Shown in pieces: positions 1 through 42,007 of a stretch of DNA of 42,007 bases; within the stretch, counting starts at the first letter, position 1; every line of letters begins with the position of its first letter. This DNA is from Magnetococcales bacterium (GTDB lineage: Bacteria > Pseudomonadota > Magnetococcia > Magnetococcales > UBA8363): the NCBI GenBank assembly GCA_015228815.1, contig JADGCV010000014.1, positions 1 to 42,007 of the forward strand. The letters run 5' to 3'. The notes beneath the pieces are model-generated. The model had not been told where the DNA came from. It worked only from the letters and a program-made list of their open reading frames with translations, and did no database searches. The position numbers and the translations under genes were made by a program.

Positions 1-71
1 CCATCTTGGCCCATTTCGAGGCCGTTGGGAACGGGGCGGACCATACCATTAGACCCCTTTTTTCTTTCAAT
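1..71. repeat. Right end of a dispersed terminal-inverted-repeat element (copy R1)
   Basis: This segment is the exact reverse complement of 6920-6990. It ends outward with the family terminus ATTGAAAGAAAAAAGGGGTC (read on the minus strand), so the body of the element lies to the left of the window. It is the downstream flank of alr. The T-rich run after the G/C-rich part could also help terminate transcription, but no strong hairpin is visible in the part that is present. Confidence 0.8.
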
Positions 72-76
72 AATTT

Positions 77-1150
77 TTATTTTTTTCTATAGCGGCGCCT
101 GATTCTGTTTCCCAGATTGCAAAGAATTTCATAGTTGCTTTTTTCACTCCAACAAGCGACATCTTCCGCCAAAATTTCTTCATCGCCGCAGCGACCGATC
201 AGAATCACCCGATCCCCCACCCGCACATCTGGAATGCCCGTGACATCCACCGTCGTCATGTCCATGCTGACCCGTCCAACAATGGGGGCGCGCTGTCCCT
301 TGATCAGGACATACCCGCGGTTGGACATCCGGGTGGAAAGGCCATCGGCATACCCCATGGCGATCACGGCGATGTGCATGCCCGCCTCGCTGCGAAAAGT
401 CCGGGAATAACCGACCGCTTCCCCCTTCCCGATCTTCTTGACCTGAATGATCCGACTCGACAGACGCAAGGCGGGAATCAAATCCTTGTCCGTTTCCCGA
501 AAAGGGGTTACCCCCAACAATGCCAATCCCGGACGAACCATGGCACAATGACTGTCGGAAAAAATCATGGTGGCGGCACTGTTGGCCATGGACACCTCAT
601 GACAATCCGCCACCTCCTTGACCCGCCGCAATTGCCGATCCATCTCCTCCTCGTCCTCGTCGTTGGCGGAACTGAAATGGCTGAAAACCCCCCTGAGACG
701 AATGTTCCCGGCCTCGCGCAATTGCCGAAGTATTTTTTTTCGTTTTTTGTTGATCCCCAGACGATTCATTCCGGTATCGATCTTGAGATAACAATCGAGT
801 TTTCCCTTCCATTGCAACAGATGGGGAATGATCGTCGGTTCGAAGACCACCGGGGTCAACCGATGGTCCTGAATATCTTTCAAGGCTTCGACACACAATC
901 CGGAAAGCAGTATGATTTCAATGGACCCATTCAGGCGGCGCAACGCCAGACCTTCCTCGACGCTCGCCACACAAACCGTCCGCAATCCCGGAAGGACCTT
1001 CACGATCGCCTCGATCCCCAGACCATAGGCATCCGCCTTCAAGACCGGGGCGATTCGCACCCCCTCCCCGGCCCGATGTTGCAGCAGCAGATAATTTTGC
1101 CTGATGGCATCCAGATCGATCCGCAGACAGGCACGACGATAATTTTTCAT
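77..1150 (-). CDS. alr: Alanine racemase
   Basis: A PLP-dependent racemase that makes D-alanine for peptidoglycan in the cytoplasm. The 357-residue length is normal for the family. The N-terminal TIM barrel carries the PLP lysine in APVLKADAYGLG (Lys38). The other catalytic base is the tyrosine of GEAVGYSRTF (Tyr248). MDMTTVDVT lies in the C-terminal beta domain. The start codon overlaps the dnaB stop in an ATGA arrangement, so it is probably translationally coupled as the last gene of the mnmG-rsmG-parA-parB-dnaB-alr operon. The pairing of dnaB with alr is common in proteobacteria. Nothing is truncated. Copy R1 of a dispersed repeat begins within a few bases downstream. Confidence 0.96.
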   Translation of the reverse strand: MKNYRRACLRIDLDAIRQNYLLLQHRAGEGVRIAPVLKADAYGLGIEAIVKVLPGLRTVCVASVEEGLALRRLNGSIEIILLSGLCVEALKDIQDHRLTPVVFEPTIIPHLLQWKGKLDCYLKIDTGMNRLGINKKRKKILRQLREAGNIRLRGVFSHFSSANDEDEEEMDRQLRRVKEVADCHEVSMANSAATMIFSDSHCAMVRPGLALLGVTPFRETDKDLIPALRLSSRIIQVKKIGKGEAVGYSRTFRSEAGMHIAVIAMGYADGLSTRMSNRGYVLIKGQRAPIVGRVSMDMTTVDVTGIPDVRVGDRVILIGRCGDEEILAEDVACWSEKSNYEILCNLGNRIRRRYRKK

Positions 1151-2496
1151 GGATTGAATTCCCTGTCTTCCAGGTTGTCGAAACGGGTAAATTTGTTGAC
1201 AAACGCCAACTTGACGATTCCAACCGGTCCGTTGCGATGTTTGGCGATGATCACTTCTCCCAATCCCTGAAGACTGGGATCATCTTTTTTGTAGTATTCC
1301 TCGCGATGGATGAACATGACCACGTCGGCATCCTGTTCGATGGAACCCGATTCGCGCAAATCCGACAGGATTGGTTTTTTATCGGGACGGTCCTCGACCT
1401 TGCGCGACAATTGCGACAGGGCGAGTACGGGAATATTGATTTCCTTGGCGATCCGTTTCAATCCCTGGGAAATGTTCGTGATCTCCTGCACCCGGTTTTC
1501 CATCCCCTCCTCGCCGCGCATCAATTGCAGATAATCCAGGACGATCAATTGAATGTTGCGTTCTTTTTTCAGTCGGCGCGCCCGCGCCAACAGGGCATGG
1601 ATCGACAGGGCGGGTGTATCGTCGATGTAGATGGCGGTTTTGGACAGACGATCGGCGGTGGAAGTCAGTTTTTCGTACTCTTCATCCCTGAGCATGCCCG
1701 AACGCAGATTGTGGGCATCGATGCGACCGACCGACGAGATCATCCGCGAGACAATCTGTTCCCGGGACATCTCCAGCGAGAAGATCCCCACCGGACAGTC
1801 CCCCGACATGGCGGCATTGACGGCAATATTGATGGCAAAGGCCGTTTTTCCCATCGAAGGGCGACCCGCCAGGATCAACAGATCCGAGGGTTGCATCCCC
1901 GAGAGCATCTGATCCAGACGGGTAAACCCCGTGGTCACCCCGGTGACCCCCTTGCGCTCCGACATCAGCCGTTCCACCTTGGCGATGAACGGCATGAGGA
2001 TCGATTTCATGGTGCCGTAGCTGGATTGCCTTGACTTGAACTGATCACCGACATTGAAGACACGGCCCTCGACTTCATCGAGAAACGAATTGATGTCAAC
2101 CTTTTCGGCAAGAATTTTTTCGTTGATCTCCTTGAGTTCGTCGGTCAGAAAACGAAGAATTCTTTTTTCTTTCAGGATTTTGATATAGGAACCGATATTG
2201 TACGAGGAGGGGGCCGATTCGATCAGGCTCAGGATGTAGAGTTTCAGTTCTTTTTCCGCCTCCCCGGTGCGTCCCATTCGCGCCACGAGGGTCACCGCAT
2301 CGACAAAACTTTCCTTTTCGATGGCCTGAAATATTTCCCGATAGAGTTCCTGGTTCAAGGGGACGAAAAAGTCGTCAGCGGTCAATTCGCCGGTGATGGT
2401 GTCAAAATTGGTGTTGTCCATCAGCAACGAACCGAGCACCGATTTTTCGACACTCAGCGAAAACAGGCGTTCCAGCCGCGCATCCTGTTCATCCAT
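1147..2496 (-). CDS. dnaB: Replicative DNA helicase DnaB
   Basis: The hexameric 5'-3' helicase that unwinds the chromosome at the replication fork. The 449-residue protein has the primase-interacting N-terminal domain (about residues 10-150), a linker, and the RecA-like motor. Walker A is GRPSMGKT at residues 211-218; Walker B and neighbouring segments include LIVLDYLQLM and the loop around SDLRESGSIEQDAD. The sequence looks complete and carries no intein, which is worth stating because dnaB is a frequent intein host. It starts 6 nt after the parB stop and overlaps alr by 4 nt, placing it in the partition operon. Confidence 0.97.
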   Translation of the reverse strand: MDEQDARLERLFSLSVEKSVLGSLLMDNTNFDTITGELTADDFFVPLNQELYREIFQAIEKESFVDAVTLVARMGRTGEAEKELKLYILSLIESAPSSYNIGSYIKILKEKRILRFLTDELKEINEKILAEKVDINSFLDEVEGRVFNVGDQFKSRQSSYGTMKSILMPFIAKVERLMSERKGVTGVTTGFTRLDQMLSGMQPSDLLILAGRPSMGKTAFAINIAVNAAMSGDCPVGIFSLEMSREQIVSRMISSVGRIDAHNLRSGMLRDEEYEKLTSTADRLSKTAIYIDDTPALSIHALLARARRLKKERNIQLIVLDYLQLMRGEEGMENRVQEITNISQGLKRIAKEINIPVLALSQLSRKVEDRPDKKPILSDLRESGSIEQDADVVMFIHREEYYKKDDPSLQGLGEVIIAKHRNGPVGIVKLAFVNKFTRFDNLEDREFNP

Positions 2497-2502
2497 GGTT
2501 CA

Positions 2503-3582
2503 TCATCCGGAAATGGTCACATTTTGCAGCGCATCGACGAGGCGTTGCAGGGTTTCATCGTCGTCGCACTCGAAAACGACCCTCCGTTTTCCTCCCGACC
2601 TTTGGAACGTCATCCGTATGCCAAACCGGCGACCAAGATGATCCAACGATGCGACATAGGGAGGTGGTGACGTCATGGCATCGGCATCCGGCAGTTGCAA
2701 TGGAGGTAGTTCCTCGACGACGGATGCTGGTGGTGCAATGGTTGCCTGTTCCAGGGGTTTATGATCGGAAGATTCCGGATCGGAGGATTCGGAAACGAAA
2801 GATTCAAGGTCGGGAGTGTCGGAACCGGAACCTTCAGGATCGGGGGGGGATGCGGCGGAAATGATCGCCCCATCGGCAACGGGCGCCAATGATTCCGTCG
2901 TTTTGCCACCCATCAATCGTTCGACCTCGCGTACCGAAAGATTTTCCCGAATGATTCTGGCGACGGTTTCTTCGAGAAACGGTTCGTCATCGATCCGGGC
3001 GATCAAGGCCCGGGCGTGTCCGGCGCTGATCCGCCCCTCTTCAAGATGTTGCAGAATCGAGGGTGGAAGTTTCAAAATACGCAGAATGTTGCTTACCGCC
3101 ATACGGCTTTTTCCCACCGAATCACCGATCTGCTTGTGGGAATAATTGTATTCGTTGACCAGGCGTTCAAAAGCGCGGGCCAATTCCACCGGGTTGAGGT
3201 CTTCCCGTTGTATGTTTTCCAGCAGGGAGATTTCCAGGGTTTCGGCATCGTTCAAATCCTTCTCGATGACGGGAATCTCGCGCAGGCCGGCGATCCGGGC
3301 GGCACGCCAGCGGCGTTCGCCGGCGATGATCTGATGGGTCCCGTCCGCCAGTTTGCGCACGAGTACCGGTTGCAACATCCCTTTTTCCTTCAGGGAGTTG
3401 GCCAGTTCGAGCAATTTTTCTTCATCGAAAAAGCGGCGCGGTTGATTCATGTTGGGACTGATGCGGTCGATGGGAAGGGTTGATGGTTCCCGCGTCCGTC
3501 CAAGCCCCATTCCCATCCCTTCCTCTCCCAGAAGGGAACCCAAACCACGTCCCAATCGACTTGAAGGTGCCGTCATCGTCAT
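2503..3582 (-). CDS. parB: Chromosome-partitioning protein ParB
   Basis: A CTPase and DNA clamp that loads at parS sites and, with ParA, segregates the chromosome origin. The start was placed at the ATG at 3582, which overlaps the parA stop as ATGA, rather than at a longer upstream start. It is followed by the typical LGRGLGSLLGEE N-terminus. The 359-residue protein then has the ParB/Srx CTP-binding region (IAGERRWRAARIAG), the parS-binding helix-turn-helix (SHKQIGDSVGKSRMAVSNILR), an acidic Ser/Asp/Glu/Pro-rich linker and a C-terminal dimerisation domain. The linker is longer and more repetitive (SDPESSD-like) than in many homologues. A candidate target site is at 17367-17382. Confidence 0.96.
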   Translation of the reverse strand: MTMTAPSSRLGRGLGSLLGEEGMGMGLGRTREPSTLPIDRISPNMNQPRRFFDEEKLLELANSLKEKGMLQPVLVRKLADGTHQIIAGERRWRAARIAGLREIPVIEKDLNDAETLEISLLENIQREDLNPVELARAFERLVNEYNYSHKQIGDSVGKSRMAVSNILRILKLPPSILQHLEEGRISAGHARALIARIDDEPFLEETVARIIRENLSVREVERLMGGKTTESLAPVADGAIISAASPPDPEGSGSDTPDLESFVSESSDPESSDHKPLEQATIAPPASVVEELPPLQLPDADAMTSPPPYVASLDHLGRRFGIRMTFQRSGGKRRVVFECDDDETLQRLVDALQNVTISG

Positions 3583-4349
3583 CCCCTGTTCGTCGCGATC
3601 AGATGCAACGCGATGTCCTTGAACTGTCTGGAGGCCACCCCCCAGGGGTTGTAACAAACCCCCGGTTTGAAATGGCTCGGCGCCATGTTGACCTGATGAT
3701 CATAATCGATGGTCCAGGCAGCCACGGGTTGCGCCAGCCGATTCTTGAATTCCGTGATGAACGCTTTTTTTTCCTCGGATCCATCAAACATGTTGAACAA
3801 AATGGCCTCCAGGGAAATGGTTTTGCCAAAATGATGGTTGATCCGTTCGATGGTATCCCGGGTTTGGACAAAACCTTCGATGGAAAAAAATTCGCATTGC
3901 ACGGGAACGATCACCCCGTCGCAGGCGACGAGGGCATTGAGGGTCAGGAGTCCCAGGGAGGGGGGACAGTCGAACAAAACAAACTCGAACCCATCCCTAT
4001 GGGACGCCAGGGCCTGTTGCAACACCTGTTCGCGACGCGGGTGGCCGACCAGTTCGATTTCCGCCCCCACCAGATCGGTGTCGGCCATGATGAACTGGAA
4101 CCAGGGGACATGAATCGTCCGCAAGACCGAGGGGAAGGATTGCGCTCCCGACAACAGGTGATAGATGGTCCCAAGGCCCTGATCCTTGCCGACTCCGAGG
4201 GTGGTGGTGGCATTGCCCTGGGGATCCAGGTCCACCAACAATGTTTTGGCTCCCGCCGCCGCCAGGCAGACGGCAAGATTGACGGCGCAGGTCGTTTTTC
4301 CGACCCCCCCTTTGCGATTGATCACCGCAAGCGTTCGGCTCAAGGGCAT
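3579..4349 (-). CDS. parA: Chromosome-partitioning ATPase ParA (Soj family)
   Basis: A Walker-type ATPase that binds DNA nonspecifically and moves ParB-parS complexes. The 256-residue protein starts directly at the ATPase core, with the deviant Walker A motif KGGVGKTT at residues 13-20, and later has LFDCPPSLGLLTLNAL, the Walker B region. The absence of an N-terminal helix-turn-helix marks it as the chromosomal, Soj-like type rather than a plasmid P1-type ParA. It overlaps rsmG by about 10 nt upstream and parB by 4 nt downstream, which indicates one transcript. Confidence 0.96.
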   Translation of the reverse strand: MPLSRTLAVINRKGGVGKTTCAVNLAVCLAAAGAKTLLVDLDPQGNATTTLGVGKDQGLGTIYHLLSGAQSFPSVLRTIHVPWFQFIMADTDLVGAEIELVGHPRREQVLQQALASHRDGFEFVLFDCPPSLGLLTLNALVACDGVIVPVQCEFFSIEGFVQTRDTIERINHHFGKTISLEAILFNMFDGSEEKKAFITEFKNRLAQPVAAWTIDYDHQVNMAPSHFKPGVCYNPWGVASRQFKDIALHLIATNRG

Positions 4350-4969
4350 TTCCCCTTTTTTCTGGTCAAGGCGATGATTCGATTGCCCGTCATGACCTCC
4401 TCGTACAGGATTTTCGGTGGTTCATAGGAGGCGGAGATTTGATCCTGCAAAAATTTCTCCTGTTCCAGGGCATGATTTTTTCCCTTGAAGGTCAGATAGG
4501 TCCCTCCAGGGGCCAACAAGGGGAGCGCCTCGTTCGCACCAAGGATCAAATCGCCAAGACCGCGACTGATGACGGTATCGAATTCCATCGGGATCACCCG
4601 GGCCGCCTGGCCGGCCGTTCCGTGAAAGGTCGCAACATTTTTCAATCCGATCAGGGCGATGACATGGTTGAGAAATCGTATCCGCTTCTTGCGGGGTTCG
4701 ATCAGACGAAGATGTTCGATTCCCTGGGCCAACAGGGCCACCACCATTCCCGGCAAACCTGCTCCCGAGCCGATGTCGGCCAGGTATTTTGTGGCATGAA
4801 GATGCTCCAGGAGGAGTGCGCCATCGCGAAAGTGCCGGTCATAAAGGGTTTCCCGGGTGCATGGGCCGATCAGGTTATAGGTTTTCGACCATTGCAGCAA
4901 CTCCCCGGCATAAAGGTCCAAACGCCTGCACGTTTCGGGGTCAAAACGATGATGAGGAAATCTTTCCAT
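4340..4969 (-). CDS. rsmG: 16S rRNA m7G527 methyltransferase
   Basis: Uses S-adenosylmethionine to methylate N7 of G527 in 16S rRNA. The SAM-binding motif is LADIGSGAGLPGMVVALL, preceded by the conserved LLQWSKTYNLIG segment near the N-terminus. The chosen start, MERFPHHRFD, gives 209 residues, the usual size. An upstream in-frame ATG at 4996 would begin inside repeat copy R2, so it is less likely. No strong Shine-Dalgarno sequence is visible for either start. The gene lies between mnmG and parA, the classic gidA-gidB-parA order near replication origins. Confidence 0.94.
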   Translation of the reverse strand: MERFPHHRFDPETCRRLDLYAGELLQWSKTYNLIGPCTRETLYDRHFRDGALLLEHLHATKYLADIGSGAGLPGMVVALLAQGIEHLRLIEPRKKRIRFLNHVIALIGLKNVATFHGTAGQAARVIPMEFDTVISRGLGDLILGANEALPLLAPGGTYLTFKGKNHALEQEKFLQDQISASYEPPKILYEEVMTGNRIIALTRKKGKCP

Positions 4970-4985
4970 GGCGTGGGAAACAATA

Positions 4986-5056
4986 TTCAAAACCAAAACC
5001 CTGGGGGCAATCCCCCGTCATTCCCTGCTACGGCGGGAACCCCTTTTTTTTCAATA
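4986..5056. repeat. Dispersed repeat end, variant with extra hairpin (copy R2)
   Basis: This carries the family hairpin CTGGGGG-CAAT-CCCCC and the T-run terminus, but has an additional GTCATTCCC...GGCGGGAAC hairpin inserted between them. The same variant occurs, in the opposite orientation, at 24000-24096. It sits in the short gap between mnmG and rsmG, inside an operon, and abuts the rsmG start region. The inner boundary is unclear. Confidence 0.7.
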
Positions 5057-5070
5057 ACTATTCATGAGTT

Positions 5071-6894
5071 TCAACGTTTCAGGCGCAAATGGATCAACAG
5101 ATTGGAGATGGCGGCACTCGTCATTCCGGGAATTCGTTCCGCCTGTCCCAAGGTTTCCGGTTGAACCCGGTTCAATTTTTCCCGGACTTCCGTGGACAAT
5201 CCCGCCACCTGCCACCAATCCATGCCCCTGGGTATCCGAATCGCATCCAGACGCCGATCCTGCCGCAAACTTTCCTTCACTTTTTCCCAATAGCCACCAT
5301 AATGACAATCATTCATCACAAACGCCCGCACGTCGCCTGGAATATCTCCCAAACCGAATTCTTCCAGCAGCGATTCCTTGTCGCAATCCGCCACCGCCAA
5401 CCATTGCAGTCCTGTCTTGCGCCCTCCTCCCGCCACCGGGCGTTCCGACAGTGTTTCCAGGCGTTGTCGTACCTTTTGAATCATTTCCTGTTTGGCATTG
5501 AAGCGTTGCCAACGCTCTTCATCCACCAGACCCAAACGTCGCCCCAGGGGGGTCAAACGCTCATCGGCATTGTCAGGCCGCAACAGGATGCGCGCTTCGG
5601 CGCGGGAAGTAAACATGCGGTAGGGTTCGTCCACGCCGCGCGTGACAAGATCATCGATCATCACGCCGATGTAGGAGGATTTGCGATCGAGCACCACCGG
5701 ATCGCGACCACCCAGCCTGAGCCAGGCATTGATGCCCGCCATCAATCCCTGGGCTGCCGCCTCCTCATAACCGGTTGTACCGTTGATTTGTCCCGCGGTA
5801 AACAATCCGCCGATCCCCTTGACCTCCAACGACGGATAAAGGCTCATGGGATTGAGGGCGTCGTACTCGATCGCATAGCCAGGACGGGTAAAGCGTGCCT
5901 GTTCCAAACCGGGAATGGAATGAACCACGGCCTTTTGAACTGCCAGGGGGAGGCTCGTGGAAATACCGTTGGGGTAGATTTCCGGGGAATCCAATCCTTC
6001 GGGTTCGAGGAACAGGGTATGTTCCGACCGATCGGGAAATTTGTTGATCTTGTCTTCGATCGAAGGGCAATAGCGCGGGCCGATTCCCTGGATCTGACCG
6101 TTGAACAATGGCGCCTGATCGATATTGTCGCGAATGATCCGTGCCGTTTGCGCCGTCGTCCGCGTCAGATGGCACCGGGTCTGTGGCAAAAAAGGGACCT
6201 TGTGCAGAAACGAAAACATTTCCGGCAAATGGTCGCCCTCCTGCGGTTCGGTCCGGGTCCAGTCGATGGAGGCGGCATGCAACCGGGGTGGGGTTCCGGT
6301 TTTCAGCCGCATCATATCCAGACCCATGGCGCGAAGATGTTGGCTCAGGGCATTGCTTGGGGCGTCCCCCAGGCGACCGCTGTCAAACTGGTGGCTTCCG
6401 ATATGGGCCTTGCCTGCCAGAAACGTCCCGGTTGTCAGAACCACTGCCCGGGCCGTGAATTCCAATCCCTGGGTCAAGGCGACTCCGGCAACTTCTCCAC
6501 CCTGACCCGGAAGAATTCGCGCCACCTCTCCCTGAAACAGGGAAAGCCATTGAAGTTTTCCCAGTATTCCCAGGGCGTTGCGACGATAGAATCCCTTGTC
6601 CATCTGGCCGCGGTGTCCACGCACCGCCGGTCCTTTGCGCCGGTTCAGGAGACGAAAATGGATTGCCGAGCGATCGGCGATGGTGGCCATGATCCCTCCC
6701 ATGGCGTCGATTTCGCGGACGATATGTCCCTTGCCGATGCCACCGATGGCGGGATTGCAGGAGAGGGCGCCGATGGTATCGATGTTTTGGGTGATCAGCA
6801 GGGTATGGGCGCCAAGACGGGCAGCGGCATGTGCCGCCTCGATTCCCGCGTGACCGCCGCCGACCACAATGATTTCAAAATCACCGAAGCTCAT
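5071..6894 (-). CDS. mnmG: tRNA uridine-5-carboxymethylaminomethyl modification enzyme MnmG (GidA)
   Basis: FAD- and folate-dependent enzyme that, with MnmE, installs cmnm5U at the wobble position of tRNAs. The 607-residue protein has the N-terminal dinucleotide-binding motif VVGGGHAGIEAA (about residues 10-21), the GidA signature CNPAIGGIGKGHIVREIDAMGG and the helical C-terminal domain that binds MnmE and tRNA. Length and both ends look complete. It is the first gene of the partition operon. The promoter should lie between 6895 and 7091, but most of that space is occupied by repeat copy R3, so expression may depend on sequence within or next to the repeat. No mnmE is in the window. Confidence 0.97.
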   Translation of the reverse strand: MSFGDFEIIVVGGGHAGIEAAHAAARLGAHTLLITQNIDTIGALSCNPAIGGIGKGHIVREIDAMGGIMATIADRSAIHFRLLNRRKGPAVRGHRGQMDKGFYRRNALGILGKLQWLSLFQGEVARILPGQGGEVAGVALTQGLEFTARAVVLTTGTFLAGKAHIGSHQFDSGRLGDAPSNALSQHLRAMGLDMMRLKTGTPPRLHAASIDWTRTEPQEGDHLPEMFSFLHKVPFLPQTRCHLTRTTAQTARIIRDNIDQAPLFNGQIQGIGPRYCPSIEDKINKFPDRSEHTLFLEPEGLDSPEIYPNGISTSLPLAVQKAVVHSIPGLEQARFTRPGYAIEYDALNPMSLYPSLEVKGIGGLFTAGQINGTTGYEEAAAQGLMAGINAWLRLGGRDPVVLDRKSSYIGVMIDDLVTRGVDEPYRMFTSRAEARILLRPDNADERLTPLGRRLGLVDEERWQRFNAKQEMIQKVRQRLETLSERPVAGGGRKTGLQWLAVADCDKESLLEEFGLGDIPGDVRAFVMNDCHYGGYWEKVKESLRQDRRLDAIRIPRGMDWWQVAGLSTEVREKLNRVQPETLGQAERIPGMTSAAISNLLIHLRLKR

Positions 6895-6919
6895 GGTTCA
6901 TCGAAGTACGGGTTCAATG

Positions 6920-7056
6920 ATTGAAAGAAAAAAGGGGTCTAATGGTATGGTCCGCCCCGTTCCCAACGGCCTCGAAATGGGCCAAGATGGATTTCAGTCA
7001 ACCATCAAACAGAGAACGGAGCGAACCATACCATTAGACCCCTTTTTTCTTTCAAT
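6920..7056. repeat. Short complete MITE-like element with 32-bp terminal inverted repeats (copy R3)
   Basis: The left arm 6920-6951 and right arm 7025-7056 are perfect 32-bp inverted repeats beginning ATTGAAAGAAAAAAGGGGTC; similarity continues imperfectly a few bases inward. About 73 bp lie between the arms and contain no ORF. The first 71 bp are repeated exactly, inverted, at 1-71. It lies between topA and mnmG, both transcribed leftward, so it forms part of the mnmG upstream region. No clear target-site duplication is visible. Confidence 0.85.
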
Positions 7057-7091
7057 AGTCTCGATCCGGGGAAGTACCTTTTTTCTTTCAC

Positions 7092-9455
7092 TTATGAAAG
7101 CTCGGAATCACTCTCCGGAGTTTCCTGTTTTTCCCGATAATCACACCCTTCACGAACACACAAATGTTCGACACCCCAACGTTTGGTGATTTTCTCGGTC
7201 ACGAATGGAGCGGCACATCTGGGACAGGGAATGGCGATCGGCTTGTTCCACAAGGCATTTTTGCATTCCGGATAGGCGGAACAGGAATAAAAAATCTTGC
7301 CACGGCGCGATTTTTTCTCCAGAAACTGCCCCTTTCCACACAAAGGACAGGTCACCCCGGTAGATTTTGGTTTTTCCAGCGGCTGGTTGTTGCGACACTC
7401 GGGATAGCCGCTGCACGCCAGAAACTTGCCGAACCGCCCCTCCTTGATCAACATGGGTTTGCCGCATTTTTCACATTTTTCCTGCGAAACCTCCGGCTCC
7501 GCCCGAACCTCGTCGCTGGCGCCGTCTTTTTTGATGTTGCGCGTAAAACGACACTCGGGATAATTGGAGCAGGCGAAAAACTTGCCAAACCGCCCCAGTT
7601 TGATCAACAAAGGCTGGGAACACTCAGGACAGGTTTCATTGGTGGTCTCCGAGGTGAAATCGGCACGGCTGGTGGTTTTTTCCTTGTCCTGAACCTGGAC
7701 GATGAACGGATTCCAAAAACTTTTAAGAAGTGGCACCCACTCCTTTTCGCCCCTGGAGATGGCATCCAGATCGTCTTCAAGATGGGCCGTGAAATGAAAA
7801 TCGACATAGCGGTTGAAATGTTCCACCAGAAACCGATTGACCACCATGCCGACATCCTCGGGAAAAAACTTTTTGCTCTCCAAACGGACATAACCGCGAT
7901 CCTGAAGCGTCGTCATGGTCGGAGCATAGGTCGAGGGACGCCCAATGCCATAGCTTTCCAGGGCCTTGACGAGGGTCGCTTCGGTATAGCGTGGCGGGGG
8001 TTCGGTGAAGTGTTGCAGGGGTTCGATGCGCTGCATCGACAAGGTTTCCCCTTTTTCGAGGGGCGGCAACATGCCCCGGTCCTCTTCCTCCTCGTTGCGG
8101 TCCTGGGCCGACACTTCATCGCGTCCCTCCAGGTAGACCTTCATGTACCCGGGAAAACGAACCGAGGAACCGGTAGCGCGAAACCGATACGGGGCCTCGG
8201 GAGAGGAAGAACCAACCGACAGGGTTGCCGCGACATTGTCGATTTCAGCATCGGCCATCTGACAGGCCACGGTCCGTTTCCAGATCAATTCGTAGAGACG
8301 AAACAGATCTTTTTCCAGTGAATGACGCAGCTTGTCCGGAGACAGGGCAGGATTGGTAGGCCGGATCGCTTCATGGGCCTCCTGGGCATTTTTTGTCGAA
8401 GATTTGAATTTTCGTTCCGACTTGGGAAGAAATTCGCGACCAAAACGTTTTCCGACCACCTCGCGAAGCGCAGTCACCGCCTCCTGGGCCAGATTGACCG
8501 AATCGGTCCTCATGTAGGTAATCAGGCCGTAGGTATCGGCAACGCCAAGCGATTCTTCCTTGATCTCGACTCCCTCGTACAATTTTTGCGCACAGACCAT
8601 TGTTTTTTTCGCCGAAAACCCGAGCTTGCGTGACGCTTCCTGTTGCAGGGTCGAAGTGATGAAGGGGGGAGAAGGTTTGCGACGGGATTGCTTCTTTTCC
8701 AGTTCCGCGACCGTCACATCCTGTCCGGCGATGGCCCGGACAATCGCTTCGGCCTGTTCCTTGTCGGCGATGTCGAACTTGTCAAGTTTGATCCCCTGAG
8801 CCACCTGCAATCGGGCGGGAAAGGGATGGACATCCCGGGTCCCCTTTTTGGCGACCTGTGCCTCGATGCTCCAGTATTCCCGCGTTTGAAATGCCTGAAT
8901 TTCCGCTTCACGCTCGCAAACCAGGCGCAGGGCAACCGATTGCACCCGTCCCGCCGACAGGCCACGGCGCACCTTTTTCCACAAGAGGGGACTCAGATTG
9001 AACCCGACCAGATAATCCAAGGCCCGACGCGCCTGCTGGGCATTGACCAGATTCATGTCCACGTCGCGGGCATTGGCGATCGCTTCTTCGATGGCCCGCC
9101 GGGTGATTTCATGAAAGACGACCCGCTTGACCGCCTTGTTTTTCAAGCCGATCTTTTTTTCCCTGAAGACCTCGAGGACATGCCACGAAATGGCCTCTCC
9201 TTCGCGATCAGGGTCGGTGGCCAGCAATATTTCCTCGGCATCCTTGACCTCCTTGACCAGGGCGGTCACATGCTTGCCCGATTGCTTGACGACCTCGTAA
9301 TGCATGAAAAAATCGTTTTCCGGATCCACCGAACCGGTTTTCCTGGGCAGATCGCGGATATGGCCGTAGGTTGCGACCACGGAATAATCCTGTCCCAGGA
9401 ATTTGTTGATGGTTTTGGCCTTGGCAGGCGATTCGACAATGACTACGGAACGCAT
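7092..9455 (-). CDS. topA: DNA topoisomerase I (type IA)
   Basis: Relaxes negative supercoils by a single-strand break. The N-terminal TOPRIM domain starts at once (VVIVESPAKAKTINKFLG), with the acidic DPDREGEAISWH motif. The catalytic tyrosine is in GLITYMRTDSVN. The C-terminus has four C4 zinc-ribbon modules, three of them with GRFGKFFACSNYPEC-like repeats and a fourth divergent one (CPRCAAPFVTEK...CVREGC). At 787 residues it is slightly shorter than E. coli TopA but complete. The adjacent dprA on the same strand is a widely conserved neighbour. A 68-nt gap separates the two, so topA may have its own promoter. Confidence 0.97.
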   Translation of the reverse strand: MRSVVIVESPAKAKTINKFLGQDYSVVATYGHIRDLPRKTGSVDPENDFFMHYEVVKQSGKHVTALVKEVKDAEEILLATDPDREGEAISWHVLEVFREKKIGLKNKAVKRVVFHEITRRAIEEAIANARDVDMNLVNAQQARRALDYLVGFNLSPLLWKKVRRGLSAGRVQSVALRLVCEREAEIQAFQTREYWSIEAQVAKKGTRDVHPFPARLQVAQGIKLDKFDIADKEQAEAIVRAIAGQDVTVAELEKKQSRRKPSPPFITSTLQQEASRKLGFSAKKTMVCAQKLYEGVEIKEESLGVADTYGLITYMRTDSVNLAQEAVTALREVVGKRFGREFLPKSERKFKSSTKNAQEAHEAIRPTNPALSPDKLRHSLEKDLFRLYELIWKRTVACQMADAEIDNVAATLSVGSSSPEAPYRFRATGSSVRFPGYMKVYLEGRDEVSAQDRNEEEEDRGMLPPLEKGETLSMQRIEPLQHFTEPPPRYTEATLVKALESYGIGRPSTYAPTMTTLQDRGYVRLESKKFFPEDVGMVVNRFLVEHFNRYVDFHFTAHLEDDLDAISRGEKEWVPLLKSFWNPFIVQVQDKEKTTSRADFTSETTNETCPECSQPLLIKLGRFGKFFACSNYPECRFTRNIKKDGASDEVRAEPEVSQEKCEKCGKPMLIKEGRFGKFLACSGYPECRNNQPLEKPKSTGVTCPLCGKGQFLEKKSRRGKIFYSCSAYPECKNALWNKPIAIPCPRCAAPFVTEKITKRWGVEHLCVREGCDYREKQETPESDSELS

Positions 9456-9523
9456 GGTACAATCGACTCGAACCGATTGGTTGAAGGTTGACGGGTGATC
9501 ACTCTCAAGCGGATCGGACCCGT

Positions 9524-10657
9524 TCAGGACGTTGTGTCATGCGTTGCGGTATTTTGCAAGGCGAACCAGTTTCCCGGAAGGCGAATCACGATTCCCGCCA
9601 GTTCCAGTTGCAAAAGGATGCTGGATAGCGCCGCGACTGTCAAATGACTCTTTCGGGCCAGTTCATCCGCCTGAACCGGTCCGGCGCTCAGACTTTGGAG
9701 CAATCGGCCCATGGAACCGTCCGGATCCAGTGTCATGGGATGTTGCGGTTCCCCGCCGCTTGCCGCAACCGGCCATTTCATTTCCAGGAGGATGTCCCTG
9801 GCATCCTCGACCAGGCCGGCGCCTTCGCGCAGAAGACGGTTGCTCCCCTTGCAGCGCCAATCCCCTGCCACCCCGGGAATGGCGAACACTTCCCGTCCCT
9901 GTTCCAATGCCAGACGGGAGGTGATCAACGCCCCCGATTTTTCACCCGCTTCCACAACGACGACGCCATGTGTCAGACCACTGATGATTCGATTGCGCGC
10001 GGGAAAGCGAAAAGGTTCGGGTTTGGTACCCAGAGGCGCCTCGGTGATGAGGGCCCCCTGGGCGATGATGGTCTGGGCCAGTTGATGATTGGCCGCGGGA
10101 TAACAGATATCGAGCCCGACCGCGGTCACGGCGATGGTCGTTCCCCCGCCATCGAGCGCCCCGCGATGGGCAGCGGAATCGACCCCCAACGCCAGGCCGC
10201 TGACAATGGCAACCCCGGCCTGCGCCAGGGACCGGGATAACCGGTAGGCCATGTCCAAGGCCTGGGGGCTTGCCCGGCGGGATCCGACCACAGCCATCAT
10301 GCGCGGCGCGATCAGGGTTGACGGATCGCCACGTATGTAGAGAACAGGGGGTGGGTCGTGAATCTGGGCCAACAGGTGGGGATAATCGTCATCACCCAGG
10401 GTTGTGATTCTGGCCCCGATCCGCTGCAACCAGTGCAGTTGATCGGCGACCGGTTCGGCGGGAATCTTCCGGCGAAAGCCAAGAAGGTTCTCCAGCAAAT
10501 GCGGTTTGATCCCCGGTATGGCGCGATATTCCGGTTCGCTGGCCTGGACCACCGCCTGGGGATGACCAAAATAACCCAATAATTTTCTGATGCCTACCGG
10601 CCCCAGACCGGGAATCTGGATCAAACGCAACCAATCGATCAGATCATGGGTTTTCAT
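9524..10657 (-). CDS. dprA: DNA-processing protein DprA
   Basis: A single-stranded-DNA-binding RecA loader used in natural transformation and recombination. The start chosen is MKTHDLIDWLRLIQIPGLGP, giving 377 residues; a longer frame exists but would overlap more of the upstream gene. The order is an N-terminal SAM/HhH-like region (IPGLGPVGIRKLL), the Rossmann-like core with MMAVVGSRRASPQALD, GVAIVSGLALGVDSAAHRGAL and GALITSRLALEQGREVFAIPG, then a C-terminal winged-helix (DprA/DML1-like) domain. It overlaps the preceding gene by 14 nt. No competence pilus gene is in the window, so its presence does not prove transformability. Confidence 0.95.
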   Translation of the reverse strand: MKTHDLIDWLRLIQIPGLGPVGIRKLLGYFGHPQAVVQASEPEYRAIPGIKPHLLENLLGFRRKIPAEPVADQLHWLQRIGARITTLGDDDYPHLLAQIHDPPPVLYIRGDPSTLIAPRMMAVVGSRRASPQALDMAYRLSRSLAQAGVAIVSGLALGVDSAAHRGALDGGGTTIAVTAVGLDICYPAANHQLAQTIIAQGALITEAPLGTKPEPFRFPARNRIISGLTHGVVVVEAGEKSGALITSRLALEQGREVFAIPGVAGDWRCKGSNRLLREGAGLVEDARDILLEMKWPVAASGGEPQHPMTLDPDGSMGRLLQSLSAGPVQADELARKSHLTVAALSSILLQLELAGIVIRLPGNWFALQNTATHDTTS

Positions 10658-11588
10658 GCCATTCCCGCGACACGAACCGCGTCCCGACCCGGTCACCTTT
10701 TTCGACAACATCATTGGAACGGATGATCAAGGCCAGAGAGACCTGGGCAGCGATACGAAAAAGAACAACCTCGGCCACCGGACGCGAATCGATGCGAAAA
10801 TCCTGAACGGCGGAATCGTGCTCCGTTTCATGCAACGACATCGATGGCCGTGTTCGATGAACCGGGAGGATCAATCCGGGAAAAACCCGGTCTTTCGTCC
10901 CCAATCCGACCGCCACGACCTGGCCCTCTCCTCCAATATTCAAGTTATTTTCAATATGAAGGATGGGTCCCGATCCATTGAAACCAGGATCCGATTCAAG
11001 TTTCAGGGAAGTTTTTTCGTTGAGAAAGGAATCGACCCGGTCACCAGCCATTATTTCCTTGAAGGCCCTGACCACGACCGCGATCGATCCCTCCGGGCCC
11101 GTTTCGATGATTTCGACGATTCCCAACGTTTCCGAAATCCGTCCCAGAATTCGCCCATCTTCGGGATCGCGCAGGATCTCTCCCGGTCGATGGACCGTCA
11201 GCAGATCGCCACTCCGAAACCGGTCCGAGGCCTCGATGACCAGACGTTGACCGACCGAAGCGGTTTCCTTTTCGACGATGCCGACGATCCGATGATTCTT
11301 CGGGGCTGGTTCATCCAGGATCCAGTTTCCCTTGAAAAGCTGGAGTTCGAGGGCGGATTGGATCGTTTGCAGCTGGGGGTCGGGATCGACGACCGCGGGG
11401 CGCGTGACGATTTCCGGTTTCAAGACGACACGCGGCAAATTTTTTCCGGGATGTCTCGTTCCGTCGGCCCCGGAAGTGATTCCCGGCAGGACGAAAAGGA
11501 CAAGGAAACCAAGAAAGGCACATCCTTTGAAGTGTCCCGTGGCGCGACCGACCGGGAACATGGAACACCAGTTCTTGCGGTCACTCAT
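10644..11588 (-). CDS. Secreted or anchored LysM-associated-type protein, LysM not visible
   Basis: A 314-residue protein. The start overlaps the plsY stop as ATGA. The N-terminus has a hydrophobic stretch (GCAFLGFLVLFVLPG) followed by a likely exported region, so it is probably periplasmic or envelope-bound. The middle reads like the C-terminal part of the LysM proteins found next to dprA in many proteobacteria: IVGIVEKETASVGQRLVI, RFRSGDLLTVHRPGEILRDP, GRILGRISETLGIVEII, EIMAGDRVDSF. I do not see a clear LysM domain in the N-terminal third. The function is unknown; the neighbours suggest a cell-envelope role. The gene is clearly coding from its overlaps and domain pattern. Confidence 0.8.
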   Translation of the reverse strand: MSDRKNWCSMFPVGRATGHFKGCAFLGFLVLFVLPGITSGADGTRHPGKNLPRVVLKPEIVTRPAVVDPDPQLQTIQSALELQLFKGNWILDEPAPKNHRIVGIVEKETASVGQRLVIEASDRFRSGDLLTVHRPGEILRDPEDGRILGRISETLGIVEIIETGPEGSIAVVVRAFKEIMAGDRVDSFLNEKTSLKLESDPGFNGSGPILHIENNLNIGGEGQVVAVGLGTKDRVFPGLILPVHRTRPSMSLHETEHDSAVQDFRIDSRPVAEVVLFRIAAQVSLALIIRSNDVVEKGDRVGTRFVSREWHENP

Positions 11589-12193
11589 GAAGTTTGCCCT
11601 TTTTTTCCGATCCGGGGTTCGGTTCCATGGAGCAATCGGCTTATATTTTCCCGATGGCGCCAAAAAATCGCCGGCGTCACGATCAGAGATACCATCAAAG
11701 CCTCGGGTTTGTCCAAAACATATTCCAGGATGGGGAGGACCATGAAAGCGATCAGGGCGGCGAGCGAGGAAAATTTCATGACTGCCGCCACCACCAACCA
11801 GGTCAAGAGGATGCTCACACCCGCCACGGGAGTCCATGCCAGAAAAATTCCCAATGCCGTGGCAACCCCCTTGCCTCCGGAAAACCCCAGATAGATTGGA
11901 TAAAGATGTCCCGCGAATGCAGCCAGAGCCAATGCGGGGACCAGGCCTGGAATTGGCGGAAAAAGATGAATGCCGATCGCCACCGCCACGCCCCCCTTGG
12001 CCATGTCCAGGAGCAATGCCAGAAAGGCCGCCTTTTTTCCGGTGGTACGCAGCACATTGGTGGCGCCAATGTTGCCGCTACCCTGTTTGCGAATGTCTCC
12101 CGAGCCGAACAACCATCCCATCAACAGTCCAAACGGGATGGAACCCAACAGGTACGCACTTGCAACAAGCATTCCATGGGGCCAGATATTCAT
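11585..12193 (-). CDS. plsY: Glycerol-3-phosphate acyltransferase PlsY
   Basis: Inner-membrane enzyme that transfers an acyl group from acyl-phosphate to glycerol-3-phosphate, the first step of phospholipid synthesis. The 202-residue form starting MNIWPHGMLVASAYLLGSIP has an AGGA Shine-Dalgarno sequence upstream, and is preferred to a longer frame with a non-family extension. Several membrane segments are evident. The family motifs are GSIPFGLLMG, GSGNIGATNVLRTTGK (phosphate-binding) and SGGKGVATALG. The first gene of a plsY > LysM-like > dprA run with overlapping ends. Divergent from ssb across 204 nt. Confidence 0.95.
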   Translation of the reverse strand: MNIWPHGMLVASAYLLGSIPFGLLMGWLFGSGDIRKQGSGNIGATNVLRTTGKKAAFLALLLDMAKGGVAVAIGIHLFPPIPGLVPALALAAFAGHLYPIYLGFSGGKGVATALGIFLAWTPVAGVSILLTWLVVAAVMKFSSLAALIAFMVLPILEYVLDKPEALMVSLIVTPAIFWRHRENISRLLHGTEPRIGKKGQTS

Positions 12194-12397
12194 GAAAATC
12201 CTGATCGGTTGGTGTTTTTCTCGATACTTCCGGGAATGCGTCACCACGGATGGAGACGGGCATGGTGAAAGATGCAATGTGCCGTCAAGGCTTCTTTTTC
12301 TTCTTGTTGTTTTCTGTTACAAGGAGATGGTTCGGGTTTGCTCGTCGCACGCCAGGTCTCATGGCACACCCAATCACCCCTTGATGAGGATTTTGGC

Positions 12398-13000
12398 ATG
12401 TCTCGATCCTTAAACAGAGTCCAATTGATCGGTCATCTGGGCGCCGATCCCGAAATGCGTGCCACCCAGGATGGAAAAGCGGTTGCCAATCTGAGAATTG
12501 CCACCTCGGATACCTGGAATGATGTCCAAGGTCAAAGGCAGGAACGGACTGAATGGCATCGTGTGGTTGTCTTCGGTCGAACCGCCGAAGTGGTCCAGCA
12601 ATATTTGCGCAAGGGTTCACAAGTTTTCATTGAAGGAAAGCTGCAAACACGCAAATGGACCGACAAACAGGGGATGGAACGTTATACCACGGAAATCGTC
12701 GCCGGGAACCTTGGCAGTCAGATGATCATGTTGGGTGGTGGTGGCAATCGCGGTCAAGGTTCCTATTCGTCGGGATATTCCAACGCCCCCGCGCCGCAGG
12801 ATCCTTTTGCGGGTGGCCCTGCCCCGTTCGATGCGAATGATTTTGGCCCTCCACCTGGAGGTTTTGGCGCGGCGCCATCTTCCGAACCAATTCCTGCCCG
12901 CGCCCCGTCTTTTGGAACCTCCGTGGGAAAATCGAGCGCCCCTGTCCAAAGTCCCGCAGCAGGAAACATTCCCAGTTTCGACGACGACATTCCCTTTTGA
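12398..13000 (+). CDS. ssb: Single-stranded DNA-binding protein
   Basis: Binds single-stranded DNA in replication, repair and recombination and recruits partners through its C-terminal tip. The start is the ATG at 12398, preceded by [25 protein letters not shown] is the standard N-terminus. The OB fold covers about residues 1-110 ([31 protein letters not shown]). A Gly/Pro/Ala/Ser-rich disordered linker follows, and the protein ends with the conserved acidic tip DDDIPF. At 200 residues it is slightly longer than E. coli SSB because of the linker. Confidence 0.97.
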
Positions 13001-13036
13001 TCGTTGTAGAAGCGAAAATTCGTCCAATATAACCGA

Positions 13037-13717
13037 TCAGGCGGGTGGTGGATGAATCCACCCCTTCTCGCCTGCCAGGACCATTTCCCGATCCTGTTCC
13101 GGACCCGGGGTCATTTCCACCCTGCCATCGATCAACCGTAATTTTTTCTGGGCAAACCAGCGCACTGCAAGGGGATAGATGCGGTGTTCCTGCCTCAGGA
13201 TTCGGTCCGACAGGGTGTTTACATCATCGTCGGGAAGAATGGGCACCACCGCCTGGATCACGATGGGACCGGTATCGACGCCATCATCGACAAAGTGAAC
13301 GGTGGCCCCGGAAAATCGGGTGCCCGATTCCAAAGCCCTTTTTTGTACGTGCAAGCCGGGAAAGGCGGGCAGGAGGGCGGGATGGATGTTGAGAACGCGC
13401 CCTGAAAACTGGTGTACAAACCATGGGGAAAGAATGCGCATGAATCCGGCGAGACAGACCAGTCCGACGGCGTGTCGTGTCAAGAGTTCCGCCAGGGTTT
13501 TTTCAAAGGATTCCCGTCCACCGAATTGATCATGATCGACCACAAAAGCGGGGATCCCGGCCTTGCGTGCCCGTTCCAAGGCATGGACCTCTTTTTTGTT
13601 GCTGACGACGACCGCAACCCGCGCCGGAATGAATCCGCTGGCACAACCATCGATAATGGCTTGCAGGTTGGATCCACCACCCGAAACCAGGACTCCGATA
13701 TTCAATAAATCAGTCAA
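13037..13717 (-). CDS. purN: Phosphoribosylglycinamide formyltransferase
   Basis: Transfers a formyl group from 10-formyl-THF to GAR in purine synthesis. The substrate-binding N-terminus is [18 protein letters not shown]; the catalytic region is [17 protein letters not shown] followed by [17 protein letters not shown], supplying the Asn, His and Asp of the active site. The 226-residue length is normal to slightly long. The start overlaps the purM stop by 8 nt, giving a purM-purN operon. Downstream, 36 nt separate it from the convergent ssb. Confidence 0.95.
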
Positions 13718-14744
13718 GGAACACCACCCTTTCCATCCCCTCCCCTGTCGATGGTTCGATGGTACCGATTTTCCAGCAGGTTTCGCCCATCCCGTGCAAC
13801 AGAGTCACCGTCCTTGACGAAAATTCCGGAGCGACTGCCAGGATCATGCCGACGCCACAATTGAAGGTGTGCAACATTTCCGCCTCGGCAATATGGCCCA
13901 ATTGCTGCAGGTAGTTAAAGATTCCTGGCCGCGACCAGGATTTTTTATCGATGAAGGCGGTGACACCTGGTGGCAGGATTCGGGGAATGTTTTCCTGAAA
14001 TCCTCCTCCGGTAACATGGACGATCCCTTTGACGGGGACTTCTTTCAACAATTGCAGCAGAGGTTTGACGTATATTCGGGTTGGCGTCATCAATACCTTG
14101 GCCAAAGTCTGTCCTTCGAACGAGGCATCCAATCCAGGGCCGTTTTCGGACAGAATCAGGCGGCGAATCAAGGAGTAACCATTGGAATGAGGTCCCGAAG
14201 AGGCCAAGGCGACCAGGTGGTCTCCGGGTCGTATGTCATGACCATCGATGATGGCATCTTTTTCCACCATGCCAACGGCAAATCCGGCAAGATCAAATTC
14301 ACCATCGGGATAGAAATCGGGCATTTCCGCGGTTTCACCGCCGATCAAGGCGCAACCCGCCATGAGGCATCCCTTGGCGATTCCTTCGATCACGGTGGCT
14401 GCTTTTTCCGGTTCCAGTTTTCCTGTAGCGAAATAATCGAGAAAAAACCAAGGTTCTGCCCCCTGGACGATCAGATCGTTGACCGACATTGCGACCAGAT
14501 CGATACCCACGGTATCCAAAGCGCCCGTAAGAAAGGCAAGTTTCAATTTGGTTCCGACGCCATCGGTGGAAGAAACCAATACCGGATCACGATAGCGCGA
14601 CCATTGAGGGTGAAACAGGGCGCCAAATCCACCCAGATCGGAGCGAACCTCGGGACGTCTTGTTGCCGTGACCGCCTTGCGAATCAGGGAGACGACGCGG
14701 TTTCCCGCATCGATATCGACGCCGGCATCTTTATAGGTGGTCAT
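13710..14744 (-). CDS. purM: Phosphoribosylformylglycinamidine cyclo-ligase
   Basis: ATP-dependent closure of the AIR imidazole ring in purine synthesis. The start [18 protein letters not shown] gives 344 residues, the usual length; an upstream start adds 23 residues not typical of the family. Motifs include [16 protein letters not shown] (substrate/ATP region), [48 protein letters not shown] and the C-terminal [16 protein letters not shown]. It is followed by purN with an 8-nt overlap. About 120 nt separate it from the divergent DUF2066 gene, which should hold both promoters. Confidence 0.96.
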
Positions 14745-14866
14745 AAGGGATCGCTTTCGCAGGTTTTCATGTGATCGCAGGGAAAAAATTTGGTAGCTTT
14801 CAAGCCATGTCACATTAAACGTTCAACGGATTGGATCGGCATTGGAACCGGAAGGGAATATACCCC

Positions 14867-16012
14867 ATGGCTTGTCACGTCAAGTTTTTGAATTATCGGA
14901 ATGTTTGTTTCCTTGTCCTCTTTTTTTCGGGATTGTTCCTGTTTCCCGTTTCCACGATTTTCGCCCAGAATGGAGATTCATTTTATGTAGTCAAGGGAAT
15001 CATTGTACATGTTCCCCAGGGAAACGATCCGGCGAAAAACAGCAGTGCCATCGGCTTGCTGGAAGCGCAAAAAATTGCCTTCAAACTTTTGCTGGAAAAA
15101 ATGTTGTCGGCTCGGGAGCGCAAGGATCGCCATTTATTTATCAAGGAAGTTCAGCGAAACATCAAGGATTTGCTTTCACGATCGATCATTGTGTCGGAGC
15201 GCCGTACCACCCGCGACCTGGAATTGACGGTCACGATTCATTTTGATGAAAAGAAGATTCGAGAAGTATTTTCGACTGCGGGTGTTTCGATCTGTCAAAC
15301 CTCCTATCCATCCACGTTATTGTTGTTCGAGGAAAGGTCCATTGCTGCACCGTATTACAAATCGTTGACACAGGCTTTTGAAAGGGCTGGCCATCAGTAT
15401 GGCATTGAAATGGTGCAACCTTTGCGAGATGTCGAAGACCTGGCGACCCTTGCCTTGTCGGAAAATCCCGCGCACTTCAATGAATTCAATCGTTGGGCCA
15501 GTGGAAGGTACAAAACGGTCAAAACCTGGAAGATTTCCGTGGAAGAGGAAGATGGTTCGGAATCGCGGAAAGGTGAGAATGGTCCATGGATCCGGCTGAA
15601 GGTGGTGGAAATTGGTGATGATGAAGTAACATATTATTTTACAAGGTTTACTGAACCGAAGAATGATGAAAAAAATTCCGTGAAGGGAAAAAAATGGAAT
15701 GAGAAGATTTTGCTCCTGGCGCAACGGATCATTGATCCGTGGATTGTATCCCATATCATGGAGCCTGGAGACAATGATCATATTGACATTTCGGTCATCA
15801 ATTCCAACAATCTGGATACCCTGGATGAATTGATCGAACGAATGAAATCACTTTCGGGGGTGGACAGTGTATCGTTTCTGGAAATGAGCAGCACCGATGT
15901 CAAACTCAGGTTGGAATATCAAGGAAGTGAAGCGGAGGTCAAAAAAGGGTTGGAAGCCCTTGGAGCCAGTGATCAAGGTGAGGGATTGGACATGATCATC
16001 AATCTGCCATGA
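14867..16012 (+). CDS. Exported DUF2066-family protein
   Basis: A 381-residue protein with a signal peptide (hydrophobic CFLVLFFSGLFLFPVSTIFA, probable cleavage just after), then the DUF2066-like region: VVKGIIVHVP, repeated Ala/Leu-rich helices, ERRTTRDLELTVTIHFDEKKIREVF. The family is of unknown function and lies next to purM and an Hda homologue in many gammaproteobacteria; here it has the same neighbours. The start follows GGAAGGG and gives a good signal peptide. It overlaps the next gene by ATGA. Predicted location: periplasm. AT content is higher than in the minus-strand genes to the left. Confidence 0.8.
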   Translation: MACHVKFLNYRNVCFLVLFFSGLFLFPVSTIFAQNGDSFYVVKGIIVHVPQGNDPAKNSSAIGLLEAQKIAFKLLLEKMLSARERKDRHLFIKEVQRNIKDLLSRSIIVSERRTTRDLELTVTIHFDEKKIREVFSTAGVSICQTSYPSTLLLFEERSIAAPYYKSLTQAFERAGHQYGIEMVQPLRDVEDLATLALSENPAHFNEFNRWASGRYKTVKTWKISVEEEDGSESRKGENGPWIRLKVVEIGDDEVTYYFTRFTEPKNDEKNSVKGKKWNEKILLLAQRIIDPWIVSHIMEPGDNDHIDISVINSNNLDTLDELIERMKSLSGVDSVSFLEMSSTDVKLRLEYQGSEAEVKKGLEALGASDQGEGLDMIINLP

Positions 16013-16548
16013 ATCTACCGAACATACTTTCATTCATCCGAATTTTTTCCGTGCCCCTGTTTATTTGGTTGGTACTCAACAATCAAATACACTGGGGTCT
16101 TTTTTTATTTGTCATGGCGGGAGTCACCGATGCCCTGGATGGATACATCGCCAAAAAATATGGAAAAATAACCGAACTTGGAAAAATTCTTGACCCATTG
16201 GCGGATAAAATTCTGTTGACTTCAAGTTTTGTGACCTTGAATGTCACTGGTTTGATTCCATTATGGCTTACCTTGATTGTCGTCACCAGGGATTTGTTGA
16301 TCATTGCCGGGGCGATGGTATTTCAAGTTTTGACTGGATCTTTAAAAATGGAACCATTGACGATCAGCAAGGTCAATACGGTCATGCAGATTATTCTCAT
16401 TGCCGTTGTCATGGGAAACGAAATCATTCCTGTCTGGACAGGTATCAGGAATTTTCTCTTCCTGACCGTCATGGTAACAACCATTTCCTCCGGATTCATT
16501 TACATTTTCCTTTGGACGAGGAAAGCTGTCGAGAGGGAAAATTCTTGA
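16009..16548 (+). CDS. CDP-alcohol phosphatidyltransferase, PgsA-like
   Basis: A membrane enzyme of the family that condenses CDP-diacylglycerol with an alcohol such as glycerol-3-phosphate. The signature DALDGYIAKKYGKITELGKILDPLADK matches D-x2-D-G-x2-A-R-x8-G-x3-D-x3-D, with Lys in place of the usual Arg. Several hydrophobic helices follow. The 179-residue length is right for PgsA. The exact alcohol substrate cannot be read from the sequence, so the symbol is left open. Translationally coupled to the DUF2066 gene and followed by hda, the same order as in many proteobacteria. Confidence 0.88.
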   Translation: MNLPNILSFIRIFSVPLFIWLVLNNQIHWGLFLFVMAGVTDALDGYIAKKYGKITELGKILDPLADKILLTSSFVTLNVTGLIPLWLTLIVVTRDLLIIAGAMVFQVLTGSLKMEPLTISKVNTVMQIILIAVVMGNEIIPVWTGIRNFLFLTVMVTTISSGFIYIFLWTRKAVERENS

Positions 16549-16590
16549 ATTTAGACAGACGACAAAGAATTCATTGATAAAGAAACGGCC

Positions 16591-17328
16591 ATGTTTGATA
16601 CTGAAGGTGAGCAGCTCTTTCTTTTGTTCAACTTTATTCCGGATGATCATTTTGGAAATTTTCTTGTGGAAGGCAAAAACAAAGTCGCTCTTGATTCTGT
16701 AATTCAATTTATCGATGATACGGACAATCCAGGTGCAATGGTTGTGGTTGGTGAAACAGGGACTGGGAAGACGCATTTATTACGTGCGGCGATTCGTCGA
16801 TGGAATGACCGTTCAGAAAATGGAATCTGTTTTCATTGTTCCGAATTGATTGAAAAAATGGCTGTCCGTCAAGAAAAGGAAATTGATTTTGGAAGGCTGA
16901 ATCAATTATTGAATCATCGCATGATTTCCCTGGATGGTTTGGAGGAATTGGATCAAAACGAATTGGGTCAGGAAATGATTCTTTATTTTTTCAATCTTTT
17001 TCTTGACCATGGGGGCAAGCTGTTATTCGCATCGCGAATTCATCCTGTTTCCATGAAAAGGTTGCGACCTGAATTGCGCAGCAGACTGCTTTGGGGAAAT
17101 ATTGTTGAATTGTCACCGATTAATGATCAATTTCTTGGGCGAATCATGAAAAAAATTGGCCTTGATCGAAGTATTGATCTTTCTGACGATCTGGTCAACT
17201 ATCTTGTATTAAGGTTGCCGCGATCGGTTGCAGCTTATGCCAAGGCTATTGAAGTTTTAGACTGGCAAAGTTCGAAAATGTCGCGCAATATTTCCATTCC
17301 ACTGGCAAAGGAACTGTTCCAACTGTGA
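16591..17328 (+). CDS. hda: DnaA regulatory inactivator homologue (Hda/HdaA)
   Basis: A DnaA-like AAA+ protein without the DNA-binding domain IV. In the family it binds the sliding clamp and stimulates hydrolysis of DnaA-bound ATP after initiation. A clamp-binding peptide, QLFLLF, lies at residues 8-13. Walker A is GETGTGKT at residues 54-61; the Walker B position is MISLDGLEEL, lacking the second acid. RLPRSVAAYAKAIEVLD resembles sensor II. Length is 245 residues. The start has no strong Shine-Dalgarno sequence. Its closeness to the parS site and radC puts a replication regulator in the presumed origin-side region. Confidence 0.87.
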   Translation: MFDTEGEQLFLLFNFIPDDHFGNFLVEGKNKVALDSVIQFIDDTDNPGAMVVVGETGTGKTHLLRAAIRRWNDRSENGICFHCSELIEKMAVRQEKEIDFGRLNQLLNHRMISLDGLEELDQNELGQEMILYFFNLFLDHGGKLLFASRIHPVSMKRLRPELRSRLLWGNIVELSPINDQFLGRIMKKIGLDRSIDLSDDLVNYLVLRLPRSVAAYAKAIEVLDWQSSKMSRNISIPLAKELFQL

Positions 17329-17365
17329 TTAATTTATTTGATGCACCTTTTGGAAGGCTCATGAG

Positions 17366-18109
17366 GTGTTTCACGTGAAACCTCCTTCCCCTCCTTTTTC
17401 CGACAAACCAGCACCTTTTGACAGCTCTCTCCATGAAGGCCATCGCCAGCGTCTTTTGAATCGCTTGGTCAATGAAGGAATTGAAAGTTTTCACGATCAT
17501 GAGGTTTTGGAACTGTTACTCTTTTTTTCCATTCCAAGGAAAGACACGAATAAAATCGCCCATTTGCTTATTAATCGCTATGGCAGTCTTTCCCATGTTC
17601 TTGATGCCGATTTTGCTTTATTGAAACAAGAATATGGCATTGGTGAAAAAAGTGCCTATCTACTCTCCGCTTTGCCCCCTATTTTCCGAAGATATTCTTT
17701 GGATAAGCTGAACAAGTCAAATGCGCCACTTCGAGACCCTGAATCTTCAGTCCGTTTTGTCCAGCCCATTCTTGCAACTCGATCCGAAGAGGTATTTTTA
17801 CTTGTCGCTTTGGATAATCAATGTCGGGTTCTTTCAAGCAACATTGTTTCCGAAGGGACGGTCAAACAGGCGTTCGTTTACCCCAGACATGTTGTCAAGG
17901 AGGCGTTGAAGGTCAATGCCAGCAATGTTATTTTTGCCCACAACCACCCTTCGGGAAATGCCAATCCTTCCAAAGCGGATGTCAAATTGACTGATTTACT
18001 GGTTACGGTTTTTCATGCGATGGACATTAAAGTTCTGGATCACATCATTGTCGCCAAGGATGAACATTTCAGTTTTGCCAAGGAAGGGATGCTCGCTTCT
18101 TCTTCTTGA
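17366..18109 (+). CDS. radC: RadC-family (UPF0758) JAB/MPN-domain protein
   Basis: A 247-residue RadC family protein. HEGHRQRLLNRL and the helix-hairpin-helix-like HDHEVLELLLFFSIPRKD occupy the N-terminal half; the C-terminal MPN domain has the metal motif HNHPSG (H192, H194) and D205, all ligands present. The molecular function is not settled; the name comes from an old, revised link to DNA repair. The best start is the GTG at 17366 after GGAAGG; the ATG at 17361 is out of frame and soon stops. A parS-like palindrome covers the first codons (encoding FHVKP), so this start region has two jobs. Confidence 0.9.
   Translation: MFHVKPPSPPFSDKPAPFDSSLHEGHRQRLLNRLVNEGIESFHDHEVLELLLFFSIPRKDTNKIAHLLINRYGSLSHVLDADFALLKQEYGIGEKSAYLLSALPPIFRRYSLDKLNKSNAPLRDPESSVRFVQPILATRSEEVFLLVALDNQCRVLSSNIVSEGTVKQAFVYPRHVVKEALKVNASNVIFAHNHPSGNANPSKADVKLTDLLVTVFHAMDIKVLDHIIVAKDEHFSFAKEGMLASSS
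17367..17382. promoter_or_regulatory. parS: Candidate parS site (ParB-binding palindrome)
   Basis: TGTTTCACGTGAAACC contains the perfect 14-bp palindrome GTTTCACGTGAAAC and matches the widely conserved chromosomal parS consensus TGTTTCACGTGAAACA at 15 of 16 positions. It is about 13.8 kb from parAB and overlaps the radC start codon. ParB bound or clamped here could roadblock radC translation-region transcription, though that is inference. No second copy was seen in the window. Confidence 0.88.
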
Positions 18110-18313
18110 CTGGGGATTCATCATTTTTCATTTATAGGGAATTATAGAAGAAGAAGTGTCTGTGAATTGTGGATTTTTTTCGTATTATGTTGATTATAAA
18201 TGTAAATTTCATTCAATCTCGTTTGGAGAAACATTGAATCATTTTTTTGACAGGATCAATCTTTCAACTTTTTCCCTGATCCTTGTTCAATTTTGTACAA
18301 ATTGTTGAAAAAA
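18110..18313. other. AT-rich intergenic stretch after radC
   Basis: About 200 bp, strongly AT-rich, between the radC stop and the palindromic element. I see no ORF with a credible start, no tRNA, and no clear terminator hairpin. Together with the element that follows, it makes a 715-bp gap without a gene. Confidence 0.6.
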
Positions 18314-18778
18314 GGTAACTGCCCAGGTACTCTCTTGGTTCAATTATTGAAAGAAAAAAGGGGTCTGGGGGATTGCCCCCAGGGTTTTGATTTTGTTTTT
18401 GACTTTGTTTTGGACTTTGTTTTTTACGCGCTATTTCACCCGAAGCGGTTTCTCGCATGGTTTTTGCGAGAAACCGCGCAGGCGCGCGCTTTGGTCTGTC
18501 TTTCTTCGCGTTTTTTGCGAAGAAGGACAGACGCATTGCCGGTTGTAAGGCCTGAAAACTTGCAATGCGTCCCGATCTTTTCGCAAAAACCGCGAAAAGA
18601 TCGGGACCAAGGCGCGCGCCTACGCAAGATTCCCGCAAAAACCACGCGGGAATCTTGCTTCGGGTGAAAGGGCGCGTGGAAAAACAAAATCAAAAACAAA
18701 GTCAAAACCCTGGGGGCAATCCCCCAGACCCCTTTTTTCTTTCAATAATTGAACCCAGAGGGTACCTGGGCCGTTACC
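18314..18778. repeat. 465-bp nested palindromic element with five internal hairpins (copy R4)
   Basis: The outer arms match as inverted repeats from GGTAAC[T/G]GCCCAGGTAC inward through the ATTGAAAGAAAAAAGGGGTC terminus and the CTGGGGG/CCCCCAG hairpin. Between them lie five stem-loops: 18445-18477 (13 bp), 18494-18532 (16 bp, one wobble), 18531-18570 (9 bp, central), 18570-18606 (15 bp) and 18624-18658 (13 bp). The two left loops contain TTTT-type sequence and the two right loops AAAAACC. The spacers between hairpins are also inverted repeats of each other (GGCGCGCGCTTTGGTC against GACCAAGGCGCGCGCC; TTTCACCCGAAGC against GCTTCGGGTGAAA). Open frames across it are on both strands and follow the palindrome, so they are not taken as genes. 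Confidence 0.88.
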
Positions 18779-18824
18779 TGTTTTGTAATGAACCTATGCG
18801 CCCATGCGGACGATTCCACGCCGT

Positions 18825-20042
18825 TCATCGTGTTGGTGTCTCGGATCCCTTTTCGGGCGAGATGGCGGGGGGAGAACCATCCGGCGCAACACTCGTGGAA
18901 GCCCCTGAGGTCGTGGACGGATCCGGGGTAGGAGCGGGTGAAGATTCACCGGAGTGGGCAGGACCTTTTTCATCATTTTGTGCCGCGTCAGGGACCGTCA
19001 TATGTTGGGGATTGGCGGCGGATCCGGCCTCGGGCGGTGTCGCGGCGGCAGGTCGGTTCGGAGATGTGATCAGGGTTTCCTTGAGCGGTTTTTTCAGAAA
19101 CAGTTCGCCTACGTATCCCGCGATACGAAAAACTTCCTCCCTCGTCGTGGATTGAATCAGGTACAGGTTTTTCTTTTCGACCCGCGCCACCTTGAGGACC
19201 GTCTTCGATCCATTTTTCCGCTTGATGGATAATTCCAGCGTCGATTGTTTCAGTGCCTCTTTTCCTTCGGGGTCGAGCGTTTCCAGACCATCGATGCGCA
19301 ACTGGGCGAGTGTGCGCGCCAGGCGTGCCAGTTCTTCCTGGTTGGGGGTCTCTCCCTGTCCGAGTGGCGCGATGTTCCATGAAATTTCTTTTTTCTGGCC
19401 TTCTTCCTTCTTTTCTCCGGCCTTGCCGTCCTTGTTCGCGGTTTCCGCCGCGGCCACGGGGGTGATGGTCCGTCCAGCCACTTCGATGGTTTCGATCTCC
19501 TCCGTGGTTATGGCCAGAATATCCTTGTCGATCCAGTCATCGATCTTGACCGGGGCCTGATGATTGGCGAAAGCGACCGTCCGGATGGCGTCGGATCCTT
19601 CCACCCGGGCCTGGACCAGTCTCATGCCTGGGGAGGTCCCGAAATAGAGGGTCGCCTTGGGTTGGCCCTTTTGCGAAAGGACAATCTTGCGCTCAAATTC
19701 CTTCTCGGCCACCTTGAACCGTCCCTGGGCCGTGGCCGAGGTGGCCACGGGCAATCCCTGTTTCAATGCTCCCAGGCTTTCAAGGAGGTTTTCGACCAGG
19801 TGTGCGTTGGCCGGGAAATCCTTTTGCTCCGGAAGAACCCAACGTCCCTCCTTTTGCGCCAGAACGACCGTTTCCCCTTCGCCGCCCTGAATGGAGACGC
19901 CATCGATTTCGCTCTTCTTGAAGGAAGCGAACGGCATATCGGGGGTCTGGTTTTCCAGATCGGGGCCTGAAAAGGCCAGGGCAATGGCCAGAGCCAGTTG
20001 CAGGCCAAGAAGGATGGACAACAGACGAATGATCTTTTCCAT
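18825..20042 (-). CDS. DUF4340-domain protein of a Gld-type ABC locus
   Basis: A 405-residue protein with an N-terminal membrane anchor or signal (LLSILLGLQLALAIALAF) and DUF4340-like repeats: EIDGVSIQGGEGETVVLAQKEGRWVLPEQKDFPANAHLVENLLESL, then WIDKDILAITTEEIETIEV and a second similar module. The C-terminal about 70 residues are Pro/Ala/Ser-rich and probably disordered. DUF4340 proteins commonly follow GldG-type genes; here it starts 3 nt after that stop, with a good GGAGG site. Probably faces the periplasm as an accessory of the transporter. Function unproven; not evidence of gliding. Confidence 0.85.
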   Translation of the reverse strand: MEKIIRLLSILLGLQLALAIALAFSGPDLENQTPDMPFASFKKSEIDGVSIQGGEGETVVLAQKEGRWVLPEQKDFPANAHLVENLLESLGALKQGLPVATSATAQGRFKVAEKEFERKIVLSQKGQPKATLYFGTSPGMRLVQARVEGSDAIRTVAFANHQAPVKIDDWIDKDILAITTEEIETIEVAGRTITPVAAAETANKDGKAGEKKEEGQKKEISWNIAPLGQGETPNQEELARLARTLAQLRIDGLETLDPEGKEALKQSTLELSIKRKNGSKTVLKVARVEKKNLYLIQSTTREEVFRIAGYVGELFLKKPLKETLITSPNRPAAATPPEAGSAANPQHMTVPDAAQNDEKGPAHSGESSPAPTPDPSTTSGASTSVAPDGSPPAISPEKGSETPTR

Positions 20043-20045
20043 GGC

Positions 20046-22955
20046 TCACACCTCCGCCAGCAGCGACTGGTAACGTGATTGTTCCCTCATCCTGGCCCCG
20101 CGCCGCCAGAACCAGACAATCGCCAGTCCGAGAAAGGCCAGGCCATAATGGACATATTCAAGAACCATCCGTTCCGACTCCTCCATCTGTTCCAGGGTCC
20201 GGCTGAAGTGTCCCCGGGAACGAATGCCGAGCAGATCGCGGTCCTCCAGGGACCAGTCAACTGCATTTTGTATCAGTTCCAAAGGTTTGGAATAGATCGT
20301 CCCCATCCCCTGGGAGGCCAGATCCAGGATGTTGTCCTCGGCGAATCCCTGACTCGAAATCAGGATGATGCGCGCCGACTCCCCCGACTTTTCGATGACT
20401 CCGGAAAATCTTTGTTTCTCGTCTTCTTTTTTCTCATCCGGTTTTTTCTCGGCAGTGGCCGGATCCAGGGTGGCGTTCGGGTTTGTCGGGTCCTTGGCCG
20501 GGTTCTCTTTCTTCAGGAGGGGGGATGGCTTGCCCTTGAAAAAGGAGTCGAAGCGCCCTTCGACGAGGGTGGCGATGACCCGGGATTTGGGTTCATCGGT
20601 AGTGGAGAAACCCAATTCGGGAAACATCTTGTAGTTGGGGATGACCTCCAGGGAATCGGAGGTCCATGAATGAGGTGAGGTCTTGAGCAGTTCGATCACC
20701 GAACGATTCTTGTTCTTTTCCGGATCGACAAGGATGGGTGCGGGCCAGTTGACCGTCAATTGTCCCAGACCGGAGGTGATGGGGGTGTGTTCGTTGAGTC
20801 CTCCCCGGCGAATGTCGGCAAAATAGCCGTAGGGCATCATCCGGACCTCCTGGACGGTGATTGGTCCCAGTTGGCGTTGCACCGGGATGGGCAGGGCATC
20901 GTTCTGGGCATCGAGGATCATCGTTTCTTCCAGGGTGATCCCGTGGTGGGCCAGCCAATCCTTGAGACCGGTATCGACCTTGGAAGCGGTCAGGGTTCGT
21001 CCGACATCGACATCGAAGGGAGCGGCAGTCATGATGACGCTTCCGCCCCGCATCAGGAACTGGTCGATGGCAAATACCTGTTCTTCCTTGAGGGCGCTGG
21101 GCGCGAGGACCATCAGCAGGTCGGTATCCTCGGGCACCGCGCCTGTGGTCAGGTCGTTTTCGACCACCCGGGCATTTTCGCCGAGAAACTCCTTGATGCG
21201 CGTGTATTCCTTGCCCGGCATTCCCGGATTGAAGGATCGTTCGGGCACCACGAGGGTTACCGTCTTGAGAAATCCGGGGGCGAGTCGTTTGATGGCCGCC
21301 TCGATCGATTTTTCGATGGCCTGCCGGGTCAACTCCTGCGGCAGCGGGACCGGAATGGCCTCCGTTCCCGCTTCGATGACCATGTAGAACCAAAACGGTT
21401 TGGGATCCAGAAGGCTTGCGATCTGAGGTCCGAAACCAAACCGTTTTTCCAGTTCCTGGCCCAACCGTCCACCATCCGCTTCGGGATTTTTGAATTGGCT
21501 CGAAAACCGTTTGCCCGATTTTTTTTCGAGTTCTTCCAGAACGTTTGTCAATACCGCCTTGAATTCGATCAGGCTTTTCGGCAGTCCCGCATCATCGGAC
21601 ATGTACCCCGAGAAGGTGATGTCGCGATTGATCGATTCAAAGGGATTGCCCCCTCCCTGGAAGGCGGTCATCGTTTTGCGAATGGCCCCGGTGATGGCGT
21701 ACTCCGGGTTTTTCAAATCGACATCGAGGTCCTGTTCGTTGCCCGCCTTGATTTCGATGAGGTCGCGATAACCGAGGACTTCATACTGGTCGCCATAGGC
21801 GATGACGATGTCGAAATAGGCGTTGACCACCGACGCCTGATGGCGATTGGCCATCTGGAAGGGAACGGGACGGATGCCATAACGGGAAGCGGCCTCTTCC
21901 TCCAGTGCCGAATCCTCCTGGGGATCGACGAATTCGACCCGAATCCGGTTGTTTCCCGCCACGGCGTATTCTTCGAGAAGGTCCTTGAGTCTTGGGACCA
22001 GGGGGGCGAGAAGCGGATGGGTCTTGGCGGAAAAATAACCGCGAATCAGGAGGGGTTCGTGCAACCGTTGCAGATAGCTGCCCGTGGCGGGGGAAAGGGA
22101 GTAGATGGATCCCTGGGTGATGTCGGCGCGGGCCCAGCCGATGGAGGTCAACCACAGATTGCCCGCGATCAGATTGGCCAGTGCCAGGAGGGTCGCCAGA
22201 CCCCAATGGCGATGGCGGATTGTCGGTGGATTTCCCGCCCAGCGAAGTTTTTCGAGGGAATACAGATTCAGGATCAGAAAGACGCCGACGATCGAAAGGT
22301 AATAGTACAGATCGCGAAAATCCAGAACGCCGCGGGTGATGGATTCGAACCGCGATCCGGTCCCGAGGAGGACCAGGATGTTGGCGATGGAATGACCGAA
22401 AAGATTGGTCAGGGTCGGCGAGCCGATAAAATAGAACGCGCTGCACATAAGCATCGTCATGATGAGGGCGACGATGGGATTGTCGGTGCGGGTGCTCATG
22501 TACAGGCCGATGCTGACGTAGGCGGAGGCGAGAAACAGAGTGGCCAGATAACCGCCCAGGACTGGACCCGGATCCAGGGGACCGATGAGGGCGATCGTCA
22601 GGGGAAGCGGCAGGGTCAGGGCCAGGGCGACGCCGACCAGTCCCATCGCCGCGGCGAATTTACCCAGGATCAGGGAAATCGGAGCGGTGGGGCTGGTCAG
22701 GAGGGTTTCCAGGGAACCGGAGCGCCGCTCTTCCGACCAGGAACGCATGGTCAGGGCGGCAACGAGAAAAATCAGCAGAATGGGCATCCAGGAGAACAGG
22801 GGACGGACATCGGCGATGTTGCGGGCAAAAAAGGTTTCCACCCAGAAAAAGACGAACAGCGTGATGGCAAGAAAGGCCCCCAGAAAGAGCAGTGCCGCCG
22901 GAGAGGCGAAGAACAGGGAAAATTCCTTGCGTGCGATCCGTTGAAATTCCTTCAT
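20046..22955 (-). CDS. GldF-GldG-type fusion: ABC-2 permease plus ABC auxiliary domain
   Basis: A 969-residue protein starting MKEFQRIARKEFSLFF, overlapping the ATPase stop by ATGA (a longer frame reads into that gene and is rejected). The first about 250 residues are an ABC-2 type permease with about six membrane segments (ALLFLGAFLAITLFVFFW, PILLIFLVAALTMRSWSEER, a GSLETLL coupling region). After another membrane span near residue 280 comes the GldG-like extracytoplasmic part (YSLSPATGSYLQRLHEPLLIRGYFS, ALKEEQVFAIDQFLMRGGSVIMTAAPFDVD), and a final membrane segment near the C-terminus (YVHYGLAFLGLAIVWFWRR). The substrate is unknown. A Lys/Glu/Pro-rich insert lies around residues 830-870. Confidence 0.9.
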   Translation of the reverse strand: MKEFQRIARKEFSLFFASPAALLFLGAFLAITLFVFFWVETFFARNIADVRPLFSWMPILLIFLVAALTMRSWSEERRSGSLETLLTSPTAPISLILGKFAAAMGLVGVALALTLPLPLTIALIGPLDPGPVLGGYLATLFLASAYVSIGLYMSTRTDNPIVALIMTMLMCSAFYFIGSPTLTNLFGHSIANILVLLGTGSRFESITRGVLDFRDLYYYLSIVGVFLILNLYSLEKLRWAGNPPTIRHRHWGLATLLALANLIAGNLWLTSIGWARADITQGSIYSLSPATGSYLQRLHEPLLIRGYFSAKTHPLLAPLVPRLKDLLEEYAVAGNNRIRVEFVDPQEDSALEEEAASRYGIRPVPFQMANRHQASVVNAYFDIVIAYGDQYEVLGYRDLIEIKAGNEQDLDVDLKNPEYAITGAIRKTMTAFQGGGNPFESINRDITFSGYMSDDAGLPKSLIEFKAVLTNVLEELEKKSGKRFSSQFKNPEADGGRLGQELEKRFGFGPQIASLLDPKPFWFYMVIEAGTEAIPVPLPQELTRQAIEKSIEAAIKRLAPGFLKTVTLVVPERSFNPGMPGKEYTRIKEFLGENARVVENDLTTGAVPEDTDLLMVLAPSALKEEQVFAIDQFLMRGGSVIMTAAPFDVDVGRTLTASKVDTGLKDWLAHHGITLEETMILDAQNDALPIPVQRQLGPITVQEVRMMPYGYFADIRRGGLNEHTPITSGLGQLTVNWPAPILVDPEKNKNRSVIELLKTSPHSWTSDSLEVIPNYKMFPELGFSTTDEPKSRVIATLVEGRFDSFFKGKPSPLLKKENPAKDPTNPNATLDPATAEKKPDEKKEDEKQRFSGVIEKSGESARIILISSQGFAEDNILDLASQGMGTIYSKPLELIQNAVDWSLEDRDLLGIRSRGHFSRTLEQMEESERMVLEYVHYGLAFLGLAIVWFWRRGARMREQSRYQSLLAEV

Positions 22956-23881
22956 TTCATCCCTCCCGCCGTTTCGCGAATGGCATTGGCCTCGGCAAAC
23001 ACCGTTTCCAGGTCCCGACGTTGTGGTTGCAGGGCATACAGGGGAATATTGTTTTCGGCCAGGGTCCGGGCCACTCTGGGGGCGGTGTCGAAGGAGGCAT
23101 CGAGGATGTAGCTTGAACGTTCCCCGGTGGGGGTGGCGATTCGTTCGACCGAGGTGACTCCAGGGATGGCGCCGAGAAGCGACTGTCCTTCCCGGTCGAT
23201 GGTGACCAGGAGTCGGGATTCGGACTCCAGGGCATCGAGGCGGGCATCGACGGCCAGGCGTCCCGAACGAAGAATCAGCACCCGGGCGCAAACGGCCTGA
23301 ACCTCCTGGAGAATGTGGGTCGAAACGATGATGGTCGCCTCCCGGGCCAACTCGCCGATGAGGGTGCGCATTTGGCGAATCTGGGTCGGATCGAGGCCAT
23401 TGGTTGGTTCGTCGAGGATGATGATTCGGGGATGGTGGAGAATCGCCTGGGCGACGCCGACCCTTTGACGATACCCTCGGGAGAGGGTGTGAATCGGGGC
23501 GAGCGCCTTTTCCTTGAGACCGGTGCGGGCGATGGTCTCTCGCAACGCCCTGGGGCGATCATCGTCGGCGAGGCCGTGGAGCGTCGCCTGGAAGTCGAGA
23601 AAATCGATGACCGTCATCTCGGGCCAGATGGGACAGTTTTCGGGCAGATAACCGATCCTTTTCTGGATTTCCCGTGTCGATGGCCCGATTTCCAGGCCGT
23701 CGATGACGATGCGGCCCGACGTCGGTTCGAGAAAACCGGTGATCATCCGCATGATGGTCGTTTTTCCCGCCCCGTTGTGTCCCAGGAGACCGACCACCTC
23801 GCCGCGCTCAATATGAAAGGATACGTCATCCACCACGGCCAGCTCGCCGTAGCGTCGGGTCAACCCTTTGACATCGATCAC
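22952..23881 (-). CDS. ABC transporter ATPase, GldA/ABC-2 type
   Basis: Cytoplasmic ATPase for the following permease fusion. The GTG start at 23881 has the strong GGGAGGAGG site a few bases upstream; a longer ATG frame is possible but lacks one. From that start, Walker A is GHNGAGKT (about residues 34-41), the Q-loop region is RIGYLPENCPIWPEMTV, the signature is LSRGYRQRVGVAQAI and Walker B is IIILDEPTNGLDP. The C-terminal about 80 residues resemble the accessory domain of GldA-type ATPases. Signature LSRGY instead of LSGGQ is normal in this subfamily. The first gene of a three-gene operon with overlapping or near-overlapping ends. Confidence 0.93.
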   Translation of the reverse strand: MIDVKGLTRRYGELAVVDDVSFHIERGEVVGLLGHNGAGKTTIMRMITGFLEPTSGRIVIDGLEIGPSTREIQKRIGYLPENCPIWPEMTVIDFLDFQATLHGLADDDRPRALRETIARTGLKEKALAPIHTLSRGYRQRVGVAQAILHHPRIIILDEPTNGLDPTQIRQMRTLIGELAREATIIVSTHILQEVQAVCARVLILRSGRLAVDARLDALESESRLLVTIDREGQSLLGAIPGVTSVERIATPTGERSSYILDASFDTAPRVARTLAENNIPLYALQPQRRDLETVFAEANAIRETAGGMK

Positions 23882-23883
23882 GT

Positions 23884-24005
23884 TGCCTCCTCCCTTGTCT
23901 TGACTGAAAATGAAGAAATGCACAACCCTTCCCGCGCCCGAACCGGTCGAGAGTTAAACATTCGATCGTCTCTGCGCAAGGGGTCAGGGAAAGATTTTTG
24001 GTAAC
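23884..24005. repeat. Direct repeat A, leader of the Gld-type operon
   Basis: About 122 bp that aligns at roughly 80 percent with 25240-25365 in the same orientation. Shared blocks include CTTGACTG, AAATGAAGAAAT, GAACCGGTCGAG, ACATTCGA and CGCAAGGGG. In this copy it is the 5' leader of the ABC operon and includes its Shine-Dalgarno sequence. Identity was estimated by eye. Confidence 0.75.
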
Positions 24006-24096
24006 GATTCCGGTTCCCCGAGTTTGGTTTCAAATTATTGAAAGAAAAAAAGGGGGTCCCGCGCGGGAATGACGGGGGATTGCCCAAGGGTTTTTA
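24000..24096. repeat. Dispersed repeat end, variant with extra hairpin (copy R5)
   Basis: Begins GGTAACG, passes through the ATTGAAAG-A/G-run terminus, then a TCCCGCGCGGGA palindrome and a GGGGGATTGCCC segment. It is the mirror of copy R2, with the same inserted hairpin type. The opposite half of an element is not found on the other side of the adjacent transposase, so this is a single end or a truncated copy. Confidence 0.7.
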
Positions 24097-25239
24097 TTCG
24101 CAAGAGTCCGTTCATGATTCCTCTGCCTCCGCAACCTTGAAGGTTTCCCCTTTGGCCAGCAACGCCCAAACGATGCGTGCGTTTTTCGCTGCCAACGCCA
24201 CGGTTGCGACATTCCAACCCCGACGTTTTTCCAACTTTGTGACCCATCGGCTGAGTCGATCTTTCTTTTCCCTGGCCTGGATCAGTGCCGACCGGGCCCC
24301 ATGAAGCAACAACATTTTCAGGTAGGCGTCTCCTTGATTCCCGATCCTCGCCAGACAGGTTCCTTCTTCCGTGGAATGTTGTCGCGGAACCAATCCAAGC
24401 CACGCTGCCATTGCCCGACCGTTTTTGAATACGCTCACATCCCCGATCGCGGCAATCAGCGCCGTGGATGTCAGTGGATCGATACCGGGAATCGTCTCCA
24501 ACATCCGACAGGATTGGTTTTCTCTGCTGATGTCCTTGATTTGACCATCAAAACCGTGTATTCGCCTGTCAAAGTGCAACAATTGATCGTTCAATTGCCT
24601 CAGTTCATCACGAAACCACTCCGTCAAGCCGTTTCCGGTATCATTCAAAATTTTTGGAATCAGGCTCCGGACCTGGTCTGGTCCAGTCGGTATGACGACT
24701 CCATAGTCCATGAGGAGTTTATAAATCATGTTGTTCAAGGCCGTTCGATGGGAAATCGTCTTGTTTCGCATCCGATGCAGACTTTTGATATCCTGTTGTT
24801 CGAGCGATTTTATCGTCACAAATCGCATCATGGGCTGTTGAACCGCTTCACAAATTGCCGCGGAATCCAACCTGTTGTTTTTCTTGTTCTTGACGTAAGG
24901 TTTGACACGCTGTGCGACCATCATTCGGACGTCATGGCCCATGTTTTTCAACTCCCTGGCCACATGGTGCGCACCGGGGCACGCTTCGATGCCTACCAGA
25001 CAGGGCTTCAAGTTGGCCATGAATTCAAGCATTTTCGCACGGGAATAATGCTCTCGAAAAACCGGGTTCCCCTTGGCATCGACCCCATGCAGGTGGAATG
25101 AATTTTCTCTGGTGTCGATGCCAAGGACCTTGATTTCTTTTCTTGTGCTATTTTTGCCCATGGTGCGCTCTGTTTTCCGTTCGGATTTTCAGGGTTCGAA
25201 ATTGGCAACGTTTGGCGGTTGCACGCCTCAATCCTTGAA
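24097..25239 (-). mobile_element. IS110-family insertion, ends not defined
   Basis: Bounds are set only by the neighbouring repeats: copy R5 on the left and direct repeat B on the right. IS110 elements lack long terminal inverted repeats and target duplications, so exact ends cannot be read here. In this family a non-coding segment next to the transposase gene encodes a guide (bridge) RNA; the candidates are 25162-25239 and the short 3' side. Confidence 0.5.
24112..25161 (-). CDS. IS110-family transposase with altered catalytic residue
   Basis: A 349-residue DEDD recombinase. The N-terminal RuvC-like domain has D16 (LGIDTRENS) and E59 (VGIEACPGAHH). The paired aspartates normally in K-N-D-x-x-D-A appear as K94-N95-N96-R97-L98-D99, so the third acid is Asn while D99 is kept. 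The C-terminal transposase_20 domain has ETIPGIDPLTSTALIAAIG and the region of the catalytic serine, RQHSTEEG (S263). The protein is full length with no frameshift. The similarity to IS1111-type members (VKPYVK, AICEAVQQPMMRFV, LMDYGVVIP, LLLHGARSAL) is clear. The Asn suggests reduced or lost activity, or a divergent subgroup; sequence alone cannot decide. Confidence 0.93.
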   Translation of the reverse strand: MGKNSTRKEIKVLGIDTRENSFHLHGVDAKGNPVFREHYSRAKMLEFMANLKPCLVGIEACPGAHHVARELKNMGHDVRMMVAQRVKPYVKNKKNNRLDSAAICEAVQQPMMRFVTIKSLEQQDIKSLHRMRNKTISHRTALNNMIYKLLMDYGVVIPTGPDQVRSLIPKILNDTGNGLTEWFRDELRQLNDQLLHFDRRIHGFDGQIKDISRENQSCRMLETIPGIDPLTSTALIAAIGDVSVFKNGRAMAAWLGLVPRQHSTEEGTCLARIGNQGDAYLKMLLLHGARSALIQAREKKDRLSRWVTKLEKRRGWNVATVALAAKNARIVWALLAKGETFKVAEAEES

Positions 25240-25365
25240 TCGCTTCTCTCCCTTGCCTTGACTGAAATGAAGAAATCCATGATCCTTCCCCATGCCTGAA
25301 CCGGTCGAGGATCATACATTCGACCGTCTCCACGCAAGGGGCCAGTGAAAAAATTCTGGAAACCA
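25240..25365. repeat. Direct repeat B, upstream of the IS110 transposase
   Basis: The partner of 23884-24005. It lies about 80-200 bp upstream of the transposase start. Just left of it, 25221-25243 (GCACGCCTCAATCCTTGAATCGC) matches 28525-28547 at the chemoreceptor stop codon in 22 of 23 positions. From 25366 to 25518 I see only AT-rich sequence leading to the next gene. Confidence 0.7.
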
Positions 25366-25518
25366 GGTTGGGTGGTTCTGATGGTACGATTCGCTTCTTC
25401 AAGTGGGCTTGAAAATGTGCCAGGATAAAATTCAATCGAACCATCCGAGCTTCCAAAAGCGAGAGAAAATAAAACATAAGGTTCTTAATGTTGCGATAGA
25501 TATTTGTACAATAAATAG

Positions 25519-26364
25519 ATGATCATGGTAAACGGTCACGGTATCGACGGCAAAGATCGGCAAATGACGGGCCAAGGTTCATATATTTTGGCCACGGAAG
25601 GTCTGACCGTTAAATTTCGCTCGGAATCGGGATGGTTTTCGGCTGTTGATGATCTTTCATTCAAATTGTGTCAAGGGGAGGTTCTTGGCGTCGTCGGTGA
25701 GTCGGGTTGCGGGAAGAGCGTAACCTGTAAAGCGCTTATGCGGCTTCATGATGATGGAGTCCAAAGTGGTAAGATTTTTTTGGACAACATCGATATAGCT
25801 ACATTAGACGAGCGGTCACTGAGTCGAATACGCGGCAGACGTATTGCCATGATATTCCAAAACCCGATGTCGTCTCTCAATCCGGTTCTCTCGATCGGAC
25901 GACAGATGACCGAGATCATTCGGCACCATAAAGGGATGAGCAAGGAGGAGTCCCGGAAGGACGCTACGAACTTGTTGGTTCGCATGGGCGTTTCCAATGC
26001 CGAAGATCGGCTTTCACAATATCCCCATCAACAGAGCGGGGGCATCAATCAGCGTATCGCCATTGCCATGGCGCTTTCATGCAACCCAGATGTGTTGCTT
26101 GCCGATGAGCCGACGGCATCGTTGGATCCGACCATCCAACTACAGATTCAGGATCTTTTTCGAGAGCTGAAGGGACGATTGAGCATTCTGCTGGTCAGCC
26201 ATAATCTTGGAACAATCCACGACCTGGCCGATCGGGTGATCGTAATGTACAAGGGTATGATCGTTGAAGAGCAGTTTGCCGGGGAATTTTTCGAATCACC
26301 GAAGCATCCATATTCGAAGGCATTGCTGTCGGCTATTCCGTTCTTGAATCGCGGGGGCAGTTGA
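25519..26364 (+). CDS. Oligopeptide/dipeptide-type ABC transporter ATPase (DppD/OppD-like)
   Basis: Cytoplasmic ATPase of a peptide-type ABC importer. The 281-residue protein has Walker A GESGCGKS (residues 60-67), the Q-loop IAMIFQNPMSSLNPVLSIGRQ, the signature QSGGINQR (usually LSGGMRQR) and Walker B DVLLADEPTASLDPT. It ends abruptly at HPYSKALLSAIPFLNRGGS, lacking the Cys-rich or extended tail many OppD proteins have. No permease genes are adjacent. The start has no clear Shine-Dalgarno site; the ATG at 25564 is an alternative. The next ORF overlaps its stop (TTGA). Codon choice looks less GC-biased than in the flanking core genes, consistent with transfer. Confidence 0.85.
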   Translation: MIMVNGHGIDGKDRQMTGQGSYILATEGLTVKFRSESGWFSAVDDLSFKLCQGEVLGVVGESGCGKSVTCKALMRLHDDGVQSGKIFLDNIDIATLDERSLSRIRGRRIAMIFQNPMSSLNPVLSIGRQMTEIIRHHKGMSKEESRKDATNLLVRMGVSNAEDRLSQYPHQQSGGINQRIAIAMALSCNPDVLLADEPTASLDPTIQLQIQDLFRELKGRLSILLVSHNLGTIHDLADRVIVMYKGMIVEEQFAGEFFESPKHPYSKALLSAIPFLNRGGS

Positions 26365-27065
26365 ATTTTCTCATGCTCAATTTGGCGTCCCTCCCAGACA
26401 AAAAGGTCAGATCTGCAATTTCGGCAGTCGTTGATCGCAATGGATTGCAAACCCTGTTGGGTTTGCAAGGTAATGTGACGACAGACATTTATCCTCCGGC
26501 ACTGTTTCCGAAATTGTCTCGTCGCCAGGAAATCTCTGAACAACGGCATGATGACGATAAATCGCTTCGCACAACGCCGCTCCGGTTGGTTGCATTCGAA
26601 GACGTATTGTCTCGTGCCATCGCAGAGCAGGTTGCAAGGGATGCAAGGCGTGTGGGCCTTCCGATTGAAATCCAGTCAGTCCCCTTTCCAGTACTCGTCG
26701 ATCGGCTGAATAAGGGTGATTACGACCTGCTCCAGCTGTACTGGGGACCGTTCTATGCCGACCTCCGCCACTTTCTCGCACCGTTTCTAAGCAAATCATT
26801 TCCGCCATCAGGAAACAACTTCAACCGTTACAGAAATCCCGCAGTGGATTTACTTGTCGATGCCAGTCAGGCCCTGGCAGACCATGACGCTGATTGTTTG
26901 TTTTCCAGCGTGCGCGACATGATCCTCCGCGACGCCCCGATCATCCCACTTTATTTCGGGAATCTGGTCCGTGCATCGAACGGAACATTTGCCATGCCCC
27001 TTCATCCTCTCGGCTACCGTCCATACAAATTGGCCGTACCCATCAATGAGAAACCGAAAGGCTGA
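26361..27065 (+). CDS. C-terminal fragment of a family 5 solute-binding protein
   Basis: A 234-residue ORF. It matches only the C-terminal half of DppA/OppA-type binding proteins, starting at the FLMLNL...DKKVRSAISAVVDRNGL segment and continuing to YRNPAVDLLVDAS and APIIPLYFGNLVRAS. It lacks a signal peptide and the N-terminal domain. The nominal start is a TTG overlapping the ABC gene stop. In the same frame, upstream codons inside the ABC gene read VLESRGQ, which also looks binding-protein-like, suggesting that a deletion fused two originally separate operon genes. Most likely a remnant; a small accessory protein cannot be excluded. Confidence 0.6.
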   Translation: MNFLMLNLASLPDKKVRSAISAVVDRNGLQTLLGLQGNVTTDIYPPALFPKLSRRQEISEQRHDDDKSLRTTPLRLVAFEDVLSRAIAEQVARDARRVGLPIEIQSVPFPVLVDRLNKGDYDLLQLYWGPFYADLRHFLAPFLSKSFPPSGNNFNRYRNPAVDLLVDASQALADHDADCLFSSVRDMILRDAPIIPLYFGNLVRASNGTFAMPLHPLGYRPYKLAVPINEKPKG

Positions 27066-27135
27066 ATCACCTGCGGAAACTCAATAATCCGTCATATCAC
27101 ATCGTTTTCAGAGTTGATCAGCACGGCCAACAGTG

Positions 27136-28221
27136 TCAGGCGGCAAGGTCCATTCGTGTTTTTCGCAGAATATCACCGATCCCTGTTTGACGCACATGAC
27201 CGATTGCTCGTGACGCGGCATCGGCATGAAACATGTCGGCGCAACGGACGACATAGCCATCGTGGGTTATGCGAATGGCGTTGACGAATGAAGGATCACA
27301 AGGCTGATAATTAAAGAACACGACATTGTTGCGAGGCAGGGAATGCTCGGTGACCAACACCCCATAATCATCCACCAGCAGCCTGTCGATGTCGATCAAT
27401 CCAGCCCGTGTCAGTTCGCGAGCAAACTCTGGAGTCGTTGTCACGTCGCTCTTTACATAGACATGGACCCCGCTACAGGAGGCAAGAGGGGTTTTTGATT
27501 TTTGGACCAGCTCGGCGGCAATTTCCACCTGCTTCGCGACAGGCAGGTACAGGTCATTGCCAAATGTGGGTCCCACGTAGGGGGAAATCAAAAGCCGCCC
27601 AAATTTGAGACGCCCCATCATCTGCAAGAGATCAGGCAGGCAAGATGCGTTGTGCGCACCGAGGGTAAAGCTGATGAAAACCCGTTGTCGCAATTCGTCG
27701 GAAAGACGCTCAAGGTTGGCCACCGTCCTGTCATACGTTCCTTTCCCGCGGAGGGCATCGTGGACGTCGCGATTACCGTCGATACTTACGTCCATGTAGT
27801 CCGGCATCAGATCGTCCAGATCGCGACCGATCTCTGGAGTCAGCCTGGTTAAATTGGTTACCAATCCAAAGCGCAGGTTTGCAACCGCATGCCGGCGATC
27901 CCGAAGATGACGCAAAACCACCTGTGTCTTCGTCCAGCCAACCAACGGTTCCTTGCCGACAGCACCGAAGGTCAGCGCACCAAGACCGATGAGATCATCG
28001 AACACGTTGGACCATAGTTCTTCGCTCAATCCCCGGCCAACCGTGTCATATCCAACATAGCAATGTCGGCAACCAAGGTCGCAGGCATTGTTGACAAAAT
28101 ACGAGACATCAAGCGGAACACTTCTGGAGCGATAGAAGTCCATCGACAAAGCCGTGTCCAAATGGAAAGGTCGCAAATTTTGCGATAATCCGCCATTGCT
28201 TCCAGATATTCCAAGTGCCAT
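27136..28221 (-). CDS. Radical SAM protein with a two-cysteine C-terminal (twitch-like) domain
   Basis: A 361-residue radical SAM enzyme. The [4Fe-4S] motif is CDLGCRHC (C47, C51, C54, CX3CX2C). The SAM-binding barrel follows, with GAVGKEPLVGW in the GGE-like position and YMDVSIDGN. Near the C-terminus C308 and C327 (QPCDPSF...VVRCADM) are spaced like a partial SPASM or twitch auxiliary cluster, followed by IGHVRQTGIGDIL. The start is supported by AGGAG; the Gly/Ser/Asn-rich N-terminus (MALGISGSNGGLSQN) is unusual. Substrate unknown: SPASM-like enzymes often modify peptides, but no precursor peptide gene was found. It converges on the ABC/binding-protein genes with 70 nt between. Confidence 0.85.
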   Translation of the reverse strand: MALGISGSNGGLSQNLRPFHLDTALSMDFYRSRSVPLDVSYFVNNACDLGCRHCYVGYDTVGRGLSEELWSNVFDDLIGLGALTFGAVGKEPLVGWTKTQVVLRHLRDRRHAVANLRFGLVTNLTRLTPEIGRDLDDLMPDYMDVSIDGNRDVHDALRGKGTYDRTVANLERLSDELRQRVFISFTLGAHNASCLPDLLQMMGRLKFGRLLISPYVGPTFGNDLYLPVAKQVEIAAELVQKSKTPLASCSGVHVYVKSDVTTTPEFARELTRAGLIDIDRLLVDDYGVLVTEHSLPRNNVVFFNYQPCDPSFVNAIRITHDGYVVRCADMFHADAASRAIGHVRQTGIGDILRKTRMDLAA

Positions 28222-28274
28222 TATCGCACTCCTAGGATGTTATGGTATTGATTAGGCTAACGTAGTCCCTAACT

Positions 28275-28473
28275 GAACGTCTGTCTTCCTTCGCAAAAAA
28301 CGCGAAGAAGGACAGGCCAAGGGGCGCGTCTTACGCGAATTTCCGCAAAAACCGCGGGAATTCGCTTCGGGTGAAATGGCGCGTGGAAAAACAAAATCAA
28401 AACCCTGGGGGCAATCCCCCAGACCCCTTTTTTTTCAATAGTCCCAAACCGGGGAGGTCCCTGGGCAGTTACG
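28275..28473. repeat. Half of the nested-hairpin element (copy R6)
   Basis: The right half of the structure seen at 18314-18778: hairpin 28281-28315 (14 bp, one mismatch, one wobble, loop AAAAAAC), hairpin 28335-28365 (12 bp, loop AAAAACC), the GCTTCGGGTGAAA spacer, the CTGGGGG/CCCCCAG hairpin and T-run terminus, then an extended end reaching GTTAC. No left half is present. It lies between the radical SAM gene and the chemoreceptor gene and marks one edge of the islet. Confidence 0.82.
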
Positions 28474-28531
28474 GATTTTTGAATCCGCCGAAAAACGATG
28501 ATGGCGTTGGGGACACGGGCTGTCGCACGCC

Positions 28532-30856
28532 TCAAACCTTGAATCGCCGCAGTTCCTGATCCAGCATTCCGGCGATCCGTTGGGCGTCGATGGCGCCGTC
28601 GGTGACGGTGGCGCTCAAGGCGAACATTCGTTCCGCCGCCTTGAGGACCTCGCCCATGTGGTTGGTCAGTTCCACGGCCTGGAAAACGGTTTCGGCGACG
28701 GCATGGGTGATCTTTTCACCATGGTCCGAGGTTTTCTCCACCGAGTGGGTCATCCCTTCCACCCCCAGGGAGGCGGAGGAGACGTTCCGGGTGACCTCGT
28801 TGATGCCCAGGGCGATTTCCTGAACGCTGCGTCCGACCTCGTTGACTTCGTTGGTGATGTCTCCCATCAGGTGCGACACCGATTCGGTTTCCCGGGCGAC
28901 CTCACCCATGGAACGGGTGATTTCGTTGACCGAATTGGATTGTTCGAGCATGGCATCCAGAATGTCGCCATTGGCCTGACGGATCCGTTTGACCCTTTGA
29001 TTCATCCCTTCCATGGCGTTGTTGACGCTGTTGGTATGATCCTGGATGAGTTGAATCTTGTTCTGGATCTGTTGGGTCGCATCCCCGGTTTGCCGGGCGA
29101 GGTCCTTGACCTCGTTGGCCACCACCGCGAATCCCTTGCCCGCATCACCCGCGCCCGCGGCCTCGATGGCGGCATTCAGGGCCAGCATGTTGGTCTGCTC
29201 GGCGATGTCGCGGATCAACCCGACCACCATCATGATTTCCTGGGCCGATTGTGCCAGCTTGGTCATCACTTCGCCATTGGATTCGACGGCGCGATTGGCC
29301 TCGTCCGATTCGGCGGCGGCGATGGCGCACCGTTCCTTGACGCCGTTGAGCGAGGCGTTCATCTGTTCCACCGCCGAGGCGATGGTGCCGATGTTTTCGC
29401 TGGAGCGCTCGGTGGCCTCGCGTACCTTGATCATCCCCTCGGACTGATTGCCGGCGGCATTGGCGACGGTGCCCAGATTGGCGGAGGCCTCCTCGGCGGC
29501 GGCAGAGATGGTGGCCATGTTATGGTTGATGTCCTGGGCCGACTTGAGCACTTCGGTCATGTATCCGGACATCGCCTGGACCGCCTCCTCGACCCCGGTC
29601 ATGTTGTGGTTGAGGTTCCCGGCGATGGTGTTGACCGTTTCCCCCTTTTGACGCAGTTCACCCGCCCCCGCTGAAAGCTCGGCGGCAACCTGGTTCAATT
29701 CATTGGAACTTGTCGTCAACGGACCCGAATTCCCGACGATCCCCGCGATCAGATGCCGCAGATTGCCGACCATGGTCGCCATCGCCCCGATCAAAATGCC
29801 AAACTCGTCTTCCCGATGTTTCGCTTCCATGGCAATGGTCAGATTGCCCTGGGCAAGATGTTCGGTCGTGGCGACGATCGCGTGCATCGGTTTCAGGATC
29901 AGCCGTTGCAGCAGCGAAAACAGGCCGATACCGACGATGCAAACCAATATGCCGATGAAAATGATTTTGTGGACGATCCGTTGCCGGGCATCCGCCAACA
30001 GATGGGTCACATCGTTGAAGACCCGGATTTCACCGATTTCCTGATTGCTGAAGTCGCTGATCGGAAAACGGGAGGCCATCCATGTCTTCCCATCGATCGT
30101 CATGGGGGTTTCCAGGGCCTGCTCCCTGGTCAATAACAGCAGGGGGCGGACATAAGGTTCGGAAAAACTGTAGAAAAGGGTATCGCCGATCACTTCATCC
30201 GATTTGCTGTCGGCGAAGCGTTTGGCGGCGTTGAACACCGATTCCTTGATGCCGATGGCAAAATCAAGTTTTGTCGTCTCCCGGGCGACCGAAAAGACCT
30301 CCGCCAGGCTGCCGCCGAGTTCCATCGAACCAAGGTGACGATCCCCCTGAAACACCGGATACACCACCCTGAGACCAGGACCCCCACGTCCCACCTCCAG
30401 GCCGACGACCGGTTTTTTGGACTGGTTCGTCACGATGACCGTCTTGCGAAAGGAAGAAAGGTCGTCGCCGAATTTGGCCGGTTCGTGAACGCGCAGAAAA
30501 CTGATCGCCGGCGGCAGATGAAACTGGAATTGGTTCATCTTGTACTGGGGCAGCATCCGGTCCTTGAAGAAGGGAAGGGTCATGTCCAGGAGGGACTTGC
30601 GATCCTGGGCGGCGAAGGCGGCGATGATCCCCTTGTCGTTGAGCAGGGATTCGATGACCAGGGATTGATCCTTGCCACGGACATTGATCTGGCTGTGGAT
30701 GATTTCACGGAATACATGGGCCGTCTCCATCGTCTGACGCTGAATCGACTGTTGCGCTTCCTGATGGCTCTGATAACTGAAGACGAACCCCATGAACGTC
30801 AGGGACACGAGGATGACCAGAACGACCTTGAATCGTAAACCGTGATGCCATTTCAT
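28532..30856 (-). CDS. Methyl-accepting chemotaxis protein with dCache_3-like sensor
   Basis: A 774-residue inner-membrane chemoreceptor. There is a first membrane segment at about residues 10-28, then a periplasmic sensor with the pattern FHLPPAISFLRVHEPAKFGDDLSSFR...GLEVGRGGPGLRVVYPV, typical of dCache_3. A second membrane segment (IIFIGILVCIVGIGLFSLL, near residue 320) is followed by a HAMP domain and a long coiled-coil signalling domain. The CheA-contact tip is IRDIAEQTNMLALNAAIEAAGAGDAGKGFAVVANEVKDLA. No C-terminal NWETF-like CheR pentapeptide is present; it ends LRRFKV. The ligand is unknown. It is divergent from the hemerythrin fusion gene across about 300 nt. Confidence 0.95.
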   Translation of the reverse strand: MKWHHGLRFKVVLVILVSLTFMGFVFSYQSHQEAQQSIQRQTMETAHVFREIIHSQINVRGKDQSLVIESLLNDKGIIAAFAAQDRKSLLDMTLPFFKDRMLPQYKMNQFQFHLPPAISFLRVHEPAKFGDDLSSFRKTVIVTNQSKKPVVGLEVGRGGPGLRVVYPVFQGDRHLGSMELGGSLAEVFSVARETTKLDFAIGIKESVFNAAKRFADSKSDEVIGDTLFYSFSEPYVRPLLLLTREQALETPMTIDGKTWMASRFPISDFSNQEIGEIRVFNDVTHLLADARQRIVHKIIFIGILVCIVGIGLFSLLQRLILKPMHAIVATTEHLAQGNLTIAMEAKHREDEFGILIGAMATMVGNLRHLIAGIVGNSGPLTTSSNELNQVAAELSAGAGELRQKGETVNTIAGNLNHNMTGVEEAVQAMSGYMTEVLKSAQDINHNMATISAAAEEASANLGTVANAAGNQSEGMIKVREATERSSENIGTIASAVEQMNASLNGVKERCAIAAAESDEANRAVESNGEVMTKLAQSAQEIMMVVGLIRDIAEQTNMLALNAAIEAAGAGDAGKGFAVVANEVKDLARQTGDATQQIQNKIQLIQDHTNSVNNAMEGMNQRVKRIRQANGDILDAMLEQSNSVNEITRSMGEVARETESVSHLMGDITNEVNEVGRSVQEIALGINEVTRNVSSASLGVEGMTHSVEKTSDHGEKITHAVAETVFQAVELTNHMGEVLKAAERMFALSATVTDGAIDAQRIAGMLDQELRRFKV

Positions 30857-31158
30857 GAATCGAAACCCTCATTCGAGAAACGTGGTCGGAATTGCTCCCC
30901 CCTGAAGCGAACACATCCGCTTCCCCGAATCATCATCCGTGCAAGTCGGCTTATTGATGGACGCGAATTTGATAAACTTCAAGAAAAAAAATAACACTGT
31001 CGGATCGAATGACAGTGCGGGCGCCCGTCGATCTTGCCTGGATATCACCCTCCTGATATGTTGGAGGCGGATTTCGAGAAAGGTATTGCGCGTTATTTTC
31101 TCGGTTTGTTTTTGTTCGCGACATCATTCCTCCTTGGATTGATTCAACAAAGGAAAAC
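30857..31158. other. Divergent promoter region between chemoreceptor and hemerythrin-fusion genes
   Basis: A 302-bp region that should hold promoters for both genes. I see a small stem-loop CACTGTC...GACAGTG around 30995-31017 and an AGGA site just before the 31159 start. No clear sigma-70 or sigma-28 consensus stood out, and the short ORF across it has no supporting features. Confidence 0.5.
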
Positions 31159-33789
31159 ATGAAGGGAATGGACAAGATCATAAAAACGGGCATCACCAGG
31201 GGGATGTTCTGGATCGAAGTGCCCGAGGCGGGACTGCGCGTTCTCTGCGGCTGTCCGGGAGACAGCGTCAAGCATTTGATCAAGCGGGGGCTGATCGTTA
31301 CCAAGGAAAAAAACGGGGTCGTCTTCGAGACCGGTCCCAACGCCATCCTTCTTTCCGACGTCATGGTGCAAAATGGCGAATTTTCCAATCTGGCCGAATT
31401 TCCCGTATTGCAGATGCTCTACAAGCAGGGGCTGATCCTGCCGAATCATCCCAACAATTCCGGGGAAAAACCCCTGTTGATCGGGATGCCGGAACAGGTC
31501 ACTGCCCAGCTGCAATACATTTACCGCGGCAATTACGGTCTGGTTTCCCGGGAAGAAATCATGAAGACCGGCATGGATCGGGTGCGGGCCGACGAGATCA
31601 TGCGCATGAAGCTCCGTTTCGCCTTTGGCCGGATCCTGCCGACATCGGCGTTTCTCGATACCCGCCTCCTGGCCGGAGAACATGAGCCGGTGGCGATTCG
31701 CAACGGGGTATCCATCAAGAGGAAATCGACCAACATTTTCGAATTCGAATATCGCGGTGAAACCGTCGCGGTCGATCTCAACCTGAAGGAGGGGGACCGG
31801 TATCCACCACCCTATCCCCTGGGATTCCAGAAAATAAAGCGGGAATATTTCGGCGTGATCCATTCGGGGGACGGGGATGGATGGGATACCAATCGACCCG
31901 GCATGTCGAGCATTCTCATGTTCCAGGGGCGTCTGTTCCTGATCGACGCCGGTCCCAACCTGGCCATCAATCTTGCCGCCCTGGGGATCGGCCTGGAAGA
32001 GATCGAGGGGGTGTTTCTGACCCACATTCACGATGATCATTTCGCCGGGATCACGACTTTGTTGCGGGCGGGTCACAAGATCAAATTCTATTCCACCCGG
32101 CTGGTGCGGGCGACGGCGGAAAAAAAAGTGGCCGCCCTTCTGTCGATGGAGGAAGAACGGTTTCGGGATTATTTCGAGATTCACGATCTGGCCCTGGATG
32201 CCTGGAACAATGTCGATGGCCTCGAAGTCAAACCAATCCTGTCGCCGCATCCGGTGGAAACCACCATTCTGCTGTTCCGGGCGTTGTGGGTCGGGGGACA
32301 CAAAACCTATGCCCATTATGCCGACATCGTTTCCCTCGATATCCTCGAAGGGATGGTGACGGAGGACGACAGCAAAAACGGGGTGACCCGGGCCTTGTTC
32401 GAGCAGGTCCGGGCCGAATATCTGCAACCGGTCGATATCAAGAAAATCGATATTGGCGGGGGAATGATCCATGGCGTCGCCCGGGATTTTCTGGGAGACC
32501 GATCGGGCAAACTGCTCCTGTCCCATACATCCCAGGAGCCGACCGCGGAAGAAAAAAGGATCGGTTCGAGCGCTTCCCACGGGACTGCCGATATACTCAT
32601 CCCCGCCGCCACCGATTTTTCACGGCACAGCGCGTTTGGCCATCTGCGCTCCTACCTTCCCGATGCCCCGTTCGATCAGATTCGCATCCTTCTCAATTGC
32701 CGCCCGGTATTTTTCAATCCCGGAGAAATCATCCTCAAGGAAGGGGAGGTTCCGGCCCATATTCTCCTCATCCTTTCGGGCATGGTCGAAAGCATCCATG
32801 CCACCGAAAACACGATCAGCCAGCTTTCGGTCGGCACCCTCGTCGGCGAGATGGTGGCCATGCACCATCTTCCGGTCGAGTCAACCATCCGCGCCTCCGG
32901 GTATGTGCAGGCCCTGGAAATTCCGTCCCAGCTTTACATCGAACTGATCGAACGAAACGATCTTTTCCGCAAGTTGGAGCGGACCTGGGACCTTCGTTCG
33001 TTTCTTCTTTCCACGAGTCTGTTCGGCGAAGGGGTGTCCCATCCGGTATTGGGCCGGATCGTGGATACTCTGGAAATACGGCGCTGCCAAGCGGGGGATT
33101 TGTTCACCTGCCGCGATCTGGGAGCCCTCAACATGGTCCGCTCGGGGCGTTTCGCCCGGTTGGTGGGCGGGGAAACCATCGACATCCTTGGCGAAGGTGA
33201 CTTCTTCGGCGAGGAGGGGGCGGTGTTCAACATTCCCTGCCTGTTTCGCGTTCAGGCGATCGAAGCGGCGGAAACGTTGCAAATATCCGGCGAACTCGTC
33301 AAGGATATTCCGATCGTTCGCTGGAAACTTTTCGAGTCCTACCTGAAAAGGGCGCAACGAATCGTCTATTCCGGCAAGGGCTCCGCCCGGCTCGCCTGGA
33401 AGGATGAGTTTGGCATCCATAACGCCCAGATGGATACACACCATAAGAAACTGGTGGAAATCGCCAACAGCATCATCGAGATCGTCCACTCGTCACAGGA
33501 CAGAAACTCCCTGGAACGCGCCTTCGAGGGATTGGTGGATTATACCCACTACCATTTCGCCTCCGAGGAAAACCTTATGGAAGAATATGGCTACCCGGAA
33601 TTGGAACGACATCGCGCCATTCACCGCGCCCTGGTCTCCCGGGTCCTGGACTACAGGGAAGAAATCGCGTCCAGGGAGACCCTGGACGGGGTCGATTTTG
33701 AATCATTCTTCCGCGATTGGATCGTGGGGCACATCCTGAACGAAGATCGCAAATACTCGGTGTTTCTCAACGAACGGTGCGTTTTTTGA
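31159..33789 (+). CDS. Metallo-beta-lactamase / tandem cyclic-nucleotide-binding / hemerythrin fusion
   Basis: An 876-residue soluble protein. A metallo-beta-lactamase fold (about residues 215-470) has THIHDDH near residue 288 and further His/Asp ligands (SPHPVETT, LLSHTS). Two cNMP-binding beta-barrels follow: about 510-610 (FFNPGEIILKEGEVPAHILLILSG) and about 638-720 (GRFARLVGGETIDILGEGDFFGEEG). A bacteriohemerythrin domain (747-876) keeps the di-iron ligands: H in FGIHNAQMDTHH, HYHFASEENLM, HRAIH and HILNED. The first about 200 residues are unassigned. It probably couples oxygen or redox binding to a nucleotide-controlled hydrolase. The family of the MBL domain's substrate is unknown. The divergent neighbour is a chemoreceptor, suggesting a role in aerotactic behaviour (inference). 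Confidence 0.88.
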   Translation: MKGMDKIIKTGITRGMFWIEVPEAGLRVLCGCPGDSVKHLIKRGLIVTKEKNGVVFETGPNAILLSDVMVQNGEFSNLAEFPVLQMLYKQGLILPNHPNNSGEKPLLIGMPEQVTAQLQYIYRGNYGLVSREEIMKTGMDRVRADEIMRMKLRFAFGRILPTSAFLDTRLLAGEHEPVAIRNGVSIKRKSTNIFEFEYRGETVAVDLNLKEGDRYPPPYPLGFQKIKREYFGVIHSGDGDGWDTNRPGMSSILMFQGRLFLIDAGPNLAINLAALGIGLEEIEGVFLTHIHDDHFAGITTLLRAGHKIKFYSTRLVRATAEKKVAALLSMEEERFRDYFEIHDLALDAWNNVDGLEVKPILSPHPVETTILLFRALWVGGHKTYAHYADIVSLDILEGMVTEDDSKNGVTRALFEQVRAEYLQPVDIKKIDIGGGMIHGVARDFLGDRSGKLLLSHTSQEPTAEEKRIGSSASHGTADILIPAATDFSRHSAFGHLRSYLPDAPFDQIRILLNCRPVFFNPGEIILKEGEVPAHILLILSGMVESIHATENTISQLSVGTLVGEMVAMHHLPVESTIRASGYVQALEIPSQLYIELIERNDLFRKLERTWDLRSFLLSTSLFGEGVSHPVLGRIVDTLEIRRCQAGDLFTCRDLGALNMVRSGRFARLVGGETIDILGEGDFFGEEGAVFNIPCLFRVQAIEAAETLQISGELVKDIPIVRWKLFESYLKRAQRIVYSGKGSARLAWKDEFGIHNAQMDTHHKKLVEIANSIIEIVHSSQDRNSLERAFEGLVDYTHYHFASEENLMEEYGYPELERHRAIHRALVSRVLDYREEIASRETLDGVDFESFFRDWIVGHILNEDRKYSVFLNERCVF

Positions 33790-33805
33790 TCCGTTTCATT
33801 TCGAT

Positions 33806-33845
33806 GCGCCAGGGGGCCAGGATCATGTCTCCGGCCCCCTGCGCC
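33806..33845. terminator. Hairpin between convergent genes
   Basis: CAGGGGGCC (33810-33818) pairs with GGCCCCCTG (33833-33841), extended outward by GCGC on each side with one bulged base. It sits exactly between the stops of the hemerythrin fusion and leuS. No classic T-run follows on either strand, so it may be a bidirectional 3'-end hairpin rather than a strict intrinsic terminator. Confidence 0.55.
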
Positions 33846-33846
33846 A

Positions 33847-36465
33847 TCATTTGGCGACAATGTTGACCAATCGACCGGGAACGACGATGGTTTTCACAAC
33901 GGTCTTTCCCTGAAGATGGTGACGAACGGTGGCCTCGCCATGGGCCGCTGATTCCACGACGGCCTGGGACGCATCGGCAGGCACGGTGATCTTCGCCCGC
34001 AGTTTGCCGTTGACCTGGACGACGATGGTCACTTCCTCGCGGACCAGGGCCTGGGGATCGGGCCGGGGCCAGGGGTGATGGGCCAGGGAATCGGTGTGTC
34101 CCAGGCTTTCCCAGAGTTCCTCGGTGATGTGTGGCACCAGGGGATGGAGGAGCAGGATGGCACTCTCGGCCAGTTCCCTGAAGAGGCCCAGGTCCCGGGG
34201 ATCGGTCCGGGTCAGGGGGCGCTCCGCCAGATGCCGGGTCCCGGCATTGACCAGTTCCATCACCGCGGCGATGGCGGTGTTGAACTGGAATCGTTCCAGA
34301 TCGCGGCTGACCTTTTCGATGGTTTCATGGATTCGGGTGCGCAATCCCTTGAGTTCGGCATCCTCCGTCGTGGGGACCGCGGCCTGGGTGTCGCGGACCA
34401 TGGGGGCGATCTCGCGGACCATCCTCCAGAGACGGTTGAGAAAACGCCAGGCCCCGTCCACGCCCGAGTCGCTCCACTCCAGGTCCTGCTGCGGCGGCGC
34501 GGCGAACAGCATGAAAAGACGTGCAGTGTCCGCGCCATATCCCTGGATCAATTCCGCCGGATCGACGACGTTGTGCTTGCTCTTGGACATCTTTTCGTTG
34601 CGCCCGACGACGATGGCCTGGCGGCATTCGTGACAGACCGGTCCGCCGTCGTCCCCGGTGACGACCTCCGTGGGATAGCGCCAGCCATGGGTGGGACAGC
34701 GCAATGTGTCCTTGCGGACCATCCCCTGGGTCAGGAGCCGGCGAAAGGGTTCGTCCACCGCCACCCATCCCTCGTCCCGCAACGCCTTGTGGAAGAACCG
34801 GGCGTAGAGCAGGTGCAAGACGGCGTGTTCGATGCCGCCGATGTATTGATCGACCGGCATCCAGTAATCGACCCGTTTCCGGTCCAGGGGTCCTTCCCGA
34901 TGGTCGCGGCAACAATAGCGCAGAAAATACCAGGATGATTCCATGAACGTATCCATGGTATCGGTTTCGCGTCGGGCCGCGCCATGGCATCGGGGACAGG
35001 AAACACGGGTGAAGGATTCCAGATGGTCGAGCGGATTTCCCTGGACGGCCAGATCGACCTGTTGCGGCAGACGGACGGGAAGATCCTCCTCGGGGACCGG
35101 GACAACCCCGCATGCCGGGCAGTGGATCATCGGGATGGGATTGCCCCAGTAGCGTTGTCGGGAAATTCCCCAGTCGCGCAGGCGGTAGTTGGTCTGACGT
35201 TTTCCCAGCCCCAGACGCTCGAATTCCTCGATGACCCGTATTTTGCCGCTTTCGTTGTCCAGGCCGTCGAAGGGGGAAGAATGGACCATGGTTCCGGGGC
35301 CGGTCCATGCCTCTTTCAGTCGAGCGGCCTCCAGGGGCGGACCCGGAGGTTGAATGACGACGCGGACCGGCAATCCGTGGGCCCGGGCAAACTCGAAATC
35401 CCTCTGGTCATGGGCCGGCACCGCCATGACCGCTCCGGTCCCATAATTCATGAGGACAAAATTGGCGATGTAAACCGGTATCCGTTCCCCGGTCAGGGGA
35501 TGAATCGCCCGGTATCCGGTATCGAACCCTTTTTTTTCCAACCGTTCGAGCAGTTCCTCGCTGGTACCCGTTTTCTGGCATTCGCGGATGAACGCCGCGG
35601 CCTCGGGATTCTCCAGGGCCAGCCGCCGGGCCAGGGGATGCTCGGCGGCGATGGAACAGAAGGTGACCCCCATGAGGGTGTCGGGACGGGTGGTATAAAC
35701 GGGCAGGGTTTCGCCGAGACCTTCGATGCGAAAGGAAAACTCCAAGCCCTGGCTGCGTCCGATCCAGTTGGCCTGCATTGTGCGGACGGTGGCGGGCCAA
35801 TCGGGAAGGTGTTCCAGGCTTTCGAGAAGTTCGTCGGCATAGGCGGTGATCCGGAGAAACCATTGTGACAATTCCCGTCGTTCGACCAGGGCGCCGCTGC
35901 GCCATCCACGGCCCTCGATGACCTGTTCGTTGGCCAGGACCGTCCGATCCACCGGGTCCCAGTTGACCAGCGATTCCTTGCGGTAGACCAGTCCCCGCTC
36001 GTGGAGCTTGAGAAAGATCGCCTGTTCCCAGTGGGCGTAGTCGGGATCGCAGGTGGCGAGTTCCCGGTCCCAATCGTAGGAAAGTCCCATGGATTTCAAT
36101 TCATTGCGCATGACGGCAATGTTGCCATGGGTCCAGGTGGCGGGGTGGGAGTTTTCCTTGCGCGCCGCGTTCTCGGCGGGCATGCCGAAGGCATCCCAAC
36201 CCATGGGATTGAGGACGTTTTTGCCCAGCATCCGTTGATGACGGGCGATGACATCACCAATGGCATAGTTGCGGACATGCCCCATGTGAATACGCCCCGA
36301 GGGGTAGGGAAACATCACCAGGCAATAGAATTTTTCCCGGTCGGCCCGTTCGATCGCCCGAAAGGTCTTGTCCCGCTCCCATCGTTGCTGCCATTTGGCT
36401 TCGATGGTCTGGGGATTGTAACGGAGTTCGGCGTTGTCACTGGGATTACGGTCATCGGCGATCAT
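33847..36465 (-). CDS. leuS: Leucyl-tRNA synthetase
   Basis: Class I synthetase that charges tRNA-Leu. The start at 36465 (MIADDRNPSDNAELRYNPQ) gives 872 residues; a longer frame adds 34 residues without family similarity. The signature HIGH appears as HMGHVRNYAIGD, and KMSKS as EKMSKSKHNVVDP. The CP1 editing domain lies between (YTTRPDTLMGVTFCSIAAEHPLA, GTGAVMAVPAHDQRDFEFA). A zinc-binding segment and the anticodon-binding and C-terminal domains follow (VQVNGKLRAKI). It appears complete. No partner gene is immediately downstream. Confidence 0.97.
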   Translation of the reverse strand: MIADDRNPSDNAELRYNPQTIEAKWQQRWERDKTFRAIERADREKFYCLVMFPYPSGRIHMGHVRNYAIGDVIARHQRMLGKNVLNPMGWDAFGMPAENAARKENSHPATWTHGNIAVMRNELKSMGLSYDWDRELATCDPDYAHWEQAIFLKLHERGLVYRKESLVNWDPVDRTVLANEQVIEGRGWRSGALVERRELSQWFLRITAYADELLESLEHLPDWPATVRTMQANWIGRSQGLEFSFRIEGLGETLPVYTTRPDTLMGVTFCSIAAEHPLARRLALENPEAAAFIRECQKTGTSEELLERLEKKGFDTGYRAIHPLTGERIPVYIANFVLMNYGTGAVMAVPAHDQRDFEFARAHGLPVRVVIQPPGPPLEAARLKEAWTGPGTMVHSSPFDGLDNESGKIRVIEEFERLGLGKRQTNYRLRDWGISRQRYWGNPIPMIHCPACGVVPVPEEDLPVRLPQQVDLAVQGNPLDHLESFTRVSCPRCHGAARRETDTMDTFMESSWYFLRYCCRDHREGPLDRKRVDYWMPVDQYIGGIEHAVLHLLYARFFHKALRDEGWVAVDEPFRRLLTQGMVRKDTLRCPTHGWRYPTEVVTGDDGGPVCHECRQAIVVGRNEKMSKSKHNVVDPAELIQGYGADTARLFMLFAAPPQQDLEWSDSGVDGAWRFLNRLWRMVREIAPMVRDTQAAVPTTEDAELKGLRTRIHETIEKVSRDLERFQFNTAIAAVMELVNAGTRHLAERPLTRTDPRDLGLFRELAESAILLLHPLVPHITEELWESLGHTDSLAHHPWPRPDPQALVREEVTIVVQVNGKLRAKITVPADASQAVVESAAHGEATVRHHLQGKTVVKTIVVPGRLVNIVAK

Positions 36466-36639
36466 GGCGGCCTGGGGGTGCGGGTTGAGAGAAAATGTGA
36501 ACCGGGCGCTCGTGATCCCGATTCCCAAGGATCTGGATGAACAGAGCTTATTGATTAACACAGGCAAGCCGATCAGGCAATCGAGGATAATACGGCTTGG
36601 GTCCTGTTGAAAAAAGGCGCTCGCCTCTCCCGGAGCGTT

Positions 36640-36668
36640 TTGACATGGGGATCGGTCGTTGCTATAGT
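36640..36668 (+). promoter_or_regulatory. Sigma-70 promoter upstream of frdA
   Basis: TTGACA at 36640-36645, a 17-bp spacer, then TATAGT at 36663-36668: a near-perfect consensus. It points toward the frd operon and would start transcription near 36675, leaving a leader of about 375 nt before frdA. It could instead, or also, drive a small RNA. Confidence 0.75.
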
Positions 36669-37051
36669 CTGTTCGATGACGGCATCACGAGATTCCATGG
36701 CGGTTGCGGCCACACGGGTGTGGGAGGGGGGCCATGTGAATTTTTTACAATCAAAATATTTTCAGCAGCCAAAATTTTTTAATCGTTATTGTCGTTTCCA
36801 GCGCGGATGGAGTATGGTGGGTCCCGACTTGGTCGTGGCTGGGGGCTTCAAGGGCCCTCATGAAGGGAATCAAGTACATCGCAATCGAGGGAAATAAACG
36901 CGATGCGCCTTCACGGGTCTGGCCATGAGGCGTGGCCAATGGACGAGAAAAGGGATCGAGGCATTTATTGGGTTCGCCGTCGTGAACCCGGATTTTGGGT
37001 CGGTCTTTGGAGAAATGTGGCTCTCCGAAAGACGCAATGTTGGGAGGAACT
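36669..37051 (+). other. Long untranslated leader or small-RNA region before frdA
   Basis: About 380 bp with no convincing ORF. It contains small stem-loops such as CCACACGGGTGTGG, an A/T-rich block around 36738-36790 and a GGGTTC...GAACCC hairpin near 36973. It ends with GGGAGGAAC, a good Shine-Dalgarno site for the ATG at 37052. No known riboswitch motif was recognised. Confidence 0.5.
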
Positions 37052-38752
37052 ATGAATAGCCATGACCTGGTCATTGTCGGGGCCGGATTGTCGGGCATGC
37101 GAGCCGCCCTGGAAGGGGCGAAAGCGGGAATCGACGTGGCGATCATCAGCAAGATTCACCCTTTGCGCAGTCATTCCTGCGCCGCTCAGGGTGGAATCAA
37201 CGCCGCCATCAATCCAGAGGATTCACGGGAATCGCATGCGTTCGATACGGTCAAGGGGGCGGATTACATCGGTGACGAAGACGCCATCGACCTGATGTGT
37301 CAGGAGGCTCCGGAATGTATCCTCGAAATGGATGCGATGGGGACCCCCTTTTCCCGTTTCGAGGGGGGCATCATCGCGCAGAGGGCGTTTGGCGGGGCCA
37401 GTTTTGATCGGACCTGCTATGCCGCCGACCGCACCGGTCAGGTGCTGCTGCACACCCTTTGGGAACAGTTGGTGAAGGCGGGGGTGAAGGTTTACGAGGA
37501 GGTCAGCATTTTCAAGGTGGCCGCGGACAAGGAAGGTCACATTGTCGGCGTTGTCTGCTACGACATGAAGACGGGCGAGGTGTTTCCCGTTCGCAGCCGC
37601 GGACTGCTGATGGCGACCGGAGGTTATGGCCGGGTCTACATTTCCAACACCAATGCCACCACCAATACCGGTGACGGCATGGCCTTGGCGATGAGGGCCG
37701 GGGCGCCGCTGTCCGACATGGAGTTCGTTCAGTTCCATCCGACGGGACTTCTGACGACCGGGGTTTTGGTGACCGAAGGGGCCCGTGGCGAAGGTGGCAT
37801 TCTCATCAACTCGGAAGGGGAGCGGTTCATGGGGCGGTACGCCCCCAAGAAGAAGGAACTGGCCTCCCGTGACGTGGTCGCCCGGGCGGAACAGACCGAG
37901 ATCATGGAGGGCCGTGGCGTCAACGGGGCCATTCTTCTCGACCTGCGCCATCTTGGTGCGGAAAAGATCATGGATCGTCTGCCGCAGATTCGCGAGCTGG
38001 CCATGGATCTGGAAGGGGTCGATCCGATTCACGCGCCGATTCCGATCCGTCCGACGGTCCATTATTCGATGGGGGGCATCCGGACCGACAAGTGGGGTGA
38101 AGCCCCGGTGCCGGGTCTGTATTCCGCGGGAGAGGCAGCGTGTGTGTCGGTCCATGGGGCCAACCGCCTCGGCGGCAATTCGCTGTTGGACACCATCGTT
38201 TTCGGCAAGATCACCGGCCACTATGCGAGCACCGCCCTGGCCAAGGAAAAAGGAAAGGCCTTCCGCGATTTCCCCATGGAGGCAGTGGAAGAGGTGAAAG
38301 GGGAGATCGAAGCGCTCAAGAAGCGGAAGAATTCCGGACTGCGCCCCTCGCAGTTGCACGAGAAGATGGCCACCGCCATGAATCTGCACTGCGCCGTTTT
38401 CCGGACGCCCGAATCGCTCAAGGCGATCGAAGCGATGATCCCGGAATGGCGCGAGGGCTACGAGAAGGTCCATCTGGACGACAAATCCACCGTGTTCAAC
38501 GTCGATCTGTTGCGTGCCTGGGAGCTGCGCAACCTGATCGATCTGGCGGAATGTATCGTTCGCGGTGCCGTTGTTCGCACGGAGTCGCGGGGCGCCCATT
38601 TCCGGACCGATTTCAAGGAACGTGACGACGTCAATTGGCGCAAGCACACCATCAGCAAGTGGGATGCCGCCAACAAGAAGGTTGTGTTGAGCTATGAGAA
38701 TGTCCGCACCGTGGGAAATCCCAAATACGAGCCCATGGCCCGGACCTACTGA
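37052..38752 (+). CDS. Succinate dehydrogenase / fumarate reductase flavoprotein subunit
   Basis: The catalytic subunit that interconverts succinate and fumarate. The 566-residue form starts [19 protein letters not shown] after GGGAGGAAC. It has the FAD-binding dinucleotide fold at the N-terminus, the probable flavin-linking histidine H41 in [36 protein letters not shown], the active-site region [11 protein letters not shown] and [14 protein letters not shown], and the C-terminal YENVRTVG end. The downstream FeS and CCG-domain subunits make this a class E (SdhABE/MfrABE-type) complex. The direction (succinate oxidation or fumarate reduction) cannot be told from sequence. Confidence 0.94.
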
Positions 38753-38828
38753 CATGGATCAGGGACGTGTCGCCCGAGGGGATTGCTGATCGGGGCACGA
38801 CCTTCCGCAAGACCATTTGGAGTCGGTT

Positions 38829-39815
38829 ATGGCTGAGAAGACCTATACGTTTCGAGTTCAGCGCAACAAGGTCACGAGCGACGGCAAAGTGGAGTCGCGG
38901 TGGCAGGATTTCAAGTTGTCGGCCGAACCCACCACCACGGTTCTGATCTGCTTGGAGCAGATCAAGGGCCATCAGGATGGTACCCTGACCTATCGCATGT
39001 CCTGCCGTTCGGCGATCTGTGGCTCCTGCGCCATGAAGATCAGCGGTCGCACCCGCCTGGCATGCAAAACCCATGTGGAAAAAGTGGCGGACGCCGACGG
39101 GGTGATCCGGGTTTCTCCGATGACTAACCAGCCGATCCTCAAGGATATGGTGGTGGACATCCGCCCGTTCTATCGCCATGTTCACAAGATCAAGCCCTAT
39201 CTCCAGGAAGGAACGGAGAAGGATACCAACGTGGGACGGTCTTCCTATGACCAGGTGAACCACGTGACCCAGTGTATCATGTGTGGCAGTTGTTATTCCG
39301 ACTGCACCATGGCGGAAGTGAGCGACAAGTTTGTCGGGCCGGCGGCGTTGGCCAAGGCGTTCCGCTTCGTCTCCGATCCCCGGGAAGGGAAGAAGACCGC
39401 AAGGTTGCGGGAGCTTTCCGAAGAAAACCAGATGTGGAGCTGTTGTCGTTGCGCCCAGTGTGTCGAGACTTGTCCCAAGGATGTCAAACCCATGGAGGCC
39501 ATCGTCAAGCTGCGGGCGCGTGGCATGCAGAAGGGGTTTGTCGATGGGCCGGGGCCAAGGCATGCCCTGGCGTTCCACGGGGATATCCAGAAGACGGGTG
39601 ATCTCAATGAGTTCACCCTGATGCAACGGACCATCGGGTTCGTTGGCACTCTGGGTGAGATGGGGATGGCGTTGCATTTGATGAAGAAGGGGAAGATTCC
39701 CTCGCCGTTTCCGCACAAAATCGAAGGTGTGGAAGAGTTGCGTACTATCTACAGGATTCTCGAAGAGAACCCCTTGGATGTCGAAACCAAGGCCAAAGAG
39801 GTGGCTCCCGAATAG
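38829..39815 (+). CDS. Succinate dehydrogenase / fumarate reductase iron-sulfur subunit
   Basis: A 328-residue electron-transfer subunit. The [2Fe-2S] ligands are in CRSAICGSC plus a later Cys (RLACKTH). Two ferredoxin-type motifs, CIMCGSCYSDC and CCRCAQCVETCP, hold the [4Fe-4S] and the third cluster. The start ATG at 38829 follows GGAG; an upstream TTG is less likely. About 60 residues beyond the core family form a C-terminal extension (LNEFTLMQRTIGFVGTLGEM...), as in class E and methylmenaquinol-type enzymes. It lies 76 nt after the flavoprotein gene. Confidence 0.93.
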   Translation: MAEKTYTFRVQRNKVTSDGKVESRWQDFKLSAEPTTTVLICLEQIKGHQDGTLTYRMSCRSAICGSCAMKISGRTRLACKTHVEKVADADGVIRVSPMTNQPILKDMVVDIRPFYRHVHKIKPYLQEGTEKDTNVGRSSYDQVNHVTQCIMCGSCYSDCTMAEVSDKFVGPAALAKAFRFVSDPREGKKTARLRELSEENQMWSCCRCAQCVETCPKDVKPMEAIVKLRARGMQKGFVDGPGPRHALAFHGDIQKTGDLNEFTLMQRTIGFVGTLGEMGMALHLMKKGKIPSPFPHKIEGVEELRTIYRILEENPLDVETKAKEVAPE

Positions 39816-39840
39816 GGGCCGGTGTCTGGGAGAATAAAAC

Positions 39841-40725
39841 ATGTCTCTGGAATTTTCCTTTTATCCTGGTTGCGCCGGCAAACAGGTGCAAAAAGAGGCC
39901 AAAAGCGCGGCTCATGCGGTGGCGCGTGAGTTGGGGATCACCCTGCATCCCATGCCTCGGGCTTCATGTTGCGGCGCGGTGAGTCTGCGGGAATCGAAGC
40001 TGGCCTTTTCGCTGGCGGTCGCCGCTCGTATTCTTTCGGAGGCGGAAGCGGCGGGGCGCAATCTTTGTACCATCTGCAACACCTGCCTCCAGACCCTCAG
40101 TCATGCCAACTTTCGCTTCAAGCGGGAACCGGATGTCCTGGAGAAGATCAACGGTGTCCTCAAGAAGGCGGGGGTTCGTCCTTATGGGGCCACCATCAAG
40201 GTGCAGCATCTTCTCTGGGTGGTGACCGATCAGGTGGATCCGAAACTCTTGAAAAGCAAGATCACCCGTCCGTTGAAAGGGCTCAAGGTGGCTCCGTTCT
40301 ACGGTTGTCACAACCTGCGCCCTTCGGAAATCTACGAATCCAAGGCGGGGGATGAGGCGGATCATCTGGACCGGTTGATCACGACCTTGGGCGGAAGCCC
40401 GGTTTCCTATTCCGGTTCCAGGAAGTGTTGCGGGTTTCATGTCATGCTTTCCGACCCGACCGAAATGCGGTCCATGGTGGCGAAAAACTGCCTGGATGCC
40501 AAGGGGGAGGGGGCGGAATTGATGATCAGTCCGTGTACCCTGTGCGACATGTCCCTGAATGCCTATCAGATGCCGGCGGAAAAGGTGGTCGGCAAAAAGA
40601 TTGACATGCCGGAGATGAACTTTGCGCAACTTCTCGGCACCTCCATGGGACTCGACCCTGCGGAATTGGGGATGGAACGCCTTCATGTCGATCCGCGGCC
40701 TGTCCTTCAGAGCAAGGGGGTTTGA
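39841..40725 (+). CDS. CCG-domain membrane-associated subunit of class E Sdh/Frd (SdhE/FrdE/HdrB-like)
   Basis: A 294-residue protein with two cysteine-rich CCG domains: FYPGCAGK...ASCCGAVS...CTICNTCLQ and FYGCHNLRP...KCCGFHVML...SPCTLCDMSL. Related to heterodisulfide reductase subunit B, which holds an unusual [4Fe-4S] cluster in each motif. In class E succinate or fumarate reductases this subunit replaces the classical heme-containing membrane anchors and links the FeS subunit to quinone. No classic SdhC/D genes are present, and no SdhF-like small gene was seen. It starts 25 nt after the FeS subunit gene, closing the operon. Confidence 0.9.
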   Translation: MSLEFSFYPGCAGKQVQKEAKSAAHAVARELGITLHPMPRASCCGAVSLRESKLAFSLAVAARILSEAEAAGRNLCTICNTCLQTLSHANFRFKREPDVLEKINGVLKKAGVRPYGATIKVQHLLWVVTDQVDPKLLKSKITRPLKGLKVAPFYGCHNLRPSEIYESKAGDEADHLDRLITTLGGSPVSYSGSRKCCGFHVMLSDPTEMRSMVAKNCLDAKGEGAELMISPCTLCDMSLNAYQMPAEKVVGKKIDMPEMNFAQLLGTSMGLDPAELGMERLHVDPRPVLQSKGV

Positions 40726-40767
40726 GGACGGATCGTGACTGCCAGGGGGATGATGGCCTCTGGTTGA

Positions 40768-40821
40768 AGTGGTACCACTCGTTCGGCCATTTGGGAGGGT
40801 GATCCTTTCGAATGGCCGAAC
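40768..40821. promoter_or_regulatory. Palindrome and stem-loop after the frd operon
   Basis: A 12-bp palindrome AGTGGTACCACT (40768-40779) is followed at once by an 11-bp stem GTTCGGCCATT (40781-40791) / AATGGCCGAAC (40811-40821) with a 19-nt loop. No T-run follows. It could be a 3'-end hairpin for frd mRNA or an operator for the small gene at 40870. Confidence 0.45.
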
Positions 40822-40869
40822 CCGTTTTCAGGACAATGTTGTTGTTCCGGGAACATGAAGGAGACCCTC

Positions 40870-41064
40870 ATGCAATGGACCAGGGAAAAACCCAAGGAAC
40901 CGGGATGGTATTGGTGGCAACCGATTCCCAACTATACCGAAGCGGTTCTGGTCAAACAGGGATTTGCCTATCAGGTTGGCGTGGAACAGGGAAAACAGGT
41001 TGGATTGATGGCTGGGCATTGGTGGGGTCCATTGCAGGCTCCGCCACGTCGGTTGGGCGATTGA
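40870..41064 (+). CDS. Small Trp-rich protein of unknown function
   Basis: A 64-residue ORF starting MQWTREKPKEPGWYWWQPIPN, with AAGGAGA well spaced before the ATG. Trp and Tyr are unusually frequent (GWYWW, GHWWGP). The pattern W-x-x-x-x-P-x-x-P-G-x-Y-x-W resembles short phage or accessory proteins of unknown role. No membrane segment or signal. The neighbours are an frd operon upstream and a possible membrane microprotein and Rpn gene downstream. The function is not recognised. Confidence 0.6.
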   Translation: MQWTREKPKEPGWYWWQPIPNYTEAVLVKQGFAYQVGVEQGKQVGLMAGHWWGPLQAPPRRLGD

Positions 41065-41079
41065 TCAGGAGACAAACTA

Positions 41080-41220
41080 TTGAAAAAAATGGGTTTCAAT
41101 GGATTTTTCTCAGGGTTTTTATTTTTCCTTTTTTTGAAAATGCTGCTTCGATGGGTTGACCATGACGAATATCAGTCACCCGCACGACCGGTTTTTAAAG
41201 GTTCTGCTTTCCAATCCTAA
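41080..41220 (+). CDS. Possible 46-aa single-span membrane microprotein
   Basis: A TTG start 8 nt after AGGAG (41067-41071) gives LKKMGFNGFFSGFLFFLFLK, then a positively charged and polar tail, stopping at 41220. The hydrophobic stretch GFFSGFLFFLFLKMLL would span a membrane. It starts 15 nt after the Trp-rich ORF and overlaps the start of the Rpn gene by 59 nt in another frame. The Phe-rich composition partly reflects T-rich DNA, so this may be chance. Confidence 0.3.
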   Translation: MKKMGFNGFFSGFLFFLFLKMLLRWVDHDEYQSPARPVFKGSAFQS

Positions 41221-42007
41221 GATGGCGGGAACTCTGCTGCGTGAGCGCTTGCCAAAGGAAGTGGTGGCGGTGTTGTCCGATGATCCGCCAGAATTGGTGG
41301 AGGGTTCGTTCGTCGATGAGGCGTTGCGTGCCCATTTGACGGATCGGCTCTACCGGGTCAAGACGGTTACTGGTCGGGTGGCTTTGCTGTACGTGCTGAT
41401 CGAACACAAAAGCTTTCCCGACGTGCGTATCAGTTGGCAATTGTTAAACTACATGATCGAGGCGTTGAAACAATGGGAACGCGAGCATCCAGAATGGGAG
41501 CGACTTCCGGCCATCGTCCCCTTCGTGTTTTACCATGGCGCGACAGCATGGCGCGTGCCGGACGAGTTCCTGGCTTTGGTGGATGCCGAAGAAGACTGGC
41601 GTTCCTACCTGCTGAACTTCCGTTTCACGGTTTTGGATCTGGGCCAGATCGACGATCGTTCGATCTCCCGCCAGCCGGTTTTGCGTGCCTGGCTGCTGGC
41701 GGCAAAATACGCAACTCGCGATGGCCAGCAGATTCAGGTAAAAGAGTTGCTGGTCGAAGCGCTGATTCAAATCCCGAATGAAGATTTCCGATTTCTGATG
41801 CGCTATGTGGTCGAAACCTACCGCAGCTACGACGAGCCGACGGTGCGTGAAATCATTCGCAGGGTACATCCCGAGGAGGAAGTCAATATGATGTCCCTAT
41901 TTGCACAGGAAATGATTACAAAAGGGGAACAGAAGGGACGACGGGAGGGACGACGGGAGGGACGACAGGAAGGACGACAGGAGGGACGACAGGAGGGACG
42001 ACAGGAA
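41162..42007 (+). CDS. Rpn-family recombination-promoting nuclease / putative transposase, 3' partial
   Basis: The open frame continues to the last base of the window (282 codons so far). The N-terminus HPHDRFFKVLLSNPKMAGTLLRE and the following GSFVDEALRAHLTDRLYRVKT...LYVLIEHKSFPD...ISWQLLNYMIEAL match the PD-(D/E)XK core of the Rpn (YhgA-like, transposase_31) family, with D, E-x-K and Q in place. The family was linked in E. coli to RecA-independent recombination. The stop is beyond the window. The known portion ends in a GR(R/Q)E tandem repeat, common at the C-terminus of this family. Confidence 0.87.
   Translation, partial: MTNISHPHDRFLKVLLSNPKMAGTLLRERLPKEVVAVLSDDPPELVEGSFVDEALRAHLTDRLYRVKTVTGRVALLYVLIEHKSFPDVRISWQLLNYMIEALKQWEREHPEWERLPAIVPFVFYHGATAWRVPDEFLALVDAEEDWRSYLLNFRFTVLDLGQIDDRSISRQPVLRAWLLAAKYATRDGQQIQVKELLVEALIQIPNEDFRFLMRYVVETYRSYDEPTVREIIRRVHPEEEVNMMSLFAQEMITKGEQKGRREGRREGRQEGRQEGRQEGRQE
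41936..42007 (+). repeat. 12-bp tandem repeat in the Rpn gene
   Basis: Six consecutive 12-bp units, GGACGAC(G/A)GGA(G/A) in codon frame, encode Gly-Arg-Arg-Glu twice and Gly-Arg-Gln-Glu four times. The array reaches the window edge, so its total length is unknown. Unit length is a multiple of three, so copy-number change would alter protein length without a frameshift. Confidence 0.9.

Follow-up and report, generated by a model that had tools for sequence, protein, structure and literature searches.

A palindromic IS66-type element with an elaborate paired-hairpin interior in a Magnetococcales bacterium

The terminal inverted repeats of the IS66 family begin with GTAA, and bacterial IS-derived MITEs of the IS66 type resemble the repeat described here in being short and non-coding, in carrying GTAAC terminal inverted repeats and in showing 8-bp duplications in several copies. 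The resemblance extends to a congeneric IS66 element with the same ends and to a very stable predicted fold. Unlike that of IS-derived MITEs, the interior here is a mirrored array of four hairpins whose stem sequence is free, and, unlike in IS66-type MITEs, the core is also found in other families, where it lacks these ends. REPINs and BIMEs are likewise dispersed inverted hairpin pairs of mosaic composition, and the hairpins of REPINs show compensatory changes (PMC3116915). The element here is several times longer, however, without a GTAG tag or an adjacent RAYT gene, and where REPINs and BIMEs combine conserved ends with a free spacer, it combines conserved loops with free stems. The BOX, RUP and SPRITE repeats of pneumococcus resemble it in that their insertions cluster and nest within one another, and in having terminator-like parts (PMC10969869). 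They differ in sequence, in ends and in taxon. A paired-hairpin plan is not known to be part of BOX, RUP or SPRITE. Finally, template switching during replication creates and maintains paired stems while keeping the loop, and the resulting blocks of compensatory change are similar to those reported below; such hairpins were described in rRNA genes, whereas the present ones belong to a mobile element that is repeated many times per genome throughout an order (PMC8794818).

The window, that is, the whole stretch of 42,007 nucleotides analysed (contig JADGCV010000014.1, assembly GCA_015228815.1), contains two members of one repeat family, a full copy at 18315-18777 and a half copy at 28279-28472. 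The half copy was delimited from the sequence, a covariance model (match at 28279-28376, E 9e-19) and alignment with other copies. It is a truncated relic that consists of the right half only, on the plus strand, its 5' end being cut precisely where the inner hairpin has its base. This inner hairpin (28279-28317, plus strand) starts GTCTGTC, belongs to the lineage termed Y below, and has a 16-bp stem, with two G-T pairs and one C-A mismatch, and the loop AAAAAAC. It is followed on the plus strand by the linker CAAGGGGCGCGTCTTAC (28318-28334), by an outer hairpin of class A (GCGAATTTCCGC; 28335-28365) with a 12-bp stem including one G-T pair and the loop AAAAACC, by the conserved spacer GCTTCGGGTGAAA (28364-28376), which has two bases in common with the hairpin arm, and by a terminator-like stem-loop with T tract (CTGGGGGCAATCCCCCAGACCCCTTTTTT; 28405-28433). 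The element's right end is the terminal repeat at 28457-28472, which reads GTAACTGCCCAGGGAC on the minus strand. The fold of the half copy has z = -4.7 as RNA.

The full copy (L058) is a palindrome of 463 bp with the ends GTAACTGCCCAGGTAC ... GTACCTGGGCCGTTAC. Its left half, on the minus strand, carries a terminator-like stem-loop (18365-18382), an outer hairpin of class C (GCGGTTTCTCGC; 18445-18477) and an inner hairpin of lineage Y (18494-18532); its right half, on the plus strand, carries an inner hairpin of lineage X (GTCCCGATC..., 18569-18607), an outer hairpin of class B (GCAAGATTCCCGC; 18624-18658) and the terminator-like stem-loop that mirrors the left one (18710-18727). Its folding is far beyond chance, with z = -33 for DNA and -31 for RNA. 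In the predicted minimum-energy structure, two four-way junctions sit along a rod and two side hairpins project from each of them; the linkers of opposite halves of full copies pair and connect the junctions. The same fold was predicted for a relative from another family (L253). In three further copies (L259, L285, L217) the two outer hairpins are the same or have much of their arms in common; here the prediction shows them absorbed into the rod, with the inner junction alone remaining.

The draft genome (4.2 Mb in 96 contigs) yielded 61 BLAST matches, at more than 60 sites, together with 66 exact sites of the spacer GCTTCGGGTGAAA, and many contigs start or stop within the element. Full-length copies measure 390-460 bp and comprise two inverted halves. 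From the outside inwards, each half has a GTAAC end, an A/T-rich stretch, a terminator-like stem-loop, a run of AAAATC/AAAAAC units that varies between copies, the spacer, an outer hairpin of 11-13 bp, a CCAAGGCGCGCGCCTAC-like linker and an inner hairpin, usually of 16 bp in this genus, before a short centre. The exact pattern of spacer plus GGCGCG is practically limited to two of the species in the genus, with single stray matches elsewhere, and a search of viral contigs with the spacer pattern gave no match. Among named genomes rich in copies, the nearest is that of Magnetococcales bacterium DCbin4, which has been treated among the freshwater magnetotactic cocci (PMC6783814). The window holds other repeats besides. 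One family with the shared end AATTATTGAAAGAAAAAAGGGGTCTAATGGTATGGTCCGCCCC... occurs at 1-75, 6916-6990 and 7014-7057, and the window start is a contig end inside such a repeat. Two 80-bp direct repeats (23926-24005 and 25284-25363) are 78% alike and lie 1358 bp apart, and a GGGACGACGGGA-like 12-bp tandem repeat (41917-42000) lies within the long open frame at the window end.

The mobility of the element was studied through its ends. At up to one mismatch, the end sequences GTAACNGCCCAGGTAC and GTAACNNTTCAGAYCCCTC were found at 84 and 26 sites, respectively, and both ends (GTAAC...GTTAC) are present in L004, L009, L014, L018 and L058. Perfect 8-bp target duplications flank L004 (415 bp), L009 (435 bp), L014 (453 bp) and L055 (395 bp), while none was found at the full copy of the window, L003 or L018. 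Such duplications have been tabulated for IS66 elements of Paracoccus (PMC3281130). Five smaller GTAAC-ended elements, three of about 227 bp (L204, L206, L208) and two of 72 and 111 bp (L048, L194), likewise have perfect 8-bp duplications; since these carry no hairpins, the hairpins are not needed for duplication-making insertion. Some GTAAC elements are nested in the GAAAAAAG stretch of another copy. One congener (G005) has a fragment of an IS66 transposase about 140 bp inward of an end with the sequence GTAACTGCCCAGGTACC, which is the terminal sequence of the element as well. In a second (G001), inverted GTAACTATTCAGCACCCCCC ends enclose an IS66 gene that is complete (472 aa, PF03050, E 8e-49), and the flanking 8-mers of this element, whose ends read GTAACTATTCAG, agree at 7 of 8 positions. 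Taken together, the shared ends and the 8-bp duplications identify the element in this genus as non-autonomous and of the IS66 type (a MITE). An autonomous candidate in G006, with two half copies about 1.7 kb apart, was rejected, as the ORFs between them were not transposase-like by inspection and the halves are probably independent insertions.

The IS66-type mobility is supported for this genus only. The element's own genome contains an IS66 match of only 49 residues, a remnant, and no intact transposase was found in the assembly. Across the order, 48 Magnetococcales genomes were searched with a covariance model of the half unit, and the hairpin core was detected in 24 of them, covering 7 of 17 genera; no match was obtained in the family that includes a single-contig genome. 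GTAAC ends are absent from the core in other families and, given this and the 49-residue remnant, IS66 cannot explain the spread of the whole family. Those other families have inner stems of about 15-21 bp and outer stems of 10-14 bp that do not resemble the ones of this genome in sequence, and their loops are A-rich, for example AAAAAGC, AAAAAGAC, TGGAAAAC and GAAAAGCAT. The plan common to the order is one of inverted halves forming a rod, with an inner four-way junction that bears two mutually different hairpins. Among the distinct inner stems of the order-wide set the basal 8-mers are 35% identical, which is almost random, and on the outward strand A-rich loops make up 149 of 153, a count to which the covariance model's own preference adds some bias. 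In three copies from other families (L260, L275, L280) tandem CCAAGGGCTTTGCCCTTGGATCCCA-like stem-loops flank the element, and in L260 those on one side mirror those on the other.

The element was brought to attention by an earlier note on the half copy, whose quoted strings were located where it had placed them. It had described three stems beside the spacer that differ and yet remain paired. They do differ and pair, although pairing in the half copy is not perfect, with its G-T pairs and C-A mismatch. The loops are kept, being AAAAACC-like outward in all hairpins, and the inner stem is indeed GTCTGTC-like at 28279 and 18494, with GTCCCGATC in the right half at 18569. The three hairpins of one window, which the note had read as covariation and which could not show it by themselves, are instead three modules, and it was only by adding relatives that covariation was obtained. 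Inner hairpins were scored in a fixed 16-7-16 frame and fall into two lineages, X and Y, each present in several species of the genus. In X (24 distinct sequences) 95% of cells are paired and both sides have changed in 10 of 16 pairs, and in Y (21 sequences) the values are 95% and 9 of 16; the input was restricted to distinct hairpins already having at least 10 or 11 pairs, which favours the percentage paired and affects the both-sided changes less. The covariation score was 0.619 for X, against 0.199 shuffled and at most 0.157 slid, and 0.297 for Y, against 0.165 shuffled and at most 0.172 slid, where the shuffles do not remove relatedness and the slid controls retain it. For the inner and outer hairpin of a half together (21 sequences), 17 of 29 pairs have changed on both sides, with a score of 0.517 against 0.186 shuffled. 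Comparison of X with Y gives an identity of 38% for the ten basal pairs, 98% for the five apical ones and 82% for the loop. The claim that bases change while pairing is kept therefore holds in larger alignments above both kinds of control, and covariation supports conserved pairing.

Within the genome a different picture was seen. Only three stem classes of the outer hairpin occur genome-wide, with both arms of one class in 27 (A), 20 (B) and 9 (C) hairpins. Inside each class the arms hardly vary, and the point changes, few in number, are one-sided, for example GCGGG for GCGGA in the half copy of the window and GAGGG for GCGGG in several B copies. Stem differences inside the genome are exchanges of discrete modules, not point-by-point compensation. 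Hybrids are present as well: L090 joins a B arm with an A arm, and in L042, L093, L095 and L100 the 5' arm of an inner hairpin is joined at the loop to the 3' arm of an outer one; these five copies comprise hybrid hairpins and loop-to-loop deletions. The shared CGCAAAAACCGCG-like loop is the crossover point. In L009 and L014 the inner stems have arms of two subtypes and pairing is broken, and several truncated copies (L001, L020, L094, L026, L044) stop at a hairpin base or loop. In two copies near contig starts (L097, L104) a long T run of about 15 T stands in place of a hairpin arm, which may be due to slippage of replication at the T-rich loop or else to faulty assembly.

The two halves of a copy were also compared. 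Their inner hairpins differ in every full copy that could be scored for both, usually with equal lengths. Their outer hairpins were identical in none of 13 copies from this genome (permutation p ~0.008, for copies that descend from each other). That the outer hairpins always differ was rejected as a general law, given the exceptions L259 (genome G020) and L285 (genome G005). Note, however, that copies with identical halves may be hidden by draft assemblies, in which contigs end inside the element. Kissing loops between the mirrored hairpins were considered and rejected: the loops are complementary by symmetry, yet by eye their variants do not track within copies.

The best explanation as a whole, which we hold to be probable though far from certain, is that these are palindromic, non-coding mobile elements, in this genus of the IS66 type, whose pairing is kept at the DNA level. 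The GTAAC...GTTAC ends would be the recognition sites of a transposase acting in trans, which would also generate the 8-bp target duplications. The element would fold on one strand into the predicted rod, with its hairpins as side arms of the four-way junctions. The stems vary freely in sequence and stay paired, and sequence itself is conserved in the A-rich loops, the linker and the spacer. Hairpins or cruciforms may arise during replication, when template switching could use one arm to rewrite the other, and any copy that lost the structure or became a simple long palindrome would disappear. Shared loops would serve as crossover and deletion points, shuffling stem modules between and within copies.

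It could be that homogenisation alone is at work, with intrastrand template switching copying arm onto arm and no selection on structure. The mechanism is documented to keep the loop and the structure and to yield clusters of compensatory changes (PMC8794818), the stem classes differ by whole blocks and not by single pairs, and the conserved part, the apical pairs plus loop, is a natural priming site for template switching. The covariation does not in itself demonstrate selection, because template switching predicts the same pattern, kept loops included; the earlier note's argument for selection on structure thus stands as regards conserved pairing, with selection as its keeper not established. 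Against a purely neutral process, the linker, spacer and A-rich loops are recognisable across families though the stems are nearly saturated, which argues that something constrains the element. Moreover, the loops hold the single polarity described above, a preference of the model contributing somewhat, although template switching can invert loops too, and arm hybrids with broken pairing persist (L009, L014). We consider the neutral account a possible but rather unlikely one. Hairpins at the DNA level, maintained by selection together with template switching, are favoured.

Selection on RNA, with transcribed hairpins acting as terminators, mRNA stabilisers or structured non-coding RNA, is improbable. 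It would fit the outward-pointing terminator-like stem-loops at both ends, the very stable RNA fold and the intergenic location of both window copies. It would also lead one to expect an excess of G-U on the transcribed strand, but G-U and A-C cells number 35:21 in X and Y and 5:15 order-wide, where the finder treats G-U as a mismatch; as neither strand has a consistent excess of G-U over A-C, nothing in these counts points to RNA. No Rfam 15 family gave a match above its gathering score, with a permissive search returning only sub-threshold hairpin matches, and no promoter-like site was found when looked for. The hairpins are split half and half between the strands. Crude ORF calls place copies in tandem (16), convergent (7) and divergent (4) contexts, and a bidirectional-terminator role was rejected, as this shows no clear convergent bias in spite of the terminator-like ends.

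One further interpretation, about equally improbable, is an order-wide class of mobile DNA that is recognised by its shape. The folded junction, and not the stem sequence, would be read by a transposase, a resolvase or a host factor, and hence the two equal-length hairpins would have to differ and carry oriented A-rich loops, with stems otherwise free.

A REP- or REPIN-like origin, with movement by a RAYT tyrosine transposase, is very improbable. Dispersed paired inverted hairpins with compensatory changes are found in REPINs (PMC3116915), and the genome holds one Y1 transposase gene (L213). However, no such hairpin lies within about 1.5 kb on either side of this single locus, no conserved GTAG (or CGTC) tag stands beside the hairpins (among the listed copies the linker end varies as CTACGC, CTGCGC or TTACGC), and the GTAAC ends and 8-bp duplications fit a DDE transposase instead. 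With no repeat-flanked Y1 gene in the genome, the RAYT link was rejected. Independent insertion of unrelated hairpins at the same place, which the earlier note had named as an alternative and to which the little common sequence of classes A, B and C might lend some colour, is excluded for practical purposes, as the stems occupy homologous positions between conserved spacer, linker, loops and closing pairs, intermediate stems occur in relatives and the junctions that such insertions would need were not seen.

The element is, then, a palindromic non-autonomous IS66-type element with an unusually elaborate hairpin interior, a member of an order-wide family, and most likely parasitic and shaped by hairpin formation at the DNA level. 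Literature searches found no published description of this dispersed Magnetococcales repeat family, which does not prove that none exists, and the repeats break contigs in these assemblies. The family warns against taking covariation statistics as proof of a functional RNA when the sequences are mobile palindromes. It further supplies natural replicates in two dozen genomes, with stems rewritten and pairing kept, so that a single family allows a test of whether covariation originates in selection or in template-switch mutation.

Follow-up and report, generated by a model that had tools for sequence, protein, structure and literature searches.

An 876-residue protein of a Magnetococcales bacterium, encoded in a 42,007-nucleotide stretch of contig JADGCV010000014.1 (hereafter the window, meaning the whole stretch analysed), joins an N-terminal domain without a known family (N-domain) to a metallo-beta-lactamase (MBL) fold, two cyclic-nucleotide-binding (CNB) domains, and a bacteriohemerythrin (Hr) domain. 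There is good support for describing it as a sensor-coupled MBL hydrolase. The gene probably belongs to a family of signalling enzymes that has been little described, and is not a one-off. The most likely activity, to which we give about an even chance, is that of a predicted cyclic-mononucleotide (cNMP) phosphodiesterase.

Domain architecture

The open reading frame begins with ATG, and a Shine-Dalgarno-like AAAGGAAAA lies, as judged by eye, immediately 5' of it (Table 1). Three Pfam families matched the protein above their cut-offs, cNMP_binding (7.7e-19; two stretches, 67.9 bits), Hemerythrin (1.6e-12), and Lactamase_B (1.3e-10), and the NCBIfam bacteriohemerythrin model NF033749 matched the C-terminus with 117 bits against a cut-off of 84. 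The preliminary description had read an MBL fold, two CNB barrels, and a complete di-iron hemerythrin site in one chain, divergent from a chemoreceptor. These matches bear out the domain content, all seven di-iron ligands are present, and the neighbouring gene does encode a divergent dCache_3-HAMP-MCP chemoreceptor, whose start lies 302 bp away. A chance fusion is excluded because homologues of the N-domain and MBL domain, usually with two CNBs, occur in all 41 genomes searched in the host order, many of them as full-length proteins. The fusion is real, as first described.

Table 1. Features of the 876-aa gene and its divergent neighbour, in window coordinates
Feature	Positions	Strand	Basis
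876-aa gene: N-domain, MBL, CNB1, CNB2, bacteriohemerythrin	31159..33789	+	ORF call, Pfam, NCBIfam, full-length relatives
N-domain, residues 1-228, without known family	31159..31842	+	66/226 columns >=95% identical, 70 relatives
MBL-fold metallo-hydrolase domain, residues 229-480	31843..32598	+	Pfam, PDB profile match, structure model
HxHxDH motif (HIHDDH), residues 289-294	32023..32040	+	ligand kept in 70/70 relatives
Further MBL ligands H364, D389, H456	32248-32250, 32323-32325, 32524-32526	+	kept in 70/70 relatives
CNB1, residues 517-600, cNMP_binding fold without phosphate-binding Arg	32707..32958	+	Pfam, model, alignment
CNB2, about residues 626-715 (boundaries approximate), without phosphate-binding Arg	33034..33303	+	second Pfam stretch, model, alignment
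Bacteriohemerythrin (Hr) domain, residues 745-872, seven di-iron ligands	33391..33774	+	NCBIfam, solved homologue, model
Divergent intergenic region (302 bp) between 876-aa gene and chemoreceptor gene	30857..31158
dCache_3-HAMP-MCP chemoreceptor, divergent neighbour	28532..30856	-

The N-domain and the MBL domain form a conserved core

The N-terminal 200 or so residues had been reported as matching nothing recognisable. This part stands: residues 1 to about 230 have no curated Pfam family, and a single weak TarS_C2 match appeared in 1 of 40 relatives. They are not a stray region, however, but are conserved like the MBL domain and belong to the core. Across 70 relatives, columns that are at least 95% identical number 66 of 226 in the N-domain and 71 of 252 in the MBL domain, against 4 of 130 in CNB1 plus linker, 6 of 125 in CNB2, and 9 of 132 in Hr. 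Because the N-domain equals the MBL domain in conservation, and far exceeds CNB1, CNB2, and Hr, we take the two together to be the enzyme. Some SAR324 genomes encode this core alone, at about 480-495 aa and without CNBs (Pfam checked on one such protein, L157). Among the stand-alone proteins of SAR324, L157-L160 are 478-481 aa long, and an aroA-like gene (c28, named by eye) lies in the neighbourhood that three of the four have in common.

The MBL site is complete, with all seven metal ligands (H289, H291, D293, H294, H364, D389, and H456) intact in 70 of 70 relatives. In a wider core alignment (n = 40, including a 28%-identical relative), the invariant columns include these seven together with K38, E80, D263, K323, H386, K429, D431, and H438. 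The di-iron site of flavodiiron/ODP proteins has the motif HxExD. We rejected an oxygen-binding MBL of that type, as HIHDDH, with H291 invariant, is the wrong ligand motif.

The first half of ELAC2 is a decayed MBL, and the N-domain and MBL of the 876-aa family may mirror this tandem arrangement of long-form RNase Z. ELAC2 aligns over residues 2-475 of our structure model (337 residues, Z 13.6, rmsd 5.9 A; VIA-align), which hints, as a lead only, that the N-domain may be a decayed MBL copy. Comparison of the N-domain with the MBL domain by hhalign gave no support for a duplication (E 0.14 and 0.35 without secondary structure, 0.13 with it). When secondary structure was shuffled, 14 of 60 shuffles scored equally well, and the controls also gave z < 1, so that this test has little power. 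The N-domain was modelled with pLDDT mostly below 50 in a first model and moderately in a second, and the MBL matches from fold searches barely test it.

Apyc1 is the closest solved MBL fold by profile and VIA-align

A profile of 40 relatives, searched against PDB sequences, placed Apyc1 7u2s first of 124 matches (E 5.2e-8), with arylsulfatase 8gyg at 7.8e-8 and Apyc1 7u2r and 7t28 in third and fourth places. A structure model of residues 1-489 (pLDDT 67, pTM 0.63) was likewise closest to Apyc1 by VIA-align, in which 7t28, 7u2r, and 7u2s took ranks 1-3 (Z 17.5, 17.1, and 16.8; 201-205 residues superposed at 3.2-3.7 A rmsd), followed by PqqB (Z 15.5), an arylsulfatase (14.8), and the cAMP/cGMP phosphodiesterase YhfI (14.3). 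Ranking by Foldseek E-value differs, with an arylsulfatase first and Apyc1 7u2r 11th. Apyc1 and YhfI are described as cyclic-mononucleotide phosphodiesterases with HxHxDH di-zinc sites (PMC9117128), and the 876-aa protein has the same HxHxDH di-metal motif. They are single-domain proteins of about 250 aa, whereas ours is multidomain. Apyc1 has a catalytic Glu (E74) and Tyr (Y112); the position that we aligned with E74 in the PDB profile alignment is Thr, Pro, or Ala in the 876-aa family, and the Apyc1 family PF23023 scored 21.2 bits, below its gathering cut-off of 50 (best of nine relatives scanned, 31.2). The modelled similarity to Apyc1 favours phosphodiester hydrolysis without proving it.

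The core could instead be a sensor-controlled MBL hydrolase of some other substrate, such as an RNA end, an arylsulfate or phosphonate ester, a lactone, or another small molecule. RNase Z models are the best-matching named enzyme models for the MBL domain in NCBIfam, though they fall under their cut-offs; arylsulfatase 8gyg and RNase Z stand near the top of both the profile and the Foldseek rankings; the Apyc1-type glutamate is missing; and single-copy family genes of SAR324 adjoin housekeeping genes. RNase Z itself we rejected, as TIGR02651 scored 40 bits over residues 245-303, far short of its cut-off of 292.95. Apyc1 comes first both by profile and by VIA-align, and fusions to receiver (REC), solute-binding-transmembrane (SBP-TM), and Hr domains are typical of second-messenger enzymes. 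We consider another substrate a serious but less probable alternative to cNMP hydrolysis.

The CNB pair has lost its phosphate-binding arginines

Both CNB domains fold as CNBs in the structure model. The phosphate-binding arginine is replaced in each, by V573/E574 in CNB1 and C694 in CNB2, and the R motif is kept in only 5 of 70 relatives for CNB1 and in none of 70 for CNB2. Because this arginine is gone from both domains, nucleotide sensing by the pair is uncertain, and the earlier reading of two nucleotide sensors is doubtful for domains so altered and so poorly conserved.

Loss of this arginine need not mean loss of a ligand. Kinetoplastid PKA regulatory subunits that have lost it bind nucleosides (PMC6440977), and a kinetoplastid PKAR is among the structural matches listed for the CNB model. 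By analogy, the pair might bind a nucleoside or other uncharged relative of a nucleotide, in place of cAMP or cGMP, as the true allosteric signal, since the replacement is of the kind that accompanies nucleoside specificity in those proteins. The same authors warn that ligand specificity was not predicted by sequence alone, and an arginine mutant of mammalian RI alpha is still activated by cAMP, with a 5-fold loss (PMC6440977). The low conservation of the CNBs would fit a purely structural role equally well. We regard nucleoside binding as rather unlikely; it is compatible with our preferred reading of the protein as a regulated cNMP phosphodiesterase and would alter only the input.

The order of domains has a eukaryotic parallel. 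Dictyostelium GbpA and GbpB are described as intracellular class IIb MBL-type phosphodiesterases, stimulated by cyclic nucleotides that bind a pair of domains after the MBL (PMC11988041), so that by description they have an MBL followed by two CNBs in the same order as the 876-aa protein. The family described here differs in being bacterial, in having lost the CNB phosphate arginines, and in its extra C-terminal Hr or N-terminal REC or SBP sensors. We know of no counterpart in GbpA of the conserved N-domain.

The hemerythrin domain is complete

The nearest solved relative of the C-terminal domain is the hemerythrin of DcrH (E 7.5e-20), a protein whose output is an MCP and not a hydrolase. Of 39 relatives with an Hr domain, 36 keep all seven ligands (H762, H799, E803, H818, H822, H858, and D863), the 876-aa protein included. 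Three relatives (L068, L069, and L070, order family f9) have Cys or Ser in place of H799, perhaps with altered or lost O2 binding. A 2008 survey counts chimeric hemerythrins in Magnetococcus, and the available text of that survey does not describe an MBL-CNB-Hr fusion (PMC2556348).

Hemerythrin has been found fused to a phosphodiesterase before. Bhr-HD-GYP of Ferrovum is a hemerythrin-controlled c-di-GMP phosphodiesterase that is active only when reduced, and it was termed in 2022 the only known hemerythrin-controlled phosphodiesterase (PMC9388753). It differs from the 876-aa protein in its HD-GYP catalysis, against MBL, and in that no CNBs are mentioned for it. As the only characterised hemerythrin phosphodiesterase thus acts on c-di-GMP (PMC9388753), the core might degrade a cyclic di- or oligonucleotide such as c-di-GMP rather than cyclic mononucleotides, and some neighbours of family genes are c-di-GMP-type regulators, for example HD-GYP proteins (c13 and c58, by eye). 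Family neighbourhoods are not conserved, and none of the structural matches listed is titled a c-di-GMP hydrolase; we consider this reading improbable.

A family with swapped sensors

The preliminary description had presented a triple fusion. It is not unique: the protein is one member of a family whose sensors are swapped. Beyond the host order, the core is found in 45 of 52 genomes of the SAR324 phylum, in 2 of 24 genomes of the phylum of a Nitrospinota record, and in sporadic single MAGs labelled Gallionellaceae, Methylocystaceae, and Gammaproteobacteria. A phylum-wide draw, with at most two candidates scored per genome, gave matches in 55 of 398 genomes, 48 of them from the host order. No match to the family was found among plasmids, phages, and viral contigs, and a mobile-element or phage origin was rejected on this count. 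The organism's own genome has three copies: the 876-aa gene, a 56%-identical Hr-bearing copy, and a 44%-identical copy that has an N-terminal SBP_bac_3-transmembrane part and lacks Hr.

We sorted 100 distinct cores by blastp label into 39 core-CNB+Hr, 38 core-CNB, 10 REC-core-CNB, 7 SBP-core-CNB, and 1 REC-core-CNB+Hr, and 5 labelled as without CNB, one of them wrongly. These labels are approximate: L121 was labelled as without CNB, though Pfam finds two stretches, and L069 as without Hr, though the alignment shows an Hr that lacks H799. Pfam bears out the sensor labels of L082 and L105 (Response_reg) and of L074 (SBP_bac_3). On a quick tree, whose long branches make it rough, the Hr label needs 12 changes, 5 of them forced by well-supported branches. 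Where a REC or SBP part stands ahead of the core, the linker resembles, by eye, the coiled-coil linkers found in front of catalytic signalling domains, a theme treated in PMC1592074. Swapped fusions of this sort (REC, SBP-TM, Hr, or none) are the pattern of a signalling output module.

Two further variants come from SAR324. In L147 (G430:C180), a putative Zn_protease/retropepsin-type domain (PF05618, residues 758-892, E 9.6e-24) replaces Hr. A distant subfamily (27-33% identity), made up of L121 (G399:C4) and ORFs like it of ~810-840 aa, keeps the MBL-CNB-CNB order but has a weaker MBL match, and its activity may differ.

Genomic setting and cyclic-nucleotide enzymes

Across 66 family loci, no neighbour recurs except within close clades, and a functional link through conserved neighbours was rejected on this count. 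MCPs of the window's cluster (c23) adjoin a family gene in 3 of the 66 loci, so that the chemoreceptor link is not borne out as a general association, and there is no evidence that the divergent chemoreceptor belongs to the system. Hybrid histidine kinases (c1) occur in 12 of the loci. At one locus (L111, G025), a chemoreceptor that seemingly ends in a hemerythrin (by eye) lies upstream of, divergent from, and close to an Hr-bearing family gene. Elsewhere in the window, an IS110-family transposase (24112-25161, minus strand) sits beside an oligopeptide-ABC-type pair (25519-27065).

Class III cyclases number four in the organism's own genome and occur in all 41 host-order and all 52 SAR324 genomes. 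Their co-occurrence with the family is uninformative, because cyclases were found in every genome tested, SAR324 genomes without the family included. One class III cyclase with an apparent FHA-like tail (L162; G000:C50, 1087-1980, minus strand) adjoins a PP2C-like phosphatase gene (by eye). Among 21 genomes, class II phosphodiesterase PF02112 was found in one, and not in the organism's own; class I phosphodiesterase PF00233 exceeded its cut-off in none; and CpdA (NF008359) exceeded its cut-off in none and scored below it in four, the own genome not among them. The own genome also encodes a small RNase-Z-like MBL protein that scores 95.8 bits with a cyclic-nucleotide phosphodiesterase model, against a cut-off of 400. 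Because of this protein, we regard the N-domain and MBL family as a candidate for the phosphodiesterase, though not necessarily the sole one.

Discussion

We favour a cNMP phosphodiesterase because Apyc1 gives the closest MBL folds by profile and VIA-align and because the MBL-CNB-CNB order is that of GbpA and GbpB. The complete ligand sets, the swapped sensors, the class III cyclases of a genome in which typical class I, class II, and CpdA phosphodiesterases were not found, and the precedent of Bhr-HD-GYP also speak for it. Against it stand the preference for RNase Z models, the first place of an arylsulfatase in Foldseek, the miss by PF23023, the missing Apyc1-type glutamate, the loss of the CNB arginines, the occurrence of class III cyclases also in SAR324 genomes without the family, and the second candidate phosphodiesterase in the own genome. 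The oxygen-to-nucleotide-turnover link that had been proposed is plausible on the same two grounds, the Apyc1-like fold and the GbpA/GbpB order; the nucleotide substrate is the predicted part of it.

We suggest the following mechanism. Residues 1-480, the N-domain and the di-metal MBL, would be the catalytic output of a soluble signalling hydrolase, whose activity is most likely that of a 3',5'-cyclic mononucleotide phosphodiesterase of the MBL (class II) type. The C-terminal Hr di-iron site would sense O2 or redox state and so alter the activity of the hydrolase. The two CNB-fold domains downstream of the core would serve as the allosteric relay, in the manner of GbpA and GbpB, though they probably no longer bind cAMP or cGMP in the canonical way. 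Paralogues would take their input through a receiver phosphorylation domain or a periplasmic solute-binding/transmembrane sensor in place of Hr. Taken whole, a soluble, Hr-controlled MBL-type cNMP phosphodiesterase with a CNB relay is a reading that we think could equally prove right or wrong.

More tentatively, and with rather less confidence, we propose that the N-domain and MBL, with or without the CNB pair, might be an unnamed class of bacterial signal output used in the manner of GGDEF and EAL domains. It would be the bacterial equivalent of the MBL-type cNMP phosphodiesterases of Dictyostelium, wired to O2 or redox state (Hr), to REC phosphorylation, and to periplasmic solutes (SBP-TM), and present throughout one order and in most of SAR324, its N-domain perhaps a decayed MBL copy and its CNB pair perhaps bound by a non-canonical ligand. 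A search of the open-licence literature found no paper that joins hemerythrin, metallo-beta-lactamase, and cyclic nucleotide, and no listed title on the family, which is weak evidence of absence; one paper that matched in part is, by its listing, on Magnetospirillum physiology.

If our preferred reading as an Hr-controlled cNMP phosphodiesterase is true, the 876-aa protein would join Bhr-HD-GYP as a hemerythrin-controlled phosphodiesterase of a second kind, and the once unrecognised N-terminal 200 residues would be accounted for as a conserved part of the catalytic core. The MBL-CNB-CNB architecture of Dictyostelium could then be studied in a bacterial relative. The family would also supply a candidate off-switch enzyme for cyclic-nucleotide signalling in bacteria with several class III cyclases, and the organism's own genome, which has such cyclases and lacks the class I, class II, and CpdA phosphodiesterase families tested, is such a case.
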